This document shows, piece by piece, positions 1-64,000 of a stretch of DNA of 64,000 nucleotides. Source of the stretch: Elusimicrobiota bacterium (GTDB lineage: Bacteria > Elusimicrobiota > UBA8919); assembly GCA_016928195.1 (NCBI GenBank), contig JAFGLF010000044.1, positions 248,001 to 312,000 on the forward strand, read 5' to 3'. How positions within the stretch are numbered: the first letter of the stretch is position 1; every line of letters starts with the position of its first letter. The notes under the pieces are model-generated. The model worked only from the letters and a program-made list of their open reading frames with translations. It was not told where the DNA came from and did no database searches. The translations under genes were made by a program, and so were the position numbers.

Positions 1-339
1 TTCAGAGACCTCGGAAACGACGCAATTGACCTCATTGTACTGTCGGTTACCGATGCATATACCTACCCGAAAAGCAATATAAGAACACTTCATAAAATAA
101 TAGGTAATAAACTGTTAGCTAAATACTTCGATGAAAAGAAAAAAGTTTTCCCTGTAAAGTTATTAAATGGTTTTGAAATTATGAAAATACTTAAAATTCC
201 CGAAGGCCCGGCGGTCGGCAAAATTCTCCGGAAACTTGAAGAAGCACAGGTAACAAAAAAGATAAAAACAAAAGATGAGGCAAAAAAGTTTATCCGGCAT
301 ATAAAAATTAATGTTCTGGACAAAAATAAGATAAACTGA
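1..339 (+). CDS. CCA-adding enzyme / poly(A) polymerase family, C-terminal fragment
   Basis: The open frame runs from base 1 to a TGA at 337-339 and encodes the last 112 residues of a protein whose start lies outside the window. The tail reads LLNGFEIMKILKIPEGPAVG, then KILRKLEEAQ and a lysine-rich end. This matches the C-terminal substrate-recognition helices of class II tRNA nucleotidyltransferases/poly(A) polymerases ('G..im..l.i..Gp.vG.iL..l.eaq'). Such enzymes add or repair tRNA 3'-CCA or add A tails. The catalytic head is missing, so CCA addition and polyadenylation cannot be told apart. A tRNA-Gly gene follows after a repeat spacer. Confidence 0.7.
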   Translation, partial: FRDLGNDAIDLIVLSVTDAYTYPKSNIRTLHKIIGNKLLAKYFDEKKKVFPVKLLNGFEIMKILKIPEGPAVGKILRKLEEAQVTKKIKTKDEAKKFIRHIKINVLDKNKIN

Positions 340-344
340 TATAA

Positions 345-480
345 TTATAAGAGTCATGATTACAGCGATAAGGAGAACACGATTACAGCGATAAAAAGAA
401 GATAGCGGAGATAAAGCAAAGCCGTATCGCCGGCATCGTCAGTTTATCGTTGTTATCATTACTTTAGCAGTTCATCGCCG
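345..480. repeat. Hairpin word-array spacer, family A (20-bp unit)
   Basis: The left arm repeats a unit of the form GATtacagcGATaaaaagaa, with GAT spaced 9 and 11 bp. The right arm repeats the reverse complement (ATCgttgttATC and relatives). The arms can pair into a long imperfect hairpin. The same family recurs at 5408, 6236, 8820, 19127, 47739 and 63786. It fills the gap between the polymerase gene and tRNA-Gly. Confidence 0.75.
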
Positions 481-497
481 GAATTTAATATGTATAT

Positions 498-571
498 GCG
501 GGTGTGGTTCAATGGCAGAATGTCAGCTTCCCAAGCTGAAGACGTGGGTTCGATTCCCATCACCCGCTCCA
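498..571 (+). tRNA. tRNA-Gly (anticodon CCC)
   Basis: The acceptor arms GCGGGTG (498-504) and CACCCGC (561-567) pair. The anticodon stem TCAGC/GCTGA encloses the loop TTCCCAA, giving anticodon CCC. The T arm GTGGG-TTCGATT-CCCAT is canonical. The discriminator is T568 and CCA is encoded at 569-571, unlike the other tRNAs in this window. The 3' end is built into a perfect palindrome. Confidence 0.95.
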
Positions 572-617
572 AATTGCATATGCAATTTGGAGCGAGGTTC
601 GCCAAAGGCGACCCGCT
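565..617. repeat. 30-bp perfect palindrome over the tRNA-Gly 3' end, plus adjacent hairpin
   Basis: Bases 565-594 form a perfect 15+15 palindrome. Its left half is the end of the tRNA acceptor stem, the CCA and eight following bases. A second hairpin (591-617, stem AGCG-GGTtCGCC / GGCG-ACC-GCT, loop AAA) follows at once. There is no T-tract. A role in transcription termination or 3'-end processing, or an insertion relic, are all possible. Confidence 0.8.
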
Positions 618-671
618 GACATAACTTATAACAAATGACGCATGACAGATGACTGATAACGGATAACTATT
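618..671. repeat. Short 7-bp word array (family I) before the translin gene
   Basis: The segment is made of 7-bp words related to TGACAGA (tgacgca, tgacaga, tgactga, taacgga). The same word, on either strand, recurs at 24583-24622 and in the porin signal-peptide codons at 58541-58575. No clear ribosome-binding site or promoter was seen here. Confidence 0.6.
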
Positions 672-1268
672 ATGATTAATAAAAAGTTTTTTCAGAAATT
701 AAAGAAAGATTACCGCAAAACAGTGGACGAAAGAAAACAGATTATCGGTATATCGAATGATGCCTTACATAATGCCAAAAGGATAATTTTTATTCTCCAC
801 CGCGCCGGGACCAATGAAGCCAATAAGAAACTTCTTGAAATAGAAAAGATTTTCCGGGAACTGGAAAAAAAATTCGGATATGACCGGATTTCTGAAGAGG
901 GCAGCTACAGAGCGGCAGTTGAGGAATATGTGGAAGCAAAAATGTTTTATTTGGTTATGATAAACAGAAAAATCGATAAAATCCAGGGAATTAATCTGGA
1001 CTTCGTTTCTTATCTGGCGGGGCTTTGTGACTTAACCGGAGAACTGGTCCGGAAGGCGGTTAATGAAGCATCTGCCGGTAACTTTAATGAAGTAACCAAG
1101 ATGAAAAAAATCATCAATGAAATTATGGCAGAGTTGATAGAGTTTGATATGACCGGTTACTTACGGACCAAATATGACCAGGCAAAAAATAATTTAAGAA
1201 AAATAGAGCAGATTGACTATGACAAAACTCACTTTTTACGGCGGTGTGAACGAGATCGGGGGAAATAA
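672..1268 (+). CDS. Translin-family RNA-binding protein
   Basis: This 198-residue, largely helical protein has the translin signature: HNAKRIIFILHR near residue 33, an acidic EEYVEAKMFY segment near residue 85, and a final helix with EFDMTGYLRTKYDQAKNNLR. Translins bind RNA or DNA and, as the TRAX/C3PO complex, degrade RNA in eukaryotes. Archaeal and a few bacterial homologues (COG2178) are known, but their roles are poorly defined. The 3' end overlaps the next gene by 50 bases, suggesting coupled translation with the RNase J-like nuclease. The last ~15 residues, read through the overlap, are probably not conserved. Family assignment is fairly firm; function is open. Confidence 0.8.
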   Translation: MINKKFFQKLKKDYRKTVDERKQIIGISNDALHNAKRIIFILHRAGTNEANKKLLEIEKIFRELEKKFGYDRISEEGSYRAAVEEYVEAKMFYLVMINRKIDKIQGINLDFVSYLAGLCDLTGELVRKAVNEASAGNFNEVTKMKKIINEIMAELIEFDMTGYLRTKYDQAKNNLRKIEQIDYDKTHFLRRCERDRGK

Positions 1269-2796
1269 AATTCTGCTTGAAGCCGGCAATACAAAAATTT
1301 TTCTCGATTTCGGAATGTCTTTTCTGGGAGAAAATAAGTTTTTTGAATTCCCGCTCTTACGTCCCGCAAATATCGATGACCTCCGCAAAATAAATGTTAT
1401 TCCTGAAATAAAAGGTCTTTATAAAAATACCGGATTAAATATAAAATACCAGCCAAACGGCGATTTTACGGTCGAAGGGATTCCCGAAAACCGGCAGATT
1501 GATGCCATATTATTAACACACGGACACCTGGACCATTCGGGATACCTCGGACTTGTAAGACCCGATATACCCATCTACCTGTCAGCTGCAACAAAAAAAT
1601 TCCTTAAATTAAGAAGCGATATAAACAAGAACTGGGAAAGCGATGTACATCCGGATTCTTTCAGTATTATGGAAAGAGATGAAGAAAAGAAAATAGGCAG
1701 GGATATAGCCGTCCGGAGGTTCGATGTTGACCATTCGGTAATCGGCGCCAGTGCATATTTGGTTCATACAAAGGATAAAACGATTGCCTATACCGGTGAC
1801 TTCAGATTTCACGGTTACAGGCAGAAAGAAACGGAACATTTCTTAAAAGCTCTTTTAAAACAAAAAATAGACATTTTAATAACCGAGGGGACACGTCTTT
1901 CAAGAACCGAAGAAGAAAAAGCATTCGAAACCGAAGAAGAGGTCTTTTCGGCCGCTGCTGAACTGACAAAAAAAGAAAAAGGACTGGTAATTTACGATGC
2001 GTCTCCTGCCGATATTGACAGAGTCAGAACACTTGCACGTGTTGCCAAAGAAACAGGAAGGACACTTGTTCTTGATGATAAAAAAGCGTATTTCATCTTA
2101 TATTTAAATTATAACGAACCTAAAAATATAGTTGAGGGCTTACCGGGTATAAATGATTTTAAAATTTATCTATCCCGCGGGAAACTGAAAACGACCTCCA
2201 AAAAATACTGCAATACCATATGTGCAGATGAAAATCTATACATTGAAACATTTACTCACGACAGAAAGGGCTACCAAAGAACACTGCTTGCAAAACAGAT
2301 CTTAGCATCACAGAAATCTACCGAAGATTATAACAGGCTTATCGGCGGCATAAAGAAATCAAAAAATGCCGAGGAGTTTTTTAAGGCAATATCCATCCCG
2401 GCGGAAAACTGTATCTGGGGCCCTATCGGAAGGGAGGAAATATTAAAGAATTCAGGAAAATATATTTTATATACTTCAAACGGACCGCTTACATTGCTGC
2501 AGTTTATTCCGGCAAACAAAAAAGTTCCCGGAACATATATCTACGGGAAAGCGGAACCATTTAATGAGGAAATGGAAATTTCCCATGACAAGCTTAAAAA
2601 CTGGATAGACCTCGCGGGCTTAAAAATGAAATATGCCCACACGTCGGGACATATCTCCGAAAAAGATTTGAGAAGATTCATAAAAGAAGTTAACCCCGGA
2701 TGCGTAATGCCTGTCCATACCGAAAAAGCGGATATGTTCGATACATTCGGCATAAAAGTGATAAAACCGGAATTAAAAAAACCTTTACATATATAA
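1219..2796 (+). CDS. RNase J-like beta-CASP metallo-beta-lactamase nuclease
   Basis: The 525-residue protein begins MTKLTFYGGVNEIGGNKILL, as RNase J-type proteins do. Metal-binding motifs are visible: HGHLDH (about 101-106), DHSVIGA with its His, YTGDFRFHG, HTSGHIS, and a final MPVHTEKA near residue 497. The middle is the beta-CASP domain. Relatives (COG0595) act as 5'-3' exo- or endoribonucleases. The ATG at 1219 is chosen over an upstream TTG at 1213 because homology starts there. It overlaps the translin gene and precedes a PIN-PhoH gene, so these three probably form an RNA-processing group. It is shorter and more divergent than typical RNase J, so exact activity is uncertain. Confidence 0.85.
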   Translation: MTKLTFYGGVNEIGGNKILLEAGNTKIFLDFGMSFLGENKFFEFPLLRPANIDDLRKINVIPEIKGLYKNTGLNIKYQPNGDFTVEGIPENRQIDAILLTHGHLDHSGYLGLVRPDIPIYLSAATKKFLKLRSDINKNWESDVHPDSFSIMERDEEKKIGRDIAVRRFDVDHSVIGASAYLVHTKDKTIAYTGDFRFHGYRQKETEHFLKALLKQKIDILITEGTRLSRTEEEKAFETEEEVFSAAAELTKKEKGLVIYDASPADIDRVRTLARVAKETGRTLVLDDKKAYFILYLNYNEPKNIVEGLPGINDFKIYLSRGKLKTTSKKYCNTICADENLYIETFTHDRKGYQRTLLAKQILASQKSTEDYNRLIGGIKKSKNAEEFFKAISIPAENCIWGPIGREEILKNSGKYILYTSNGPLTLLQFIPANKKVPGTYIYGKAEPFNEEMEISHDKLKNWIDLAGLKMKYAHTSGHISEKDLRRFIKEVNPGCVMPVHTEKADMFDTFGIKVIKPELKKPLHI

Positions 2797-2808
2797 CTAA
2801 AAACTTTC

Positions 2809-2837
2809 TTGACCTTATGTAAAATTTTTTATATAAT
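2809..2837 (+). promoter_or_regulatory. Sigma-70-type promoter upstream of the PIN-PhoH gene
   Basis: TTGACC (2809-2814), a 17-bp spacer, then a consensus TATAAT (2832-2837). The predicted start near 2844 leaves a leader of about 150 bases holding a family-B-type repeat and a hairpin (2891-2921). Confidence 0.75.
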
Positions 2838-2854
2838 GAGTCTGTCGAAAAATA

Positions 2855-2975
2855 GCGAACTACACGAATACACTTCCGGATTCTCATTCACCCCGTACAA
2901 AAGCGAAGCTTTATACGGGGCAGGTAAAATCCATTCGTGCTATTCGTTATCATTAGCGTTATTCGTAAATACGTT
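2855..2975. repeat. Family B spacer with embedded CCCCGTA hairpin
   Basis: Words such as GCGAAC-TACACGAATAC on the left and ATTCGTGCTATTCGTTATCATTAGCG on the right are roughly inverted. Between them is a stem CCCCGTA-c-AAAGC / GCTTT-a-TACGGGG with loop GAA at about 2891-2921. Confidence 0.55.
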
Positions 2976-2993
2976 TCAGATACATAATAAGTT

Positions 2994-4310
2994 ATGGCAA
3001 AAAAAACATTTATTCTTGATACCAACGTTCTTATCCATGACCCGGAATCTCTCACCTCATTTGCGGACAACACCATTGTCATACCTATGGCAGTTATAGA
3101 AGAATTGGACAATCTGAAAAGATTCCATGACGAAAGAGGCAGGGCTGCAAGAGCCGTATCCCGAAAGTTAAATCAGCTTGGGAAAAACGGCAAGTTCAGC
3201 AAAGGAATGCATTTAGAAAACGGCGGGACTGTCTTAATTGACCTTGAGCAAAAAATGAATCTGCCTTATGATTTTTCAAACTCGAGAAAGGATAATCTTA
3301 TACTTTCTGCTGCATACGCAAGACAACAAAAAGGAGAACATGTAATATTTGTCACAAAGGATATTAACCTGCGGATAAAATCCGAAGCAATTGGTGTTAC
3401 GGCTAGGGATTATGAAAAAGAAAAAATACAGGTGGAACACCTGTATCAGGGATGGAAGGAACTGATAATACCGTCGAAAACTATCGACAAATTTTATCAA
3501 GAAAAAACAATCAAAATTGACGGCAATAATAATAATCATATGATTCCAAACGAATTTGCATTATTAAAAGATAGTACAAAATCCTCCAAGTCGGCACTTG
3601 CCAAGTACGATTCAAAAACTAAATCGCTAGTATCTCTTGTCCATAAAGAAGAATCCGTGTGGGGTCTTAAACCCCTGAACATAGAACAAAAGTTCGCGAT
3701 GGAACTGTTATTATCCGACAATATCCAGCTTGTAACTCTTATGGGAGTGCCTGGTGCCGGGAAAACCCTTTTATCCCTGGCGGCGGGACTTCAAAAAACG
3801 ATTGATGAAAAAATTTATAAACGGCTTCTGGTTGGAAAATCAGTAACACCTATGGGAAAGGATATAGGGTTCCTGCCTGGAACAAAAGAAGAAAAAATCT
3901 CACAGTGGATGGGTTCCATTTACGATAACCTGGAATTTCTTGTCGACAAAAGCAACACCGACGAAAACACCGAAGATAAGGTTCAATACTTTTTTGACAG
4001 CGGAAAAATAGAAATAGAAGCCCTGGCATTTTTAAGGGGTCGCAGTATCCCGAGACAGTTTATTATTATTGACGATGCACAAAACCTGACCCCGCACGAA
4101 ATAAAAACAATAATTTCAAGAGCTGGAGAAGGTACGAAAGTTGTGCTTACCGGCGACCCTTACCAGATAGACAACCCGTACCTTGACGCCGAATCAAACG
4201 GTCTTACATATCTTATAGAAAGATTTAAAAATCAGGAAATATTCGGGCATATAACCTTCAAAAAAACAGAAAGATCAAACCTAGCATCACTTGCCGGCGA
4301 ACTCCTGTAG
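2994..4310 (+). CDS. PIN domain-PhoH ATPase fusion (YlaK type)
   Basis: The protein has 438 residues. Residues 1 to about 150 form a PIN nuclease domain: ILDTNVLIHDP with the first acidic residue, VIEELD, and later DNLILSAA. Residues about 230-438 form a PhoH-type P-loop ATPase: Walker A GVPGAGKT at 250-257 and a Walker B-like FIIIDDAQN near 357, followed by LTGDPYQID. The family (COG1875) is thought to couple an RNA helicase-like ATPase to a PIN RNase. Its promoter is at 2809-2837. Placement after translin and RNase J-like genes supports a role in RNA turnover, which is inferred. Confidence 0.9.
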   Translation: MAKKTFILDTNVLIHDPESLTSFADNTIVIPMAVIEELDNLKRFHDERGRAARAVSRKLNQLGKNGKFSKGMHLENGGTVLIDLEQKMNLPYDFSNSRKDNLILSAAYARQQKGEHVIFVTKDINLRIKSEAIGVTARDYEKEKIQVEHLYQGWKELIIPSKTIDKFYQEKTIKIDGNNNNHMIPNEFALLKDSTKSSKSALAKYDSKTKSLVSLVHKEESVWGLKPLNIEQKFAMELLLSDNIQLVTLMGVPGAGKTLLSLAAGLQKTIDEKIYKRLLVGKSVTPMGKDIGFLPGTKEEKISQWMGSIYDNLEFLVDKSNTDENTEDKVQYFFDSGKIEIEALAFLRGRSIPRQFIIIDDAQNLTPHEIKTIISRAGEGTKVVLTGDPYQIDNPYLDAESNGLTYLIERFKNQEIFGHITFKKTERSNLASLAGELL

Positions 4311-4315
4311 AGGAA

Positions 4316-4405
4316 CACGAATATACGCAAATCAATGAACCAAACGCGAATACACGCGAATAAAAAATTAGCGAAAATTAGCGTTAGATTAGCGATAATT
4401 CGCGC
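4316..4405. repeat. Family B hairpin word array
   Basis: GCGAAT words spaced about 10 bp on the left are followed by reverse-complement-like GCGTTAGATTAGCG and ATTCGCG words on the right. The same pattern is found at 17811, 29405, 35517, 41442 and 58374. It occupies the whole gap to the PHP gene. Confidence 0.7.
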
Positions 4406-4413
4406 TGTTTAAA

Positions 4414-5283
4414 ATGGGTACACTTTTTGCTGATTTACATATACATACGACATTCTCGGACGGGACCTTTTCGCCTGCGGAATGCATAAAATATGCACAG
4501 AAAATCGGGCTTACAACCGTAAGTATAACGGACCATGATACTACCGACGGCCTTCCGGAAGCGATTAATGAAGGCTCTAAAAGAGGAATTGAAGTAATAC
4601 CGGGGATTGAACTTTCGGCTGAAGTAAAAAATTCCTATCAGCAGGAATTACATATCCTTGGATACTTTATAAACTGGGAAAACGGGGCATTTCAGCAAAA
4701 ACTGGAACTTTTTGCCAAAACAAGGGAGCAAAGGGCTTATCAAATTTTAGAGAAACTAAAAAATCTGGGAATTACCCTTGACGAAAAAAGACTTTTTGAA
4801 ATTGCAGGTATAGGTATAATCGGAAGACTTCATTTTGCAAGGGCACTTGTGGAAAAAAAAATAGTTAAAAATAACCAGGAAGCATTTTATAAATACCTTG
4901 GCGAAGGCAAACCGGCATATGTTCCAAAATTCAGATTATTGCCGGTAGAAGCAATAAAAATGATTCTTAAAGTAGGCGGAATACCTATATTGGCACATCC
5001 GCATTTTAACAAAATAAATTTTAACTTTATCAAATCGCTTATTAAATCAGGATTAAAAGGGATAGAGGTCTGGCATACCAGCCATTCGGCAGAGGAATCA
5101 AAACAACTTAAAAAAATGACCGACAAATTAGGAGTATTGTCTACAGGAGGTTCCGACTGCCACGGACCAATGCCGGGAGTTCCTGCAATAATGGGCAGGG
5201 TAAAAGTTCCGTATTCGGCAGTAATCAAACTTAAGGAATACAAAAACAGTTTGACTGAAAACCAGGACAAGATTTTTGAATAA
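4414..5283 (+). CDS. PHP-domain phosphoesterase (YciV/TrpH type)
   Basis: The protein has 289 residues. The N-terminus DLHIHTTFSDG carries the first metal-binding histidines of the PHP superfamily. ITDHDTTDG follows, then PGIELSAE, and near the C-terminus ILAHPHFN and GGSDCHGP complete the set. The length and motif order fit the YciV/RNase AM and 3',5'-bisphosphate nucleotidase group, which removes 5' nucleotides or phosphates from short RNA or nucleotides. Its position after three RNA-metabolism genes agrees with this, but substrate cannot be read from sequence. Confidence 0.85.
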   Translation: MGTLFADLHIHTTFSDGTFSPAECIKYAQKIGLTTVSITDHDTTDGLPEAINEGSKRGIEVIPGIELSAEVKNSYQQELHILGYFINWENGAFQQKLELFAKTREQRAYQILEKLKNLGITLDEKRLFEIAGIGIIGRLHFARALVEKKIVKNNQEAFYKYLGEGKPAYVPKFRLLPVEAIKMILKVGGIPILAHPHFNKINFNFIKSLIKSGLKGIEVWHTSHSAEESKQLKKMTDKLGVLSTGGSDCHGPMPGVPAIMGRVKVPYSAVIKLKEYKNSLTENQDKIFE

Positions 5284-5335
5284 TTCTTTATGGGGTTGCC
5301 CCAGTACCAGAGACTTCGTCACGATACGGAGCTAA

Positions 5336-5364
5336 CCCCGCACCGAACTTGTTCTGGTGCGGGG
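5336..5364 (+). terminator. GC-rich hairpin after the PHP gene
   Basis: A perfect 9-bp stem CCCCGCACC / GGTGCGGGG with an 11-base loop. It lacks a T-tract, so it is a weak or Rho-assisted terminator at best. It sits directly upstream of the cobalamin-operon promoter. Confidence 0.45.
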
Positions 5365-5366
5365 GG

Positions 5367-5395
5367 TTGACAAATAAAATTTAATTTAGTATCAT
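5367..5395 (+). promoter_or_regulatory. Promoter of the cobalamin salvage locus
   Basis: TTGACA (5367-5372), a 17-bp spacer and TATCAT (5390-5395). Transcription would start near 5402 and run through a family A array (5408-5486) into the cobalamin riboswitch. Confidence 0.75.
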
Positions 5396-5407
5396 ACATA
5401 CATATAA

Positions 5408-5486
5408 ATAACAGTGATAAAAGAAAAGATATCAGCGATAAAAAAGACGTATCGTTGGTATCGTTAGTTCATCATTGTAATCAGAC
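5408..5486. repeat. Family A hairpin word array in the cobA leader
   Basis: Left-arm words (GTGATAA, GATATCAGCGATAA) pair with right-arm words (TATCGTTGGTATCG, TCATCATTGTAATC). The array lies between promoter and riboswitch and so would be part of the transcript. Confidence 0.65.
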
Positions 5487-5497
5487 TTAATATGTAA

Positions 5498-5602
5498 TTG
5501 AAGGAATTCCGTGTAATTCGGAAGCTGCCCCGCAACGGTAAAGCCCGGTCTATCGATTACAAGAGACTCCGAGGGGAGGATATGAAATACGTCCGCCTCA
5601 GA
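5498..5602 (+). promoter_or_regulatory. Cobalamin riboswitch (compact form) upstream of cobA
   Basis: The conserved core is at 5501-5541: GGAATTCCGTGTAATTCGG followed by AGCTGCCCCGCAACGGTAA, matching the cobalamin aptamer consensus. A B12-box-like segment (GAAATACGTCCGCC) lies at about 5584-5597. The element is short, about 105 nt, suggesting one of the reduced classes. It runs straight into an intrinsic terminator, so control is probably by premature termination when cobalamin binds. Aptamer limits are approximate. Confidence 0.82.
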
Positions 5603-5623
5603 TTATCGGGGCGGATTTTTTTT
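5592..5623 (+). terminator. Riboswitch-controlled intrinsic terminator
   Basis: Stem TCCGCC (5592-5597) / GGCGGA (5610-5615) followed by eight T (5616-5623). The 5' arm overlaps the B12-box-like region, the arrangement expected if ligand binding decides whether the terminator forms. Confidence 0.8.
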
Positions 5624-5719
5624 ATTCACGGAGTCCCGATAGAATCGGGACGAGTAAATAACCCCGATGTCTTGTTCCGATTTATCGAAACAATCGGGGT
5701 AACTGACCAGGAGAGTACC

Positions 5720-6232
5720 ATGATACAAATTTATACCGGTAACGGAAAAGGCAAAACCACCGCGGCTGTGGGGCTTGCGATACGTGCATTGGGCCATAAA
5801 ATGAATGTATGTATAATACAGTTTTTTAAGGGCAGAAATTTTTACGGCGAACAAAAAATCCTGTCAAAACTTCCAAAAATCAAGTTATACTCGTTTGCTC
5901 AAAAACATCCGTATTGTTACAAAAATGCAGACATAAAAAAGATTAAGAAAGACTGCAAAACTGCTCTGGCTCTGATTAAAAAAATATTTAAGGAAGAAAA
6001 ATATGATTTATTAATACTGGATGAGTTAAATATTGCTATTCGCGATAAATTCATTAATGTTGCAAAAATTGCCGGGTTGCTTAAAAAAAGACCTGAAAAA
6101 ACGGAAATTATAATAACCGGGAGGGGGGCACATAAAAAAATACTGAAATATGCCGATTTAATAACAAATATGAGTCCTGTAAAGCATCCGTATTACAAAG
6201 GTATAAAATCACGGAAGGGAATAGAATATTAA
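5720..6232 (+). CDS. cobA: Cob(I)alamin adenosyltransferase (CobA/BtuR type), first copy
   Basis: The 170-residue protein begins MIQIYTGNGKGKTTAAVGLA, with the CobA-type P-loop at residues 6-13. LLILDELNIAI and the ending KHPYYKGIKSRKGIEY are also typical. CobA adenylates cob(I)inamide or cob(I)alamin with ATP to make the adenosyl form. The ATG at 5720 has an AGGAGA ribosome-binding site. The open frame extends upstream to 5498, but that part is riboswitch and terminator. Two hairpins (TCCCGAT-aga-ATCGGGA and CCCCGAT...ATCGGGG) lie between terminator and start. A second copy is at 10588. Confidence 0.92.
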   Translation: MIQIYTGNGKGKTTAAVGLAIRALGHKMNVCIIQFFKGRNFYGEQKILSKLPKIKLYSFAQKHPYCYKNADIKKIKKDCKTALALIKKIFKEEKYDLLILDELNIAIRDKFINVAKIAGLLKKRPEKTEIIITGRGAHKKILKYADLITNMSPVKHPYYKGIKSRKGIEY

Positions 6233-6235
6233 GGA

Positions 6236-6384
6236 AGATTACGGCGATAAAAAGAACGATATCAACGATACGGAGAGAGGCTGATTACAACGATGAAAAG
6301 AAGATAACAGAGATAAAGCAAAGATTATCGCCGAAATCGTTATTTCATCGCTGCTATCGGCCGTTAATATCGTTGGGATCGGTA
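6236..6384. repeat. Family A hairpin word array between cobA and cobU
   Basis: GAT-containing words (GATATCAACGATACGGAG, GATTACAACGATGAAAAG, GATAACAGAGATAAAGC) on the left face ATC words (TTATCGCCGAAATCG, TCATCGCTGCTATCGG) on the right. It fills the entire gap. Confidence 0.7.
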
Positions 6385-6389
6385 TTTAT

Positions 6390-6899
6390 ATGGGGAAGAT
6401 TATACTTATTTTAGGCGGGGTAAAAAGCGGAAAGAGCAGTTTTGCTGTAGAACTTGCTAAGAAGTCCGGAAATGTAATTTTTGTTGCCACTGCAAGTCCC
6501 GGCGATTCAGAGATGAAAAAAAGGATCGAAAAACACAAAAAATCGAGACCGAAAAGCTTTAAAACAGTGGAAACAAGCAACAAACTCTCGGGTATCCTTA
6601 AAGAAAAATTTAACACTGCATTGATTGATTGCCTAACGATTTTCGTTTCCAACTGCATGCTTTCCAATAAAACCGAAAAAACCATAATTAAAGAGATTGA
6701 AGATACTCTTAAAAAAATAAAAAACAAAAACAGAAATGCAGTCATCGTATCCAATGAGGTGGGTTACGGTATTGTTCCCAAAAACAAACTTGCAAGGGAA
6801 TTCAGGGACGTATTGGGAAATGTAAATCAGGCAGTTTCCAGACTTTCGGACAAAGTATATTTCCTGATATCAGGGAACCCGGTACTGATAAAAAAATAG
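6390..6899 (+). CDS. cobU: Adenosylcobinamide kinase / guanylyltransferase
   Basis: The 169-residue protein has the CobU P-loop GGVKSGKSS at residues 9-17, VATASPGDSEM, a VSNEVGYGIVP motif and the ending LGNVNQAVSRLSDKVYFLISG. CobU phosphorylates adenosylcobinamide and transfers GMP to give AdoCbi-GDP, the substrate for CobS. Length and motifs are normal. It lies between cobA and a PP-loop ATPase in the salvage locus. Confidence 0.95.
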   Translation: MGKIILILGGVKSGKSSFAVELAKKSGNVIFVATASPGDSEMKKRIEKHKKSRPKSFKTVETSNKLSGILKEKFNTALIDCLTIFVSNCMLSNKTEKTIIKEIEDTLKKIKNKNRNAVIVSNEVGYGIVPKNKLAREFRDVLGNVNQAVSRLSDKVYFLISGNPVLIKK

Positions 6900-7030
6900 G
6901 GCTCCGTATCCGCCGCGGCGGACAGCCCTTGATTACAGTGATTGAACTGCGGGATTACACAGATTAGTACATGACTTGCTGTATCTGTGTAATCATTCTT
7001 CAAAATCTGTGTAATCAGCTGTAATGAACA
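6900..7030. repeat. Spacer with TCCGCC palindrome and family E words
   Basis: A 14-bp perfect palindrome TCCGCCGCGGCGGA is followed by family E words: GATTACACAGATTAG on the left and ATCTGTGTAATC twice on the right. No other gene was seen. Confidence 0.65.
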
Positions 7031-7047
7031 TTATAGCAGGAGGTAAA

Positions 7048-7731
7048 ATGAGGGTTATTGCGTCGTGGTCAGGGGGAAAGGATTCATGCTTTGCGTATTA
7101 TAAAGCATTACAGGAAGGACATCAGGTTTTGTGCCTCTTGAATTTTATTTCAAGAGAATCACAGAGGGGATGCTTTCACGGAATAGAAAAGAAACTCATG
7201 CAGGTTCAGTCGGAAGCAATCGGCATTCCGCTTATTCAAAAAGAAACAAGTCCGGATATGAAAAAATACGAGGAAGAATTCAAATCCGCAGTACTTGAGC
7301 TGAAAAAAGAAAAAGGTATTGAAGGAATGGTATTCGGAGATATCTATCTTGATGAACACAAGGAATGGGTGGAAAGGGTATGCAAAGACATCGGAATAAT
7401 TCCGGTTGAACCTTTATGGAATTTAAAACCCGAAAATATTCTTTCCGATTTTATCAATCTGAAATTCAATACGGTTGTTGTAAGTGCAAAACATGATTTA
7501 TTCGATGAAAATTTTATCGGACAGAAGATCGATAACAACACGCTGAAATTTTTAATAAACAAGGGAATTTGCCCGTGCGGCGAAAACGGAGAATTTCATA
7601 CATTCGTCTATGACGGTCCGATTTTCAAGAAAAAAATAAACTTAAGCAAAACAGCAAAAATAGTAAAAGAGGGGTTCTGGAAATACTGGTTTCTCGACAT
7701 AAAGGAATACAACATGGAGGCCAAATGCTGA
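7048..7731 (+). CDS. PP-loop ATP pyrophosphatase, Dph6/MJ0570 family
   Basis: The 227-residue protein starts MRVIASWSGGKDSCFAYY, with the PP-loop SGGKDS near residue 8. VFGDIYLDEHKEWVERVC and the CPCGENGEFHTFVYDGPIF segment are characteristic of the diphthine-ammonia ligase (ATP_bind_4) family. Archaeal and eukaryotic Dph6 amidates diphthine, but bacteria lack diphthamide, so this copy does something else. The ATG at 7048 follows a strong AGGAGGT; an in-frame ATG at 7024 has none. The 3' end overlaps cobT by 7 bases, tying it to cobalamin salvage. An amide-forming role there is speculative. Confidence 0.8.
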   Translation: MRVIASWSGGKDSCFAYYKALQEGHQVLCLLNFISRESQRGCFHGIEKKLMQVQSEAIGIPLIQKETSPDMKKYEEEFKSAVLELKKEKGIEGMVFGDIYLDEHKEWVERVCKDIGIIPVEPLWNLKPENILSDFINLKFNTVVVSAKHDLFDENFIGQKIDNNTLKFLINKGICPCGENGEFHTFVYDGPIFKKKINLSKTAKIVKEGFWKYWFLDIKEYNMEAKC

Positions 7732-8822
7732 ACGAAAAAATTAAGAATATTCAGCCTCTTGATAAAAATATTTTTAAACAAACACAAAACAGGCTGGATA
7801 ATCTTACAAAACCTCAGGGTTCCCTCGGACGGCTGGAAGAACTTGCCAAACAAATTACGGCAATTACAGAGAAAGAAAACCCGGTTTTAGAGAAAAAAAC
7901 CATATTTACCCTGGCCGGTGACCATGGGATTGTCGACGAGGGCGTAAGCGCATATCCTAAAGAGGTCACACTGCAGATGGTTTATAATTTCATAAAAGGC
8001 GGAGCAGGGATAAATGTATTAGCTAAACATATCGGAGCAAAAGTTGTTGTTGCTGACCTGGGAGTAGCAAGTAAATTACAAATTACAAATGACAAATCAC
8101 AAAGATTCAGAGATAAGAAAATCAATTATGGTACGAAAAACTTTGCAAAAGGACCTGCAATGTCAAAAGAAGAAGCGGTAAAATCAATTGAGACAGGAAT
8201 GGAACTTGTCGAAGAAGAATTAGCGGGAGGGGTTGACCCCGAAGAATCCCGGAGGGATTTATACAGGATTGATATTATCGGAACAGGGGATATGGGAATT
8301 GGGAACACGACTCCATCATCAGCAATTACATCCGTTATCTGCAGTGTACCCGTTGAGGAGGTTACGGGAAGAGGGACGGGAATTAATGATAAAGCATTAA
8401 AAAACAAAATTTCAGCAATAAAAAAAGGAATCGAAATAAATAAACCTGATGCTAAAAACGGTATTGACGTATTGTCAAAGGTCGGCGGATATGAAATCGG
8501 AGGACTTGCAGGGATAATACTTGCCGGCGCAATCCACAGAATTCCGGTAGTTATTGACGGATTTATTTCCGGAGCAGCAGCACTCTTGGCATATACGATA
8601 CAGCCGATAACAAAAGATTACCTAATTGCTTCACACTGTTCGGTCGAACAAGGGCATAGTATCATTTTAAAACACCTTGGATTAAAACCTATTTTAGATT
8701 TAAACCTCCGTCTCGGAGAAGGTACAGGGGCAGCACTCGCTATAAGTATTGCTGAGGCAAGCTGCAAAATACTTACACAGATGGCAACCTTTCAAAACGC
8801 CGGAGTAAGTACAAAAAACTGA
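7725..8822 (+). CDS. cobT: Nicotinate-nucleotide:dimethylbenzimidazole phosphoribosyltransferase
   Basis: This 365-residue CobT activates the lower-ligand base to its alpha-riboside phosphate. Visible motifs are LTKPQGSLGRLEELA, TLAGDHGIVDEGVSAYP, GDMGIGNTTPSSAI and near the end LRLGEGTGAALA, with the catalytic Glu. Two segments look inserted relative to the family: residues about 117-125, encoded by four tandem 7-bp words (8073-8100), and residues about 169-178, encoded by two small palindromes (8229-8240 and 8245-8259). The frame is kept in both. The TGA stop begins the following family A array. The start follows GGAGG and overlaps the previous gene. Confidence 0.93.
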   Translation: MLNEKIKNIQPLDKNIFKQTQNRLDNLTKPQGSLGRLEELAKQITAITEKENPVLEKKTIFTLAGDHGIVDEGVSAYPKEVTLQMVYNFIKGGAGINVLAKHIGAKVVVADLGVASKLQITNDKSQRFRDKKINYGTKNFAKGPAMSKEEAVKSIETGMELVEEELAGGVDPEESRRDLYRIDIIGTGDMGIGNTTPSSAITSVICSVPVEEVTGRGTGINDKALKNKISAIKKGIEINKPDAKNGIDVLSKVGGYEIGGLAGIILAGAIHRIPVVIDGFISGAAALLAYTIQPITKDYLIASHCSVEQGHSIILKHLGLKPILDLNLRLGEGTGAALAISIAEASCKILTQMATFQNAGVSTKN

Positions 8823-9015
8823 TTACAGCGATAAAACAAACGATATCACCGATACGGAAAAAGAATTATCGCTGGAATCGGAATTTCATCGCTGTTATCA
8901 GCAGTTAAAATCGCTGGTATCGGTAGTTCATCGTTGCTATCAGTGATGTATCACCGTAATCGGCCGTTCATCACCGGTATCAGAGCATTATCTCTGTTAT
9001 CGGTAGTTTATCTCT
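8820..9015. repeat. Family A array, asymmetric, with expanded right arm
   Basis: The left arm begins at the cobT stop (TGATTACAGCGAT). The right arm from about 8878 is expanded: ATC recurs with alternating 9- and 11-bp steps for more than ten steps, defining a 20-bp unit. The open frame running upstream from cobS through this array is an artefact. Confidence 0.75.
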
Positions 9016-9029
9016 GTTATTATATATCT

Positions 9030-9764
9030 ATGTTTAAGAGTTTTTTTACAGCAGTAGGATTTTTAACGATTATTCCTGTTCCTAAAAAATATTCCCGGGA
9101 GTTCAGGCATTCTATAATCTTTTTCCCGATAGCAGGCCTATTGATTGGGGGTATTCTAACAGGAATTTATCTCCTTTTCTCAAAATTTACACCAAAAATT
9201 GTAACAGATTTTCTTGTTTTAGCAGTACTTACCTCTATATCAGGAGGAATACATATTGACGGATTAGCCGATACACTCGACGGCTTTTACGGCGGGAAGG
9301 ATAAATCATCAATTATAGGAATAATGGATGACCCGCATCCCGGTACTATCGGCATAACAGGAATTATTCTTATTTTACTGGGTAAGTTTCTGCTTCTATA
9401 TTCTCTTCCGTTGGAACACGTTTTTCAAGCATTAATTCTGACGGCTGTTATTTCGAGATTTTGCATGACACTTCCTATAGCAATTTCCAAACCGGCAAAG
9501 GAGGGTTTGGGAAAAACATTTATCTCTTCAGCTAAAGGCATTGATTGTCTGATTGCAGGAATTCTTACGGTAATTATTATACTTACATTTACTCATTTTG
9601 AATTATCCGTATTAACAATATTTGCCGCAGTAATATTATTTACACTGATATTTACAAAACTAAGCGAATATAAAATCGGAGGAATCACAGGAGATATTCT
9701 GGGCTTCATAAACGAAATATCAGAAGTTCTGACCCTGTTAATAGTTATAATATTGATATGTTAA
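9030..9764 (+). CDS. cobS: Adenosylcobinamide-GDP ribazoletransferase (cobalamin synthase)
   Basis: The 244-residue membrane protein starts MFKSFFTAVGFLTIIPVPKK. It has the CobS motif GGIHIDGLADTLDGFYGG and further DDPHPGTIG and ITGDILGFINE, with several hydrophobic segments. It joins AdoCbi-GDP with alpha-ribazole (phosphate) in the inner membrane, completing cobalamin. The ATG at 9030 is chosen because homology begins there; the frame upstream is repeat DNA. It overlaps btuF by 7 bases. Confidence 0.94.
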   Translation: MFKSFFTAVGFLTIIPVPKKYSREFRHSIIFFPIAGLLIGGILTGIYLLFSKFTPKIVTDFLVLAVLTSISGGIHIDGLADTLDGFYGGKDKSSIIGIMDDPHPGTIGITGIILILLGKFLLLYSLPLEHVFQALILTAVISRFCMTLPIAISKPAKEGLGKTFISSAKGIDCLIAGILTVIIILTFTHFELSVLTIFAAVILFTLIFTKLSEYKIGGITGDILGFINEISEVLTLLIVIILIC

Positions 9765-10591
9765 AATTTACAATACCGGTATTTCTTGTTTTTTCACTTG
9801 CAGCTTCCGTTTTTGCCGAGAAAACTCCTGAAAGAATAATTTCTCTGGGGCCGGTAATAACCGAGGAGCTTTATCTATTAGGGCAGGAAGATAAAATAGT
9901 CGGAGTAACCGTATATTGTCAGAAACCTGACGATGCAAAAAACAAAGAAAAAATAGGAAATGTAATGGAAGTAAATATTGAAAAAATCATAGATCTTAAA
10001 CCTGATCTGGTTCTGGCAACGGGTTTAACCAAACCGGAGCAGATTAATAAATTAAAATCACTCGGTATAAGAGTACTTTCTTTTTCTATTTATAAAAATA
10101 AAACCTTTTCTCAAATCTGCGAACAATTTATGGAATTGGGAGAAATCGTCGGCAATAAAGAAAAGGCGGAACAGATTGTCCGTAAAGCAAAAAAGAAAGT
10201 TAAATCAATTCATAACAAAACTAAAAACCTCTCAAATCCAAAGATACTTATGCAAATAGGCGCAAAACCATTATGGATAGCGACAAAAGATTCATTTCTC
10301 AATGATTTCATAGTGTTAGCTGGCGGAGAAAATATAGGACATTCGGGCAGAAACGGTCTTTATAGCAGAGAAAAAGTCCTCGAACAAAATCCGGATATGA
10401 TTCTTATTATAACTATGGGTATAGTCAGCGATGAAGAAAAGGAAATCTGGCAGAAATACAATACCTTAAACGCAGTAAAAAATAACAGAATCTATATTAT
10501 AGATTCTTATAAGGTCTGCAGTCCGACACCGGAAAGCTTTGCTGAAACTTTAGAAGAAATAGCCAAACTCATTCACCCCGAACTAAGATGA
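9758..10591 (+). CDS. btuF: Cobalamin ABC transporter substrate-binding protein (BtuF type)
   Basis: The 277-residue protein starts with a signal peptide (MLKFTIPVFLVFSLAASVFA, cleavage likely before EKTPERI). RIISLGPVITEELYLLG, LKPDLVLA and the class III binding-protein layout follow, ending IDSYKVCSPTPESFAETLEE. It would bind corrinoids in the periplasm and deliver them to BtuCD. A metal-chelate substrate cannot be excluded from sequence alone, but its place among cob genes supports corrinoids. It overlaps cobS upstream and the second cobA downstream (ATGA-type overlap). Confidence 0.87.
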   Translation: MLKFTIPVFLVFSLAASVFAEKTPERIISLGPVITEELYLLGQEDKIVGVTVYCQKPDDAKNKEKIGNVMEVNIEKIIDLKPDLVLATGLTKPEQINKLKSLGIRVLSFSIYKNKTFSQICEQFMELGEIVGNKEKAEQIVRKAKKKVKSIHNKTKNLSNPKILMQIGAKPLWIATKDSFLNDFIVLAGGENIGHSGRNGLYSREKVLEQNPDMILIITMGIVSDEEKEIWQKYNTLNAVKNNRIYIIDSYKVCSPTPESFAETLEEIAKLIHPELR

Positions 10592-11112
10592 AAAAAGGAC
10601 TGATTCAAATTTATACAGGTAACGGCAAGGGTAAAACCACCGCTGCTATAGGACTGGCTGTTAGAGCCGTATCCCGTGGTTTAAAGGTATGTTTTATTAC
10701 CTTTTTTAAACCTAACCATATCTTTGAACCGGGACAGGGTAAACTTATGAGAAGTACCGGTGTTGACGTATATAATCTTATCCCTGAAAAACTTAATTCT
10801 TATGAAAAAAAAGGATTTAAGAAATGCAGAAAAAAATGTTTGGATTTATTATTGTTTATTGAAAAAACTTTTTATACGAACTACGGCCTGCTTATCTTAG
10901 ACGAAATGAACATTATTTTGAAGATGGGATATATTAAAAATAAAGAAATTTTAAATTTTATAGAAAGGAAACCTGAAAAAACGGAAATTGTATTTACTGG
11001 AAGATATGCACCTCAATCTTTAATAAAAAAAGCGCACTTGGTAAGTGAAATAAAAAAAATAAAACATCCTTATGATACCGGAATTAAAGAACGAAAGGGA
11101 ATAGATGGGTAA
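10588..11112 (+). CDS. Cob(I)alamin adenosyltransferase (CobA type), second copy
   Basis: The 174-residue paralogue of the 5720 gene carries the P-loop YTGNGKGKTTAAIGLAVRA, LLILDEMNIIL and the ending HPYDTGIKERKGIDG. The two copies differ through the middle third, including the region around residues 35-65 that differs between CobA subgroups. It is translationally linked to btuF (4-base overlap) and btuC (8-base overlap), so it is made with the transporter. Possible specialisation, one copy for imported corrinoid and one for intermediates, is inference. Confidence 0.88.
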   Translation: MKKGLIQIYTGNGKGKTTAAIGLAVRAVSRGLKVCFITFFKPNHIFEPGQGKLMRSTGVDVYNLIPEKLNSYEKKGFKKCRKKCLDLLLFIEKTFYTNYGLLILDEMNIILKMGYIKNKEILNFIERKPEKTEIVFTGRYAPQSLIKKAHLVSEIKKIKHPYDTGIKERKGIDG

Positions 11113-12121
11113 GAAACTAAACCGCTGGATTATCTACATATTGTTTTTAGGAGCTATTCTCCTGGTTGTGAGTATTTTCTCTTTATGCACCGGTTCAGTG
11201 GCAATACCTCTTAAAAAAGTTATTTCTTCAATATTTGAAGGCAGGGGTAGTGCTGAATACAGCATTATCTTTGATATCAGGATGTCCCGTATTGTCCTTG
11301 GTTTTGCAATAGGCGGTTCATTGTCTCTGGCAGGAGTAATACTGCAGGGAATGTTCCGTAATCCACTGGTTGAACCATACACACTGGGTATTTCAGGAGG
11401 AGCGGCATTGGGGGTATGCCTGAACATCATCCTAGGATTTAACGGCATTCTCGGCATTTTTTCTATGCCTATTTCCGGTTTTACAGGAGCAGTTTTGGTA
11501 ATTATATTAATATATTTTTTAAGTATAAAAAAAGGTATATTGAAAATCCATGGACTTCTTTTAACAGGCGTAATGATAAGTTTCATTTCATCATCCTTAA
11601 TTATGCTTCTCATGGCTTTAACACACTCCGAAAATATTCATGGGATTGTTTTCTGGTTAATGGGTTCGCTGGAAGAACCAAACTGGTCATTAATAAAATT
11701 GGCTGTTTTAGTGTCTGTTTCCGGACTGATTCTTTCTTATCTTTTCTGTTTTGACCTTAACGCTATGTCTTTGGGAGAAGAAGAAGCATTGCATCTTGGC
11801 ATAAATATCGAGAAAACCAAACGTCTGCTTTTTATTCTTGCATCATTACTTACCGGCTTAAGTGTCTCTTTGACCGGCATAATCGGGTTCGTCGGACTGG
11901 TTGTCCCGCACTTTGTACGCATGTTTGTGGGGGCAGACCATAGAATACTTTTAATGGGTTCTTACTTATGCGGAGCAACTTTCCTGATTTTCTGTGATAC
12001 TCTAGCAAGAACAATTATTTCTCCTATGGAATTACCTGTAGGAGTAATTACCGGTATTCTGGGAGGAACCTTTTTTGTTTATGCTTTGACAAAAAAACAG
12101 GTCGTTCTGGGAGAAAAATAA
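11105..12121 (+). CDS. btuC: Cobalamin ABC transporter permease (BtuC/FecCD family)
   Basis: The 338-residue integral membrane protein has the FecCD signatures: RMSRIVLGFAIGGSLSLAGV, LQGMFRNPLVEPYTLGISGG, GLTGIIGFVGLVVPH after a long run of membrane helices, and FCDTLARTI near the end. It forms the transmembrane channel with BtuD. It sits between the second cobA and btuD, overlapping both. Confidence 0.92.
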   Translation: MGKKLNRWIIYILFLGAILLVVSIFSLCTGSVAIPLKKVISSIFEGRGSAEYSIIFDIRMSRIVLGFAIGGSLSLAGVILQGMFRNPLVEPYTLGISGGAALGVCLNIILGFNGILGIFSMPISGFTGAVLVIILIYFLSIKKGILKIHGLLLTGVMISFISSSLIMLLMALTHSENIHGIVFWLMGSLEEPNWSLIKLAVLVSVSGLILSYLFCFDLNAMSLGEEEALHLGINIEKTKRLLFILASLLTGLSVSLTGIIGFVGLVVPHFVRMFVGADHRILLMGSYLCGATFLIFCDTLARTIISPMELPVGVITGILGGTFFVYALTKKQVVLGEK

Positions 12122-12921
12122 TGCTTCAAATAAATAATTTAACCTGCGGATACGATTCAAAACCGGTCCTCCGTAATATTAACTCCAAAATAAATTCCGG
12201 GGAACTTATCGGAATAATAGGTCCTAACGGTTCAGGGAAAACCACGCTTCTTCGTTCAATAACCAGAGTCCTTAAACCTCAAAAAGGTGAGGTTATGTTT
12301 GAAGAAAAAAATATATTAAATATAGGGTTTAGGGAACTGGCTAAAAAAATTGCGGTAGTTTCCCAGAATTTTGAGTGTAACTATATAAGTGTTGAAGAGT
12401 TTGTTCTTTTAGGCAGAATTCCTTATTATAAAAGGTTTCAGTTGTTTGAAACAAAAAATGACAGAGAAATCGCCGAAAAATATATGTTTCTAACAGATAC
12501 GTTAAAGTTCAGAAATCAGCCAATTAAAGACATTAGCGGCGGAGAAAGACAACTCGTTCTTATAGCAAGGGCCCTCGCTCAGGAACCAAAATTACTTTTA
12601 CTGGATGAGCCCACTGCACATTTAGATATAACACATCAGGTCAGAATTTTGAATCTTATAAGAAAATTAAATAAAGAATTAGGTCTTACTGTAATCATGG
12701 TTCTGCATGACCTTAATCTAGCAGCCGAATATTGCGAAAAACTGATTCTTATTAATAACGGTAAAATTCATAAAATGGGGCAGCCGGAAGAGGTTTTAGA
12801 TTATCGGATTATAGAAGAAGTTTATAAGACAGTCGTTGTTGTAAAGAAAAATCCGATTTCAAAGAAACCATTTGTGATTTTAGTATCAAAAAATTTGAAT
12901 GGAACAGGGAATCCCGTGTAA
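12121..12921 (+). CDS. btuD: Cobalamin ABC transporter ATPase (BtuD type)
   Basis: The 266-residue ATPase has Walker A GPNGSGKTTLLR near residue 37, signature ISGGERQLV, Walker B LLLLDEPTAHLD and the switch VLHDLNLA. The start codon overlaps the btuC stop. Its last eight residues (LNGTGNPV) and stop are encoded by the 5' part of the next cobalamin riboswitch, so translating ribosomes enter the aptamer. Confidence 0.93.
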   Translation: MLQINNLTCGYDSKPVLRNINSKINSGELIGIIGPNGSGKTTLLRSITRVLKPQKGEVMFEEKNILNIGFRELAKKIAVVSQNFECNYISVEEFVLLGRIPYYKRFQLFETKNDREIAEKYMFLTDTLKFRNQPIKDISGGERQLVLIARALAQEPKLLLLDEPTAHLDITHQVRILNLIRKLNKELGLTVIMVLHDLNLAAEYCEKLILINNGKIHKMGQPEEVLDYRIIEEVYKTVVVVKKNPISKKPFVILVSKNLNGTGNPV

Positions 12922-13086
12922 ATCGGGAACAGTCCCGCTACTGTAACTCCGCTCCGACGCCCGCCTGAATGACCTAGTCGGGCAGGTAACGTCGGAGAAC
13001 CCTTTCAGTGTTAAGTGTCACTGCCCCGACATGTCGGGATGGGAAGATAGCTGAAAGAGAGGAGAAGTCAGGAAACCTACCCATTC
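12897..13086 (+). promoter_or_regulatory. Full-size cobalamin riboswitch upstream of btuB, overlapping btuD
   Basis: The P1 stem GAATGG (12897-12902) pairs with CCATTC (13081-13086). The core has GGGAATCCCGTGTAAATCGGG and AGTCCCGCTACTGTAA. The B12 box AGTCAGGAAACCTACC lies at 13067-13082. Two peripheral arms carry repeat palindromes: CCCGCCTGA...GTCGGGCAGG (12960-12986), also seen elsewhere in the window, and CCCGACATGTCGGG (13025-13038). The btuD stop codon (12919-12921) lies inside the aptamer. Confidence 0.93.
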
Positions 13087-13090
13087 GTAA

Positions 13091-13116
13091 TCCCGCCCCG
13101 ATACATCGGGGCGGGA
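13091..13116 (+). promoter_or_regulatory. 12-bp hairpin right after the btuB riboswitch
   Basis: Perfect stem TCCCGCCCCGAT / ATCGGGGCGGGA with a 2-base centre, starting five bases after the aptamer. No T-tract follows, so it is not a standard intrinsic terminator. It may be the expression platform acting on translation, or another inserted palindrome. Confidence 0.5.
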
Positions 13117-13265
13117 CTCTTCGAGAGAAAGGGGGATAAAAAATGCAAGTAAAAAGTTAAAAGTTTCCGCCACTGAAACATCGGCGGATCCGCCAAAGAA
13201 ATAGCGGCGGAAAAAATTGAAATTAGGGGAATGGGATATTTGGAAAATATTAAAATGGAGGAAAA
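13117..13265. other. btuB leader with double TCCGCC palindrome and a mini-ORF
   Basis: A purine-rich AAAGGGGG precedes a five-codon ORF (13142-13159, MQVKS). A double palindrome follows at 13166-13211: TCCGCC-11-GGCGGA directly followed by TCCGCC-11-GGCGGA, the same plan as the element inside apt. btuB then starts after TGGAGG. Whether the mini-ORF is translated is unknown. Confidence 0.5.
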
Positions 13266-15143
13266 ATGTTTAGAACTACAAAATTATTATTTTTACTTGT
13301 TACCTTGTTACCCTGTTACCTTACTATCTGCTTTTGTGCGGAAGAAACTGCCGTATTTATCGGGCTGAGAAAGGAAGTCCCCATAGAAAAAAACCCTGTA
13401 AACATTTCGGTTATTAATGAAATAGACATTGTAGAAAAAAATGCAAAAACTGCAGGCGAAGCAATGGAAGAAACACCGGGTATTACCGAAATATCAAAAA
13501 GAGGAACCGTGGGATCGGAATCAACAATGCGTATAAGAAGCGGAGGTGATTCATCCAAACAGGTCCTCGTTATGGTTGACGGAAGACCCGTAAACGATAC
13601 TGCGCTCGGTTTTGCAAATTTAGCCAGTATCCCGACAGAAAATATAGAAAGAATAGAAATACTTAAAGGACCTGCTTCGGCGCTTTACGGGGCAAATGCT
13701 CTTGGTGGTGCTGTTAATATTATTACCAAAAAAGCCGTTGAGGAAAAACCGAAAACAGAAGTCGGGATCAGCGCTACTAATTTCAGTACGACATTGTACA
13801 ATATGAATTTTTCTGCAAAGCCCGGCAAGGCAAACATCTTTCTTTCCGGTGATAAGAGTAAATCCACTGGTTTCAGAAAAAACTCAAATTATAATGATTT
13901 AAACCTGTTTTTTAAGGTAGGATATGATTTTGAAAAATCCGGTAAACTCAATCTTAGCAACGGGTTGGGGAGATCCGAACTCAGCATGGCAGGCAGGAAT
14001 TATACACCTATAGATGAATTTGACAATGACTTGGAGAGGGAAGCAACCACTCCGCTTGCATATCAGAAAGACAGAAATTATTACATCCAGCTTGAACATA
14101 GTTTAAAAATACAGGAAACAGAACTAAAAACAAACTTATACAGGGATTATGGATACAGACATTATAAGGATCCCGGTTCTGCATCTGACACAATTTCCAA
14201 ACCACAAAATTCCGGTCTTGGTATACAGGCAGAAACGGCTTATGATATTATTCTGGGTTTTGAAGGACGAATTGAAAAATTCAGAAGATCTGACCTGACA
14301 ATTGAGTCTATAAACGAAAAAAGATACAATCATGCCGTTTTTATTCAAAAAATGTTTAAACTTGACAAGTTATCACTGACACCCGGAGTACGGTATGACA
14401 ATAATTCTGAATATGAAAACTCAATAAATCCGCGGCTTTCCATTGTATACTTGTTAAATGATAATACGAAGTTATCTGCAAATGTTGGAACAGCTTTCAG
14501 GGCACCGACATTTGAAGACCTATATTCACCATTTGACGCGTCAATGTGGACACAGGGGAACCCGGATGTAGAATCCGAAAAATCCATAGGGACCGACTTG
14601 GGTGTTGAGTGCAAAATAAAAAAAGTTCTTGCATCAAGATTAATATTTTTCTATAATAGAACTAAAGATTTTATAGAGTGGGCGCCCACGAGTCCTTCCG
14701 GATTATGGATGCCTAATAATGTTTCAAAAACATTCTCAAGAGGTATCGAGGTAGAGATAGAAAATCCTTTATTAGAAAAAGTATCACAGAGTTTATCATA
14801 TACTTTTCTTGAAAGCAAAGGAAAAGCCGAAGGGGAAACATATAAAACCCTGCAATATACTCCAAAACACCGGATAAATTATACATTGAACTATTCGGCA
14901 CCGGCAAAAATTAAAACAAAAACCGAGATAACATATACCCATAAACAAACATGGGAGGACTGGAAAACCCATGAACTTCCGGGATACACATTGTTCAATT
15001 TAAAAATAAGCAGACCAATCTGCCAGTCGGAAGTGTTTTTTGCTGTTAAAAATATTTTTAATAAAAGATATGTGTCGCGCGAAAACTATCCGCTTCCGGG
15101 AAGGACATATTGGACGGGTATAAATATGTACCTTTGGAACTAA
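13266..15143 (+). CDS. btuB: TonB-dependent cobalamin receptor (BtuB type)
   Basis: The 625-residue outer-membrane receptor has a signal peptide ending near CFCA. A plug domain spans about 35-155: AGEAMEETPGITEISKRG, VLVMVDGRPVND and EILKGPASALYGANALGGA. A 22-strand barrel with many aromatic alternations follows, ending VKNIFNKRYV...GRTYWTGINMYLWN. It imports corrinoids with TonB energy, which agrees with the riboswitch in its leader. The codons for the signal peptide contain three tandem 8-bp repeats (13297-13320). TonB/ExbBD are not in the window. Confidence 0.9.
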   Translation: MFRTTKLLFLLVTLLPCYLTICFCAEETAVFIGLRKEVPIEKNPVNISVINEIDIVEKNAKTAGEAMEETPGITEISKRGTVGSESTMRIRSGGDSSKQVLVMVDGRPVNDTALGFANLASIPTENIERIEILKGPASALYGANALGGAVNIITKKAVEEKPKTEVGISATNFSTTLYNMNFSAKPGKANIFLSGDKSKSTGFRKNSNYNDLNLFFKVGYDFEKSGKLNLSNGLGRSELSMAGRNYTPIDEFDNDLEREATTPLAYQKDRNYYIQLEHSLKIQETELKTNLYRDYGYRHYKDPGSASDTISKPQNSGLGIQAETAYDIILGFEGRIEKFRRSDLTIESINEKRYNHAVFIQKMFKLDKLSLTPGVRYDNNSEYENSINPRLSIVYLLNDNTKLSANVGTAFRAPTFEDLYSPFDASMWTQGNPDVESEKSIGTDLGVECKIKKVLASRLIFFYNRTKDFIEWAPTSPSGLWMPNNVSKTFSRGIEVEIENPLLEKVSQSLSYTFLESKGKAEGETYKTLQYTPKHRINYTLNYSAPAKIKTKTEITYTHKQTWEDWKTHELPGYTLFNLKISRPICQSEVFFAVKNIFNKRYVSRENYPLPGRTYWTGINMYLWN

Positions 15144-15310
15144 TAAAAAAAGTTAGCAATTAGCAGTTAACAAGTAAAATTGAAACACAATAGAAATACA
15201 ATGGAAACACAGTAGAAATACAGTTGATACTGGAATGACAGGATTTATCGCTGGAATCTGTAGTTTCCGCCACGGCGGATTCGCCGAGGCGAAAAAATCA
15301 CTGAAATCAA
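15144..15310. repeat. Spacer with family D words and GGCGGA double hairpin
   Basis: Family D words (GAAACACAATAGAAATACAATG) lie on the left. A double hairpin TCCGCC-AC-GGCGGA / TTCGCC-GA-GGCGAA lies at about 15268-15295. No gene was seen. Confidence 0.6.
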
Positions 15311-15317
15311 TAATTAT

Positions 15318-15758
15318 ATGGAAAACTTTAAGATTCTGATAATAGAAGATGACTTATTGGTAAGCAATACATTAAAAAAGGCTTTAAAAAAATCCGGTTA
15401 TGAGGTTTTTACTGCATTTGACGGAATTGAAGCTGTGAAAATGGCACAGCAGGAAAAACCAAACTTAATCCTTTTGGATGTAATGCTGCCTAAAATGGAT
15501 GGTTTTTCTGTTATTGAAAAAATCAAAAATTCTCAGGATATCGCACATACTCCTATTATTGTTATGTCGGCTTTCTCTCCCACTATAATAAAAGAGAAAA
15601 TTCCTGAATATGAAAAAAAATCAAAGGGAAGCAGAACACTGTTTTTTATAAAAAAACCCTTTGAAACAGAAGATCTTTTAAAAGAAATTAAAGATTTTTT
15701 AATCAACAAAAAACATCTGCACGGAAAAATAATAAATATTGATGAACTGGAGATTTGA
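15318..15758 (+). CDS. Stand-alone response regulator receiver protein
   Basis: The 146-residue protein is a single CheY-like receiver domain: IIEDD near residues 8-12, the phosphoacceptor Asp in LILLDVMLPKMDG near residue 54, VMSAFS, and the conserved Lys in FFIKKPF. A short tail follows; there is no output domain. No histidine kinase is adjacent, so its partner is unknown. Confidence 0.9.
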   Translation: MENFKILIIEDDLLVSNTLKKALKKSGYEVFTAFDGIEAVKMAQQEKPNLILLDVMLPKMDGFSVIEKIKNSQDIAHTPIIVMSAFSPTIIKEKIPEYEKKSKGSRTLFFIKKPFETEDLLKEIKDFLINKKHLHGKIINIDELEI

Positions 15759-15800
15759 CTTCCCAAATACGCCTAAAATATAGGGTTATTTTTTTATTGA

Positions 15801-15890
15801 CCCTGTTAGAAATAGTATATACTTTTAGTAATATAAATTTTTTTTAAAAATTTCTAACAGGGTTGACTTTTTTCTAAAAAAGATTATACT
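15801..15890 (+). promoter_or_regulatory. Promoter with flanking 13-bp inverted repeat
   Basis: TTGACT (15863-15868), a 16-bp spacer and TATACT (15885-15890) lie nine bases before the flavin reductase ATG. The -35 box abuts the right arm of a perfect inverted repeat CCCTGTTAGAAAT (15801-15813) / ATTTCTAACAGGG (15850-15862). A weaker promoter-like TTGACC...TATACT (15-bp spacing) overlaps the left arm. The arms could be an operator. Confidence 0.6.
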
Positions 15891-15899
15891 ATTCCTGCT

Positions 15900-16448
15900 A
15901 TGTTAAAAAGGCTAAAACCGGAAGATGCACATCTCTTACTGAATCATGGACCGGTTGTACTAATCTCTACTGCAGATAAAAAAAACAATCCTAATATAAT
16001 GACACTTGCCTGGACGGGGATTGTAAACTCCGAACCTCCGCTTATAGCAATAGGCATGGGGGAACAGGCATATTCGCTCCAATCTATAAAAAAATCAAAA
16101 GAGTTTGTAGTAAACCTGCCCGATAGAAAACTTATAAAAAGTGTTTTACACTGCGGCAAAATCTCCGGAAAAAACAGAGATAAATTCAGCGAGACAAATC
16201 TTACGCCTATAAAATCAAAAATTGTAAAATCCCCTAAAATTAAAGAATGCTTTGCTCATATAGAATGCAGAGTAGCCAATCAATATAAATATGGTGATGT
16301 TACGCTTTTTATTTCAAAAATTCTTTATGCCGATGTTGATGGAAAGTTTTTTGACGGATATCTAAAAACGGATAAGATTAAAACACTGCACCATTTGGGA
16401 GGAGGATGGTTTGCGGAGACAGGCAGAAGATTTTACCCCACCACCTGA
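15900..16448 (+). CDS. Flavin reductase-like protein (FMN-binding split barrel)
   Basis: The 182-residue protein has the flavoredoxin/flavin reductase-like fold pattern: GPVVLISTADKKNNPNIMTL, AWTGIVNSEPPLIAIGM, EFVVNLPD and AHIECRVANQYKYGD, ending LHHLGGGWFAETG. Family members bind FMN and reduce flavins or act as redox partners. The -10 box is nine bases from the ATG and no ribosome-binding site is seen, so the message is probably leaderless. Substrate is unknown. Confidence 0.82.
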   Translation: MLKRLKPEDAHLLLNHGPVVLISTADKKNNPNIMTLAWTGIVNSEPPLIAIGMGEQAYSLQSIKKSKEFVVNLPDRKLIKSVLHCGKISGKNRDKFSETNLTPIKSKIVKSPKIKECFAHIECRVANQYKYGDVTLFISKILYADVDGKFFDGYLKTDKIKTLHHLGGGWFAETGRRFYPTT

Positions 16449-16450
16449 TT

Positions 16451-16466
16451 ACCCGCCGCGGCGGGT
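16451..16466. repeat. 16-bp perfect GC palindrome
   Basis: ACCCGCCGCGGCGGGT just after the flavin reductase stop. It is related to the TCCGCC/GGCGGA palindromes found elsewhere. The rest of the gap to 16630 is AT-rich without recognised features. Confidence 0.6.
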
Positions 16467-16631
16467 CTTGAGGACACACAAGCAGGTAGTGGGATAAAAT
16501 AAATCCAGTTCCTTGTGAATAACAAGATTTTAAACTCAATTACTATTTATAAAAGAATTTATACTTAAATGTTATAAATTTCAAAGTATCGCCAAGGGGC
16601 TGGATAAAAAAATAAAAACATTAAAAAACCC

Positions 16632-16660
16632 TTGACCCTGGTAATAATTTTTTGTATACT
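16632..16660 (+). promoter_or_regulatory. Promoter of the polyamine gene group
   Basis: TTGACC (16632-16637), 17-bp spacer, TATACT (16655-16660). The short leader carries an ATATCGG...CCGATAT hairpin before the ATG at 16702. Confidence 0.75.
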
Positions 16661-16701
16661 TTTCCAATATCGGAATTTAAAAAAACCGATATACGAATGA
16701 A

Positions 16702-17808
16702 ATGAAGAATATTGAAACACCATATTATCTTATAGACGAAAGCAAGCTATTAAAAAATCTGAAGAAAATTAAATACCTGAAAGATAATTACGGAGTTAAA
16801 TCCGTACTAGCATTAAAATGTTTTTCCAGCTGGTGTGTTTTTGATCTAATGAGAAGGTATATGGACGGCACAACAAGCAGTTCGTTGTACGAAGCCAGAT
16901 TGGGATACGAAAAGTTCAAAAAAGAAGTACATGCTTACAGTGCTGCGTTTTCCAAAAGTGATATAGACGAATTGAAAAAGTTTTCTAACAAAGTTATATT
17001 CAATTCTATATCTCAATTAAAAATGTTTTATACTAAGGTACGTAATTTAAAAATCGGACTGCGTATTAACCCGCAGATTAGCTATTCGGATTTTGATCTT
17101 GCGGACCCAGCCAGAAAATATTCAAGGCTTGGGGTAAAGAATTATAAATCAGTATTGGATATATCACATTTACTCAGCGGAGTAATGTTTCACTGTAATT
17201 GCGAAAACGAAAATTTTAATAAATTTTCTTCTTATCTGGATCATATTAGCAAAACTTATGCTGAGTTATTGAATAAATTAGAGTGGGTCAGTCTGGGCGG
17301 CGGAATTTATTTTACAAAAGATACTTATCCTCTGGAAAAATTCGGAAAAAAATTAAAGAATTTCGGAGATAAGTTCGGTGTTCAGGTTTATCTGGAGCCC
17401 GGAGAAACAGCAGTTACACAGTCAGCATATCTTGTCACAAAGGTTCTGGATATTGTACATAACGAAATCGACATAGCTATCGTGGACAGTTCTATTGAAG
17501 CACATATGCTGGATTTGCTGGTATATAGAACCCAGGCAAAGATAGAAAACAACAAAAACGGAAAATACAAATATATGATAGCCGGAAAATCATGTCTGGC
17601 AGGCGATATTTTCGGTATGTATAATTTTAAATCAAAACTTAAGGCCGGAAGTACTATTAATATAAGTGATGCAGCCGGATACACTATGGTCAAAAAGAAC
17701 TGGTTTAACGGATTGGCAATGCCTTCAATTGTAGTTAAACGGCTTAACGGCTCCTACGATATTGCAAAAAAATTCAGTTATAAGGATTATATACAGAGTC
17801 TTTCATAA
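16702..17808 (+). CDS. nspC: Carboxynorspermidine/carboxyspermidine decarboxylase
   Basis: The 368-residue PLP enzyme of the alanine racemase fold starts IETPYYLIDESKLLKNL. The PLP lysine is K39 in SVLALKCFS. GVMFHCNCEN, WVSLGGGIYF, YLEPGETAV and the active-site GKSCLAGD follow. NspC releases CO2 from carboxynorspermidine or carboxyspermidine to give norspermidine or spermidine. It is followed by the matching dehydrogenase, so the alternative polyamine pathway is present. Confidence 0.93.
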   Translation: MKNIETPYYLIDESKLLKNLKKIKYLKDNYGVKSVLALKCFSSWCVFDLMRRYMDGTTSSSLYEARLGYEKFKKEVHAYSAAFSKSDIDELKKFSNKVIFNSISQLKMFYTKVRNLKIGLRINPQISYSDFDLADPARKYSRLGVKNYKSVLDISHLLSGVMFHCNCENENFNKFSSYLDHISKTYAELLNKLEWVSLGGGIYFTKDTYPLEKFGKKLKNFGDKFGVQVYLEPGETAVTQSAYLVTKVLDIVHNEIDIAIVDSSIEAHMLDLLVYRTQAKIENNKNGKYKYMIAGKSCLAGDIFGMYNFKSKLKAGSTINISDAAGYTMVKKNWFNGLAMPSIVVKRLNGSYDIAKKFSYKDYIQSLS

Positions 17809-17810
17809 GA

Positions 17811-17890
17811 ACGCGAATTCACGCAAACAGAGAAGCAACGCGAATATTCGCGAATATTTGCGTTAGATTAGCGACCATTTGCGTTCCCGA
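17811..17890. repeat. Family B hairpin word array
   Basis: GCGAAT words (CGCGAATATTCGCGAATATT) on the left and GCGTTAGATTAGCGACCATT on the right, spaced 10-11 bp. It lies between nspC and the dehydrogenase gene. Confidence 0.7.
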
Positions 17891-17908
17891 GTATAACGAG
17901 GGTTAATT

Positions 17909-19129
17909 ATGAAGAAAAATGTTATGATTATCGGAGCAGGAGGAGTTGCACACGTAACAGCGCATAAATGTGCCCAGAATAACGACGTTTTAGGAAATAT
18001 TTGTATCGCATCCAGGAAAAAAAATAAATGTGACGCAATAATTGACAGTATTAAAAGAAAAAACAGCATTAAGGATAAAAGCAAGAAAATAACATCATAT
18101 CAGCTCGATGCAATGGATATTCCCGCCACCGTAAAACTGATTAAAAAAACAGGATCGGAAATCGTAATAAACCTCGGGACACCATTTATTAATATGTCAG
18201 TTCTGAGTGCCTGTCTTCAAGCCGGTGCTGCTTATATGGATACGGCCATTCACGAAGAACCTGATAAGATATGTGAAAACCCTCCGTGGTACGGCAATTA
18301 CGAATGGAAGAGAAAGGATGAATGCAAAAAAGCCGGATTGACAGCAATACTTGGAGCGGGATTCGACCCGGGTGTGGTAAATGCTTATTGTGCTTATGTT
18401 CTAAAACATAATATTGATAAGGCAGATACGATAGATATTATGGATGTAAACGCCGGGAATCACGGAAAATATTTTGCCACCAATTTTGACCCGGAAATAA
18501 ACTTCAGGGAATTTACCGGCAGGGTATGGACATGGATCGATAAAAAATGGGTGGCAAAACCCACACATTCGGAAAAAAAGATCTATGAGTTTCCGGTCGT
18601 AGGCAAACAAACTATCTATCTAACAGGACATGATGAACTGCATTCTCTATCTAAAAATATAGATGCCAAAAGTATAAGATTCTGGATGGGATTCGGCGAC
18701 CATTATATTAACTGTTTTACTGTTCTCAAAAACATAGGATTACTTTCTGAATTTCCCGTCAAAACAGCAGAAGGATTGGAAGTAGTCCCGTTAAAAGTCG
18801 TTAAAGCATGTCTGCCGGACCCGGCTTCGCTGGCTCCTAACTATACAGGAAAAACGTGTATAGGATCCCTTGTAAAAGGAAAAAAAGACGGTAAAGATAA
18901 AGAGGTTTTTGTATATAATATATGTGACCATGCAGAATGTTATAAAGAGGTGGAATCACAGGCTATTTCTTACACAGCCGGAGTACCGCCGGTAGCTGCC
19001 GCAATCTTGATAGCAAACGGAACATGGGATGCCAAAACCATGGTAAATGTCGAAGAACTGGATCCGGATCCGTTCATTGATGTGCTGGCTAAGATAGGAT
19101 TGCCGACAGAAATTAAAGAAAAAGGATGA
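17909..19129 (+). CDS. Carboxynorspermidine synthase (saccharopine dehydrogenase family)
   Basis: The 406-residue oxidoreductase begins KKNVMIIGAGGVAHVTAHKC, a Rossmann GxGxxA motif. It has GAAYMDTAIHE, ILGAGFDPGVVNAYCAY and NICDHAECYKEVESQ, all typical of carboxynorspermidine dehydrogenase. It condenses aspartate semialdehyde with diaminopropane or putrescine, making the substrate of NspC. The TGA stop is the first three bases of the next family A array. Confidence 0.92.
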   Translation: MKKNVMIIGAGGVAHVTAHKCAQNNDVLGNICIASRKKNKCDAIIDSIKRKNSIKDKSKKITSYQLDAMDIPATVKLIKKTGSEIVINLGTPFINMSVLSACLQAGAAYMDTAIHEEPDKICENPPWYGNYEWKRKDECKKAGLTAILGAGFDPGVVNAYCAYVLKHNIDKADTIDIMDVNAGNHGKYFATNFDPEINFREFTGRVWTWIDKKWVAKPTHSEKKIYEFPVVGKQTIYLTGHDELHSLSKNIDAKSIRFWMGFGDHYINCFTVLKNIGLLSEFPVKTAEGLEVVPLKVVKACLPDPASLAPNYTGKTCIGSLVKGKKDGKDKEVFVYNICDHAECYKEVESQAISYTAGVPPVAAAILIANGTWDAKTMVNVEELDPDPFIDVLAKIGLPTEIKEKG

Positions 19130-19262
19130 TTACAGTGATAAGGAAAGAAAGATTACGGCGATAAATCCGCCGGCTGGCGGACCGATTACGGCAATACGAC
19201 TTTTCCGTATCGTTGGTATCGTTTGTTTATCGCTGGAATCGGCAGTTAAAAATCGCTGGTAT
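19127..19262. repeat. Family A hairpin word array starting at a stop codon
   Basis: Starts TGATTACAGTGATAAGG with the TGA as the preceding gene's stop. An AATCCGCCGGCTGGCGGACC palindrome sits near the centre (about 19164-19183). The right arm has TATCGTTGGTATCG and TATCGCTGGAATCGG. Confidence 0.75.
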
Positions 19263-19271
19263 CATATACTT

Positions 19272-20723
19272 ATGTCAAAACAGGAAAAAGCCCCAATATT
19301 TGATACTCTTATCAATCATGCAAAACAACGCATGACTTCTTTTCACACACCTGGACATAAAAACGGCAGGGGCATTGATAAAAAACTTCTGGACTTTACC
19401 GGCAAAAATATGTATTACTTCGATGTGACCGTATTCCCGGAAGTCGATTCCCTGCATGACCCGACCGGATGTATAAAACAGGCGCAGGAATTGATGGCAA
19501 AGGCATACAGGGTGCAAAACTCCTTTTTCCTTGTTAATGGTTCATCTGTGGGTAATCAGGCAATGCTTCTATCTGCATGCAATCCGGGTGATTCGGTGAT
19601 TCTTTCCAGAAATGTTCATAAATCCGTTTTAGGAGGAATTGTACTGGCGGGTCTCTGGCCAATATGGCTTCAGCCTAAAGTGGACCAGAATCTAGACATT
19701 ATTCTTGATGCAGAACCTGACCAGATTGCAGAAGCAATCAAAAAATTCCCGGAAGCAAAAGCTGTTTTTGTAACAAGCCCTACATATAACGGTGTAACAA
19801 GCGACCTTCTTGAAATAGCAAATATATGCCATAGAAACAATAAAATTTTACTTGTAGATGAAGCACACGGACCACATTTGAGATTTCACAGGGATTTTCC
19901 TATTTCTGCAGTAGAAGCAGATGCGGATATGGTTGTACAATCGGTACATAAAATTTTATCTGCGATGTCTCAAGGTTCGGTTCTCCATGTTAATTCCAAC
20001 AGGATAAGCATTAACAGAGTAAAAAAAATCGTTTCAATGCTTCAGACAACCAGCCCAAGCTATCTTACGCTTGCATCTATTGACCTTGCAAGGCGGCAGG
20101 CGGTAATGCACGGTGAAAAACTTTTGGGACAGGTAATGGATGTAGCAGAAGAAGGAAGAAAACGAATAAACCGTATGAAAAATCTCTTTTGTTTTACAAG
20201 AGACGATATCCGTTCAAGAGAATACGACCTTGATGTAACAAAACTTACTATAAATGTAACAAAAACCGGACTTACAGGTCAAGAAATAGAAAATATATTA
20301 AATGAAAAGTATAATATCCAGATTGACTGTGCCGATGTTTTCAATCTTATTGCCATAATGGGGATCGGTTCGACCCGGTCCGATGTTAATAAGCTGGTAT
20401 CTGCTCTTAACGATATTGACAATAAACATCATGGTGCACAGAAAAACTTGGACTTTGATTTACCGTCATTAACAACAGAGATGGTGATGATCCCGAGAGA
20501 AGTTCTTTTGGAGAGGGATTCTAAACGTGTTCCTCTGCGTAAATCTGTAGGGCATATAAGCGCACAGACACTTACTCCTTATCCGCCGGGAATTCCGGTT
20601 CTTATTCCCGGAGAGAGAATCACCCAGGAAGCATGCGATTATATTATAGAATTATCGGAAAAAGACATAAGAATAAGCGGACAGGAAACAGATACGCTTA
20701 GAACAATAAAAGTCGTTAAGTGA
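19272..20723 (+). CDS. Orn/Lys/Arg decarboxylase, AAT-fold (SpeA-like)
   Basis: The 483-residue PLP enzyme has TSFHTPGHKNGRG at the start, VNGSSVGNQAMLLSACNPGD, SPTYNGVTSD, LLVDEAHGPH and the PLP lysine in VQSVHKILSAMSQGS (about residue 226). PYPPGIPVLIPGE closes the family pattern. Such enzymes decarboxylate arginine, lysine or ornithine. Beside the carboxyspermidine genes, arginine decarboxylation to agmatine and on to putrescine is the likeliest role, but substrate is not decided by sequence. Confidence 0.9.
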   Translation: MSKQEKAPIFDTLINHAKQRMTSFHTPGHKNGRGIDKKLLDFTGKNMYYFDVTVFPEVDSLHDPTGCIKQAQELMAKAYRVQNSFFLVNGSSVGNQAMLLSACNPGDSVILSRNVHKSVLGGIVLAGLWPIWLQPKVDQNLDIILDAEPDQIAEAIKKFPEAKAVFVTSPTYNGVTSDLLEIANICHRNNKILLVDEAHGPHLRFHRDFPISAVEADADMVVQSVHKILSAMSQGSVLHVNSNRISINRVKKIVSMLQTTSPSYLTLASIDLARRQAVMHGEKLLGQVMDVAEEGRKRINRMKNLFCFTRDDIRSREYDLDVTKLTINVTKTGLTGQEIENILNEKYNIQIDCADVFNLIAIMGIGSTRSDVNKLVSALNDIDNKHHGAQKNLDFDLPSLTTEMVMIPREVLLERDSKRVPLRKSVGHISAQTLTPYPPGIPVLIPGERITQEACDYIIELSEKDIRISGQETDTLRTIKVVK

Positions 20724-20776
20724 AGCAACGCGAATATTTGTGTTTGTGAGCGGAGCGAACAAAGGGGGATTACAAG

Positions 20777-21121
20777 ATGACTGCAAAGCAATTGAATGAA
20801 ATTAAGAAAATTCTTCTTGCCAAAAAAGAAGACCTATTAAAAGTTGTCAGAGACAAAAAAGACCAGGAATTGCAGGAAAAAGAAGTTGGTGACGAGGTGG
20901 ATGCAGCAGTCGATAGTGAGGAAAAAGAACTTTTGTTCGGACTTACAGATAATGAAAAGGGATTATTGGCCTCTATTGATTCTGCATTGCGCAAAATAGA
21001 GATGAAAAAATACGGAGTTTGCGAAGGATGTGCATCAAAGATACCTTTTGAAAGGCTTAAAGCAATGCCATATGCAAACTACTGTATAAAATGCCAGCCT
21101 AAATTTGAAAAAAATAAGTAA
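20777..21121 (+). CDS. DksA/TraR-family zinc-finger protein
   Basis: The 114-residue protein has an N-terminal helical hairpin rich in K/E and a C-terminal CEGCASKIPFERLKAMPYAN-YCIKC zinc finger (CxxC-17-CxxC). DksA proteins enter the RNA polymerase secondary channel and modulate initiation. The coiled-coil tip here reads DEVDAAVDSEE, so it has acidic residues at the tip. It is shorter than E. coli DksA, as in many non-proteobacterial members. Confidence 0.88.
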   Translation: MTAKQLNEIKKILLAKKEDLLKVVRDKKDQELQEKEVGDEVDAAVDSEEKELLFGLTDNEKGLLASIDSALRKIEMKKYGVCEGCASKIPFERLKAMPYANYCIKCQPKFEKNK

Positions 21122-21143
21122 CAAGAGATTATTGAAAAATCCA

Positions 21144-21220
21144 GCAATCTCTGATTACACAGATAATAGATAAGATTACACAGATTTGGACATTATGCTA
21201 TATCTGCGTAATCAAGACCG
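21144..21220. repeat. Family E hairpin words
   Basis: GATTACACAGATAATAG and GATTACACAGATTTGG on the left; ATATCTGCGTAATCAAG on the right. It lies upstream of the carB promoter. Confidence 0.6.
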
Positions 21221-21254
21221 ATGAGAGACTTTTTCAGAGGTCTCTAAAATTTAC

Positions 21255-21328
21255 TTGACAAAAGTGAGAAATTACTTATAATAAAACTGAGTGACAAAGT
21301 GGTCCTCATTGAGGGGGGCTTTTTTTTT
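21255..21328 (+). promoter_or_regulatory. carB promoter with immediate attenuator-like element
   Basis: TTGACA (21255-21260), 16-bp spacer and consensus TATAAT (21277-21282). About 15-25 bases into the transcript comes a short hairpin CCTC-ATT-GAGG (21304-21314), then GGGGC and nine T (21320-21328). This resembles a short intrinsic terminator or attenuator ahead of carB. The hairpin is weak, so it may act only under some conditions. Confidence 0.6.
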
Positions 21329-21380
21329 GTGTAAAAAATACCCGCCGGAAAAAATTTAAATTTACAGGGGAAACAGGATA

Positions 21381-24300
21381 ATGGCAAAACGTAAAGATAT
21401 TCAAAAAGTTCTTATTATCGGATCGGGACCAATTATTATCGGACAGGCATGCGAATTTGATTATTCGGGAACCCAGGCATGCAAGGCATTAAAAGAAGAA
21501 GGTTATGAGGTAGTGCTGGTTAATTCAAACCCGGCTACAATTATGACAGATCCGGGTATGGCACATAAAACCTATATAGAACCGCTTACAATAGAAAGCC
21601 TGGAAACAATCATAGAAAAAGAACGGCCTGACGGCCTGCTTCCGAACCTCGGCGGACAAACAGGTCTTAATCTCTCATCCAGTCTTTATAAATCCGGCAT
21701 CCTGGATAAATACGGAGTTAAAATCATAGGGGTAAAGGCTGACGCAATAGAACGCGGTGAAGACCGTATAGAATTTAAAAAAACCATGAATAAACTGGGA
21801 ATACCTATGCCCAAATCGGAACCGTCTCATTCCGTTGAAGAAGCCGAAAAAATAGCAGAACAGCTAGGATATCCTGTTGTTCTTAGACCTGCATATACAC
21901 TGGGCGGAACAGGCGGCGGTATGGCTTATAATGTAGAAGAATTGCGCACAATTGTGGCACGGGGATTGTCAGCAAGTCTTGTCCATCAGGTTCTCGTTGA
22001 AGAATCTGTTTTCGGATGGGAAGAATTGGAGTTAGAAGTAGTGAGAGACGAAAAAAATCAAAAGATTACTGTGTGTTTTATAGAAAATATTGATGCAATG
22101 GGTGTTCATACCGGCGACAGTTTTTGTTCGGCACCTATGCTGACCGTTCCGAAACCATTACAGGAACGTATGCAGGATCTCTGCTACAAGATTGTTGAAG
22201 CTATCGGTGTGGTGGGAGGAACTAATATTCAGTTTGCCCACAATTTAAAAGATGACCGGCTGGTTGTAATTGAAATCAATCCAAGAACCTCCAGATCTTC
22301 CGCTCTTGCTTCAAAAGCAACAGGGTTTCCTATTGCACGTATCTCTACAAAATTGGCAGCCGGATTGACAATGGACGAAATTCCGTATTGGAAAGAAGGT
22401 ACACTTGAAAAATATGAACCAAGCGGAGATTATGTTGTCATAAAATTCGCAAGATGGGCATTTGAAAAATTTTCCCAGGCTAAGGATATTTTAGGAACAC
22501 AGATGAAAGCAGTCGGCGAGGTTATGAGTATAGCAAAAACATTCAAAGAAGCTTTCCAGAAATCAATCCGTTCGCTTGAAATCAAACGGTACGGGCTCGG
22601 AGGCGCCAAGAATTTCAAAGACCTTTCGCTGGATGAATTAAAACAGAAACTGATATTTCCGTCAAGTGAACGCGTCTTTTTAATGTATGAAGCTCTCCGT
22701 AAAGGAATAAGCATCGAAGAATTAAACCAAATGACAAACATCCATTCCTATTTTATTAAGGAAATGAAGGAACTTGTAGAATTTGAAGAAAACCTGGCCT
22801 CGCAATCCTGGAACAAACTTCCAAAAGAAACCTTAAGAAAAGCAAAAGAGCTGGGATTTTCGGATAAATACTTAGCGGGTCTTTTTAATATTAAGGAAAA
22901 AGATATTCGTGAAAAAAGAATTTCTTATGGTATTACGGTAAAATATGATGCTGTACCGGTCAGCGGCGTAAAGAACGCAGCATATTACTACTCCACCTAC
23001 AAAGATATAAAGGATAATGTTCCGGTTTCCAAGAATAAAAAGATTATGATTCTCGGAGGCGGACCAAACAGGATCGGTCAGGGGATAGAATTTGACTATA
23101 CATGTGTTCATGCAGCATTTGCACTCAAGGATGAAGGGTATGACTCAATTATGGTGAATTGTAATCCTGAGACAGTTTCAACTGATTATGATACATCAAA
23201 CAAACTCTATTTCGAACCTTTAACTGTAGAGGATGTACTCGGAATATATGCAAAAGAAAAACCTGAAGGTGTAATTGTCCAGTTCGGCGGCCAGACACCT
23301 CTGAATATCGCACAGGAACTGAAAGATAACGGGGTCAGGATACTCGGAACCACACCCGAGAGTATTAATTTTGCGGAAGACAGGGAAAGTTTCCGTGAAA
23401 AAATGATAGAATTAAAAATCCCGCAGCCGGAAAGCGGTACCGCACGTTCTCTGGAACAATCTCTAAATATCGCCAAAAAAATAGGTTATCCGCTTATGGT
23501 GCGTCCTTCATACGTGCTAGGCGGACGGGGTATGGAAATTATATATGATGAAGAGTCGCTAAAAAAATACGCACTTGAAGCAATTGAGGTAAGCCCCGAA
23601 CACCCAATGCTTATAGACCGGTTTTTGGAACAAGCCATTGAAGCAGAGGTTGACGCCCTGTCAGATGGTAAGGATACCTTTGTCGCTTCGGTTATGGAAC
23701 ATATAGAGTTAGCCGGAGTCCATTCCGGAGATTCTGCCTGTTCCATTCCATCCAGGACAATCAGCGAAAAACATCTAAAAACCATAGAAAAATATACTTC
23801 CATGATAGCAAAGGAACTGAATGTTGTCGGCCTTACAAATATCCAATATGCCATCTGTAATGATATGGTATATATTTTGGAGGCAAATCCGCGTGCATCA
23901 CGTACAGTTCCTATTGTATCAAAAGTAACGGGAATTCCGCTGGCCAGAATTGCAACACAGATTATGTTAGGAAAACGGTTAAGCGATTTTCCGGAATTAA
24001 AGACAAAAAAACCTTATTTTGTAGGAGTAAAGGAAGCTGTATTCCCGTTTAATATGTTTCCTGAAGTTGACCCGCTGCTTGGACCTGAAATGAGGGCAAC
24101 CGGAGAAGTAATGGGTGTTGCCGATTCATTCGGTTCCGCGTATTACAAGGCACAGGAATCTGCCGGACAAAAATTGCCGCTGGAAGGAACTATTCTTCTG
24201 ACTGTTGCTAAGAAAGACAGAGAACTTCTTATTCCAAGCGCAGAAAAAATAGAAAAACTCGGTTTCAAAATCCTTGCAACAGAAGGAACAAGCGAATCAT

Positions 24301-24578
24301 TAAATGAACATAAAATAGCCAATACTCTGATAAAGAAAGTGCATGAAGGACGGCCCAATATAGCCGATGCAATTAAAAACAACGAAATACATCTTATCAT
24401 TAATACACCTGTAGGTAGGGACAGCAAGTTTGACGACAGTTATATTCGTATGCTGGCAATACAGAAAAAGATCCCTTACGTAACATCAATTGCTGCTGCT
24501 GCTGCCAGTATAGACGGTATTATTGCCGCAAAAAAAGGCAAACTGCCTCCGAAATCTTTACAGGAATATTATAAATAA
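21381..24578 (+). CDS. carB: Carbamoyl-phosphate synthase large subunit
   Basis: The 1065-residue protein has the usual duplicated ATP-grasp layout. The first half opens GSGPIIIGQACEFDYSGTQA, the second GGGPNRIGQGIEFDYTCVHA near residue 560. Both have the ATP-binding RPAYTLGGTGGG and RPSYVLGGRGM loops. The C-terminal allosteric MGS-like domain covers about 930-1065. It makes carbamoyl phosphate for arginine and pyrimidines. The small subunit gene carA is not in the window. Confidence 0.97.
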   Translation: MAKRKDIQKVLIIGSGPIIIGQACEFDYSGTQACKALKEEGYEVVLVNSNPATIMTDPGMAHKTYIEPLTIESLETIIEKERPDGLLPNLGGQTGLNLSSSLYKSGILDKYGVKIIGVKADAIERGEDRIEFKKTMNKLGIPMPKSEPSHSVEEAEKIAEQLGYPVVLRPAYTLGGTGGGMAYNVEELRTIVARGLSASLVHQVLVEESVFGWEELELEVVRDEKNQKITVCFIENIDAMGVHTGDSFCSAPMLTVPKPLQERMQDLCYKIVEAIGVVGGTNIQFAHNLKDDRLVVIEINPRTSRSSALASKATGFPIARISTKLAAGLTMDEIPYWKEGTLEKYEPSGDYVVIKFARWAFEKFSQAKDILGTQMKAVGEVMSIAKTFKEAFQKSIRSLEIKRYGLGGAKNFKDLSLDELKQKLIFPSSERVFLMYEALRKGISIEELNQMTNIHSYFIKEMKELVEFEENLASQSWNKLPKETLRKAKELGFSDKYLAGLFNIKEKDIREKRISYGITVKYDAVPVSGVKNAAYYYSTYKDIKDNVPVSKNKKIMILGGGPNRIGQGIEFDYTCVHAAFALKDEGYDSIMVNCNPETVSTDYDTSNKLYFEPLTVEDVLGIYAKEKPEGVIVQFGGQTPLNIAQELKDNGVRILGTTPESINFAEDRESFREKMIELKIPQPESGTARSLEQSLNIAKKIGYPLMVRPSYVLGGRGMEIIYDEESLKKYALEAIEVSPEHPMLIDRFLEQAIEAEVDALSDGKDTFVASVMEHIELAGVHSGDSACSIPSRTISEKHLKTIEKYTSMIAKELNVVGLTNIQYAICNDMVYILEANPRASRTVPIVSKVTGIPLARIATQIMLGKRLSDFPELKTKKPYFVGVKEAVFPFNMFPEVDPLLGPEMRATGEVMGVADSFGSAYYKAQESAGQKLPLEGTILLTVAKKDRELLIPSAEKIEKLGFKILATEGTSESLNEHKIANTLIKKVHEGRPNIADAIKNNEIHLIINTPVGRDSKFDDSYIRMLAIQKKIPYVTSIAAAAASIDGIIAAKKGKLPPKSLQEYYK

Positions 24579-24582
24579 AAAA

Positions 24583-24622
24583 CACTATCTGTTATCTGCC
24601 ATCCGATATCTGATATCTGACT
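24583..24622. repeat. Family I 7-bp word array
   Basis: Words TCTGTTA, TCTGCCA, TCCGATA, TCTGATA, TCTGACT in tandem, directly after carB. Confidence 0.65.
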
Positions 24623-24626
24623 TTAT

Positions 24627-25367
24627 ATGCCGGACACTTTTGCGATAACCATTTTATTCTTAATAATCTCAACAGCGGTAGCTGCATTTATAAAAGGCAG
24701 AACAAAGGATAAATGTCTTAAAGGTTTCCTTGGGAATCTTGTCACTATCGAAATGAAAGACGGCAATACCGTACAGGGTATTTTCATCGTTGAATCCACA
24801 GGATTAGAATTAGATTATCCGGAGTCCGATATAAAAAAAGGCGGGGAATGTTCATACATAATGTACAAAAACGAATACCCGAACATAACCGCCATTATCC
24901 GCCCTGTAGACAAACTGACAGAAAAGGAAAATAAAAAAAGAGAAAAGGACTTTAAAAAAACCTATCATCCGACATGGTTCGGAAAAATTATAAGAAAAAT
25001 CAGAAATCTTTTTGCAACGATACGGGATTCAATAAACGAAATTATAAATCTGCTTATCGGCCGCATAGCTGCGGGTGGTGCGGGGGGCAGAATAATATCC
25101 GGACAGCAAAAATACATAACACAGATGCATCAGGAATTCACAGGCACACTGAATACCTCTTATGAACCGCTCTTGGAAAAAAACATTGGACACAGGGTTA
25201 TTGTAGTAATAAAAAAAAATGACAAGCCGGAAAACATATCCGGTATATTGAAGGAATATACCGCACAATTTCTTACGCTTATGGACGTTGAATACCCGAA
25301 AAACAACGGTAAATCTGATGTCATTATTCCAAGAAACTACGGCATTGTAAGACACCTTATTGATTAA
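24627..25367 (+). CDS. Membrane-anchored protein with two Sm-like segments (unknown function)
   Basis: I do not recognise a named family. The 246-residue protein has one N-terminal membrane helix (ITILFLIISTAVAAFI). A segment at about 36-60, GNLVTIEMKDGNTVQGIFIVESTGLELDY, has the beta-strand and glycine pattern of an Sm/LSm fold. A basic amphipathic region follows, then a Gly-rich stretch (GRIAAGGAGGRI), and a second similar segment near 187-215 (GHRVIVVIKKNDKPENISG). Sm-like folds often bind RNA or form rings. The resemblance is by eye only. It lies between carB and the purF-like gene. Confidence 0.6.
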   Translation: MPDTFAITILFLIISTAVAAFIKGRTKDKCLKGFLGNLVTIEMKDGNTVQGIFIVESTGLELDYPESDIKKGGECSYIMYKNEYPNITAIIRPVDKLTEKENKKREKDFKKTYHPTWFGKIIRKIRNLFATIRDSINEIINLLIGRIAAGGAGGRIISGQQKYITQMHQEFTGTLNTSYEPLLEKNIGHRVIVVIKKNDKPENISGILKEYTAQFLTLMDVEYPKNNGKSDVIIPRNYGIVRHLID

Positions 25368-25388
25368 AATAATAAGAAAATATGGAAA

Positions 25389-25427
25389 CCCGCCTGACCA
25401 GTCCGCCAGCTGGCGGAGTCGGGCAGG
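25389..25427. repeat. CCCGCCTGAC...GTCGGGCAGG palindromic element
   Basis: End words CCCGCCTGAC (25389-25398) and GTCGGGCAGG (25418-25427) enclose a TCCGCCAGCTGGCGGA palindrome. The same end words occur in the btuB riboswitch (12960), inside hflX (39161, inverted) and at 62815 (inverted). Confidence 0.75.
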
Positions 25428-25479
25428 TACGATGATGCGATGATATGTAAACCCACCTGACACACATGGAGGTTAAGTA

Positions 25480-26889
25480 ATGAGCGGAATTTTCGGAGTT
25501 GTTTCCAAAGGGGATTGTACCGAAACTTTGTTTTACGGAACGGATTACCATTCACATCTTGGTACAGAGTATGGCGGGATGGCAGTACTGGGAAAGGATT
25601 TCACACGCCAGATACACAATATTGGCCAGAGTCAGTTTAAATCAAAATTTTACGAAGATTACATAAAGATGAAGGGCAATAAAGGCATCGGCGTAATAAG
25701 TGCCGACGACGAACAACCTATATACCTGCGCTCGAAATTCGGACCTTTCTGTATAGTAACCAACGGTTTTATTGAAAATACCCAGTATCTAATGAATGAT
25801 CTGTTAAAAAAAGGAATATCCTTCAGCGAGGTAAGTAAAGATTCGGTCAACTCAACCGAACTCATTGCAAAACTAATCAATCAGGGCAGTAATCTTGTGG
25901 ATGGGATAGAAAAAATGTTTGACAAGATAGAAGGCTCCTGTTCACTTCTGATACTTAATAAAGACGGTGTCTATGCAGCCAGAGACAGATTCGGCTATGC
26001 ACCGCTTGTGGTCGGCAAACGCGAAGATGCATGGGCGGTAACCTCCGAAACCAGTGCTTTCCCGAATATTGACTTTGAAACGGTGAAATACATTAAACCC
26101 GGAGAAGTGGTTTTAATAACCGAAAAAGGCATGGCATCTAAAAAACACGGGGGCAAAACAAATCAGATCTGCGCCTTCCTCTGGATATATACCGGTTTTC
26201 CGGCTTCCAGTTACGAAGGCTTAAATGCGGAAGTGGTACGCGAAAAATGCGGTAAGTGTCTGGCAAAACACGATAAAGATATCAACGTCGATGTGGTTTC
26301 CGGGGTCCCTGATTCCGGAATAGGGCATGCCATAGGTTATGCCATTGAATCAGGTAAACCATACCGTCGTCCGCTTGTAAAATATACACCGGGATACGGT
26401 AGAAGCTATACCCCGCCCTCACAGGAAACACGGGACCTGGTTGCCAAATTAAAACTTATACCTAATAAAGAAATAATTAAAGGCAACAGAATCCTGGTAT
26501 GTGACGACTCCATAGTAAGAGGAACTCAGCTTAAAAACTTCACTGTAAAAAAATTATGGGATGCAGGGGCACGTGAAGTTCACGTAAGACCTGCCTGCCC
26601 GCCATTGATGTTTCCGTGCAGATTCAATATATCCACACGAAGCATACACGAACTTGCTGCCCGCAAAGCCATACACAGCCTGGAAGGGCGCGATATTGAA
26701 AATGTGGACAAATACATAGACCATAATTCTCCGGAATACAAGAAAATGGTGGAATGGATTACCAGAGACCTTGAAGTAACCACATTAAGATACCAGACAG
26801 TAAACGATATGGTAAAAGCGATAGGACTTCCCAAAGAAAAACTCTGCCTCTACTGCTGGACAGGTAAATGCCCCAAGTCGTGCCGATAG
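25480..26889 (+). CDS. Amidophosphoribosyltransferase-like protein lacking the catalytic Cys
   Basis: This 469-residue PurF homologue has the N-terminal Ntn glutaminase fold, but it starts MSGIFGVVSK where active enzymes have MCGI; the nucleophile position is Ser. The phosphoribosyltransferase half is intact: ILVCDDSIVRGTQLKN is the PRPP loop. Cysteines in CAFLW, RPACPPLMFPC and CLYCWTGKCPKSC resemble the Fe-S and C-terminal cysteines of Bacillus-type PurF. A divergent PurF-like subfamily without Cys1 exists in other bacteria. It may use ammonia or have another role. GGAGG precedes the ATG. Confidence 0.82.
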   Translation: MSGIFGVVSKGDCTETLFYGTDYHSHLGTEYGGMAVLGKDFTRQIHNIGQSQFKSKFYEDYIKMKGNKGIGVISADDEQPIYLRSKFGPFCIVTNGFIENTQYLMNDLLKKGISFSEVSKDSVNSTELIAKLINQGSNLVDGIEKMFDKIEGSCSLLILNKDGVYAARDRFGYAPLVVGKREDAWAVTSETSAFPNIDFETVKYIKPGEVVLITEKGMASKKHGGKTNQICAFLWIYTGFPASSYEGLNAEVVREKCGKCLAKHDKDINVDVVSGVPDSGIGHAIGYAIESGKPYRRPLVKYTPGYGRSYTPPSQETRDLVAKLKLIPNKEIIKGNRILVCDDSIVRGTQLKNFTVKKLWDAGAREVHVRPACPPLMFPCRFNISTRSIHELAARKAIHSLEGRDIENVDKYIDHNSPEYKKMVEWITRDLEVTTLRYQTVNDMVKAIGLPKEKLCLYCWTGKCPKSCR

Positions 26890-26931
26890 CTACAAAAAAA
26901 TCTGGACTGTCCCCGAATTTGTGGAAAAAAT

Positions 26932-27444
26932 ATGAAAGAAGCAAGATATGAAAACTATCCTTTGCGGATAATAATGCTGTCTAACTTTGTTTCTACTGCA
27001 ACTTATGCTATTGGAGCATTTATTATATACCAGATAGGTATAATCTGGTTTGTTTTATATTTAATCTATATAATGTTTTTGGAAATAAGGCTTCTAACCA
27101 AAAGCTGTGTTTACTGTTATTATCATAATAAAAGCTGTGCTTTCGGCAGGGGTAAATTATGCAGTATACTTTTTAAGAGAAAAACTAACCGGAAATTCAA
27201 TGAGCTAAAACTAACATGGAAAGATATTATACCTGATTTTATGATTTCAATAATACCTCTTATATTAGGTATTATTTTACTTATAAAGAATTTTACCTGG
27301 CTTATATTATCATTGATTATATTGTTATTTATCCTTATGTCTGCAGGTAATGCCCTTATTAGGAATAGTTTTGCCTGCAGGCACTGCAAACAACTGGAAG
27401 AAGGCTGTCCTGCCGCTCAATTATTCAATAAACCTAAAAAATAA
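26932..27444 (+). CDS. Cys-rich integral membrane protein of unknown function
   Basis: The family is not recognised. The 170-residue protein has two hydrophobic pairs (about residues 15-52 and 100-140). After the first pair is SCVYCYYHNKSCAFGRGKLC; after the second is FACRHCKQLEEGCPAA. The two clusters hold eight cysteines on probably the same side of the membrane, suggesting metal or Fe-S binding. It lies between the purF-like gene and typA, with no strong operon signal. Confidence 0.65.
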   Translation: MKEARYENYPLRIIMLSNFVSTATYAIGAFIIYQIGIIWFVLYLIYIMFLEIRLLTKSCVYCYYHNKSCAFGRGKLCSILFKRKTNRKFNELKLTWKDIIPDFMISIIPLILGIILLIKNFTWLILSLIILLFILMSAGNALIRNSFACRHCKQLEEGCPAAQLFNKPKK

Positions 27445-27521
27445 TTATTTCCCTCGATGTGTTATTGGGGCAGGCATGCTCTTCCGTAGCCTCGTGCAAA
27501 GGAGGGCGTCCACTTTGTTTT

Positions 27522-29357
27522 ATGAAAAAAGTTAAAAGAAATGATAAAGTGCGGAATATAGCTATAATAGCTCATGTTGACCACGGTAAAACAACGCTTG
27601 TTGATTATATGCTCAGGCAGAGCGGGACATTCAGGGCAAACCAGAATGTTGCCGAGCGGGTGATGGATGACATGGACCTTGAAAAGGAACGCGGGGTTAC
27701 CATATCTGCAAAAAACTGCTCCATATGGTGGAAGGGTGTAAGGATAAATATTCTTGACACTCCCGGTCATGCGGATTTCGGCGGCGAGGTGGAACGTGCG
27801 CTTAAAATGGTGGACGGGGCCATACTGCTTGTGGATGCAGCCGAGGGCACCCTGCCTCAGACGAGATTTGTTTTGCAGAAAGCCCTGGAAGCGGAACTTA
27901 AAATAATTGTAATGATAAATAAGATTGACCGGAAGGACGCCAGACCGAAAGAAGTGCTGGATAATGTATATGAACTGTTTTTGGATTTAGATGCAAAGGA
28001 ACATCACATAGAATTTCCTATAATTTATTCCGTCGGCAGAAACGGAATATCCCAGAAATCGCTTAATGAAAAAGGGAAGGATTTAAGTATATTGTTTGAC
28101 ACTATAATATCGGAAATACCGAGCCCTTCTTATAATGAGGACGAGCCGTTTCAGATGCTGGTGTGTGACCTTGATTATTCGGATTATATCGGCCGCCTGG
28201 CCGTCGGGAGAGTGTTTAACGGAAAAGTACTTAAGGACGATAATCTTATCTGCATAAAAGAAAACGGAAAACATGTCCCGCTGAAAATAACAAAACTTCA
28301 GTTTTATGAAGGGATTGACATAAAAGAAACTTCCTCTGCCTGTGCCGGGGATATTGTTATACTTGCAGGTATAGAAGATGTGTCAATCGGCGACACTATA
28401 TGTAATAAGGAAACACCAAAGGCACTCAGCCGTATAGAAGTAGATGAACCTACGATTTCTATGATATTTACCATAAACTCCTCTCCGCTTTCAGGAACAG
28501 AAGGCAGTATTGTACAGTCAAGAAAAATATTAGAGCGGTTAAAAAAAGAGACACTGCAGAATGTTGCAATTCGGTTAGAGGAAATTCCAGGTTCCGATAA
28601 ATATATTGTTAAAGGAAGAGGCGAGTTCCAGATGGAAATACTTATCGAAATGATGAGGAGGGAAGACTTTGAACTCAGCGTAGGCAGGCCTCAGGTTATA
28701 TTCAAGAAGAAAAACGGTAAAATATTAGAACCTATAGAACACCTGTTTATTGATTGTAATGATTCTGATATAGGTATTATCACCGAGAAACTTTCAAACA
28801 GGAAGGGCAGGATGATTAATATAATAAACCACGGTACGGGAAGAGTCCGGTTGGAGTTTACCGTGCCGTCACGTTCGTTAATCGGGTACAGAAGCGAATT
28901 TCTTACCGATACGAAGGGAACCGGGATAATAAGTTCATACCTTCAGGGATACGAAGAATTCAGGGGAGATTTTACGTTAAGAAAAACCGGTTCGCTGGTC
29001 TCAGACAGATTCGGTAAAGCCGTACCATACGCGATTTTTCGTCTTGAGTCCAGGGGGACACTCTTCATTTCTCCAAATGACCCGGTCTATGAAGGAATGA
29101 TAGTAGGCGAGAATAACCGTGAAACTGACTTAAATGTAAACCCGTGCAGGGAAAAGAAACTTTCAAACATGAGGGCTGCAGCAAAAGATGATAATATACT
29201 TCTTACTAATGTTCAGCCGATGACACTTGAGAAAGCAATAACATTTATAAAAGATGACGAACTTATAGAAATAACCCCGAAATCCATCCGTCTTAGAAAA
29301 ACGGCACTTCCGGCAAACCAGAGGAAAAGCCACAGCCCGAAACTAGAAATACAATAG
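27522..29357 (+). CDS. typA: Ribosome-associated GTPase BipA/TypA
   Basis: The 611-residue translation GTPase has the P-loop IAHVDHGKTTLVDYML, MDDMDLEKERGVTI, NILDTPGHADFGGE, and NKIDRKDARP, all EF-G/BipA type. The C-terminal BipA domain has SRSLIGYRSEFLTDTKG and GTLFISPNDPVYEGMIVGE. It assists ribosome assembly and stress adaptation. The ATG at 27522 is preferred over upstream in-frame starts, as homology begins there; AAAGGAGG lies about 16 bases upstream. The last codons (KLEIQ, stop) belong to a family D repeat word. Confidence 0.94.
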   Translation: MKKVKRNDKVRNIAIIAHVDHGKTTLVDYMLRQSGTFRANQNVAERVMDDMDLEKERGVTISAKNCSIWWKGVRINILDTPGHADFGGEVERALKMVDGAILLVDAAEGTLPQTRFVLQKALEAELKIIVMINKIDRKDARPKEVLDNVYELFLDLDAKEHHIEFPIIYSVGRNGISQKSLNEKGKDLSILFDTIISEIPSPSYNEDEPFQMLVCDLDYSDYIGRLAVGRVFNGKVLKDDNLICIKENGKHVPLKITKLQFYEGIDIKETSSACAGDIVILAGIEDVSIGDTICNKETPKALSRIEVDEPTISMIFTINSSPLSGTEGSIVQSRKILERLKKETLQNVAIRLEEIPGSDKYIVKGRGEFQMEILIEMMRREDFELSVGRPQVIFKKKNGKILEPIEHLFIDCNDSDIGIITEKLSNRKGRMINIINHGTGRVRLEFTVPSRSLIGYRSEFLTDTKGTGIISSYLQGYEEFRGDFTLRKTGSLVSDRFGKAVPYAIFRLESRGTLFISPNDPVYEGMIVGENNRETDLNVNPCREKKLSNMRAAAKDDNILLTNVQPMTLEKAITFIKDDELIEITPKSIRLRKTALPANQRKSHSPKLEIQ

Positions 29358-29468
29358 AAATACGGTTGAAATACATTGAAATACGATGGAAATATCTGCC
29401 GTGGCGGATTTGATTCGCGACAATTCGCGTTAGATTAGCGATAATTCGCGTCAGTTCGCGAAGCGAGT
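29343..29468. repeat. Family D words then family B right arm
   Basis: CTAGAAATACAATAG supplies the typA stop, followed by GAAATAC words. After TGCCGTGGCGGATT comes a family B right arm (GATTCGCGACAATTCGCG, TTAGATTAGCGATAATTCGCG). It separates two convergent genes and ends at the helicase stop codon. Confidence 0.6.
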
Positions 29469-29469
29469 G

Positions 29470-30693
29470 TTAACGGAATCTTCTGCGTCTGGGATGGTAG
29501 TATGATCTGCCGGGGTGATTCCGGTGTCTTTTTGGCAGTGAAGGTTTATAGGAATGCATGAAAGTTTCTGTCGGGATTTTATCATGTTTTGCCAGCGGAA
29601 TGGTTTTCCGGATAATTTTTTCTATATTACGGACATCGCCGCCCTGGTCGGGAGAAGCGATTGAAATTGCATGGCCCATTTCTTTGGCACGGCCGGTGCG
29701 TCCGATACGGTGCACATAATTTCCCGGGTCATCGGGAAGGTCGTAGTTAATAACCAGTTCAATATTTTTTACATCAATACCCCGCGATGCAATATCGGTA
29801 GCAACCAGGACCCGGTATTTTCCTGACTTAAATCCGTTCAAAGCCTCTTTACGCTGTCCGAATGAACGGTCAGAGTGGATCTCTGCCGCGCTATGGCCGC
29901 CGGCTCTTATCATATGTACAACTCTTGAAGCTCTCCGTTTTGTTCTTGTAAACAAAAGAACTGACCCTGTATATTTCTTAAGAATTTCATCCAGTAGTTT
30001 AGCTTTATAATCATTATGGACAACAAATATTTCCTGTGATATACCTTCTGCCGCCGTTCCTGTCGGGGCTATCTCTGTACGTACAGGTAATTTCATATGT
30101 GCTGAAGCCATCTTTATTATTTCGCCGGGTATGGTTGCGGAAAAAAGCATTGTCTGGCGGTCTTTTGGTATCAGCCGGATAATTTTTTCTATCTGCGGGG
30201 CAAATCCCATATCAAGCATACGGTCTGCCTCGTCAAGAACAAGTACATTGACTTCATTAAGGCGTACCTTATGCTGCCCTGCCAGGTCATTTAAACGGCC
30301 GGGCGTTGCCACGATTATACGGGGATTCTTTCTTAAAGCATTTATCTGCGGCCTTGCAGATTCACCGCCTATTAAAACTGCTGTTGCAAGAGAAAATGCG
30401 GGTGTGAATTTTATAAGAGCATCGTTTACCTGAATAGCTAGTTCACGGGTAGGTACAAGTATCAGCCCGCGTCCTTTCCTCTGGGCAAGACGCTGAATTA
30501 ACGGTATGCCGAATGCAATTGTTTTTCCGGTGCCGGTCTGGGCAATGCCTATTATATCTTTGCCTTCGATAGCTATTGGTATCGACTTATGTTGTATCGG
30601 TGTGGGCGACTTAAAACCCATTCTATTCAGTATCTGCAATATACCCGGCGCGATACCAAGTCCATAAAAACTTTCATGCGGATTAGTGTTCAT
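29470..30693 (-). CDS. DEAD-box RNA helicase (RhlE type)
   Basis: This is the only clear minus-strand gene. The 407-residue protein starts MNTNPHESFYGLGIAPGILQ. It has the Q motif PTPIQHKSIPIA, Walker A AQTGTGKT, PTRELA, VLDEADRMLDMGF, SATIP, and the C-terminal RIGRTGRA. A basic tail RRHRNHPGRSYYHPRRRRFR resembles RNA-binding tails of RhlE proteins. It probably unwinds structured RNA in ribosome assembly or decay. The -10 box TATAAT is six bases before the ATG, so translation may be leaderless. Confidence 0.93.
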   Translation of the reverse strand: MNTNPHESFYGLGIAPGILQILNRMGFKSPTPIQHKSIPIAIEGKDIIGIAQTGTGKTIAFGIPLIQRLAQRKGRGLILVPTRELAIQVNDALIKFTPAFSLATAVLIGGESARPQINALRKNPRIIVATPGRLNDLAGQHKVRLNEVNVLVLDEADRMLDMGFAPQIEKIIRLIPKDRQTMLFSATIPGEIIKMASAHMKLPVRTEIAPTGTAAEGISQEIFVVHNDYKAKLLDEILKKYTGSVLLFTRTKRRASRVVHMIRAGGHSAAEIHSDRSFGQRKEALNGFKSGKYRVLVATDIASRGIDVKNIELVINYDLPDDPGNYVHRIGRTGRAKEMGHAISIASPDQGGDVRNIEKIIRKTIPLAKHDKIPTETFMHSYKPSLPKRHRNHPGRSYYHPRRRRFR

Positions 30694-30796
30694 AATTATA
30701 TTATACTGTTATTCCAGTATAAGTAAAGCGAAATCTTTATTTCTATTCTGATTTTATTTTCTTTATTTTTCCTGCCTAAAATAGTATAATCTCTGT
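30694..30796. promoter_or_regulatory. Divergent promoter region between the helicase and GIY-YIG genes
   Basis: On the minus strand, TTTACT-16-TATAAT lies six bases from the helicase ATG. On the plus strand, TATAAT at 30785-30790 is six bases from the GIY-YIG ATG, with a poor -35. Both suggest leaderless or near-leaderless messages. Confidence 0.55.
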
Positions 30797-31129
30797 ATGA
30801 AGTTTTACCTCAGAACCTACGGGTGTTTCAAAACCTCTAATGTAAAAAAGAAGATTAAACGTAAAAATAGATTTTTTGTCTATATAGTTCAATGTAGAGA
30901 TGGAACATATTATACAGGATACACGAATAATTTAAACAATAGGATTAATTTGCATAACAAAGGATTTGGGGCAAAATATTTAAGGGGAAAAGGACCAGTT
31001 AGATTGGTGTATGTGAAAGAGTATAGGTATTATAAAAATGCAATGACCATGGAAAGATATATTAAAAAGATGTCAAGGAAGCAAAAGGAAAAACTGATTA
31101 AAAATTATTCCCATAGTTTTACTCTATAG
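30797..31129 (+). CDS. Small GIY-YIG nuclease (UPF0213/YhbQ-like)
   Basis: The 110-residue protein carries a full GIY-YIG domain from residue 26: FVYIVQCRDGTYYTGYTNNL, NRINLHNKGFGAKYLRG, and KEYRYYKNAMTMERYIKKMS. Its first 10 residues, MKFYLRTYGC, resemble the conserved start of MiaB (FYVKTYGCQMN), and miaB begins right afterwards. The ORF thus seems to have captured a duplicated miaB 5' end. Single-domain GIY-YIG proteins are DNA endonucleases of unclear role. Confidence 0.85.
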   Translation: MKFYLRTYGCFKTSNVKKKIKRKNRFFVYIVQCRDGTYYTGYTNNLNNRINLHNKGFGAKYLRGKGPVRLVYVKEYRYYKNAMTMERYIKKMSRKQKEKLIKNYSHSFTL

Positions 31130-31158
31130 AGTTGGTTCTCAGTAGTTAAAGAAAAAAT

Positions 31159-32331
31159 ATGAAAAAACCAAATCTAGATGTTCCCATAGATTTGCAAAGC
31201 AAATCTGACTCTGGGAACACCCATAGCCAGGTTTTGACATTCTATGTCAAAACCTATGGGTGTCAGATGAATATAGCTGATTCGGATTTTATTTCGGCAT
31301 ATCTCGGGTCCGCAGGACATAAACCAACCTCAAACCCCGAAAAAGCGGATATTATTCTTCTAAACACCTGCACAGTCAGACAGCATGCGGAAGAAAGGGC
31401 ATTGTCACACGTAGGACGATTGAAGAAACTCAAAATCAAGAATCCGGAATTAAAAATTATCGTGGTGGGCTGTGTGGCTTCCCGGCTGAAAGACAAACTA
31501 AAAAAAAGATTTAAGTATATTGATACTGTCATACCAGCTTACGATATAAAAAAAATACCTAAAATTCTTTCCAATTCCTGCGGTCCCCGGAAACTAAATG
31601 ACTATAATCTAAAATCAAGATTTGTTACTATTTCCCGGGGATGCTCAAATTATTGTTCGTATTGTATAGTTCCTTATGTACGTGGCGAGGAAATAGGCAG
31701 GCCGGAAAAAGAAATACTTAGTGAAGTCGAATTATGTATTTCAAACGGGTTTACCGAAATAACCCTACTGGGGCAGAATGTCAATAGTTACAAATTTAAA
31801 AATATCGATTTTTCCGATTTACTTAAAAAAATAAATATGTATAATAACATCAAAAGGATAAATTTCCTGACCAGCCACCCAAAAGATTTGTCGGATAGGA
31901 TAATAACTACCATAAGGGATTGTGAAAAGATTTCAAGAGAGATTCACCTGCCTGTTCAATCCGGCTCGGACAGAATTCTTAAACTTATGAACAGGCATTA
32001 CACAAAAGAGAAATACCTGAATCTTATAAAAAAGATGCAATCTGAAATTCCCGGGGTTTCATTTTCAACTGATATCATTGTAGGATTTCCATCTGAAACC
32101 GAAAAGGATTTTAACGAAACTCTTGGCCTTGTTAAAAAGGTCCGTTTCTCCAAAGCATTTACATTCAAGTATTCACCAAGAGAAAATACCAAAGCATATA
32201 AACTGACAGATGACGTACCGCTGAATATAAAAGAACAACGTCTTGCAAAACTAAACACCTTGCTCAAGAACTCAAAAACTCAAGAACTCAAGAACCCGCC
32301 ACTGAAGCTTCGGCGGGCAGGCTGTATCTAA
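31159..32331 (+). CDS. miaB: tRNA-2-methylthio-N6-dimethylallyladenosine synthase, C-terminally shortened
   Basis: The 390-residue radical-SAM methylthiotransferase has the N-terminal cluster motif TYGCQMN from residue 31, LNTCTVRQHAEERA, and the SAM cluster SRGCSNYCSYCIVPYVRGEE. Two things are odd. The first ~28 residues are encoded by two hairpins (31180-31218 and 31217-31263), the second partly an inverted copy of miaB's own codons. The C-terminal TRAM domain is missing: after KLNTLLKNS the frame runs into AACTCAAGAACTCAAG-type words and a CCCGCC...GGCGGG palindrome, ending at 390 where about 440 is usual. It modifies A37 of some tRNAs; miaA is nearby. Confidence 0.88.
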   Translation: MKKPNLDVPIDLQSKSDSGNTHSQVLTFYVKTYGCQMNIADSDFISAYLGSAGHKPTSNPEKADIILLNTCTVRQHAEERALSHVGRLKKLKIKNPELKIIVVGCVASRLKDKLKKRFKYIDTVIPAYDIKKIPKILSNSCGPRKLNDYNLKSRFVTISRGCSNYCSYCIVPYVRGEEIGRPEKEILSEVELCISNGFTEITLLGQNVNSYKFKNIDFSDLLKKINMYNNIKRINFLTSHPKDLSDRIITTIRDCEKISREIHLPVQSGSDRILKLMNRHYTKEKYLNLIKKMQSEIPGVSFSTDIIVGFPSETEKDFNETLGLVKKVRFSKAFTFKYSPRENTKAYKLTDDVPLNIKEQRLAKLNTLLKNSKTQELKNPPLKLRRAGCI

Positions 32332-32333
32332 TT

Positions 32334-34913
32334 ATGTCCAATCTAACACCGTTAATGGCACAATATCAACAGATAAAAAACAACCATAAGGATTCCATCC
32401 TTTTCTTCCGGCTTGGCGATTTTTATGAAATGTTCTATGATGATGCAAAAATCGCATCCAGGGTATTGAGGCTTACGCTTACCGCAAGACAAAAGGTTCC
32501 CATGTGCGGAGTTCCGCACCACTCTACTAAATTTTACATAGCCCGCCTTATAAAAGAAGGTTACAGCGTCGCAATTTGTGAACAGATGGAAGATCCGTCA
32601 AAAGTGAAAGGAATTGTCAAACGGGAGGTTACCAGGGTAATCACATCAGGAACGGTCCTGGAGGACAATCTTCTTGAAGCAAAAACAAACAACTTCCTGT
32701 GTGCGATATATCCTTATACTGAAAATAATTTTGCAGTCAGTTTTGCGGATGTTTCAACAGGTGACTTTTTCTATCAGATAATTACGGATGACCCCAGCTT
32801 CAGGAAATTGAAACTTCAGCTTGCAAGATTTACGCCTTCCGAAATACTTCTTCCGAAATCGGAAAAAGAAAATGCCCGCCTTAATAAATCGATAAAAACC
32901 GGAAAAAATATCTTGAATTTCCTGGACAATATAAACTTTTCGCCTGATATTGCCGAAAAAAAACTGTTAAAACCCGGAATCGAACATCTTGACTCTGAAC
33001 ATGCCGTATCATCATGTTCGGCAATAGTTTCTTATATAGAAAAAAGCCAGCCAGACCTTTTGAATAATATTAAAAATATCAAAAAGATATCATACGGCGA
33101 TTTTATGCTGCTGGATGACCTGGCAATAAAAAATCTCGAACTTGTCGAGGGGCTTGCTTCAGCAAACCGCAGCGGTTCGCTTTTCGAGGTAATGGATAAA
33201 ACCATCACATCAATGGGCGCACGGCTTTTAAGAAAATCAATTCTGGAACCGCTTTTGGATATAAAAATTATTGACGAAAGGCAGGATGCCGTAGAATTTT
33301 TTCTGGATAATGGCCTTTTGCGTATGCAGATACAGCAAATTTTAAAAAACTGCCAGGATATAGAACGTCTCCTTTCAAAAATCTCGGCACAAACGGCAAA
33401 CGGCAGGGACCTTGTAGCACTGAAAAAAAGCCTGACCACCATTCCGCAGATAAGAAACAAAATATCAGATATATTAAAATCCTCGGGATTTCTTGGTAAA
33501 TCGGAAGTTATACAGAAATGCTTTTCAGATTTAAAGGACCTTAAAAATGTAGTTGAATTAATCGAAAAATCTATTGTCGATGAACCTCCTGCAACAATTA
33601 AGGAGGGCGGTCTTATAAAAGAAAAATTTAACCCTGACCTTGACGAGCTTAAATATACTTCCAGAAATGCAAAAGACTGGATTGCTAAGTTTGAAGCAGA
33701 GGAAAAACAAAAAACCCGGATACAATCCTTGAAAGTCAAATACAATTCGGTATTCGGATACTTTATTGAAGTAACAAAACCCAATCTTGACAAAGTACCG
33801 CCGGATTACATACGTAAACAGACAATTGCAACAGGGGAGCGCTTTATTACGGAAGCGCTTAAACAAAAGGAATCGCTGATTCTGGGTGCACAGGAAAAGA
33901 TATCGGCACTGGAATATGAAATCTTTTTAAAAATAAGACAGCAGATAATGGAAAATGCGCAGGCAATACAAGTCAACGCAAAAGCGATTGCAGGTATCGA
34001 TATGTTTTCGGCACTGGCTGAACTTGCCGTGGAAAATAACTATATAAGACCAAAAGTAAACTCAAGTAACTCAATCAACATTTCAGAAGGCAGACATCCT
34101 GTTATAGAAAAGATGCTGGGCAGACAGTTTGTACCGAATGACCTTATACTGGGCGATGAAAAAAGAATTGCCATAATCACAGGACCGAACATGGCAGGAA
34201 AATCCACATACCTAAGACAGACAGCACTAATAATAGTAATGGCACAGATGGGGAGTTTTGTACCGGCAAAAAAGGCAGAAACCGGAATAGTGGATTCAAT
34301 TTTTACAAGAATAGGTGCATCCGACCGCATAACCTCCGGAGAATCAACCTTTATGGTTGAGATGAAGGAGGTTGCGAATATTTTATGCAATGCAACCCCC
34401 AAAAGTTTTATTCTGCTGGACGAGGTGGGCAGGGGGACATCCACATTTGACGGCATATCCATAGCATGGGCAGCAATAGAACATCTTAAACCATGCACTG
34501 CTAAAGTACTTTTTGCAACACATTATTTTGAACTGACAGAACTTTCCAATATACATAATGAAATCATTAATCTAAATGTTTCTGTAAAAGAATGGAAAGG
34601 GGATGTATTATTTTTACACAAAATTATCGAAGGTTCTGCTGACAGATCCTACGGGATTCATGTCGCCAAACTTGCAGGACTTCCAAAAAAGGTTATACAT
34701 AGAGCGAACGAACTGCTTGCTTTTTTTGAAAAAAATTATAAAAATGAATATGCCAAACAGCCCGAACTGTTTAGTTATTCCGACATTAAAACCGATAATA
34801 CGGATGAAAAATCTCCGATTTTAGACGAAATAGAAAAAATTAACCCGGATGATTTATCTCCGAAAGATGCATTAAAAAAAATCTACGAGTGGAAAAAAAA
34901 TAAAGACAGGTGA
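32334..34913 (+). CDS. mutS: DNA mismatch repair protein MutS
   Basis: The 859-residue MutS is of normal length. The mismatch-contact motif GDFYEMFYDDA is near residue 27; Walker A GPNMAGKSTYLRQ near 616; LLDEVGRGTSTFDG as Walker B and signature; and THYFELTEL follows. The C-terminal region ends in a basic KKIYEWKKNKDR. The start is two bases after the miaB stop, so the genes are probably co-transcribed. MutL follows after a PilZ gene. Confidence 0.97.
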   Translation: MSNLTPLMAQYQQIKNNHKDSILFFRLGDFYEMFYDDAKIASRVLRLTLTARQKVPMCGVPHHSTKFYIARLIKEGYSVAICEQMEDPSKVKGIVKREVTRVITSGTVLEDNLLEAKTNNFLCAIYPYTENNFAVSFADVSTGDFFYQIITDDPSFRKLKLQLARFTPSEILLPKSEKENARLNKSIKTGKNILNFLDNINFSPDIAEKKLLKPGIEHLDSEHAVSSCSAIVSYIEKSQPDLLNNIKNIKKISYGDFMLLDDLAIKNLELVEGLASANRSGSLFEVMDKTITSMGARLLRKSILEPLLDIKIIDERQDAVEFFLDNGLLRMQIQQILKNCQDIERLLSKISAQTANGRDLVALKKSLTTIPQIRNKISDILKSSGFLGKSEVIQKCFSDLKDLKNVVELIEKSIVDEPPATIKEGGLIKEKFNPDLDELKYTSRNAKDWIAKFEAEEKQKTRIQSLKVKYNSVFGYFIEVTKPNLDKVPPDYIRKQTIATGERFITEALKQKESLILGAQEKISALEYEIFLKIRQQIMENAQAIQVNAKAIAGIDMFSALAELAVENNYIRPKVNSSNSINISEGRHPVIEKMLGRQFVPNDLILGDEKRIAIITGPNMAGKSTYLRQTALIIVMAQMGSFVPAKKAETGIVDSIFTRIGASDRITSGESTFMVEMKEVANILCNATPKSFILLDEVGRGTSTFDGISIAWAAIEHLKPCTAKVLFATHYFELTELSNIHNEIINLNVSVKEWKGDVLFLHKIIEGSADRSYGIHVAKLAGLPKKVIHRANELLAFFEKNYKNEYAKQPELFSYSDIKTDNTDEKSPILDEIEKINPDDLSPKDALKKIYEWKKNKDR

Positions 34914-35050
34914 TACGTTGATAGGTTGATACGTAAGTACGTTGATATGCTGATACGTTGATAAGTTGATATGGATAAAGGTTTTTACGTATTACCGTAT
35001 CACCATATTTCGTATCACCGTATTTCATATTTCCGTATTTCCATATAAAC
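34911..35050. repeat. Family C hairpin word array (8-bp unit)
   Basis: From the mutS TGA stop, GAT recurs at 8-bp steps (GATacgttGATaggttGATacg...). The right arm has CGTATTACCGTATCACC and CGTATCACCGTATTTC. Other copies are at 40376, 41835, 54606, 59782, 60436 and 62700. Confidence 0.75.
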
Positions 35051-35068
35051 GTTTTTTAGGGAGATATT

Positions 35069-35515
35069 ATGATTACTCCGATAAATGAAAAAAGAAAACA
35101 CAAAAGATTTCCGGTTCTGTACAACCTGATAAAACCGGTACTGATAAGAACGGAAGGTATGGAATCCAATGCTTCAATGCCTGCAATTATGGCAAATCTT
35201 TCTTCAGGGGGAATGGCGCTTTTAACATTTACACCGATTCCCACAGGACAGATATTGATAATTTTTCTTGATTTGAAGAGTCTGCATGTCACAAATATCA
35301 AAGCAAGGGTTACAAGATGCGAAAACAAAGGCGGCTCTTACAATCTGGGAATTCAGTTCCTGGATTTGTCAAAGGAAATTGCAGATAAAATAAGTAAAAT
35401 GGCTGATGACTTTGACCTTTGTGAAACAAGAATATTAATGGGCGACAAACCAATCTGCAGAAAGGGATGTACCTATGCTCCTCACTGCCAGAGAACTGCA
35501 AAAGGCCATTATTAA
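35069..35515 (+). CDS. PilZ-domain protein with a cysteine-rich tail
   Basis: The 148-residue protein starts KRKHKRFPVLYNLIKPVLI, with an RxxxR-like c-di-GMP motif. MPAIMANLSSGGMALLT is the D/NxSxxG motif, with Asn for Asp. LGIQFLDLS closes the barrel. A tail GDKPICRKGCTYAPHCQ has three closely spaced cysteines, not usual in PilZ proteins. It may sense c-di-GMP; output is unknown. Gap: GGGAG before the ATG. Confidence 0.78.
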   Translation: MITPINEKRKHKRFPVLYNLIKPVLIRTEGMESNASMPAIMANLSSGGMALLTFTPIPTGQILIIFLDLKSLHVTNIKARVTRCENKGGSYNLGIQFLDLSKEIADKISKMADDFDLCETRILMGDKPICRKGCTYAPHCQRTAKGHY

Positions 35516-35516
35516 A

Positions 35517-35605
35517 AACGCGAATTATTCGCGAATAAATCCACCGATTAGCGGACAGGTATTCGCGATAATTAGCGTTAGATTAGCGAAAATTCGCGTT
35601 ACTCA
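35517..35605. repeat. Family B hairpin word array
   Basis: ACGCGAATTATTCGCGAAT on the left, GCGATAATTAGCGTTAGATTAGCGAAAATTCGCG on the right in two halves. It directly precedes mutL. Confidence 0.7.
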
Positions 35606-35607
35606 AT

Positions 35608-37413
35608 ATGAGTATAAAAATTCTTGAATCTGATATTGTTAATAAAATAGCAGCAGGGGAAGTAATAGAAAGACCCGCTTCTGTCGTAAAGGAATTGGTT
35701 GAAAACTCAATTGATGCAGGTGCGGCATATATAACAGTAGAGATACAAAAAAGCGGCAAAGAATTTATAGCAGTATCGGATAACGGGCAGGGAATGACAA
35801 AAGAAGATGCCTTATTATCCGTTAAAAGACACTCCACCAGTAAAATCACGGATATATCCGACCTGGAAAAAATACGTACTATGGGATTCAGAGGCGAGGC
35901 ATTGCCTTCCATAGCATCCATATCTGCAATGGAAATTATTACAAAAACAAATAATGCAAAAACCGGTTTTTTAATGGAGCTGACCGGCGGCAATATTACA
36001 AATTCATCCGAAATCGGAACATCTGTAGGTACAATTATCAAAGTAAAAAATATTTTTAAAAACGTTCCGGCTCGTCTAAAATTTTTAAAATCCGATTCTA
36101 CCGAGAAAAACAAGATAATTTCACTGATTACCGAATATGCACTTGCAAACTTCAATTTGTCATTCCGCCTTATTTCCGATAATAAAGAACTATTCAATTA
36201 TCCTCCGGCAAGGGATCTGCTGGAACGACTGGCACAGATATTCGGGAACGAGTTTATTAACGAACTTCTAAATATAGAGCTCAGCCATGAACAGGTCGGG
36301 TTTACCCCCACACCAACAGAACGACCGTTGGTGTGGGGGTTTATAAGCAAACCGGAAAAAACATTCCTACGCAGAAACCGTATTTTTACTTTCATTAACA
36401 AAAGACCCGTAAACTCACGAACCATAGTTAATGCTGTCAAAAACGGCTATGCGGAATTTTTACAGCAGAAAGAAAATCCCGCAATGTTTTTATTTTTTGA
36501 TATTAATCCTGCATCAATAGATGTAAATGTTCATCCCACAAAAAGAGAAATCAGATTTAAGGATGACAGTGCTATTTATTCCCTTGTACTTCAAATGGTG
36601 CGTTCGCGTATTGTGACAAAAGAAGTTATACCGGCTATTAAACCCCGGCAATCATATCCTTCAGGAAGAAGTAAAGAAAACGAATTTATTGCTTCAAAAC
36701 CGGCGGGGTATGCTCCACAGGAATTTTCTATAAAAAAAGAAAGTGATAAAAAGGAAAAAACGGGTTCGCCCTTGACCCCGCCCCTGCGTACACCCAGCCC
36801 TTTTATACAAGGGCGAGGTATAGGAGCAGGGCTAAAACATATAGGCAGAATCTTTGCACTATACATTCTCGCTGAAGATACTTCTTCAGAAAACGGCAAC
36901 AGTCTTATGCTGATAGACCAGCATGCTGCACAGGAAAAAATTCTTTATGAAAAACTAAAGAAGGACATTGCAAAGAAAACATTAGCAGTACAGCCGTTAT
37001 TAGTTCCGGTAAATCTTGAACTACCGCCAAAAGAATTTGCCATTCTTCAGGAATTAAAGGAAAATCTCGGTAAAATCGGGTTTGAAGTTGACGAATTCGG
37101 AAAAAACTCTTTTATTATAAAATCTGTGCCGGTGGCAATAGGTGATACATCACCGATATCAATAGTTGCCGAAATTATAAAAAGGAAAAAAGTCGGGGAA
37201 CTCAGCGAGGCATCCGGAGACATACTTGACAATATTATGCAAACTGCCTGTAAAGCTGCCATAAAAGCCGGTGATAAACTCTCCGAAGCTGAAACCGCCA
37301 AACTTCTGGATGAATTGTTCATGTGCGCCAATCCCTACACCTGCCCACACGGAAGACCTACTATAGTCAAACTTACAAAAGACGAACTTGACAAGAGATT
37401 CTTAAGGAAATGA
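35608..37413 (+). CDS. mutL: DNA mismatch repair endonuclease MutL
   Basis: The 601-residue protein has the GHKL ATPase start (IAAGEVIERPASVVKELVEN, DNGQGM, GFRGEALPSIAS). The C-terminal domain carries the endonuclease motif DQHAAQEKILYE and CPHGRP. No MutH is needed for this type. Two in-frame palindromic segments are present: residues about 233-244 (36304-36340, perfect 14-bp arms) in the transducer domain, and residues about 392-408 (36780-36832) in the linker, reading PLRTPSPFIQGRG. Confidence 0.95.
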   Translation: MSIKILESDIVNKIAAGEVIERPASVVKELVENSIDAGAAYITVEIQKSGKEFIAVSDNGQGMTKEDALLSVKRHSTSKITDISDLEKIRTMGFRGEALPSIASISAMEIITKTNNAKTGFLMELTGGNITNSSEIGTSVGTIIKVKNIFKNVPARLKFLKSDSTEKNKIISLITEYALANFNLSFRLISDNKELFNYPPARDLLERLAQIFGNEFINELLNIELSHEQVGFTPTPTERPLVWGFISKPEKTFLRRNRIFTFINKRPVNSRTIVNAVKNGYAEFLQQKENPAMFLFFDINPASIDVNVHPTKREIRFKDDSAIYSLVLQMVRSRIVTKEVIPAIKPRQSYPSGRSKENEFIASKPAGYAPQEFSIKKESDKKEKTGSPLTPPLRTPSPFIQGRGIGAGLKHIGRIFALYILAEDTSSENGNSLMLIDQHAAQEKILYEKLKKDIAKKTLAVQPLLVPVNLELPPKEFAILQELKENLGKIGFEVDEFGKNSFIIKSVPVAIGDTSPISIVAEIIKRKKVGELSEASGDILDNIMQTACKAAIKAGDKLSEAETAKLLDELFMCANPYTCPHGRPTIVKLTKDELDKRFLRK

Positions 37414-37574
37414 CGATTACTGCGAGGCGTGAGCAAGAAATTTAGTCGGACACTAGAGGAACGCAGGGAATCCTCCGCGGAGGACTTCCAGACCCTTAAT
37501 TTGCGGCTACGCTTCCCAGGAGCAAATTCCGGAGTGAAAGCAATGGGATGGTTGCCCGAGCGGGTATGTAAAAA
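37414..37574. other. mutL-miaA spacer with TCCTCCGCGGAGGA palindrome
   Basis: The 160-base gap has a 14-bp palindrome TCCTCCGCGGAGGA (about 37490), the same core as in the two broken tRNA-Pro copies near 44 kb. A GCCCGAGCGGG hairpin lies near 37555. No gene or promoter was seen. Confidence 0.5.
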
Positions 37575-38507
37575 ATGAAGATGAAAAATGTTATTGTAAT
37601 TGCCGGGCCGACTGCAACAGGTAAAACAGAGGTTGCAATCAAATTGGCAAAAAAAATAAATGGTGAGATAATTTCAGCCGACTCACGCCAGATTTATAAA
37701 TATCTGGATATAGGAACAAATAAACCGGCAAAAAAACAACTGTCGTCCGTAAAACATTATCTGATTGACATCATTGAACCAACCGAAAACTTTACTGCAG
37801 GTGATTTTGCAAAACTTGCCAATAAAAAAATAAAAGAGATTCTCTCAAAAGGAAAAACACCGATTGTTACCGGCGGAACGGGTCTTTATATTAAAGCACT
37901 GATTGACGGACTTATAGAGGTTCCAAAAAACCCAACTGTCAGGAACAAACTAAACAATTATTATGAAAAATTCGGACTTGAATATCTTTATAAAAAACTT
38001 TATAAACTGGACCGGGAAACAGCGAAAACAATCGACAGAAATAATCCAAGACGGGTCATACGTGCATTGGAAATATATTATTCAACCGGAAAGAAATTTT
38101 CAGTATTAAAAAAAGAATCGGCTGATAACAGGAATCTGGGTTCCGGTTATAATTTCCTGATTTTCGGATTAAATAACCCGAGGACAAACCTATACAAAAA
38201 TATAAACAGGCGTGTCGATAAAATGATAAGAACCGGCCTGTTTAAAGAGGTCAGGAAACTTATAAAAAAATACTCATCACAAAACGATATTCTGCAGAAA
38301 ACAATCGGTTATAAAGAAATTATTGATTCTATGAATAATAAAACAACCCGGCTGGAGGCAATTAATCTAATAAAACAAAATACACGTAATTACGCAAAAA
38401 GACAAATTACCTGGTTCAAAAAAGATAAAAGGATTTTATGGGGAAATACTATGAATAATTCGCTAAAAAACATATTGAATTCAATAAGAAAATCTGGTAT
38501 AATTTAG
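37575..38507 (+). CDS. miaA: tRNA dimethylallyltransferase
   Basis: The 310-residue MiaA has the P-loop GPTATGKTEVAIKLA, DSRQIYKYLDIGTNKP, VKHYLIDIIEPTENFTAGDF, GTGLYIKALIDG, and the C-terminal RQITWFKKD. It adds dimethylallyl to A37 of tRNAs reading UNN codons, giving MiaB's substrate. A second ATG six bases downstream could also serve as start. The promoter of hflX lies in its last 35 bases. Confidence 0.95.
   Translation: MKMKNVIVIAGPTATGKTEVAIKLAKKINGEIISADSRQIYKYLDIGTNKPAKKQLSSVKHYLIDIIEPTENFTAGDFAKLANKKIKEILSKGKTPIVTGGTGLYIKALIDGLIEVPKNPTVRNKLNNYYEKFGLEYLYKKLYKLDRETAKTIDRNNPRRVIRALEIYYSTGKKFSVLKKESADNRNLGSGYNFLIFGLNNPRTNLYKNINRRVDKMIRTGLFKEVRKLIKKYSSQNDILQKTIGYKEIIDSMNNKTTRLEAINLIKQNTRNYAKRQITWFKKDKRILWGNTMNNSLKNILNSIRKSGII
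38475..38503 (+). promoter_or_regulatory. hflX promoter inside the miaA 3' end
   Basis: TTGAAT (38475-38480), exact 17-bp spacer, TATAAT (38498-38503). Eight bases later is the GTG start of hflX, so transcription would begin at or next to the start codon. Confidence 0.7.
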
Positions 38508-38511
38508 TTCT

Positions 38512-39795
38512 GTGATTAGAAAGAGAAAAGCAGTTTTGATAAGCCTTGATACCGCTAATAAAAAAGCAACTACTGATGAATCACTTAAAGAACTAAATCA
38601 ACTTGCTTTCACCAGAGGCATTGAAACTTTTAACAGCATAGTACAAAGAAAAGAAAAACCAAACGCCAAATTCTTTATTGGAAAAGGCAAGGTCTTTGAA
38701 ATAAAAAAGTTTTGCGAAAACAACCATATCGATATTATTATTTTTGATGACGATTTAACACCTGCACAGCAAAAAAATCTGGAAGACACCATTAACGTTA
38801 GGGTTATTGACAGGACCCGGCTGATTCTTGACATATTTGCCCAGAGAGCAAAAACACAGGAAGCAAAACTCCAGATAGAACTTGCAGAAAAATATTATCA
38901 GCTGCCTCGTCTTACAGGTAAAGGAAAAACATTGGCACAGCAGGTTGGAAACATCGGCGTAAGAGGCGGGGCCGGCGAAAAAAAACTGGAAGTTGAAAGA
39001 AGAAGGATCCGTGACAGGATTGCCCATCTTAAAAAAGAAATTGAAAAAATTAAACACCACCGTGAAATCCAGAGAACAAAAAGACAGGACGTCCCGGTTC
39101 CGGTAGTATCATTGGTAGGATATACAAATGTCGGGAAATCCACACTCCTGAATTATCTTACCTGCCCGACCAGTCCGGTCAGGCGGGCTAAATCCCGGAA
39201 AGACGGTGCGGTATACGCAGACGATAAACTTTTTGCTACACTTGATACAACGACAAGAAAAATCAAACTACCGGGCGGAAAGTGGGTACTGTTCACCGAT
39301 ACGGTAGGATTTATAAAAAAATTGCCGCACCAGCTGGTTGCTGCATTTAAATCAACCCTTGAAGAAATTACCCGTTCCGATTTAATCATTCATCTTATTG
39401 ATATTATGAATCCAAATCATAAGGAATCCGAAAAAACAGTATTGAATGTATTAAAAGAAATAGGAGCGGACAAACTACCCGTAATAAATGTCTATAACAA
39501 ATGCGATTTATTGAAATCAAGAGGAAATTCAAACAACAATGAGTATATTCATATCTCTGCTGTTACAGGAAGCGGGATACCCGAACTATTGACACTAACG
39601 GATAGAAAATTCAGTGAAAATCTTGAATATAAAAAGATATCGGTACCTTATGACTTAATATCCATTATTGACAAAATAAGAATGGTAGGTAAAATTATAG
39701 ATTACGAACCGTGTAAAAATTACGCTAAATTAAAAATCCTTATTGATAAGAAAAATTGGGGGCAAATAGAAAAATTCCTAAATAGAGTACACTAA
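38512..39795 (+). CDS. hflX: Ribosome-splitting GTPase HflX
   Basis: The 427-residue GTPase has the HflX N-terminal domain with RLILDIFAQRAKTQEAKLQIELA and RGGAGEKKLEVERRRIRDR. The G domain has GYTNVGKSTLLN, FATLDTTTR, FTDTVGFIKKLPHQLVAAFKSTLEE and NKCDL. It splits stalled ribosomes. About 10 extra residues (CPTSPVRRAKSRKDG region) follow the P-loop helix, encoded by a palindromic element at 39161-39187. The start is GTG, fitting the nearby leaderless promoter. The stop touches the plsY ATG. Confidence 0.94.
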   Translation: MIRKRKAVLISLDTANKKATTDESLKELNQLAFTRGIETFNSIVQRKEKPNAKFFIGKGKVFEIKKFCENNHIDIIIFDDDLTPAQQKNLEDTINVRVIDRTRLILDIFAQRAKTQEAKLQIELAEKYYQLPRLTGKGKTLAQQVGNIGVRGGAGEKKLEVERRRIRDRIAHLKKEIEKIKHHREIQRTKRQDVPVPVVSLVGYTNVGKSTLLNYLTCPTSPVRRAKSRKDGAVYADDKLFATLDTTTRKIKLPGGKWVLFTDTVGFIKKLPHQLVAAFKSTLEEITRSDLIIHLIDIMNPNHKESEKTVLNVLKEIGADKLPVINVYNKCDLLKSRGNSNNNEYIHISAVTGSGIPELLTLTDRKFSENLEYKKISVPYDLISIIDKIRMVGKIIDYEPCKNYAKLKILIDKKNWGQIEKFLNRVH

Positions 39796-40380
39796 ATGAT
39801 TTATATTGTTTTAGTATTATCATTTTTAATAGGTTCGATTCCAACAGGATATTTGATATCAAAAACTTTCTATGGTATAGATATACGTCAGCACGGCAGC
39901 GGCAATACCGGCGCAACAAACGTAGGACGAATACTTGGAAAAAAACCCGCAATAATAACATTCTTAACTGATACACTGAAAGGATTTTTACCTGTACTGC
40001 TTAGTAAAAAGCTGTTCCCGGATACATCGATTATTGTTCCTGTAATAGCAGCTTTTCTGGCAGTTGCCGGAAACATGTGGACACCATTCCTGAAATTTAA
40101 GGGCGGGAAAGGCGTAGCTACCGGCTGCGGAGTGTTTCTGGGACTTGCTCCTGCAGCAACCGGCTTTTCATTGGTTATTTTTATTATTACACTTGCAATA
40201 ACAAAATACGTATCGATTAGTTCTATAACTGCAGCTGTGTCATTGCCTGTTTTTTTATATATATTAGATAAACAAGAACTTCTAATATATATATCTTTAC
40301 TGCTCGCTGTTATGATTATATGGAGGCATAAGTCAAATATAAAGAAACTTCTTGATAAGACAGAACAAAAAATACGGTGA
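39796..40380 (+). CDS. plsY: Glycerol-3-phosphate acyltransferase PlsY
   Basis: The 194-residue membrane protein has the three PlsY motifs: SFLIGSIPTGYLISK, RQHGSGNTGATNVGR, and FKGGKGVATGCGVFLGL. It acylates glycerol-3-phosphate from acyl-phosphate, the first step of phospholipid synthesis. Start follows the hflX stop directly. Its TGA stop is inside a family C word (GGTGATATGG). GpsA, which supplies glycerol-3-phosphate, follows. Confidence 0.95.
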   Translation: MIYIVLVLSFLIGSIPTGYLISKTFYGIDIRQHGSGNTGATNVGRILGKKPAIITFLTDTLKGFLPVLLSKKLFPDTSIIVPVIAAFLAVAGNMWTPFLKFKGGKGVATGCGVFLGLAPAATGFSLVIFIITLAITKYVSISSITAAVSLPVFLYILDKQELLIYISLLLAVMIIWRHKSNIKKLLDKTEQKIR

Positions 40381-40455
40381 TATGGAAATACGGTAATATG
40401 TAAAAAACCTTTAACCGTATCATCTTATCAACGTATAAACGTATCAACTAGGAGA
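40376..40455. repeat. Family C array between plsY and gpsA
   Basis: GGTGATATGGAAATACGGTA words on the left and CGTATCATCTTATCAACG-type words on the right. An AGGAGA ribosome-binding site follows at the end. Confidence 0.65.
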
Positions 40456-40460
40456 CTTAA

Positions 40461-41441
40461 ATGAATATAGCGGTAATTGGTGCAGGTGCGTGGGGAGCAA
40501 CATTGGCACAATATCTCAAAAAAAAAGGACACAATATATTTCTCTGGGAATTCAACAAACCCCGCATTAATTATCTGCAGAGGCATAAACATCCTTTATT
40601 CTTTCCTCATATAAAACTTAGTAAAAACATTTTTCTGACAAATAATTTTTCTCTTGTTATTCCAAAAGCCAAAATAATATTATTAACTGTTCCTGCACAA
40701 ACACTGCGTTCTACTCTGAAAAAATTATCAAAATACACTAATAAAAAACAAATTTTTGTAATAGCGAGTAAGGGAATTGAAATTAACTCCGGCAAAAGGC
40801 TTTCCGAAGTGGTAAGAGAAGAACTTAACACAAAAAACATTACTGTTTTATCAGGTCCAAGTTTTGCCAAAGAGGTAGCCCATGAACTGCCCACGACTCT
40901 AACAGTGGCAGGTAACATAAAAAATTCAAAAACAATTCAAAACAATTTTTCGTCGCGAAACCTAAGGATTTATACAAATCCGGATATTATAGGTGTTGAA
41001 CTCGGCGGTGCACTAAAGAACATCATAGCAGTCGCATGCGGAATAGCAAAAGGCATGGGGTTAGGAGACAACACCAGTGCCGCAATAATAACACGCGGAC
41101 TTGTTGAAATTACGCGGTTCGGAAAAAAACTCGGTGCAAAAAAAGAAACATTTTCCGGCCTTTCCGGCATGGGCGACATGGTCATGACATCTTTTTCAAG
41201 AAATTCCAGAAATGAAACCTTCGGAGAACTAATAGGCCGAGGTTTTAAAACCGGCGAAGCAATAAAAAAAATAGGGATGACAGTCGAAGGGGTACCTACA
41301 ACAAAAGCAGTTGTAAAACTCTCAAAAAAAATAAAGATTGAAATGCCGATAACAAATGAAGTTTACAAAATAATCTTTAAAAATGTAAGCCCTAAGAGAG
41401 CGATTTCAACACTAATGACAAGAAGCGCCAAACCAGAATAA
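40461..41441 (+). CDS. gpsA: Glycerol-3-phosphate dehydrogenase [NAD(P)+]
   Basis: The 326-residue enzyme has the Rossmann motif VIGAGAWGATLAQYL, LSGPSFAKEVAHELPT, the catalytic Lys in GGALKNIIAVACGIAKGMGLGDNT, and SGMGDMVMTSFS. It reduces dihydroxyacetone phosphate to glycerol-3-phosphate for PlsY. Length is normal. Confidence 0.95.
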   Translation: MNIAVIGAGAWGATLAQYLKKKGHNIFLWEFNKPRINYLQRHKHPLFFPHIKLSKNIFLTNNFSLVIPKAKIILLTVPAQTLRSTLKKLSKYTNKKQIFVIASKGIEINSGKRLSEVVREELNTKNITVLSGPSFAKEVAHELPTTLTVAGNIKNSKTIQNNFSSRNLRIYTNPDIIGVELGGALKNIIAVACGIAKGMGLGDNTSAAIITRGLVEITRFGKKLGAKKETFSGLSGMGDMVMTSFSRNSRNETFGELIGRGFKTGEAIKKIGMTVEGVPTTKAVVKLSKKIKIEMPITNEVYKIIFKNVSPKRAISTLMTRSAKPE

Positions 41442-41560
41442 ACAAACGCGAATATACGCGAATAGAGAGGAAACGCAAATTAACGCGAATAAAACCAATT
41501 TAGATATTTGCGACAATTAGCGTTGAATTAGCGAAGATTTGCGTTCACGAGTATAGCGAG
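41442..41560. repeat. Family B hairpin word array
   Basis: ACGCGAATATACGCGAATAG and ACGCAAATTAACGCGAAT on the left; ATTTGCGACAATTAGCG and GAATTAGCGAAGATTTGCG on the right. Confidence 0.7.
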
Positions 41561-41565
41561 GGAAT

Positions 41566-41826
41566 ATGGATAAAAAAGACATTATTGAGGCAATGGCAAG
41601 AAGAACATGCTGCAGAAAAGAAGCACAGGATGCATTTGTAGAATTTTTAACATCTGCAAAAAAAGCACTTTTCAGAGGAGAAAAAATCCATTTAAAGGGT
41701 ATAGGTACATTGTATGTAAAAATGAGAAAAGAAAGAAGAGTCAGAAATCCAAAAACAAGGGAAATAATGAAAATAAGGCCTAAACGGGTCATACGTTTTA
41801 AAGCATCTGAGATACCCTTAGGCTAG
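41566..41826 (+). CDS. HU/IHF-family DNA-bending protein
   Basis: The 86-residue protein has the HU layout: KKDIIEAMARRTCCRKEAQDAF, GEKIHLKGIGTLYVKMRKERRVRNPKT with the DNA arm, and IRPKRVIRFKASEIP. It organises the nucleoid. HU proteins also bind four-way junctions and hairpins, notable given the hairpin-rich spacers, but no direct link is shown. Confidence 0.9.
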   Translation: MDKKDIIEAMARRTCCRKEAQDAFVEFLTSAKKALFRGEKIHLKGIGTLYVKMRKERRVRNPKTREIMKIRPKRVIRFKASEIPLG

Positions 41827-41930
41827 AAATACAAATAGTATATCGGTGATATGGAAATACGGTGATACGTATATATGTAAAAATCATTTAACCGTATCAG
41901 CATATCAGCGTATCAGCGTATTCTATTACG
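41824..41930. repeat. Family D/C spacer between HU and MerR genes
   Basis: The HU stop lies in GGCTAGAAATACAAATAG (family D-like). GGTGATATGGAAATACGGTG follows on the left and CGTATCAGCATATCAGCG on the right. Confidence 0.65.
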
Positions 41931-41941
41931 GAGTAAACAGA

Positions 41942-42292
41942 ATGGAAGCAGAAGATAAAAATTTTTATTCAATAGGTGATGTGGAAAGAATAACCGGAAT
42001 TAAAGCCTATATTCTGCGTTACTGGGAACAGGAATTCCGTATTTTAAGACCGGCCCGAAGAACATCAGGCCAGAGAAAATATACCAGAACCGATATAGAC
42101 CTGATACTTAAAATCAAAGAACTGTTATACACAAAAGAATACACTATTGCAGGAGCAAAAAAATTTCTGATAGAAGAAAGGAGAAAAAGAAAGAAACAAA
42201 CCACTCTGGATTTCGGGAAAGAATCTGTAAGTGCTGATTTAGTAAATAAATTAAAAAAAGAGCTCAAGGAAATTCTGGAAATACTAAAGTGA
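41942..42292 (+). CDS. MerR-family transcriptional regulator
   Basis: The 116-residue protein has the MerR winged-helix start FYSIGDVERITGIKAYILRY, WEQEFRILRPARR, and GQRKYTRTDIDLILKIKELL. The rest is a short basic coiled coil. There is no ligand domain. It resembles the HspR/MlrA-like 'DNA-binding only' members often next to HU-type genes. The ATG at 41942 follows CGGAG; the longer upstream frame is repeat DNA. Confidence 0.87.
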   Translation: MEAEDKNFYSIGDVERITGIKAYILRYWEQEFRILRPARRTSGQRKYTRTDIDLILKIKELLYTKEYTIAGAKKFLIEERRKRKKQTTLDFGKESVSADLVNKLKKELKEILEILK

Positions 42293-42296
42293 ACGG

Positions 42297-42425
42297 CAAT
42301 GCAATAGCGCAATAGAGCAGAAGTACAGAGAGCAAAAGTAACTTCTAAACTTTTGTACTTATAACTTTTGCACTCTTGCACTGGTGTTTTGAACTTTTGC
42401 ACTTGCTGCTTCTGCACTTTGTACT
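42297..42425. repeat. Family G hairpin word array
   Basis: GAGCAGAAGTACAGAGAGCA on the left; CTTTTGCACTCTTGCACTGG and CTTTTGCACTTGCTGCTTC on the right. A second copy is at 49801. Confidence 0.7.
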
Positions 42426-42434
42426 GGTTTTGTC

Positions 42435-43076
42435 ATGGAAAATTTTGAAGAATTGCGTCGCCTTATGGTTCAAACTCAGATTATACCGAGAGGCATTTCC
42501 GACAAAAAAGTAATTGACACAATGCTGAAAGTCCCAAGAGAAAAATTCATTGATGAAAAGTTTTATAACGATGCATACGGCGACCATCCTCTTCCGATAG
42601 GCGAATCGCAGACAATTTCACAACCGTTTATGGTAGCTCTTATGACGGAACATATGAAGCTTACGGGCAGTGAGAAGGTGCTTGAAATCGGAACCGGTTC
42701 CGGATATCAGACAGCTATTCTTGCAGAATTATCAAAAGAAGTCTATTCGGTTGAAAGAATATCGGTTCTTTACGAAAAAACAAAAAGTATTCTTTCAGAA
42801 CTTGGTTATAAAAACATCTTTCTTTTTAACGATGACGGCAGCCAGGGACTCAAAAAACATGCTCCATATGACAGAATTATTGTCACTGCAGCAGCAGATA
42901 AAATTCCGCAGCCGTTAATTGACCAGCTTACAGAGGGGGGAAGAATTGTAATCCCTGTCGGAGAAAGATTTTCACAGGATCTGACGGTTGCTGATAAAAT
43001 AAAAGGCAGCCTGAAAATTCATAATTACGGTGGTTGTGTTTTTGTCCCTCTGGTAGGAAAACACGGAATGAGTTAA
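42435..43076 (+). CDS. pcm: Protein-L-isoaspartate O-methyltransferase
   Basis: The 213-residue SAM methyltransferase has RGISDKKVIDTMLKVPREKF, GESQTISQPFMVALMTE, and VLEIGTGSGYQTAILAEL (SAM motif I). APYDRIIVTAAADKIP and GGRIVIPVG complete the Pcm pattern. It repairs isoaspartyl damage in proteins. The next gene starts three bases after its stop. Confidence 0.95.
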   Translation: MENFEELRRLMVQTQIIPRGISDKKVIDTMLKVPREKFIDEKFYNDAYGDHPLPIGESQTISQPFMVALMTEHMKLTGSEKVLEIGTGSGYQTAILAELSKEVYSVERISVLYEKTKSILSELGYKNIFLFNDDGSQGLKKHAPYDRIIVTAAADKIPQPLIDQLTEGGRIVIPVGERFSQDLTVADKIKGSLKIHNYGGCVFVPLVGKHGMS

Positions 43077-43079
43077 CAG

Positions 43080-43667
43080 ATGAAATTTATTAGAAAACTT
43101 TATGATTGGGTATTGTCGTGGGCAGAATCCAAACATTCAAACTGGGCTCTTTTTCTGCTGGCATTTGCCGAATCATCCTTTTTTCCGGTACCTCCGGATG
43201 TTCTTTTAATTGCTCTGGCTATAGGAAAACCTGCAAAATCATTTTTCTATGCAGGTATCTGTACTATCGGTTCGGTGATGGGGGGAATCCTCGGCTATTT
43301 TATAGGATATGGTATCTGGGAAATAGTAAAAGACTTTTTCTTCAACTATGTCTTCAGCGAACAGATTTTTATTAAGGTTCAGACATTATATCAGCAGAAT
43401 GCATTTCTGGCTGTATTCACTGCCGGGTTCACTCCGATTCCATATAAGGTTTTTACAATAGCAGGCGGTGTATGCCAGATAGGATTAGCAATATTGATAA
43501 TTGCGTCTGCTTTTTCGCGTGGAGCAAGATTTTTTATTGTAGCAGGATTGTTATGGAAACTCGGCGGACCTGCAAAAAAATTTATTGACAAATATTTTAA
43601 TTTACTTACAATATTGTTTATTGTTCTTTTAATAGGCGGTTTTTTCATACTAAAAAAAATCTTTTAA
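43080..43667 (+). CDS. VTT/DedA-superfamily membrane protein (YqaA type)
   Basis: The 195-residue membrane protein starts with an amphipathic helix, then FAESSFFPVPPDVLLIALAI, GSVMGGILGYFIGYGIWE and AVFTAGFTPIPYKVFTIAGG. These are the glycine/proline motifs of YqaA-type VTT proteins. Related DedA proteins act as lipid flippases or transporters. Placed directly after pcm, probably in one transcript. Confidence 0.88.
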   Translation: MKFIRKLYDWVLSWAESKHSNWALFLLAFAESSFFPVPPDVLLIALAIGKPAKSFFYAGICTIGSVMGGILGYFIGYGIWEIVKDFFFNYVFSEQIFIKVQTLYQQNAFLAVFTAGFTPIPYKVFTIAGGVCQIGLAILIIASAFSRGARFFIVAGLLWKLGGPAKKFIDKYFNLLTILFIVLLIGGFFILKKIF

Positions 43668-43767
43668 GTTCTTATCTTTCGGAATAAAGTTTAGTTCTTA
43701 ATTCTTAACTCTCGAAGTGAAACGTAAATCCGCCGTGGCGGATTAATTCTTAATTCTGTCTTTATAT
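43668..43767. other. Spacer with TCCGCC palindrome before tRNA-Pro
   Basis: TTCTTAATTCTTAACTC-type words and AATCCGCCGTGGCGGATT (about 43727-43744). No promoter stands out. Confidence 0.5.
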
Positions 43768-43842
43768 CGGGGCGTAGCTCAGTCTGGTTAGAGCGCTGCG
43801 TTCGGGACGCAGAGGCCGCTGGTTCGAGTCCAGTCGCCCCGA
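43768..43842 (+). tRNA. tRNA-Pro (anticodon CGG)
   Basis: Acceptor arms CGGGGCG (43768-43774) and CGCCCCG (43835-43841), discriminator A43842. Anticodon stem CTGCG/CGCAG encloses TTCGGGA, anticodon CGG. The T arm CTGG-TTCGAGT-CCAG is normal. CCA is not encoded. Confidence 0.95.
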
Positions 43843-43870
43843 TTCTTAATTCTTAGTTCTGCCTTTATAT

Positions 43871-43940
43871 CGGGGCGTGGCCTAGTGGTAAGGTCCTCCG
43901 CGGAGGACTTGGGGTGCGAGTCACGATGGATCTTTGACCC
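43871..43940 (+). pseudogene. Broken tRNA-Pro copy with a palindrome in the anticodon arm
   Basis: The first 23 bases equal the intact tRNA-Pro(GGG) at 44210. Then seven bases of the anticodon stem are replaced by TCCTCCGCGGAGGAC, after which TTGGGGTGCGAG matches again. The T arm and acceptor 3' end are degenerate (TCACGATGGATCTTTGACCC). It cannot fold as a tRNA. Confidence 0.85.
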
Positions 43941-43961
43941 ACTATAATAGATTTTAAATGT

Positions 43962-44201
43962 ATGTTTTATGTTTATGTTTTGAAAAGTTTAAAGGATAAT
44001 AAGTTATATATAGGACATACATCGGATATTAAAAAAAGAGTTGAATGGCACAATGCAGGTAAACAAAAATCTACAAAATATAGATTACCGTTAAAACTTG
44101 CACATGTTGAAATTTTTTCTTCTCGTTCTGAAGCAATGAGACGTGAAAAAGAATTAAAGACAGGTAAAGGCAAAGATTTTTTAAAAAAGATTATTAAATA
44201 A
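43962..44201 (+). CDS. Small GIY-YIG nuclease-domain protein
   Basis: The 79-residue single-domain protein reads MFYVYVLKSLKDNKLYIGHT, then IKKRVEWHNAGKQKSTKYR and SRSEAMRREKELKTGKGKDF. The catalytic GIY-YIG Tyr residues, Arg (KRVEWHN) and Glu (RREKEL) are present. It sits between a broken and an intact tRNA-Pro copy. A TATAAT at 43943-43948 lies 13 bases before the ATG. It is most like short stand-alone GIY-YIG ORFs found beside tRNA genes. Confidence 0.88.
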   Translation: MFYVYVLKSLKDNKLYIGHTSDIKKRVEWHNAGKQKSTKYRLPLKLAHVEIFSSRSEAMRREKELKTGKGKDFLKKIIK

Positions 44202-44209
44202 GATAACAT

Positions 44210-44281
44210 CGGGGCGTGGCCTAGTGGTAAGGCACTCGCTTGGGGTGCGAGAGACCGTGGGTTCAATTCCCACCGCCCCGA
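44210..44281 (+). tRNA. tRNA-Pro (anticodon GGG)
   Basis: Acceptor arms CGGGGCG (44210-44216) and CGCCCCG (44274-44280), discriminator A44281. Anticodon stem CTCGC/GCGAG with loop TTGGGGT gives GGG. T arm GTGGG-TTCAATT-CCCAC. No encoded CCA. Confidence 0.95.
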
Positions 44282-44303
44282 TTTTAAAACCAAAGATTTA
44301 AAA

Positions 44304-44378
44304 CGGGACGTAGTGGTAAGGTCCTCCGCGGAGGACTTGGGGTGCGGATGGGTTTCCGCCACGGGCGGACCCCGATTC
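44304..44378 (+). pseudogene. Second broken tRNA-Pro copy with the same palindrome
   Basis: CGGGACGTAGTGGTAAGG, a shortened tRNA-Pro 5' half, is followed by the same TCCTCCGCGGAGGACTTGGG insert. Then come GGTGCGG and a TCCGCCACGGGCGGA palindrome where the T arm should be, ending CCCCGATT. Confidence 0.75.
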
Positions 44379-44420
44379 TTAACTAATAACTGACAACTTG
44401 TAGAATATTATTAAAAATAA

Positions 44421-45977
44421 ATGCTTTATAAAAAAGTAATACTTACAAATAAATCCCACCATATTATAAAGCTTTGTCTTTTAATTACACTCATTTTCTC
44501 ATTTTATTTAACATGCCTGGGCAATGAAATAACTTATAAAAACGGCTGGTTTTATGTTGACAGTGAAAGATTTTTTGTAAAAGGTGTCTGTTTTTTTGAA
44601 AATCATACAGTTGACGGAAAATTTACAAGATTGCCGCTGAACATAATAGACAGTGAGTTCAAGCTAATCAAAGAAGCAGGGTTCAATACTATACGCTCAC
44701 AGTTAAACTCAGAAGAGCTCAAACTTGCAGAAAAACACGGGCTTATGGTCATGCAGGGCGCCAACCATCTTTTCTTTTCCGAAGAATATAAAAATCCCAA
44801 ATTTATTGAAGAACAAAAAACAACAACAAAAAAAATCATGCAGTATTCCAAAGAGCATGACAACATTCTTTTTTATATTATAGATAATGAACCTAATGTA
44901 AAAGCAATATACCGGCAGGGAGAGAAAGCAATAACAGGATTTTATAATTCACTGATAAATACGGTTAAAAACGTACAGACGAATGCGGTAGTTTCAATGG
45001 CTTCAATGCCGCCTGTCTCGTTTCTGGACCATACTATTTTTGACTGTTTGTCATTGAACCTTTATCCGTATTATCCGGCATCTTTTGACTGTGTTAGTTA
45101 TTCTGAATATGCGGAATGGTTCAAAAATAAATATGCAGATGGCAAACCTTTTATAATAAGCGAATACGGATGGGATGTAACAAGAGGCGAACACGGTTTT
45201 AGCGAAAATATGATACGCCTTCTTAACGAACAAATAAAATCCGGAGCAACAGGCTCATTTTTATTCACATGGCGGACATTCGGGACAGAAGGTAAAGATG
45301 ACAATAACTGGTTTGGTATTGTTCCTAATAATGGCGGATGGGATAGTTATAAAGCCAAGCCTCGTAATATTTACTATGACCTTAAAAACTATTTTCAGGC
45401 AATCATAATTGAACCTAAAAAAGAAGAAGTTTATTATAAGGAACTGCCTGTAGAGGTGTATGGAACAGATAAAACCGGAAGTATAAGCATCAGTTTTAAT
45501 AAGAAAATATACTCTCTTAAGAAAAAAGGTAAATACTGGTGGACAGTAAAAATACCGTTATCCTCCGCTGAAAAAGGCAAGAAAATATTAGCCGTTACAT
45601 CAAAGGATAAAAAAGGGAAAATATTGGTTAAAAAGGAAGTACCTTTTTACATACTTCCGGAAAAGAAATCGTTGAGTGTAAAAATAACCAGGCAGTTCCG
45701 TGAGTTAAATGAAACAGATACTTACAAGGCAAAAATAAGAGTAACTGACCATAACGGGAATCCTATACCAAACTGTATAATCAAATTAGGGGTCAACCAG
45801 ACAGAAGTTGATGTCTGGACATGTAAGGTTTTTACAGGCAAGACCGATAAAAACGGGGAATATTTTTTCAGATATAACCGTGTTAAGCAGGGATATTTTA
45901 CATTAATGGCTGGTATTCACGGAAGTGACCCCGGTATTAAAACATACTGTGATGTTGATATTGTTAGGATAAATTAA
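44421..45977 (+). CDS. Secreted clan GH-A-type glycoside hydrolase
   Basis: The 518-residue protein has an N-terminal signal/anchor segment (KLCLLITLIFSFYLTCLG). A (beta/alpha)8 barrel spans about 40-330: VDSERFFVKGVCFFEN, AGFNTIRSQL, FYIIDNEPN with the likely acid/base Glu157, and FIISEYGWD with the likely nucleophile Glu248. Two beta-sandwich-like segments follow (about 335-410 and 425-518, the latter Ig/transthyretin-like). Family and substrate cannot be fixed. A GH144-type gene lies 18 bases downstream. Confidence 0.78.
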   Translation: MLYKKVILTNKSHHIIKLCLLITLIFSFYLTCLGNEITYKNGWFYVDSERFFVKGVCFFENHTVDGKFTRLPLNIIDSEFKLIKEAGFNTIRSQLNSEELKLAEKHGLMVMQGANHLFFSEEYKNPKFIEEQKTTTKKIMQYSKEHDNILFYIIDNEPNVKAIYRQGEKAITGFYNSLINTVKNVQTNAVVSMASMPPVSFLDHTIFDCLSLNLYPYYPASFDCVSYSEYAEWFKNKYADGKPFIISEYGWDVTRGEHGFSENMIRLLNEQIKSGATGSFLFTWRTFGTEGKDDNNWFGIVPNNGGWDSYKAKPRNIYYDLKNYFQAIIIEPKKEEVYYKELPVEVYGTDKTGSISISFNKKIYSLKKKGKYWWTVKIPLSSAEKGKKILAVTSKDKKGKILVKKEVPFYILPEKKSLSVKITRQFRELNETDTYKAKIRVTDHNGNPIPNCIIKLGVNQTEVDVWTCKVFTGKTDKNGEYFFRYNRVKQGYFTLMAGIHGSDPGIKTYCDVDIVRIN

Positions 45978-45995
45978 ATAAACAGGAGGGAACTT

Positions 45996-47336
45996 TTGTA
46001 TAATTTTTTTAAAATCACACTGATATGTCTTATGATTTCCTCATACTTGTATGCGGAAAAGACAGGGAAATCCCGCCTAACAAAAGATGAAATTGATTAT
46101 CTTAAAGGAGTCAATTCAGCTACATTCAGTTATCTGGATTATTTTGTTTATACCAAAACAGGAATGCCGTATGATGTCAGCGACTACAGAAAAGTAACTT
46201 CCATAACAAATATAGGCTTGTATATGGCAAGTCTGGCTGTGGCAGGCAAAATCGGGATAATTCCGGAAGATGAAGCGATAAAGAAGCTGGATATAGCAAT
46301 GACTTCTCTTGAAAAAATAGAACGGTGGAATGGATTCCCTGTAACATGGGTGGATGTAGAAACACTGGAAAAAGGATTCGGAGCGAGCTTTTCTTATGCC
46401 GACCATGTTGGAAATCTTGTATGCAGTCTACTGGTTGTTGAAGGAATATTCCCCGGGGAATTTAAAACGCGTATAGAAAAATTTATATCGGGAATGGACT
46501 TTTATTCAACATATGATCCCAATACAGGATGGCTGAAAGGCGGTTACAATATTGAAAAAAAAGATTTTGACATAAAACAGCCGTGGGGCGACTGGTATTA
46601 CAATCTGCTGGCAAGTGATCAGCATCATTTCTTTCTGCTGGGAATTGCTTTAGGAAAAATTCCTGTAAAGGCATGGGAAAGCCTTAACAGAAATTCCAAC
46701 CCCACAAGTCCGCTGGATAACGAAGTAAAGGAAATATTAAAAAGAAAAGGAATTGCAGATGAATGTGTTTATTATTATCCGGGCATGGAGGGCGGGGGTA
46801 TTTTCATGCAGTATCTGCCGGGTATTTTTATATCCGAAAAAGACCTGCCTATAGGCAAATCGGCGCGGAACTTCGCACGGGCACAAATTGAACTTTCGCG
46901 TTCGCTGGGATTCTATCCTTTCTGGGGTATTTCCGCTTCGGAATCGCCGGATTCAAAAGATTATTACGGATGGGGAACATTGAAAAAACATGTTGTTACG
47001 CCTCACGCCTCCGTTCTGGCAATAGATTATTTTCCTGAAGAGGTAGTGGAAAACTTAAAAGCCCTTGAAAAAAAAGGAATGCGTCCTGTTTATAAGGCAA
47101 AATCCAACGGTAAAAAAGTTGATGCTGATTTTGGTTTTACGGATTCGTATGATATAAAAGCTAATCTTGCTTCAAAAAATTATCTCTGCCTGGATCAGGC
47201 GATGCTGTTTTTAAGTCTTTCAAATTTTTTATATGATGATGTTGTCAGGAAAAATTTTGAAAAATCACCGATGGGAAATAAGGTAGCAAAAAAAGTTATC
47301 GAGTTGGAAAAAAATAAAAAATTTCCACCAAAGTGA
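45996..47336 (+). CDS. Glycoamylase-like (GH144-type) secreted protein
   Basis: The 446-residue protein has a signal peptide ending YLYA and an (alpha/alpha)6-type domain. Matches to the glycoamylase/GH144 group include PYDVSDYRKVTSITNIGLYM, SADHVGNL-like SYADHVGNLV, FYPFWGISASESPD, VVTPHASVLAIDYFPE and FGFTDSYD. GH144 members cleave beta-1,2-glucans. It starts with TTG at 45996, supported by AGGAGGG five bases upstream. It is paired with the upstream GH-A gene for extracellular polysaccharide breakdown. Confidence 0.82.
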   Translation: MYNFFKITLICLMISSYLYAEKTGKSRLTKDEIDYLKGVNSATFSYLDYFVYTKTGMPYDVSDYRKVTSITNIGLYMASLAVAGKIGIIPEDEAIKKLDIAMTSLEKIERWNGFPVTWVDVETLEKGFGASFSYADHVGNLVCSLLVVEGIFPGEFKTRIEKFISGMDFYSTYDPNTGWLKGGYNIEKKDFDIKQPWGDWYYNLLASDQHHFFLLGIALGKIPVKAWESLNRNSNPTSPLDNEVKEILKRKGIADECVYYYPGMEGGGIFMQYLPGIFISEKDLPIGKSARNFARAQIELSRSLGFYPFWGISASESPDSKDYYGWGTLKKHVVTPHASVLAIDYFPEEVVENLKALEKKGMRPVYKAKSNGKKVDADFGFTDSYDIKANLASKNYLCLDQAMLFLSLSNFLYDDVVRKNFEKSPMGNKVAKKVIELEKNKKFPPK

Positions 47337-47430
47337 TCAACGCAGATTACACAGAATCCGCCAGCCGGCGGACGCAGATGCCGCAAAAACCAAATCTCTG
47401 CGTAATCCGCGGATAGCAGTTTTCTGCGGT
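47337..47430. repeat. Family E words with AATCCGCCAGCCGGCGGACG palindrome
   Basis: CGCAGATTACACAGAATCCG on the left, CTGCGTAATCCGCGG on the right. Confidence 0.6.
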
Positions 47431-47465
47431 CTCAGCGGAAATTAGTAGTTTTATACTTGAAAAAG

Positions 47466-47741
47466 ATGCTAAAATATAATATAATAATCAGCGGAGAAGT
47501 ACAGGGGGTCGGGTACAGGTATTTTGTTGTTCGGGAGGCAGCCCGGTTTAGAATAGGAGGCTGGGTAAAAAATCTTTCAAACGGAGATGTTGAACTGCTG
47601 GCAGAAGGTGAAAAAGAAACACTTGATAATTTTGTTAATACAATAAAAACAAAACATTCGTGGGCAAGAGTTGACGACATAAAAATTTCAAAAACGGAAA
47701 CCAAAGAAAAAGAATTCAAGAATTTTAATATAATATACTGA
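47466..47741 (+). CDS. Acylphosphatase
   Basis: The 91-residue protein has the acylphosphatase signature ISGEVQGVGYRYFVVREAAR (catalytic Arg) and GWVKNLSNGDVELLAEGE (catalytic Asn). It hydrolyses acyl phosphates. ATG at 47466 is chosen; a TTG at 47457 is also in frame. TATACT at 47451-47456 lies nine bases before the ATG, another near-leaderless arrangement. The stop (TGA) begins a family A array. Confidence 0.92.
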   Translation: MLKYNIIISGEVQGVGYRYFVVREAARFRIGGWVKNLSNGDVELLAEGEKETLDNFVNTIKTKHSWARVDDIKISKTETKEKEFKNFNIIY

Positions 47742-47885
47742 TTACAGCGATAAAAAGAATACGATTACAGTGATAAACAGACGATATTAACGATAAGGGA
47801 AAGTCTTATCGCTGATATCTGTAGTTCATCGCCGGTATCAGTGACTTATCTCTGGTATCGTTAGTTTATCGTTGTTATCAATATT
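47739..47885. repeat. Family A array starting at the acylphosphatase stop
   Basis: TGATTACAGCGATAAAAAG, GATTACAGTGATAAACAG, GATATTAACGATAAGG on the left; TATCGCTGATATCTG, TCATCGCCGGTATCAG, TTATCTCTGGTATCG and TTATCGTTGTTATC on the right. Confidence 0.75.
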
Positions 47886-47901
47886 CCGAAGGAGTATCTA
47901 T

Positions 47902-48744
47902 ATGGATATGCTTGACCCTGTAAAACTTTATTTTTCAACGATTAAGAAAATCCCGAAAATAACACGACGCGAAATCGAAGTATTGAGTCCGAAAATTGCA
48001 AAAGGCGACAAAAATGCAAAAAAGAGAATGATCGAAGGGAACCTGCGGCTTGTGGTACCGATCGCCCGAAAATATTATAAGCAGGGGATATCATTTTCCG
48101 ATTTAATTGAAGAAGGCAACCTGGGTTTAATAAGGTCGATTGAAAAATTCGACATAAAAAAAGGGTATTACTTTTCGACTTATGCAACCTTCTGGATAAC
48201 ACAATATATATCGCGTTATGTTTCTTCACAGCTTAAGACAATACGTATACCGGAACACATAGTGGCACGTCTCAGAAAATGGCTAAATGAATTCGAAAGA
48301 CTGAAACATAAACTTGGCAGGAAACCTACACCTAACGAAATAGCTAAAAGATTAAAACTTTCACCCACTGATATCATCCGGCTTTTGGAAAACCTGGAAG
48401 TCTCCAAAAAGGTTGCTTCGCTTGATATGAAGATAGATGAGGACCAGTCTATTTCATTATCGGATGTTATATCCGACGGCGGAAAAACCGATCCTACTAT
48501 TTTTATTAAATACCTGAAAATAACAAAACAGGTGGGCACTGTACTTGATAAACTTTCGCTGAAAGAAAGAAAGATAATAATTATGCGGTTCGGATTGGAA
48601 GAAAAAACTCCGCATACACTTGAAGAAGTCGGAAAAATAATGAACCTGTCCCGGGAAAGAATCCGTCAGATTGAAGGGAGAGCCTTTTCAAAAATTAAAC
48701 AAGCTGTTTTAAAACTAAGATATCTTGAAAAAGACGAAATGTAA
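47902..48744 (+). CDS. Sigma-70-family RNA polymerase sigma factor
   Basis: The 280-residue sigma factor has region 1.2 (DPVKLYFSTIKKIPKI), region 2 (GNLRLVVPIARKY, FSDLIEEGNLGLIRSIEKFD, FSTYATFWITQYISR), region 3 and region 4 with TLEEVGKIMNLSRERIRQIE. It lacks region 1.1 and is shorter than a typical RpoD, so it may be an RpoS/SigB-like group 2 factor. The ATG at 47902 follows AAGGAG; the longer frame runs into repeat DNA. Confidence 0.92.
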   Translation: MDMLDPVKLYFSTIKKIPKITRREIEVLSPKIAKGDKNAKKRMIEGNLRLVVPIARKYYKQGISFSDLIEEGNLGLIRSIEKFDIKKGYYFSTYATFWITQYISRYVSSQLKTIRIPEHIVARLRKWLNEFERLKHKLGRKPTPNEIAKRLKLSPTDIIRLLENLEVSKKVASLDMKIDEDQSISLSDVISDGGKTDPTIFIKYLKITKQVGTVLDKLSLKERKIIIMRFGLEEKTPHTLEEVGKIMNLSRERIRQIEGRAFSKIKQAVLKLRYLEKDEM

Positions 48745-48748
48745 CCAA

Positions 48749-48815
48749 AGCAATTGAAAAGATTGGAAGATTGTAAAGATTTTAATCTTTGTAATTTTTC
48801 AATCTTTTAATTTTT
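48749..48815. repeat. Family F hairpin words
   Basis: AATTGAAAAGATTGGAAGAT on the left, AATCTTTGTAATTTTTCAAT then CTTTTAATTTTT on the right. The T-rich end could help termination after the sigma gene. A copy is at 49381. Confidence 0.65.
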
Positions 48816-48833
48816 AATTAGGAGGTATAATTT

Positions 48834-49376
48834 ATGAATCTGAAAAAGTTGATAAGAGATGTACCGGACTTCCCTAAACAGGGAGTTATTTTTAAAGACA
48901 TAACCCCGTTGCTGAAAAACACAAAGGGTTTTAAGTCGGCAATAAACAACATGGCAAGAAAATACTCCGCCAAAGGCGGATCCGCCTGCGGCGGAAAGGA
49001 CAAAAAAATAGATAGTATTGTTTCTATGGAATCACGCGGATTTATTTTCGGTGCAGCGCTGGCCCTGAAACTCGGCTGCGGGTTTGTTCCTATAAGAAAA
49101 AAGGGGAAGTTGCCGTATAAAACAATACAGGAAGAATACCAGCTGGAATACGGAACGGATGTTCTGGAAATCCATGAGGATGCGATATGCAAAGATGATA
49201 ACATCCTGATTGTTGATGATGTATTGGCAACAGGCGGTACTGCAAAGGCGGTATGTTCCCTGATTGAAAAACTCGGCGGTAAGGTCGCGGGACTCTGTTT
49301 CCTGATAGAGCTTTCGTTTTTAAATCCTTACGAAAAACTAAAAGGCCACGAAATTTTTTCATTAATAAAATATTAA
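48834..49376 (+). CDS. apt: Adenine phosphoribosyltransferase
   Basis: The 180-residue protein has the Apt motifs FPKQGVIFKDITPLL, SMESRGFIFGAALA, and the PRPP loop NILIVDDVLATGGTAKA. It salvages adenine to AMP. Ten extra residues around KGGSACGGK lie between the N-terminal helices and the ESRGF strand. They are encoded by a 30-bp double palindrome (48966-48995), TCCGCC-AAA-GGCGGA-TCCGCC-TGC-GGCGGA, exactly ten codons. A strong GGAGGT precedes the ATG. Confidence 0.95.
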   Translation: MNLKKLIRDVPDFPKQGVIFKDITPLLKNTKGFKSAINNMARKYSAKGGSACGGKDKKIDSIVSMESRGFIFGAALALKLGCGFVPIRKKGKLPYKTIQEEYQLEYGTDVLEIHEDAICKDDNILIVDDVLATGGTAKAVCSLIEKLGGKVAGLCFLIELSFLNPYEKLKGHEIFSLIKY

Positions 49377-49380
49377 AAGG

Positions 49381-49458
49381 GCAATTAAAAGATTGGAAAA
49401 ATTCAGGAAAATTGAAATATTTTAAATTTTTATAATCTTTTTAATCTTTCTAATTGGT
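49381..49458. repeat. Family F hairpin words before tRNA-Arg
   Basis: AATTAAAAGATTGGAAAAAT on the left, TTATAATCTTTTTAATCTTT on the right. Confidence 0.65.
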
Positions 49459-49464
49459 TCTATT

Positions 49465-49538
49465 ACCCCTGTAGCTCAGCTGGATAGAGCATCGGTTTCC
49501 TAAACCGGTTGTCGGAGGTTCGAATCCTCTCAGGGGTA
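49465..49538 (+). tRNA. tRNA-Arg (anticodon CCT)
   Basis: Acceptor arms ACCCCTG (49465-49471) and CAGGGGT (49531-49537), discriminator A49538. The anticodon loop TTCCTAA gives CCT. T arm GGAGG-TTCGAAT-CCTCT. No encoded CCA. Its last 18 bases plus two more recur 258 bp downstream. Confidence 0.94.
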
Positions 49539-49798
49539 TATAAACTACAAATTATCCGCCACGGCGGATTTCGTCCCGGTTTATCGGGACTCAACAAATT
49601 ACAAATTACAAATTGGAAACCGGAGAATTTTTATGGCAGAGCAAGCCAACTGCTTGGCTGTGCTTAGTCCGCCAGCTGGCGGATCGAAGGCCGGAGCCAT
49701 GTCTGAGTTTCCCGAAGGGAAGGCGAAGACGGCGAGGCGGGGTCGAACAAAATATCCGTCAGGATATTTATGTGTGACCGAATCCTCTCAGGGGTATA
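49521..49798. mobile_element. Segment between direct repeats of the tRNA-Arg 3' end
   Basis: CGAATCCTCTCAGGGGTATA occurs exactly at 49521-49540 and 49779-49798. The 238 bases between hold a TCCGCCACGGCGGA palindrome, 7-bp CAAATTA words, and TCCGCCAGCTGGCGGA. This resembles an att-flanked insertion or a tRNA duplication without cargo. The 68-residue open frame across it has no protein-like features. Confidence 0.55.
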
Positions 49799-49800
49799 GA

Positions 49801-49895
49801 AACAGAGCACTAAAGCAGAAGCGCAAAGTGCATAAGTAAACCTGTAAAAACCGAACTGAAGTATCTTTTGCACTTTTGCTCTCTTGCACTTTTGC
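49801..49895. repeat. Family G hairpin word array
   Basis: AACAGAGCACTAAAGCAGAAGC on the left in pieces of up to 11 bp, and CTTTTGCACTTTTGCTCTC with CTTGCACTTTTGCAC on the right, just before a secreted-protein gene. Confidence 0.7.
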
Positions 49896-49906
49896 ACTAA
49901 AACATT

Positions 49907-52900
49907 ATGGTTAAAAATAAATTCTATATATTACTGGCAGGGCTATTTTTTTTGCTTAATTTTAATGCTGAAGCAAACATAATAGTAGAAGCATCTTCTT
50001 CGGAAAACGAGGAGTTTAGGGCCGGTAATGTTGCTGATGGCAACTTAAAAACAAGATGGTCCAGTATTTTTAAGGATTCACAGTGGTTGATACTTGACCT
50101 GGAACAAATAACGGAGTTCAATAATATTCAAATACACTGGGAGCCGGCACACGCCAAAGAATATGATATTTTAATTTCAAACGATAAAACTAAATGGAAA
50201 AAAATACATTCAACTTCAAATAGTCCCGGGGGTACGGAAAGTATTAAACTGCAGAAAAAGGTAACAGCAAAGTATATAAAATTTGATTTAAAAAAAAGAG
50301 TTACCAAATGGGGTTTTTCAATCTATGAGATAAAACTAAAACTTTTAGGTGAAGCTTCGGCTTCATCTGTTTCCGAACCCGAACTGGCTGCCCAGAATGC
50401 TGTAGACGGCAATATGGACACCAGATGGTCAAGCAAACACCATGACCCGCAATGGCTTAAGATTGATTTCGGAGGAATAAAGGATTTTGTAGGTTTAGTC
50501 ATATACTGGGAGGCCGCTTACGGAAAGAGTTACGATATTTTATTTTCTAAAGATGATATTACGTGGAAAAAAGTATATTCAACCGACAGCAGTGACGGAG
50601 AAATTGACGAGATTGACTTTGAAAAAGAAACCGCAAGATACATGAAAATTGTCGGCAAACAAAGAGGGTCATATTGGGGATATTCAATATATGAAATTGT
50701 TATGCGGACAACAGCCGAGCCGTGGGGGGAAGGAGAAACCCCCGGTGGTTTTTATAAAAAAGAATGGTATTTCAGAACCGACCCCAAAAACATAGGTGAA
50801 AAAGAAAAATGGTATGTATTTAAAAATAAACTGGACGGGTGGAAAAAAATCAACACAGGTATTGAATGGAAGCGGCAGGGTTTTAAAGATTATAACGGAT
50901 ATGCATGGTACAAAAATATCTTTTATGTTCCTGCCTCATGGGAAAAATCCGGCCCTCTTTTAATAGTGAATGATATATATAAAGATTATACATTATACAT
51001 CAATGATACTAAAATAAATCTTTCCGGGAAGTCCGGAAAACAAATTCAGTTAAAGGTAAAAGATTATATTAAAATAAATCAATTGAATTCTATAGCTTTA
51101 AAAGTGCATAGCCCGTCAGGAAAAGGCGGTATAATAGGTTCTGTTTCGCTGATAGAAAACAAGGAAGCATTAGATAAGAAACTAAGTGGTTTAAGGGGAA
51201 AAAATTCAAAACAATACTATCAATTTCTTGCTGATTTAAAACCTTCGGGTTATTCTCCTTACTGGCTGAAAAGAGAACAGGGATTCTGGACAGTTGTAGG
51301 TACGGATAATGATTTTAAAGAAAGTCTTGTATATGAAGACGGCTCAATAGAACCGTATAAGAGTTTTTCAATCTTCCCATTTATTTATATGGATAATCAG
51401 TTGATTACCCATGAAGATGTTGTTCTTGAACAATCGCTGGATAAAGGTTGTATTCCTACTCCCTCGGTTAAATGGAAGCATAAAGAATTTAATATGCATA
51501 TAACTGTACTCAACCATGGAGAAACCGCAAAATCCGTAACCTATGCAGAATACAGTATAAAAAACACCGGACAAAAAACCATTGAAGGCAAACTGTTCCT
51601 TGCGATTCGTCCTTTTGAAATCAATCCTCCGTGGCAATGGGGGGGCATTCACAATATACGTAAGTTAGAATATATCGAAAAAGAAAATACGGTCAGTACT
51701 CCCGAATATGACATTCTAACATATACTAAACCTACTGGTTTCGGAGCAGTCAATTATAATGACGGAGATATTATAGAATATATCGAAAAAGGGAAAATTC
51801 CTGAAAAAATTAAAACCGAAGACGATGAGGGTTATGCCTCAGGGGTAATAGAATTTAAATTTAAATTAGAACCCGGAAAAGAAAAGGATTTTTTTATCGC
51901 CATACCGCTATATAAAGATTCAGCGGTAATGAAGAGTCGGGAAGATTCATTCAAATCCGCATTTAACAAAATGCGCGGGGAACTTGTTGAATTCTGGAAA
52001 GAAAAATTAAACAGAGTGGAATTTATTATACCTGATAAAGATATTTTAGATACAATCAGGGCAAACCTGGCTTATATTTTCATTAATAAAGACGGTCCTG
52101 CAATCCAGCCCGGTTCAAGAGCTTATGAAGCTGCATGGGTAAGAGACGGTGCTCTGACCTCATCTGCATTATTGAAAATGGGCTATAAAAAAGAAATTAA
52201 AGAATATATTAACTGGTATTCAAAACATATTTATAAAGACGGCAGGGTACCGGCTATAATAATAATAGGCAGAAACGAAGTGAACCCTGTTAAAGAATAC
52301 GACAGCCAGGGAGAGCTGATTTATACTATCCTCCAATATTATCAATTCACAAAAGATAAAGATTTTTTAAAAGAAGAAATACCGGTTGTACTTAATGTAT
52401 TGAAATATCTTGAATATTTACGGGACCAGAGAACCGGGAAAAAATATCAAAACGGTCCGTTTTACGGTATACTGCCTAATTCGGTAAGCCATGAAGGATA
52501 CTATCCTGAGCCCGGGAACCATTCGCATTGGGATAACTTCTGGGCATTAAAAGGATGGAAGGATGCGGGAACTATATTCATGATAACCGGAAGAAAAGAT
52601 TTAATAAACCGTGTGAACAGGGAAGAAAACGAATTAAGGCAGGCACTGAATAAATCAATAAGATACAGTATAAAAGAAAAAAATATAGATTATATTCCCG
52701 GCTGTGCAGAACTGGGGGATTTTGATCCGACATCAACAGCAATATCCGTTATGGCATGCAACGAATATAAAAATTTACCTGAATTTGAGTTTGCAAATAC
52801 TTTCAAAAAATACTATAATAATGTAATGGAAAGGATGAAGCCGGGGTGGACAGGCAGTTTTACACCTTACGAAATAAGGAGTGTACAGGCTCTTATATAT

Positions 52901-53398
52901 CTAAATCAAAAATCAAGAGCACTGGAAATATTTAATTTTCTTTTAACTTACAGGAGACCTGCCGGCTGGAGGCAATGGTCAGAAGCAGTCTATAAACCGG
53001 TCCGGGACAACGGATATATAGGCGACATGCCTCATACGTGGATAAGCTCGGGATTTATAAATACGGTAAGAAGTATGTTTGTCTATGAACTGGAAGAAAA
53101 TAATTCTTTGATTCTCGGAGCAGGCATACCGGAGGACTGGCTGAAAAACGAAAACACCGTCGGGATTAAAAATGCCCCGACATACTGGGGGAATCTCAGC
53201 TATACTATGAAAAAAACCGGGAATAATATAAACGTGAAAATAGAAGGGGATTTAAAAGTTCCGGGCAAAATAATTTTGAAATCGCCTTTGGCCAAATCTA
53301 TAAAATCAGTAAAAATAAATAACAAAGCATATAAGAATTTTTCACAAACTGAAGTTGTTATAAATAAGATACCTACGGAAGTTGAAATACAATATTAG
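49907..53398 (+). CDS. Large secreted glycosidase-like protein with two discoidin domains
   Basis: The 1163-residue protein has a signal peptide ending NAEA. Two F5/8 type C (CBM32-like) domains follow: about 25-145 (AGNVADGNLKTRWSS, GFSIYEIKLKL) and 146-272 (AQNAVDGNMDTRWSS, WGYSIYEIVM). A jelly-roll segment (about 275-425) has WYKNIFYVPASW. A beta-rich region precedes a six-hairpin (alpha/alpha) domain at about 710-1080 with AYEAAWVRDGALTSSALLKMG and GYIGDMPHTW. This architecture fits an exported polysaccharide-degrading enzyme. The GH family is not identifiable by eye. Confidence 0.78.
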   Translation: MVKNKFYILLAGLFFLLNFNAEANIIVEASSSENEEFRAGNVADGNLKTRWSSIFKDSQWLILDLEQITEFNNIQIHWEPAHAKEYDILISNDKTKWKKIHSTSNSPGGTESIKLQKKVTAKYIKFDLKKRVTKWGFSIYEIKLKLLGEASASSVSEPELAAQNAVDGNMDTRWSSKHHDPQWLKIDFGGIKDFVGLVIYWEAAYGKSYDILFSKDDITWKKVYSTDSSDGEIDEIDFEKETARYMKIVGKQRGSYWGYSIYEIVMRTTAEPWGEGETPGGFYKKEWYFRTDPKNIGEKEKWYVFKNKLDGWKKINTGIEWKRQGFKDYNGYAWYKNIFYVPASWEKSGPLLIVNDIYKDYTLYINDTKINLSGKSGKQIQLKVKDYIKINQLNSIALKVHSPSGKGGIIGSVSLIENKEALDKKLSGLRGKNSKQYYQFLADLKPSGYSPYWLKREQGFWTVVGTDNDFKESLVYEDGSIEPYKSFSIFPFIYMDNQLITHEDVVLEQSLDKGCIPTPSVKWKHKEFNMHITVLNHGETAKSVTYAEYSIKNTGQKTIEGKLFLAIRPFEINPPWQWGGIHNIRKLEYIEKENTVSTPEYDILTYTKPTGFGAVNYNDGDIIEYIEKGKIPEKIKTEDDEGYASGVIEFKFKLEPGKEKDFFIAIPLYKDSAVMKSREDSFKSAFNKMRGELVEFWKEKLNRVEFIIPDKDILDTIRANLAYIFINKDGPAIQPGSRAYEAAWVRDGALTSSALLKMGYKKEIKEYINWYSKHIYKDGRVPAIIIIGRNEVNPVKEYDSQGELIYTILQYYQFTKDKDFLKEEIPVVLNVLKYLEYLRDQRTGKKYQNGPFYGILPNSVSHEGYYPEPGNHSHWDNFWALKGWKDAGTIFMITGRKDLINRVNREENELRQALNKSIRYSIKEKNIDYIPGCAELGDFDPTSTAISVMACNEYKNLPEFEFANTFKKYYNNVMERMKPGWTGSFTPYEIRSVQALIYLNQKSRALEIFNFLLTYRRPAGWRQWSEAVYKPVRDNGYIGDMPHTWISSGFINTVRSMFVYELEENNSLILGAGIPEDWLKNENTVGIKNAPTYWGNLSYTMKKTGNNINVKIEGDLKVPGKIILKSPLAKSIKSVKINNKAYKNFSQTEVVINKIPTEVEIQY

Positions 53399-53434
53399 GC
53401 AGTAGGCAATAGGCAGTAGGGTGTAGTGAAAGAC
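53396..53434. repeat. Family H left arm (7-bp words) before the S23 pseudogene
   Basis: TAGGCAGTAGGCAATAGGCA and then GTAGGGTGTAG: 7-bp words GGCAGTA, GGCAATA, GGCAGTA, GGGTGTA starting at the previous gene's stop codon. The right-side copies are at 53815-53972. Confidence 0.7.
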
Positions 53435-53819
53435 ATGGATAAAGTTAAAGATTTTAAAGATCTGATAGTTTGGCAAAAAGCATATCAATTAGCACTTTTA
53501 GTATATAAAATTACAGCAAATTTTCCAAAATCAGAAATATATGGAATTACTCTACAAATGCGCAAATCAGCAGTTTCGATTCCTTCAAATATCGCGGAGG
53601 GATATCGCAGACAGTAGCAGACAGTATACGGGTGAATATGTACATTTTTTATCTATAGCATTTGGTTCTTGCGGTGAATTAGAAACACAAATTTTATTAG
53701 CAAAAGATATTGGTTTTCTTAAAAACAATGATTTTGAAATTGTATATAATCTTTGTCAAGAAGTTTCAAAGATGTTGAACTCTTTAATTATATCATTAAA
53801 AAAGGACCATGGGGAATAG
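53435..53819 (+). pseudogene. S23-type four-helix-bundle gene, frameshifted by a 10-bp duplication
   Basis: The first frame (from ATG 53435) reads KDFKDLIVWQKAYQLALLVY and ends SIPSNIAEGYRRQ-stop. The next frame continues QYTGEYVHFLSIAFGSCGEL, then ETQILLAKDIGF. Together they make a full S23/Avd-like four-helix-bundle protein. The break is a tandem copy of GCAGACAGTA (53607-53616 and 53617-53626). Removing one copy restores the frame as GYRRQYTGEY. S23 family proteins are known from 23S rRNA intervening sequences and as Avd in diversity-generating retroelements. The ORF lies among family H repeat arms. Confidence 0.9.
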
Positions 53820-53974
53820 TAGGGAATAGGGTGTAGAAAACATCAGGGTATAGGCAATAGGGTGTAGGGTATAGAAAAGTCAATGACTTAGCTACTGCCT
53901 ACTGCCTATTCTCTACTGCCTGACTCTACTGCCTGACTCTACTGCCTACTGCCTATACCCTACACCCTGACGTT
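53815..53974. repeat. Family H direct and inverted arms (7-bp words)
   Basis: After the S23 pseudogene, GGAATAG/GGGTGTA/GGCAATA words continue in the left-arm orientation to about 53880. From 53890 the inverse words dominate: ACTGCCTACTGCCTATTC, CTACTGCCTGACTCTACTGC, ending TACCCTACACCCTGACG. The two halves can pair. Confidence 0.75.
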
Positions 53975-53977
53975 ACT

Positions 53978-54616
53978 ATGATTGACCTACACACACATAC
54001 ATTATTTTCTGACGGCCAGCTTTTGCCCTCAGAACTTATACAGCACGCTAAAGAAGCCGGATATACCGCGATCGGATTAACAGACCACTGCGATTTTTCC
54101 AATATCGATTTTGTGATACCGCGTATCGCACGGGTTACAAAGGAATTAAGCAAATACTATAAAATCAGGGTAATATGCGGATGTGAAATTACTTATGTTC
54201 CTCCGGCATTAATAAAAAAAGCGGTGACCCGGGCAAGAAAACTCGGTGCTGAAATAGTGATAGTTCACGGCGAATCGCCTGTTGAACCTGTACCTGCAGG
54301 GACAAACAGGGCTGCACTGGCTTCCGGATGCGACATACTGGCACATCCCGGATTTATAAAAAAAGAGGACGTAATGCTTGCCAAAAAAAATAGTGTTCTT
54401 CTTGAAATCACTACAAGAAGAGGACACAGAAACGGCAATCCGCATGTAGCAAAACTGGCAAAAGGTTTGAATGCCAATCTTATATTAAACACGGATTCAC
54501 ATCTGCCGGAAGATCTGCTGGATGACAAAAAAACAAAAGATGTTCTTAAACAGGCAAAATTAACATATTCGGATTTCAAACAAATGCAGAAGAATGCCTA
54601 TAAGTTGATACGCTGA
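53978..54616 (+). CDS. PHP-domain phosphatase (histidinol-phosphatase-like)
   Basis: The 212-residue protein has IDLHTHTLFSDGQLLPSELI, GLTDHCDFSN, CGCEITYVPP, VIVHGESPVEPV, ILAHPGFI and LILNTDSHLPEDL, all PHP metal motifs. Length and pattern match the small PHP phosphatases related to HisK/YcdX. No his genes are near, so substrate is unknown. Its last codons (LIR, stop) lie in family C repeat words. Confidence 0.85.
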   Translation: MIDLHTHTLFSDGQLLPSELIQHAKEAGYTAIGLTDHCDFSNIDFVIPRIARVTKELSKYYKIRVICGCEITYVPPALIKKAVTRARKLGAEIVIVHGESPVEPVPAGTNRAALASGCDILAHPGFIKKEDVMLAKKNSVLLEITTRRGHRNGNPHVAKLAKGLNANLILNTDSHLPEDLLDDKKTKDVLKQAKLTYSDFKQMQKNAYKLIR

Positions 54617-54633
54617 TATGCTGATATGTATAT
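54606..54633. repeat. Family C left arm before the intact S23 gene
   Basis: GATACGCTGATATGCTGATA and TGTATATAT: GAT at 8-bp steps, including the end of the PHP gene. The right arm is at 55006-55035. Confidence 0.7.
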
Positions 54634-55002
54634 ATGTATAAAAGATTTGAAGAATTAAACGTATGGAAAGAAGCAAGAAAATACAAGAAAGATATACATG
54701 AATTAGTTAAAAAGTTTCCAAGAAAAGAATTGTATGTTTTAACAAATCAACTATGTCGAGCAGCTAATTCTATTACAGCAAATATTGCAGAAGGTTATGG
54801 TAGATATCACTGGCAGGAAAATATACAAGCATGTAGAGTCTCTCGTGGTTCTATAAATGAAATTTTAGATCATTTATATACAGCATTAGATTGTGAATAC
54901 ATAACACAGGAAACATTTGATAATTATTATTCAAGGGGTCGAGATTTAGAAAGATTACTTAATGGTTACATACGTTATTTGGAAAAATGTAAAAACACTT
55001 AA
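54634..55002 (+). CDS. S23/Avd-type four-helix-bundle protein, intact
   Basis: The 122-residue protein reads KRFEELNVWKEARKYKKDIH, FPRKELYVLTNQLCRAANSI, TANIAEGYGRYHWQENIQAC and SINEILDHLYTALDCEYITQ. This is the 23S-rRNA-intervening-sequence (S23) four-helix-bundle family, whose biochemical role is not settled. Avd relatives bind nucleic acid in retroelements. It is flanked by family C arms on both sides, which can pair around it. Base composition is more AT-rich than its neighbours. Confidence 0.92.
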   Translation: MYKRFEELNVWKEARKYKKDIHELVKKFPRKELYVLTNQLCRAANSITANIAEGYGRYHWQENIQACRVSRGSINEILDHLYTALDCEYITQETFDNYYSRGRDLERLLNGYIRYLEKCKNT

Positions 55003-55005
55003 TTC

Positions 55006-55040
55006 CATATCACCGTATCACCATATCACCATATTAACAA
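55006..55040. repeat. Family C right arm after the intact S23 gene
   Basis: CCATATCACCGTATCACC and ATATCACCATATTAAC, reverse-complement words to the left arm (GGTGATATGG against GCTGATATGC). AAGGAG for the next gene follows. Confidence 0.7.
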
Positions 55041-55050
55041 GGAGCTAACC

Positions 55051-55722
55051 ATGCCGCGTCAATGGGTAAAAGAAGAACTCAAACATGATATCCTGAGAAA
55101 TTTTATTGAAAAAGCTGTTCCTTACGTTAAGACTCACAGGGATGCTGTTATTACTTCAGGAGTAATATTTATAATAATTGTTGCAATTGCAACAATTACG
55201 ATAACCAGATTTAAAAAAGCATCCCAGCTTGCAACGGAACAGATTGGCTTTGCCGGAATGTTCCTAAGGGCAGGACAACTTGACAAAACCATACAGTTAT
55301 GCGACCAGATAATCCAAACCCACCCTTCAGGCACACAGGGCGGTTATGCCCACTTCTACAGAGCCGAATCATATTATGTAAAAAGGAACTATGATGAAGC
55401 TATAACATCATATGAGTCAGCACTGCCTTTGTTAAAAAACAGGGAGGATTTAAAACCAATGATTCTTTTTTCAATGGCACAGGCCTATGAGTCCGCAAAA
55501 AAACTCCCGCAGGCTATAAATACATATAAACAATTAATAGATGAAAACTCGGCACATTATCTTGTTCCGGAAGCACAGCTCGGAATCGCAAGATGCTATG
55601 AACAGACAGGTGATGTACAGTCCGCGGTTTCCTATTACCAGACCGTAGGCAGTTTACATCCCACAACAAAATATAAGATAGTCGCAGACGCAAGAATCCA
55701 GGCCCTACAAAAAAGGCAGTGA
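55051..55722 (+). CDS. Membrane-anchored TPR protein (YfgM-like)
   Basis: The 223-residue protein has an N-terminal cytoplasmic tail rich in K/E, one membrane helix (VIFIIIVAIATITITRF, about 36-52), then three to four tetratricopeptide repeats (AHFYRAESYYVKRNYDEAIT, LFSMAQAYESAKKLPQAINT, QLGIARCYEQTGDVQSAVSY). This layout resembles YfgM/CpoB-type envelope proteins that bind other proteins. Partners are unknown. AAGGAG precedes ATG. Confidence 0.82.
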   Translation: MPRQWVKEELKHDILRNFIEKAVPYVKTHRDAVITSGVIFIIIVAIATITITRFKKASQLATEQIGFAGMFLRAGQLDKTIQLCDQIIQTHPSGTQGGYAHFYRAESYYVKRNYDEAITSYESALPLLKNREDLKPMILFSMAQAYESAKKLPQAINTYKQLIDENSAHYLVPEAQLGIARCYEQTGDVQSAVSYYQTVGSLHPTTKYKIVADARIQALQKRQ

Positions 55723-55907
55723 ATAGTGAGCAGTGAGTAAGGAAGAGCTAAATTTTGATCACTAGTATTTCAATTGTGTTTCTATAGTATTTTCGAAGCG
55801 TAGCGGAGATCCGCCGAATCCTCAGTGGCGGACTATTGTATTTCTATCGTGTTTCAGGTAGTTTTCTTTACTTCAAAACAGAAAAATTTAAAAATTTAAT
55901 TTTTTAC
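55723..55907. repeat. Spacer with family D words and GGCGGA hairpin
   Basis: TTTCAATTGTGTTTCTATAG and TTGTATTTCTATCGTGTTTC are reverse complements of the D words near 15185. Between them is GATCCGCC...GGCGGA with GAAGCGTAGCGGA. AT-rich DNA follows to the promoter. Confidence 0.6.
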
Positions 55908-55936
55908 TTGACAAACTTTACATATTTTTATATACT
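55908..55936 (+). promoter_or_regulatory. Strong promoter of the major outer-membrane protein gene
   Basis: TTGACA (55908-55913), 17-bp spacer, TATACT (55931-55936), in AT-rich context. The transcript would have a leader of about 180 bases. Confidence 0.8.
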
Positions 55937-55990
55937 TTCAAAAGTGACAAACAACTAGGTTATTACAAGAATAATCCTTAATTTAGCCGA

Positions 55991-56094
55991 AAAGGAGGTG
56001 AAAAACCCTAAGGCAAGAGGAAAGAGTAAAAAATGGTGATATAATTATACAGACAGCATTGGAATAACAGTAATCATAATTATTACATATCACC
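55991..56094 (+). other. Leader RNA with orphan Shine-Dalgarno and long hairpin
   Basis: AAAGGAGGTG (55991-56000) is a near-perfect Shine-Dalgarno but has no good start codon at the right distance. A 13-codon GTG ORF (55998-56039) overlaps it. A long imperfect hairpin follows: GGTGATATAATTAT (56035-56048) with ATAATTATTACATATCACC (56076-56094). Confidence 0.45.
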
Positions 56095-56121
56095 GGAACA
56101 AAAATGGAGGGGAAATTAACA

Positions 56122-58371
56122 ATGAAAAAAATATTATCATTAGTAATGATAACAATGTTGGCAGCAACAGCGTATGCTTTTGTGCCATTGACAAACACCC
56201 ATGAACAATTGGGTGCAAATAATGCTAACGGAATACTTGGTTTGCTTGGTTCATACCAGCGCGGAGCAACACGCGGTATGTTCTACAACGAACTGGATAT
56301 TATCAGCGCTGCACCGGTTGAACTTCTGGACTTCTCAGGCAATTGTCTCTACACACAGTGGGGCAATGTGAGAAACTGGAATGATATTGCAAACTACGGA
56401 ACAGCACTGAATTGGACTCCCATTACAGATACCGTAGATACAAGTTTCTTCACCCTTGGTGTAACAGGAAATCCGTTTTCCTATCTGAACATCGAAGATT
56501 CAAGGTCAGGTATCGTTTTCCAGAACTATGGAGCAAAAGTGAACTCCTATGACCTTGGCAACGATGGTGGCAATGACTCAGAAGGAAATTGGAAAACATA
56601 TGGATATACAGTCGTCTATGCTACCGTTAATCCGGCAGCTATTGACCAGACAATGACATCCATATCAAACGCGGTATACTGGGAAAACCAGCAGGTTTCA
56701 CAGTGGAACGTCGGGACATCTTATAAACTGAATAGTTTATTGGCTTTCGGTATTTCATTAGCAAAAGTAGGACAGACAAACACATTGAAGACAGAAGGTC
56801 AAAAATCATACTCTCTTAATTATAACACATCAGACGGTGCTTTGAATGCCGGCAGACCGGCATCAGCAACATACCAGGATTCATTGGTAATCAACTATCC
56901 TACACAGGAAGTTGACAATGAATCAGAGTATATGACTGACATTCTTCCGCAGGCAAGACTCAGCATTTCAGACAGTTTTCATATTGACTGTGCTGCAGGA
57001 CTGAGAGTCTGGACAAGGAATGGTGTGGATGACCTCGTAGGAAATGGTTCTGGCAATAATAAAGAAACAGCGGTTACTGTAAGCGTAATGGAAGATGTAG
57101 TTATGTCAACAGCAGCCGGCACACCTGTATCACTCACAAACCAGTACTGGATGTCAGGTACAGCAATCGTAAGTACCGGAACATTAGGTACATCAGTCAA
57201 TCTTGACTGGGCAGCTGTAACATTCAACAATGCCACAGCAGGATTACTTTCCAACGTTATGAAAGATGAAGGTGATGACCTTGGTATCACTGAATTCAGT
57301 GATGACCGTTCAGGTTCAGGACCTCTTTTCCGTTTAGAAGCGGTAAAGAAGTTTGAGAAAGTGGATGTAATAGGTGTATTCAACTTTGACAATGTCTCAC
57401 ATAATATTGATGCAAAACAGGTAGGCAGAGAATATATCCAGAACAGCTGTGTAATTTCAACATGGCAAGCCGGCAATATTCCTTACGGAACTCCTGTTTA
57501 TGATAACTATGTCGAGAAAGACATAACACGGAATTTGACATACTCAGGAAAAGCATCCCAGGGCAATATGGATATAGGCGCAAAGATTGCGTTTAAAGCC
57601 ATGGAAGGCGTTAAGCTGTCAATCGGCGGATATGTCAACAGAAACATAGTTAAAGCCAACTATGAAACAACATTAGCTTGGTACGAGAGATGCGAGTATG
57701 ATGACGGCTATGCTTCAACCGATGCATGGTCAAACACTGGTACCACACTAGGTGTAACAGTTGTAAGTTCAGGTTCCATTGGAGTCGCTGCCAAACCAGG
57801 TGCTATTACTGCAAACGACAATGGTAATGGTAACGTTACAACTGCGCAAGGATGGTCAAGAGGCCTTGCAGCACTTGGTAACGGCATGAATACAGGCGCA
57901 GGCGAAGGCAAATGGGAACAGTCAATAAACAGAGTTGACGACACAGTAACTGAAACAATTACAACAACTTACGGCGTTCCTGTAGGTGTCGAAATTCCGC
58001 TTTCAAAGAAGTGGACATTCCGTGCCGGAACAGAATACCAGCTGCAGAAAACAGAAACAACAACAGAAGTGACACCAGGATTCCAGACAACACTTACAAC
58101 AGTATCACCTGCCAACGGTGAAACAGTTACATATAACACTGCTTATGTGCAAACCGGACCGACTGAATCGGTATCTTACGCAGAAACCCATATGGTGTCC
58201 TACACATATGGCGTTCAGTTTGACCCGACTCCTTCGCTGTCAATAGCATGTAATGCGTTTCTGGATACAAACATGACAGCAGGGGCAGATGCTTCAGGTA
58301 CTTCCAATGCAAACTTCCTTGATTTAGCAACATATCGTCTGCTTTCGTTGTCAGCAGCGTTTAAGTTCTAA
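56122..58371 (+). CDS. Major outer-membrane beta-barrel protein (unknown family)
   Basis: The 749-residue protein has a signal peptide MKKILSLVMITMLAATAYA. The rest is rich in Ser, Thr, Asn and Gly, has alternating hydrophobic strands such as GVKLSIGGYVNRNIVKANYE, and ends LLSLSAAFKF with the terminal Phe of outer-membrane proteins. Strong promoter, GGAGGGG ribosome-binding site, long leader and strong terminator suggest high expression, possibly the main porin. Homology to a named porin family was not recognised. ATG at 56122 is chosen over 56104 because the signal peptide starts there. Confidence 0.75.
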   Translation: MKKILSLVMITMLAATAYAFVPLTNTHEQLGANNANGILGLLGSYQRGATRGMFYNELDIISAAPVELLDFSGNCLYTQWGNVRNWNDIANYGTALNWTPITDTVDTSFFTLGVTGNPFSYLNIEDSRSGIVFQNYGAKVNSYDLGNDGGNDSEGNWKTYGYTVVYATVNPAAIDQTMTSISNAVYWENQQVSQWNVGTSYKLNSLLAFGISLAKVGQTNTLKTEGQKSYSLNYNTSDGALNAGRPASATYQDSLVINYPTQEVDNESEYMTDILPQARLSISDSFHIDCAAGLRVWTRNGVDDLVGNGSGNNKETAVTVSVMEDVVMSTAAGTPVSLTNQYWMSGTAIVSTGTLGTSVNLDWAAVTFNNATAGLLSNVMKDEGDDLGITEFSDDRSGSGPLFRLEAVKKFEKVDVIGVFNFDNVSHNIDAKQVGREYIQNSCVISTWQAGNIPYGTPVYDNYVEKDITRNLTYSGKASQGNMDIGAKIAFKAMEGVKLSIGGYVNRNIVKANYETTLAWYERCEYDDGYASTDAWSNTGTTLGVTVVSSGSIGVAAKPGAITANDNGNGNVTTAQGWSRGLAALGNGMNTGAGEGKWEQSINRVDDTVTETITTTYGVPVGVEIPLSKKWTFRAGTEYQLQKTETTTEVTPGFQTTLTTVSPANGETVTYNTAYVQTGPTESVSYAETHMVSYTYGVQFDPTPSLSIACNAFLDTNMTAGADASGTSNANFLDLATYRLLSLSAAFKF

Positions 58372-58373
58372 AA

Positions 58374-58422
58374 ACGCGAATATTCGCGAATGGATAAAGC
58401 CAACGCGAATGGCGCGAATTTA
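58374..58422. repeat. Short family B words
   Basis: ACGCGAATATTCGCGAATGG then AACGCGAATGGCGCGAATTT between the porin stop and its terminator. Confidence 0.6.
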
Positions 58423-58425
58423 ATT

Positions 58426-58459
58426 GAAGCCCCGACGAAAACGTCGGGGCTTCTTTTTT
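58426..58459 (+). terminator. Intrinsic terminator of the major outer-membrane protein gene
   Basis: Perfect 12-bp stem GAAGCCCCGACG / CGTCGGGGCTTC with loop AAAA, followed by six T. The clearest standard terminator in the window. Confidence 0.95.
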
Positions 58460-58480
58460 ATCCAAAATTATACTTACTTG

Positions 58481-58508
58481 TTGATTTTCTCAATTATTTT
58501 TGTATAAT
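58481..58508 (+). promoter_or_regulatory. Promoter of the 58518 porin gene
   Basis: TTGATT (58481-58486), 16-bp spacer, TATAAT (58503-58508). The ATG is only nine bases after the -10 box, so the message should be leaderless or nearly so. Confidence 0.7.
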
Positions 58509-58517
58509 AAATACAAT

Positions 58518-59774
58518 ATGAAAAAACTTTGTTCAATTTTTCTGTTATCTGTCATCTGTCATCTGTCATCTGTTATTTGTATTCATTCCGCTATCCGTAT
58601 CGGAACAGAGGTTGAGACCGGAGGAGTAAGTTATTCCAACCCTGACCTTGTGGAAAAATCTTCCGCTACAACCAAAAATAAATATATGTATGAAAAAACC
58701 CGCTTCTATCTTGAAGGTGACCTTAAGAAAAATGTCTCTGTGGGTTTCAAACTTCTAAGCAGGGGAATTTTCGGGAAGACCGCAGGTGAGGAATATACAA
58801 CCGTAAAATCATCGATTACCTTTGTAAACTATACACCGCAGATCGAAAATGCCTTTATCAGATTTAATGAGGTTGCAGACCAGCCGGTTGACCTGATCTT
58901 CGGAAGACAGCCGATAAAAATAGGACAGGGCGTTATTGTTGATGATGACGGGCTTGGTTTTGATGCCATACGGCTTAAAGGGTATCTTCCGCTTGACCTT
59001 GATATTACAGTTGATGCATTTATCATAAAAAGAACCGAACTTTCCGTAACCAGATATACCGATGACGATGATGAACAGATGTATGCGGTCGGGGGTAACT
59101 GGACCCACGATAAGGACTATAATTTCAGAGTTTACTATTTTGTCGAAGGTTCTTCTTCACCGTTAAATAAAAGTTTTCTGTCGCTCCGCGCAGACGGCAG
59201 GTTTAAAGAAGGGGTGGATTACAGGGCGGAAATCATAGAGGCGGGCGGGGATTATTCCGGGATTTCATATCTTATAGGCATGACTGCATATACTAAAATA
59301 AAACGGCTTGGCAATACATCCGTAAATTTTGAATATGCCGTAGGTAACGGCGACGAAAACGGTCTGGGCTTTGCACCGACCTACGGACATCAAACGGACG
59401 GTTTCGAACGTGCAGGATACGGCGAATATTTCGGGGCATCGCTGACCGATTTTTACGGCGGGTTAAAAACATTCAAAACTGACGGACAGGGTGTACATAC
59501 AACTACCCTTGGGATTGGTTTCGAACCTTATAAAAACCTGAACTTTAATTTTGACTATTATATTCTTTTCTCGCTGGATTATCCTGAGCTGACTGACGAC
59601 CAAAGCCATCTCGGAGAAGAAATAGATTTAACATTAAGATACAAGTACACGGAAAATTGTTTTATAAAATTTATATACGGCAGGCTTTCGCCGTTAACAA
59701 TACTGAAAACTCCCGGTGTAACCGAAAAAGTTTTTGCCAATAAACTGGGATGGTCCGTTACGGCAAAGTTTTAG
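58518..59774 (+). CDS. Alginate-export/AlgE-like outer-membrane porin
   Basis: The 418-residue protein has a signal peptide ending HSAIR or nearby. The barrel has ENAFIRFNEVADQPVDLIFG-RQPIKIGQGVIVDDDGLGFD, typical of alginate-export (AlgE) family porins. FGASLTDFYGG and the last strand KLGWSVTAKF with terminal Phe follow. Substrate is likely an oligosaccharide, given nearby glycosidases, but unproven. The h-region codons are five tandem 7-bp words (58541-58575, TCTGTCA type). Confidence 0.82.
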   Translation: MKKLCSIFLLSVICHLSSVICIHSAIRIGTEVETGGVSYSNPDLVEKSSATTKNKYMYEKTRFYLEGDLKKNVSVGFKLLSRGIFGKTAGEEYTTVKSSITFVNYTPQIENAFIRFNEVADQPVDLIFGRQPIKIGQGVIVDDDGLGFDAIRLKGYLPLDLDITVDAFIIKRTELSVTRYTDDDDEQMYAVGGNWTHDKDYNFRVYYFVEGSSSPLNKSFLSLRADGRFKEGVDYRAEIIEAGGDYSGISYLIGMTAYTKIKRLGNTSVNFEYAVGNGDENGLGFAPTYGHQTDGFERAGYGEYFGASLTDFYGGLKTFKTDGQGVHTTTLGIGFEPYKNLNFNFDYYILFSLDYPELTDDQSHLGEEIDLTLRYKYTENCFIKFIYGRLSPLTILKTPGVTEKVFANKLGWSVTAKF

Positions 59775-59781
59775 TTATAAC

Positions 59782-59880
59782 CGGATGACATGGAAATATG
59801 TTGATAAGTTGATACGTGGGAATGATATGATTTTATATATCTACGTATAACCATATAAACATATCAACGTATTTTTACAA
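59782..59880. repeat. Family C hairpin word array
   Basis: GGATGACATGGAAATATGTT and GATAAGTTGATACGTGGG on the left; CTACGTATAACCATATAAAC and ATATCAACGTATTTT on the right. Confidence 0.65.
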
Positions 59881-59895
59881 TGATAGGGGGAAGAT

Positions 59896-60435
59896 ATGAA
59901 AAAAATTACTTTAGTGCTGATTGGGATGTTTTTTATTGCCGGGATCTGTTCTGCAAAAGATCTTTCCAAAAAGGCGGGTATTGGATTCAATAGCCAGTTG
60001 TCAGGGCACGATGTTAATTCCCTGTCTATACGGTACTGGTTTTCTAAAAAAATAGCTGTAGAAGGATTAATCGGATTTTCACTCGGAGACGATGTAATGT
60101 TTGACATGGGGGGAAAGTTTTTAAGCGTACTGAAAGAGGAACAAAACCTCAATATATATGCATTTGGACTGCTCGGGATGGAAAGCACGGATATTGACGA
60201 TAACAATCCTCTTACCGACGACGATGATACCGGAATAACTGCAGGTGCCGGATTCGGTGCTGAATTCTTTCTTATCGGTCTTGATAATCTGGGATTTGGC
60301 GCAGAAATCGGATTCGGATTCAATAATGCAGACGATAAAAGCCAGTTCGGTACATCTGCCGGATGGTTATCATCAGTCGGTATAAGATATTATCTGAAAC
60401 AGAGCGAAAAGAAGGAGAAAGAGGAAAAGAAGTAA
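59896..60435 (+). CDS. Small outer-membrane beta-barrel protein
   Basis: The 179-residue protein has a signal peptide ending GICSA, then eight or so short strands (LSIRYWFSKKIAVEGLIGFS, NIYAFGLLGMEST, GAGFGAEFFLIG, SVGIRYYL). This resembles OmpA/OmpX-type eight-strand barrels. A loop DIDDNNPLTDDDDTG is acidic, perhaps calcium-binding. A charged tail KQSEKKEKEEKK follows the last strand. GGGGGAAG precedes the ATG. Confidence 0.78.
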   Translation: MKKITLVLIGMFFIAGICSAKDLSKKAGIGFNSQLSGHDVNSLSIRYWFSKKIAVEGLIGFSLGDDVMFDMGGKFLSVLKEEQNLNIYAFGLLGMESTDIDDNNPLTDDDDTGITAGAGFGAEFFLIGLDNLGFGAEIGFGFNNADDKSQFGTSAGWLSSVGIRYYLKQSEKKEKEEKK

Positions 60436-60520
60436 ATACGCTGATATGGTGATATGTAAATATGTAAAAACCTTTAATCGTATCAACTTATCAACCTATC
60501 AACCTATCAACTTGCCAATA
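60436..60520. repeat. Family C hairpin word array
   Basis: ACGCTGATATGGTGATATG on the left; CGTATCAACTTATCAACC and TATCAACCTATCAACTTG on the right, up to the GH57 start. Confidence 0.65.
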
Positions 60521-60521
60521 T

Positions 60522-62687
60522 ATGAAGTCTCTATACATCGCATTTGTCTGGCATCAACACCAACCATATTACAAAAATCCTGAAACCGGCAAGTATCTCT
60601 TACCCTGGGTACGTATGCATTGTACCAAGGACTATTATGATATGGTTGCCATACTTGAAAACTTCCCTAAAATAAAACAGACTTTTAATTTAACTCCTTC
60701 CTTGATGGAACAGATTATTGACTACACAAACGGAGCTACCGACGATTTTCTTGAAGTTTCCAGAAAACCCACAAAAGAACTTTCTGCAAAAGACCGTATC
60801 TTTATATTAAAAAACTTTTTCATGGCCAACCCTTCCACAATGATAGAGCCGTACCAAAGGTATAACGAGCTGTATCTAAAACGCGGAAGGCGTGCCGGTA
60901 CGGACTACCTTACGAGAATAGAAAAACTGTTCAGCATTGAGGAGATACGGGATATTGTCGTATTATTTAATCTTTCATGGGTAGACCCTTATTTCAGGGA
61001 AAAAAATGAAAAGATAAAAAATCTCTTTATTAAAGGGAAAAAATTTACCGAAGAAGATAAGCTTGTTTTACTGGATGAAACTGCAAAGATAGTATCCTCT
61101 GTTTTAGATATACATAAAAAATTCCAGGACAAAGGCCAGATTGAGGTAACAACTACGCCTTTTTACCATCCTATACTTCCTCTTATTATTGATACCAATA
61201 TTGCAAGGGTAGGTATGCCGCATGTTTTTATGCCTAAAACAAGGTTTCAATACCCGCAGGATGCACAAATACATATAGATAAAGGGGTTGAACTTTATAA
61301 AAATGTTTTTGGGAAAAACCCGAACGGCATGTGGCCGTCCGAAGGGTCCGTATCCCCGGCCATTGTCCCTATGGTAGCCAAACACGGTATTAAATGGATT
61401 GCCACAGATGAGGAAATACTTTTTAAAACACTTGTCAATACAAATCCCGTATATGACGTGCTTTATAAACCGTATACAATAAATATCGGAGGTTCAAAGG
61501 TAAATATTGTCTTCAGGGACCACGAACTCTCCGATTTAATAGGATTTGTCTATAATAAAATGCATCCGGAAGATGCTGCAAATGATTTTATCAGGCGATT
61601 GTATGAAATTAAAAATTCTGCCTCAGATACAAATAACGGTAACCACTCGGAAACAGGTCTTGTAAGTATAATTCTTGACGGTGAAAACTGCTGGGAATAT
61701 TATAAAAATGACGGGCTTGATTTTCTGAATACTCTTTATTCAAAACTTTCAAATGAAGAGAAAAACGGTCTTATAACAACCACTGTTTCGGAATATCTTG
61801 ATAAATTTCCTCCAAATGAGGAAACGGAACTTAAAGATATCTTTCCCGGTTCGTGGATAAACGGGAATTTCGGTATATGGCTTGGTCATCCGGAAGATAA
61901 CCAGGCGTGGGACTATCTTAACACTACAAGAAAATTTCTTGCTTCCAAAACACCTAAAGACAATATACCCAAAAATATACAGGATGCATGGAACGAAATT
62001 TATATAGCAGAAGGCAGTGACTGGAACTGGTGGTACGGGTCAGACCATTCTTCTATGAACGATACCGAATTTGACCAGCTTTTCAGGTCACATTTAATTA
62101 ATGTCTATAAACTTTTAAACGAAAAGGTTCCTGACAATCTTTACCTGTCAATAAAGAAAAGATGGGATACCGCGAAATTTATAAATCCTATAGATTTCAT
62201 CAAACCAAAAATTGACGGCAAGGTATCAAATTACTTCGAATGGCACAATGCCGGTTTTTACGATATTGTCCACTCCGGAGGGGGCGGGGCAATGCACCAG
62301 ACAGATACCTGCCTTAAGGCAATATACTGGGGTTTTGACGAATCAAACCTCTACTTTCGCCTGGATTGTGCATATCCTTACCCCGAAGACACAAAATTAA
62401 AAATTATCTTCCTGAAACCTGACAACAAAAAATTCATAGAATTAGACCCTAATAATAATACTGCAAGTTTTAATACCGCTAAACTGGAAAGCTTTATGGC
62501 AGGGAAGGGGGGGATAATTGAATTCTCCCTTCCTTTTGCTCAAATAGGAACCAAAACCGGAGACAGTATAGAGTTTATTGCAACAGCCGAGCAAAAAGAT
62601 ATTGAACTTGAAAGATGGCCCGGCTCCTTTTCTATAACATTGAAACATCCCGACAAATACTTTTCTGAAGAATACTGGTCAGCCTGA
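60522..62687 (+). CDS. GH57-family alpha-glucan hydrolase
   Basis: The 721-residue enzyme has the five GH57 regions: FVWHQHQPYY at the start; TTTPFYHPILPLI; MWPSEGSVSP with nucleophile Glu274; WIATDEEIL; and ILDGENCWEYY with Asp386. The C-terminal ~150 residues form a beta-sandwich, with FEWHNAGFYDIVHSGGG and IYWGFDESNLYFRLDC. GH57 enzymes cut or branch alpha-glucans (amylase, amylopullulanase). There is no signal peptide, so it probably works on glycogen or imported maltodextrin in the cytoplasm. Confidence 0.92.
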   Translation: MKSLYIAFVWHQHQPYYKNPETGKYLLPWVRMHCTKDYYDMVAILENFPKIKQTFNLTPSLMEQIIDYTNGATDDFLEVSRKPTKELSAKDRIFILKNFFMANPSTMIEPYQRYNELYLKRGRRAGTDYLTRIEKLFSIEEIRDIVVLFNLSWVDPYFREKNEKIKNLFIKGKKFTEEDKLVLLDETAKIVSSVLDIHKKFQDKGQIEVTTTPFYHPILPLIIDTNIARVGMPHVFMPKTRFQYPQDAQIHIDKGVELYKNVFGKNPNGMWPSEGSVSPAIVPMVAKHGIKWIATDEEILFKTLVNTNPVYDVLYKPYTINIGGSKVNIVFRDHELSDLIGFVYNKMHPEDAANDFIRRLYEIKNSASDTNNGNHSETGLVSIILDGENCWEYYKNDGLDFLNTLYSKLSNEEKNGLITTTVSEYLDKFPPNEETELKDIFPGSWINGNFGIWLGHPEDNQAWDYLNTTRKFLASKTPKDNIPKNIQDAWNEIYIAEGSDWNWWYGSDHSSMNDTEFDQLFRSHLINVYKLLNEKVPDNLYLSIKKRWDTAKFINPIDFIKPKIDGKVSNYFEWHNAGFYDIVHSGGGGAMHQTDTCLKAIYWGFDESNLYFRLDCAYPYPEDTKLKIIFLKPDNKKFIELDPNNNTASFNTAKLESFMAGKGGIIEFSLPFAQIGTKTGDSIEFIATAEQKDIELERWPGSFSITLKHPDKYFSEEYWSA

Positions 62688-62940
62688 AAATCCTAAAAAA
62701 ACGTTGATATGGAAATACGTTTATAGGTTGATACGTGAAAACCTTTAACCATATATCACCAAGCTTATCATCCTATCATCTTACTTCTTTGTCTTGCCTA
62801 CCTTTGCACTTCTGCCTGCCCGACCAAGTCAGTCAGGCGGGCTCTTCTGCACTATTTTTAGTTCTTAATTCTCGAAGCCCCGATAAATCGGGGCGTAGAT
62901 CCCGCCAATTCTTAGTGGCGGATTAGTTCTGCCTTATTGT
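62688..62940. repeat. Mixed repeat tail: family C, family G-like words and GC palindromes
   Basis: Family C words to about 62760 are followed by CTTGCCTACCTTTGCACTTC words. The CCTGCCCGAC...GTCAGGCGGG element lies at 62815-62841, then a GCCCCGATAAATCGGGGC hairpin and CCCGCC...GGCGGA (about 62904-62922). No ORF looks real. Confidence 0.6.
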
Positions 62941-64000
62941 GGGGTATCCTAGACCCTTAAAATATTAAAATCAGGCCTGTATTAAAACCCAATTCAATGG
63001 TCTACCCGTCTAGAAACAACCCAATTTACCCCTATATACTGGTTCGCATAAGGTATCTTATGTTAAGTTTTTATTATATTGAGCTGGTAGTGTGATATAA
63101 ATTTTATAGTTAAAGTAATTTATTAATAATACTATATATTTCCTCAATTATAGAGCATATTTGTTATTGACTTAATACTGTTTATTGATATTTTCCCGTT
63201 AGCACTCTCTGCGGTATAAAATTTCGCAAAATTTTGCCAAAATTTAACCAAAAAATTTGGTAAGATTTAAAAAATATTTTTAATAGATATTTAACAAAAA
63301 AGGCAGGAAGGCAAACGGGCGGGTATCCCGTAATATTCGGCTAAAAGTTGGCAACATTTCGGATAATCCAAAAAGACTATGGAAGGCCCCTGGGTAAGAT
63401 TTTCCGGAAGTTGGCAACATTTAGGCAAATTTAGGCAAATTTTGATATCCCTCAAAAAAAGGCAGAAAACATAAAAGCTTCATAAAAAGCTACGCGGATG
63501 CCGAGGGTACCCAAATATCAACAAAACCCCCTACATAAGAAAAACACCATAAAAGAGAATAATCTGAAATATATAAAAAACCGGCAGGTTGGAAAAAAGG
63601 CAGGGAAAAAACATAAAAAGTTGGCAAAATAAAAAAAGAATTAGAAGACAAAAAAAGGCTGGAAGAAGGCAGGGTAAAAAGTTTAAAAAAGGCTGAAAGA
63701 AGTTAAAAAATAGGGTAAAGTATTGATTTCTCGACGGAAAATCGACAATAATTAACCTAAAATAAGGGAATTTTGGCCTAAAATCTGATTACAGCGATAT
63801 AAATAAGATTACAGTGATAGGTTTAATGTCTTTAATCTCCGTAATCATTTCGTTTATCACTGTTATCAGGCCTACCGGAATTGTGTAAAAGTTGGCAACA
63901 TTTTGAAAATTAGAATAATAAAAAAAGAAACCGGCCAAAATAAACAAAAAATTAAAAAAAAGGCGAAAAAGATAAAATAATCAGTAAAATTTGGCAGCTT
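62941..64000. other. Non-coding, A-rich region with repeated AAGTTGGCAACATTT
   Basis: The last 1.06 kb has no plausible gene. A 15-mer, AAGTTGGCAACATTT, occurs exactly at 63345-63359, 63408-63422 and 63889-63903, with a variant AAGTTGGCAAAAT at 63618-63630. A second motif, AAAAAAGGCNG, recurs about six times from 63297 to 63960. The + strand from 63480 is strongly purine-rich. A family A array (63786-63870) sits inside. No DnaA boxes or CRISPR units were recognised. Confidence 0.6.

Follow-up and report, generated by a model that had tools for sequence, protein, structure and literature searches.

The tRNA-Pro locus in the window

The window analysed here is a 64,000-nucleotide stretch of an Elusimicrobiota MAG, an incomplete genome of 2.37 Mb on 87 contigs in which 36 tRNAs were found and some isoacceptors are missing. 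Between positions 43768 and 44378, the first-pass annotation had reported tRNA-Pro(CGG), a broken tRNA-Pro (copy A), a GIY-YIG gene, an intact tRNA-Pro(GGG) and a second broken tRNA-Pro (copy B), in this order, and the arrangement was confirmed with ARAGORN, Rfam and alignments. Throughout, A is the 5' part of a target tRNA, T is the complete tRNA of the same isoacceptor and B is the 3' part. The features of the locus are:

43767..43843, + strand: intact tRNA-Pro(CGG) (ARAGORN, Rfam), a neighbour outside the cassette whose body differs from both broken copies
about 43870..43942, + strand: broken copy A of tRNA-Pro(GGG), the 5' part with a palindrome, degenerate past the anticodon arm
43893..43908, no strand: palindrome GTCCTCCGCGGAGGAC in copy A, perfect, 16 bp
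43962..44201, + strand: small free-standing GIY-YIG nuclease gene, 79 aa, single domain (Pfam PF01541)
44209..44282, + strand: intact tRNA-Pro(GGG), the putative replacement copy (ARAGORN)
44304..44376, + strand: broken copy B of tRNA-Pro(GGG), with the palindrome as in copy A and then the 3' end
44321..44336, no strand: palindrome GTCCTCCGCGGAGGAC in copy B, perfect, 16 bp

The two intact tRNA-Pro genes scored 67 and 71 bits with Rfam RF00005. This model reported neither broken copy at the window locus, and no group I intron or other Rfam family covering the insert was found at 43600-44500. Alignment identified tRNA-Pro(GGG), not tRNA-Pro(CGG), as the source of copies A and B. The two copies have a 43-nt stretch in common that is 93% identical, and in both of them the native bases of the 5' anticodon stem are replaced by GTCCTCCGCGGAGGAC, in agreement with the insert that had been noted at this place in each copy. 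The 5' fragment in copy A aligned to the intact GGG gene with a Smith-Waterman score of 52 (match +2, mismatch -3), compared to a background 95th percentile of 26. The intact gene at 44209-44282 is the only GGG isoacceptor found in this incomplete MAG.

The nuclease protein

The ORF at 43962-44201 matched PF01541 with 62.2 bits (cut-off 22.6, E = 5.9e-17), with residues 1-70 covered. The GIY-YIG residues Y5, Y16, G18, R26, H30 and E62 are invariant across 12 members of the family. By its domain score and catalytic residues, the window protein is a member of the GIY-YIG nuclease superfamily. The structures nearest to the family profile are UPF0213 proteins (1zg2, 4.9e-15; 1ywl, 1.5e-12), followed by matches to I-TevI (1mk0) and SLX1 (6seh, 1.5e-4). 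Similarity to UPF0213 and Slx1-like small GIY-YIG proteins spans most of the short protein, and phage homing endonuclease families gave only partial matches to it. The attached DNA-binding region of SegB-like enzymes is absent from this 79-aa protein, in which the domain fills residues 1-70.

Other GIY-YIG genes in the same genome

The genome holds five stand-alone small GIY-YIG genes. All four that belong to the subfamily of the window gene precede a tRNA on the same strand: Pro(GGG) at 7 bp, Ser(TGA) at 14 bp, Gln(CTG) at 11 bp and Ala(CGC) at 66 bp. Each of these tRNAs is single copy among the 36 found in the incomplete MAG. An upstream 5' fragment of the matching tRNA is present at three of the four loci (Pro, Ser and Gln); the tRNA-Ala locus (L004) has no clear upstream fragment.

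The fifth gene also lies in the window, where it precedes miaB:

30797..31129, + strand: another GIY-YIG gene, 110 aa, in the same layout
31159..32331, + strand: intact miaB downstream of it (tblastn to L042 and L070); palindromic sequence is present at the miaB 5' end

The first-pass annotation had already cited miaB as a parallel case, and this case is real. The ORF at 30797-31129 starts with MKFYLRTYGC, which resembles the miaB start FYVKTYGC, and the layout recurs in L042 and L070, the latter from another family and with its own 5' miaB-like fragment. The miaB copy in L001 was missed by the flank-against-flank test because the fragment sits inside the ORF; it was spotted by eye and is backed by L070. 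GIY-YIG genes before miaB form one well-supported clade, sister to the tRNA-associated subfamily, in a protein tree of 87 columns with many unresolved forks, whose use was restricted to the miaB, Ser, Trp and Arg clusters. As a separate observation, palindromes are present in three genomes (window 31180-31262, L042 and L070) at the 5' end of the miaB that follows the nuclease gene. These are partly fold-backs of miaB's own start, and the predicted MiaB N-terminus is lengthened.

Survey of Elusimicrobiota

GIY-YIG genes were collected from two sets of genomes, the class to which the window belongs and a sample of 150 Elusimicrobiota genomes. The subfamily, the STK type of the window gene, was defined by a simple motif rule. 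A same-strand tRNA lies no more than 100 bp downstream of 16 of the 23 STK-type genes, compared to none of the 109 other small GIY-YIG genes (p=1.6e-15). This value is indicative only, since the rule was drawn up with the first cases already known and related loci are in part dependent on one another. The isoacceptors hit in this phylum are those for Pro, Ser, Gln, Asp, Cys, Arg, Lys and Gly. At most subfamily loci an upstream fragment of the same tRNA scored 30-74, against the background 95th percentile of 26.

In the usual layout, A precedes the nuclease gene, T begins at the stop codon of that gene or shortly behind it, and B often comes next. Clear A-nuclease-T-B arrangements were found at tRNA-Asp (L033), tRNA-Cys (L037), tRNA-Ser (L043), tRNA-Pro (L106) and tRNA-Gly (L148). 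In L033, L043, L087, L106 and L148, the last codons of the nuclease ORF fall within the 5' end of T. In a variant found at tRNA-Arg (L026) and tRNA-Ser (L110), the order is A-nuclease-A'-T and a remnant of the start of the nuclease gene is present; L275 is also A-nuclease-A'-T. Another variant has T ahead of the nuclease (tRNA-Gln L100, tRNA-Pro L134, L263 and G206).

The idea that small GIY-YIG genes spread with duplication of their target thus stands for one subfamily, at about ten tRNA isoacceptors and miaB. Its generalisation to all small GIY-YIG genes was rejected, given the 0 of 109 in other classes. One of these other classes is found on the 3' side of a tRNA gene, which is tRNA-Gly(CCC) in the window's own family and tRNA-Gln(TTG) in a different one, with no evident duplication in either (L016-L020; L063, L066, L069, L084 and L090).

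Other phyla and viral contigs

A tight family profile was run against 84,980 genomes and yielded 80 loci, 49 of which have a tRNA within 500 bp. The nuclease-tRNA layout is also found in Patescibacteria, Bacteroidota and Omnitrophota. Examples with a fragment are tRNA-Arg(TCG) in Flavobacteriaceae, tRNA-Met in Marixanthotalea, tRNA-Arg(CCT) in Pedobacter, tRNA-Ser(TGA) in Omnitrophota and tRNA-Trp in Parcubacteria. Isoacceptors outside Elusimicrobiota include Trp, Met, Phe and Arg(TCG). An artefact of MAG assembly is excluded because several carriers are cultured isolates.

Phages were considered as a vehicle and rejected: the query had just 2 relatives among 2.9 million viral contigs. On one of the two contigs (L332), the related GIY-YIG gene has a tRNA-Lys(TTT) about 60 bp downstream.

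Empty sites and a split tRNA-Ser

Empty sites, which the first-pass annotation had proposed to look for, were found in two groups of relatives. Among 121 genomes of a Flavobacterium group, five have the cassette at tRNA-Arg(TCG) after one conserved upstream region. About 25 inspected Flavobacterium loci have an intact tRNA-Arg after the same upstream region and no nuclease. At the clearest empty sites, about 290 bp of the query are missing, with a 22-nt overlap at the tRNA 5' end. The T of the Flavobacterium cassette is almost identical to the tRNA of the empty sites.

The second case is a tRNA-Ser in an Elusimicrobiota genome (G004), which is split by the nuclease gene plus a second tRNA-Ser. 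In the acceptor stem at L041, A and B pair with each other at 7/7 positions and with T at only 5/7; the A/B stem in G004 is GGAGAGG/CCTCTCC and the T stem is GGAGGCG/CGCCTCC. A congener, G006, has an unsplit tRNA-Ser(TGA) with the same acceptor stem as A/B, behind the same upstream gene. Since the A/B stem is unlike that of T and the gene in G006 is unsplit, a tRNA gene was broken here and a different complete one now lies inside it. A mismatch of the same kind is present in the acceptor stem at a tRNA-Trp locus (L265). The T of G004 is 100% identical over 90 bp to the tRNA-Ser(TGA) of G003, which belongs to another genus, and has no match in G005 or G006. From this identity we infer that T in G004 was acquired horizontally; the alternative is loss in both G005 and G006. 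The nuclease gene in G004 contains a stop codon. The expectation that an intact gene is regenerated therefore held in that an intact copy is present, but this copy need not be the host's own, as T in G004 is a different tRNA.

A probable mobile cassette with a replacement gene

As in homing endonucleases, the gene is present in some genomes and absent from others at an orthologous site (Flavobacterium; G004 compared to G006), and it lies outside any intron or intein. As read from the sequences, these loci show insertion, splitting of the tRNA, an intact tRNA of the same isoacceptor and physical overlap of nuclease and T. They are probably mobile cassettes that pair a small free-standing, homing-type GIY-YIG nuclease gene with a full copy of the gene that was entered. 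The element looks like a selfish unit that breaks an essential gene and supplies a working spare.

In this model, the nuclease would cut the tRNA gene of a chromosome without the cassette. The left end would then pair with copy A of the donor, so that the tRNA halves act as homology arms, and repair would copy the nuclease gene together with T. An essential single-copy tRNA would thereby be broken and replaced in one step. If T recombined with the 3' half of the recipient's gene, no B would be left; otherwise the result would be A-nuclease-T-B. The same logic could hold for the sister clade at miaB.

Several points count against the cassette model. It leaves unaccounted for how T escapes cutting, because the Flavobacterium T is almost identical to the tRNA of empty sites. 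The choice of target is likewise unaccounted for, because the protein, unlike known homing endonucleases, has no room for a separate DNA-binding domain. The locus without a clear fragment (L004) and the deviating layouts (L100, L134, L263 and G206; L026, L110 and L275) also speak against it. For the window locus itself, the relatives compared were about 12 more distant ones, with no congener among them, and they give no closely related empty site.

Palindromes and alternative explanations

Another possible explanation is that the nuclease is guided by structure, not by sequence, and opens hairpins, such as tRNA arms and short palindromes, the palindromes being the real or co-mobilised units, much like REP sequences with RAYT transposases. 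The match of the protein profile to the structure-specific SLX1 is consistent with this. Inverted arms around small GIY-YIG genes also support it: they scored at least 28 at 23% of 210 loci, compared to 0.4% of mismatched pairs, and their excess over mismatched controls is about 60-fold across all loci. Of 30 broken tRNA copies, 21 have a GC-rich palindrome above the 95% background level, and these palindromes sit at similar places in unrelated phyla; the count, however, includes residual stems of the broken tRNAs. The identical A and B repeats of L043, 62 bp including the palindrome, would fit staggered nicks around a cruciform. Against a structure-guided nuclease, palindromes are also solitary and far from any GIY-YIG gene, and a palindrome does not account for the carriage of an intact tRNA. 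We consider this explanation unlikely. A broader reading, in which small GIY-YIG proteins are structure-guided nucleases that enter hairpin DNA, one branch swaps essential tRNA genes between genera and the palindromes are non-autonomous partners, is slightly less doubtful and is offered tentatively.

The palindromes were also followed in their own right. With up to 2 mismatches, the 14-mer core TCCTCCGCGGAGGA was found 4 times in the window, compared to 0.11 expected, and the window contains 22 GC-rich perfect palindromes. Across the genome there are 8 exact copies of the core, of which the two at this locus alone adjoin a GIY-YIG gene. Because exact copies are mostly away from GIY-YIG genes, we regard the palindrome as a separate dispersed repeat. 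The proposal that it is the nuclease's own site was rejected as stated: it is dispersed and mostly elsewhere, though over-represented in broken copies. At 37420-37575 of the window, a copy of TCCTCCGCGGAGGA lies beside an apparent short 5' fragment of a tRNA just before miaA, with no nuclease gene; this site is possibly a relic. The Flavobacterium palindrome is rare, with 2 exact copies in G150 and none in G206 or G268, and it too can be solitary. In G155 (L335), this palindrome, CCTGCCTGCCGGCAGGCAGG, interrupts an apparent integrase gene, which suggests that it inserts on its own.

Small GIY-YIG genes of the other large class (GITSNL..YEHK..GFTKKY) often have REP-like flanks, GTCATTGCGAGG..GAAGCAATCTC and GTCATTCCCGCG..CGGGAATCC, in many cases as inverted pairs (L022, L024, L027, L032, L034, L059, L082, L095, L120, L139 and others). 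Some related genes without a complete tRNA cassette lie between inverted arms, at L080, L099, L103, L146, L038 and L141. They look as if set in the loop of a palindrome, and the right arm may encode the protein's last residues. Membership of RAYT/REP systems was not indicated at the tRNA-Pro locus of the window: there is no Y1 HUH transposase, and the sole gene between the repeats is the GIY-YIG gene.

Plain tandem duplication of a tRNA, with decay of the spare copy and the nuclease gene as a passenger between the copies, is very improbable. tRNA genes are known to duplicate and decay, and extra partial copies are present at L026, L110, L275 and L273. Tandem duplication does not account for the 0 of 109 in other small GIY-YIG classes of the same genomes, or for Flavobacterium empty sites with one tRNA and no nuclease. 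In addition, the intact tRNA in L041 and L265 is not a duplicate of the broken one. tRNA-Pro(GGG) is present in about 12 more distant relatives, compared without regard to synteny, and mostly has no adjacent fragment.

Least credible of all is that the nuclease is a host gene that acts on tRNA (processing, repair or regulation) and for this reason lies beside tRNA genes: it would fit the association both with tRNA genes and with miaB, whose product modifies tRNA, and a fusion of a prokaryotic Slx1 relative with a tRNA methyltransferase has been described (PMC1564403), but the gene is patchy within one genus, occurs with many different tRNAs and broken target copies, and the copies of one genome are scattered in the protein tree.

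Significance and comparison with known systems

Most work on free-standing homing nucleases has dealt with phages and organelles. The cassettes point to a chromosomal version of very small size, present in several bacterial phyla, whose targets are single-copy tRNA genes and which brings a substitute for them. The literature searched, of which coverage was incomplete, contained no description of such an arrangement on bacterial chromosomes. An element of this type would be a natural counterpart of a home-and-rescue drive and a means by which tRNA genes could be replaced horizontally, and it would give a function to abundant genes annotated merely as GIY-YIG family protein. Since there are cultured Flavobacterium species with and without the element, the hypothesis is testable.

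Genomic islands with tyrosine integrases also insert at tRNA genes and leave one working copy and a fragment. The cassettes resemble them in both respects. They differ in that the insert is about 0.3 kb, with no integrase or island, and in that the usual relic is the upstream 5' part rather than the 3' part.

SegB, which belongs to the tRNA region of phages T4 and T6, is a free-standing GIY-YIG homing endonuclease; its homologs are often near tRNAs in phage genomes, and microhomology between a tRNA 5' end and the segB 3' end has been reported (PMC2988022; PMC13096335). The cassettes likewise have a free-standing GIY-YIG gene beside tRNA genes and no intron, and their nuclease/tRNA overlaps echo the segB microhomology. 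Unlike SegB, they lie in bacterial chromosomes and encode far smaller, single-domain proteins. Here, too, the target tRNA is split, its 5' and often 3' parts remain and a complete tRNA of the same isoacceptor is carried.

Mobile ORFs that bring a replacement gene end have been described in fungal mitochondria, in atp6 of Allomyces and in atp6, atp9, cox2 and nad3 of Glomus sp. (PMC3630166). As in the cassettes, an endonuclease gene lies in an essential gene, the displaced native end remains as a relic and function is kept through a copy that arrives with the nuclease, sometimes from another species. The fungal elements replace the 3' end of a mitochondrial protein gene; the bacterial cassettes affect entire tRNA genes or, in the case of miaB, the 5' end.

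In synthetic home-and-rescue gene drives, a single element both cuts an essential gene and provides a functional copy of it (PMC7968924). The cassettes would combine the same two functions, with the cutting inferred. In contrast to these drives, which are engineered and recoded, the cassettes are natural, and in Flavobacterium the tRNA sequence is almost unchanged. By analogy, then, the cassette appears to work most like free-standing homing endonucleases such as SegB and like the replacement-bearing mobile ORFs of mitochondria.

What the first reader, a model, noticed from the sequence alone, without database searches (positions are those of the whole stretch)
53396..55040. S23/Avd-type ORFs sit among hairpin arms, twice, in two different word families
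A frameshifted S23 gene lies amid family H arms, and an intact S23 gene 0.8 kb later lies between family C arms. Word arms usually meet with only a small loop; here they enclose a coding loop. In 23S rRNA, intervening sequences likewise are hairpins with an S23 ORF in the loop. The two ORFs differ in sequence, as their arms do. The empty arrays may therefore be non-autonomous relatives of S23-carrying elements, so S23 proteins could be the mobility or structural partner of the spacer hairpins. That is inference.
Basis: partly seen in the sequence, partly recalled or inferred. Interest (0 to 1): 0.88.

Follow-up and report, generated by a model that had tools for sequence, protein, structure and literature searches.

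The report
S23 genes inside word-repeat hairpin elements
Across many bacterial phyla, genes for the unexplained 'S23' protein usually sit between two mirror-image runs of a short repeated DNA word, the word tends to follow the protein, and comparisons of related genomes show the whole unit present or cleanly missing, so they look like small mobile elements whose gene-less relatives litter the genome.

Summary
Both S23 (PF05635) genes in the window lie between inverted arrays of a 7-8 bp word, TAGGCAG and GATATGGT. All seven S23 loci of this genome look so by eye, each with a different word. In 80 loci from many phyla, 51 have strongly inverted flanks (z>5; 60 at shuffle p<=0.01), against about 3-4% of other genes. 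Each own S23 word has 3-18 further gene-less arrays in 384 kb of the same genome; words of S23 genes from other phyla have about 0.4. Word similarity follows S23 protein similarity: the window's intact S23 has a 78%-identical relative in another genus, with the same word, at an unrelated place. Orthologous gaps show arm-S23-arm present in one genome and absent in relatives, with breaks at the outer arm ends. S23 is under purifying selection (dN/dS 0.05-0.16 in five pairs). The 23S rRNA intervening sequence, with heptamer repeats before its S23 gene, looks like one rare landing site. Most likely these are small mobile elements, and S23 is the word-specific partner of both full and empty copies. 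Binding, mobility and the enzyme are inferred: the own genome has no reverse transcriptase, and no other enzyme is encoded inside the two window elements.

The parts
53396..53426 (+). G-rich 5' arm of element 1, word TAGGCAG (period 7)
53426..53819 (+). S23/IVP gene of element 1, broken by a frameshift (frame 1 ORF 53426-53617, frame 2 ORF 53541-53819)
53607..53626 (.). 10-bp tandem duplication GCAGACAGTA x2 at the frameshift
   Evidence: 10 bp shifts the frame by +1
53820..53874 (+). second G-rich block of the same word, forming a small hairpin with the 3' arm
53892..53968 (+). C-rich 3' arm(s) of element 1, word CTGCCTA
53978..54616 (+). PHP-domain phosphatase gene (neighbour); its last codons and TGA stop (54614-54616) lie inside the 5' arm of element 2
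54605..54629 (+). G-rich 5' arm of element 2, word TGATATGC/GATATGGT (period 8)
54634..55002 (+). intact S23/IVP gene of element 2, 122 aa, four-helix bundle
55005..55036 (+). C-rich 3' arm of element 2, word CCATATCA
55051..55722 (+). TPR gene; directly follows the PHP gene in six relatives (empty site of element 2)

Best explanation
Each S23 gene is the coding centre of a small mobile element of roughly 0.4-0.5 kb: inverted array of a 7-8 bp word, S23 gene, inverted array. The G-rich strand of the word reads inward from both ends. The unit sits mostly in gaps between co-directional genes, in the sense orientation, so that host read-through can transcribe it. The S23 protein (four-helix bundle, structural relative of the DGR protein Avd, pentameric in solved homologues) recognises arrays of its own word and is needed to spread or maintain them. 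Arrays of the same word without a gene are non-autonomous copies or deletion derivatives, as REP/REPIN elements are to RAYT genes. An S23 intervening sequence in 23S rRNA is such an element in an unusual place. Shown: anatomy, generality, co-inheritance of word and protein, shared words with gene-less arrays, presence/absence as a unit, purifying selection on S23. Inferred: word recognition, mobility through S23, RNA or DNA intermediate, the nuclease or polymerase used (probably a host enzyme).
For: Inverted flanks z>5 in 23/36 phylum and 51/80 wide S23 loci against 16/280 other ORFs, 8 of which are themselves S23, and about 11/296 in the own contig. Periods 7 or 8 (14/16 as doublets) in 92 of 98 arms, same period in both arms in 73. 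Own words have 3-18 extra copies in C62, mean 9.1, against about 0.4 for 69 far words (p=2e-7); same trend in G011 (6.3 against 1.8, p=0.005). Partial Mantel of word on protein similarity with GC controlled: r=0.137, 2/1000 permutations; within-genome paralogues have unlike words. Same word plus related S23 at an unrelated locus in G006 (L021). Filled and empty sites: PHP-TPR gap, empty in 6 relatives; L026 element absent in G059 and G047 with breaks at the arm ends; L028 element absent in 3 congeners. Convergent array pairs 24 against divergent 1. Sense to antisense S23 between co-directional genes 89:1. dN/dS 0.05-0.16 in 5 pairs. Fold: 2gsc, 2rld, then Avd 4dwl and DGR RNP 8ub7.
Against: No binding, excision or transposition data. 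No recognised catalytic motif in S23. No clear target-site duplication at the sites read. About a quarter of S23 loci lack arms. G059 has about 25 arrays of the L028 word but no S23 gene with that word in its assembly. The Mantel correlation is weak overall; distant S23 proteins sometimes share a word. Two of seven G011 words have 0-1 other copies in the part scanned. The same gap can carry different words in congeners, which a simple insertion model does not predict. Array copy counts include single arrays, not only hairpins.
Confidence: 0.6

Rival explanations
1. RNA-level selfish element: the transcript folds into a long hairpin with S23 in the loop, is cut by RNase III as in 23S rRNA IVSs, and spreads by reverse transcription, with S23 acting like Avd.
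For: Fold relationship to Avd and the DGR ribonucleoprotein; S23 is sense to its neighbours 89:1; the Coxiella IVS is cut by RNase III (PMC4990558).
Against: No reverse transcriptase match in the own genome, and RT is no commoner in S23+ genomes (5/23 against 9/37). Arm mismatches show no bias to G.U pairs (G/A 122 against A/G 124; T/C 37 against C/T 50), so pairing in the sense RNA is not visibly selected.
Confidence: 0.2
2. The arrays are mobile by other means, and S23 is a passenger or homing gene that enters pre-existing array loops.
For: Arrays without S23 are common; some word families have no S23 found; G059 has arrays without a matching S23.
Against: In the PHP-TPR gap and the L026 gap the relatives lack both arms and gene; word follows protein.
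Confidence: 0.2
3. The arrays are spread by RAYT/Y1 transposases, like REPs, and S23 only tags along.
For: Y1_Tnp occurs in 19/23 S23+ and 6/37 S23- genomes of the phylum.
Against: RAYT genes here are mostly flanked by their own ~25-bp REP-type inverted units, not by short-period words. Complete genome G024 has 4 S23 genes and no Y1 match. The association is confounded by family and genome size.
Confidence: 0.1
4. The arms are only regulatory (terminator or processing hairpins) for an ordinary S23 gene.
For: Arms lie directly at start and stop; inward stops are common (word has a stop in 76/98 against 58.7 expected, driven by TAG).
Against: The same words occur far from S23 in many copies; symmetrical arms; presence/absence as a unit.
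Confidence: 0.08

Closest known systems
23S rRNA intervening sequences (IVS) with S23/IVP gene (Coxiella, Leptospira)
   Same: S23 gene; Coxiella IVS has tandem GACAGAT heptamers before the start codon (PMC4990558); scattered distribution, thought mobile
   Different: These lie between protein genes, not in rRNA (none of 116 loci showed rRNA motifs beyond isolated single-motif hits); many words per genome; many gene-less arrays; S23 under purifying selection, whereas Coxiella's is said to decay
Heptameric repeat arrays of Xanthomonas (GGGAATC) and Nostoc; cyanobacterial STRRs
   Same: 7-bp words; Xanthomonas arrays often in convergent pairs (PMC4692102); a Nostoc plasmid S23 lies between (AGTAGGG)n and (CCCTACT)n
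   Different: That paper does not mention S23 and generally found no link to mobile elements
RAYT / REPtron and REP, REPIN elements
   Same: A gene between inverted copies of a repeat whose gene-less copies are dispersed in the genome
   Different: Repeat is a tandem short word, not a single ~25-bp palindrome; S23 has no HUH/Y1 nuclease; RAYTs of the same phylum carry different repeats
Avd of diversity-generating retroelements
   Same: Four-helix-bundle fold, TM about 0.77
   Different: Only 8-9% identity, no RT, TR or VR next to the S23 genes read here; Avd models match far below cut-off

Membership tests
S23/IVP protein family (PF05635, TIGR02436) | profile match over cut-off | tested here: met
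   54634-55002: 112 bits (cut-off 33.8) and 107 bits (24)
S23/IVP protein family (PF05635, TIGR02436) | four-helix bundle fold of 2gsc/2rld | tested here: met
   model pLDDT 95, TM 0.88 to 2gsc
23S rRNA IVS | lies in a 23S rRNA gene | tested here: not met
   between protein genes
23S rRNA IVS | S23 gene with tandem heptamers and inverted repeats around it | tested here: met
   compare PMC4990558
23S rRNA IVS | RNA excised by RNase III | not testable with these tools
   -
RAYT/REPtron | Y1/HUH transposase gene | tested here: not met
   window S23 matches only IVP/Avd-type Pfam models
RAYT/REPtron | flanking inverted repeat with dispersed gene-less copies | tested here: met
Diversity-generating retroelement | reverse transcriptase | tested here: not met
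   no PF00078 match in the own genome
Diversity-generating retroelement | template/variable repeat pair | not tested
   -
Insertion sequence | known transposase inside the element | tested here: not met
   each window element encodes only S23
Insertion sequence | target-site duplication | tested here: inconclusive
   none obvious at the sites read; flanks 70-85% identical

The most novel reading that the evidence does not exclude
A class of mobile element spread over many phyla, in which termini made of short tandem words are recognised by an element-encoded pentameric S23 protein, with no transposase, integrase or reverse transcriptase of its own, and in which word and protein diversify together; rRNA intervening sequences and cyanobacterial/Xanthomonas heptamer arrays would be its best-known traces.
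Probability: 0.4. Interest if true: 0.93.

Novelty: new variant of a known kind. Interest (0 to 1): 0.86.

Why it matters
S23/IVP proteins are widespread and have no known function; short tandem heptamer arrays have been reported for years without a known agent. If the two are one system, both questions become testable with one protein and one DNA or RNA oligonucleotide per word. It would also explain rRNA intervening sequences and add a mobile element without a known recombinase.

Tried and rejected
Long-range RNA hairpin as the selected form: G.U asymmetry test negative. Arms as all-frame stop signals: stops exceed within-word shuffles, but TAG/AGT drive it, not TGA or TAA. RT-driven spread: no RT in the own genome, no association. 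RAYT-driven spread: different repeats. Polarity of all hairpins in the contig: uninformative, dominated by other hairpins; restricted to own words it is clear. Operon-sense bias as evidence for an RNA element: ordinary genes show similar co-orientation, so only the 89:1 sense/antisense ratio is kept. Phage carriage: no match in 50,697 phage records. Rfam on 53000-55300: only sub-threshold matches. A presence/absence rule 'S23 of word X if and only if arrays of X' in four congeners failed for G059.

Full report
Observation. The window holds two S23/IVP genes. The first (53426-53819) is split between two frames, with a 10-bp duplication at the break; the second (54634-55002) is intact. Element 1 is bounded by TAGGCAG arrays, element 2 by GATATGGT-type arrays. 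The genome has six S23 genes and one remnant. By eye every one lies between inverted arrays of a different word: AAGCGAGT, ACAGATG, AAAGATT, GTTCTTAT, GATATGGT, TAGGCAG, GTGAGTA. The remnant's arms are not significant on their own.

Generality. For 36 S23 loci of the phylum and 80 loci from named genomes (Bacteroidota, Planctomycetota, Omnitrophota, candidate-phyla bacteria, Acidobacteriota, Clostridia and others), the 220-bp flanks were aligned as inverted copies and compared with dinucleotide shuffles. z>5 in 23/36 and 51/80; 60/80 with at most 1 of 100 shuffles reaching the score. Other ORFs of 110 aa or more in the same loci: 16/280 with z>5, 8 of them S23 genes themselves. In the own contig 12/297 ORFs pass, one of them S23; four of the others tested are a phosphoribosyltransferase-like protein, CobO, CobU and a protein without Pfam match. 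Arms have period 7 or 8, are about 30-40 nt long (4.6-4.8 words at the median for periods 7 and 8), and their 5' strand is 30% G, 10% C.

Words and gene-less arrays. In 384 kb of the own genome, outside the S23 sites, own words hit 3-18 further places each (mean 9.1); 69 words from other phyla hit about 0.4 (p=2e-7). Two same-phylum elements with many hits (L021:2387 and L036) are the protein relatives of own elements L005 and L003. In G011 the difference is smaller (6.3 against 1.8, p=0.005). Arrays of own words that pair do so convergently: 24 against 1. Word and protein similarity correlate with GC controlled (r=0.137, 2/1000); pairs with protein similarity above 0.62 have mean word similarity 0.44 against 0.23 overall. 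Some distant S23 proteins share words (AGTGATT, AGTAGTC), so convergence or exchange also occurs.

Presence and absence. PHP and TPR genes flank element 2 here; in six relatives they are neighbours with no S23 between (L138 read in full). The PHP gene now ends inside the 5' arm, which supplies its last codons and stop. In one genus, the L026 element is in G024 and G055 and missing in G059 and G047, the alignment breaking at 1408 and 1871 of the locus, the outer ends of the arms. The L028 element (between a YbaB-like gene and recR, names from the sequence) is only in G047; G059 and G024 have gene-less hairpins of other words in that gap.

Protein. dN/dS is 0.05-0.16 in five pairs (saturated dS, so rough; three further pairs gave no dS). 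The AlphaFold2 model (pLDDT 95) matches 2gsc and 2rld, then Avd and the DGR RNP. Solved relatives have five chains; Xcc0516 is described as a pentamer (PMC4990558).

Mechanism. The unit behaves as one insertion, and word and protein tend to travel together, so I read S23 as the word-specific partner of full and gene-less copies. Not shown: binding, catalysis, intermediate. RNA pairing is not visibly selected; RT is absent here; RAYTs carry other repeats. S23 lies sense to co-directional neighbours 89:1, which fits dependence on read-through or oriented insertion.

Known context. Coxiella's IVS has tandem heptamers before S23 (PMC4990558). Xanthomonas and Nostoc heptamer arrays are known, often convergent in Xanthomonas, without a named partner (PMC4692102). 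A Nostoc plasmid S23 sits between AGTAGGG arrays. In nine literature searches of an open-access library I found no paper joining S23 to word arrays; most subscription papers and all bioRxiv preprints are not held, so priority is not certain.

Noticed in passing
L028/L192 (G047:C25), L248 (G059:C5), L250 (G024:C1), L249 (G055:C14): The same YbaB-like/recR gap carries an S23 element in G047, gene-less hairpins of different words in G059 and G024, and another gene in G055, with outer flanks shared between G047 and G059 almost to the arm. Repeated insertion at one spot or in-place word change; unexplained.
   Followed up: partly
L159:1300-1900 (Nostoc edaphicum plasmid pNe_5): S23 gene between (AGTAGGG)n and (CCCTACT)n arrays, lying between two ribonucleotide reductase subunit genes.
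   Followed up: partly
L163-L181 (RAYT/Y1_Tnp loci in the phylum): RAYT genes mostly flanked by individual ~25-bp inverted units (GGGGACGGTTCT..., GGGGACGGAGGTAATTAA...), a REPtron-like anatomy with a different repeat per gene; the own-genome Y1 gene (L162) lacks clear ones.
   Followed up: partly
window 6300-6400, 6900-6970, 29344-29461, 42301-42319, 47735-47879; contig C62: Word families without an S23 gene found in this genome: GATTACAGCGATAA-like (about 20-bp period), GCAAAAGT, AACGCTAAT, AATAGAAATACGA.
   Followed up: no
L242-L247, L206: A second, more divergent S23-like clade (about 50 bits to my profile) is mostly also flanked by inverted word arrays.
   Followed up: partly
98 S23 element arms: Words share an excess of TAG and AGT (41 and 40 against about 24 expected from within-word shuffles); cause unknown.
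   Followed up: partly
L148 (G055:C27) against L026 (G024:C1): Same S23 element at the same site in two congeners with clearly diverged words (CAGCTCGG-like against TAGAAGTT) and, in G055, poorly matching arms.
   Followed up: no
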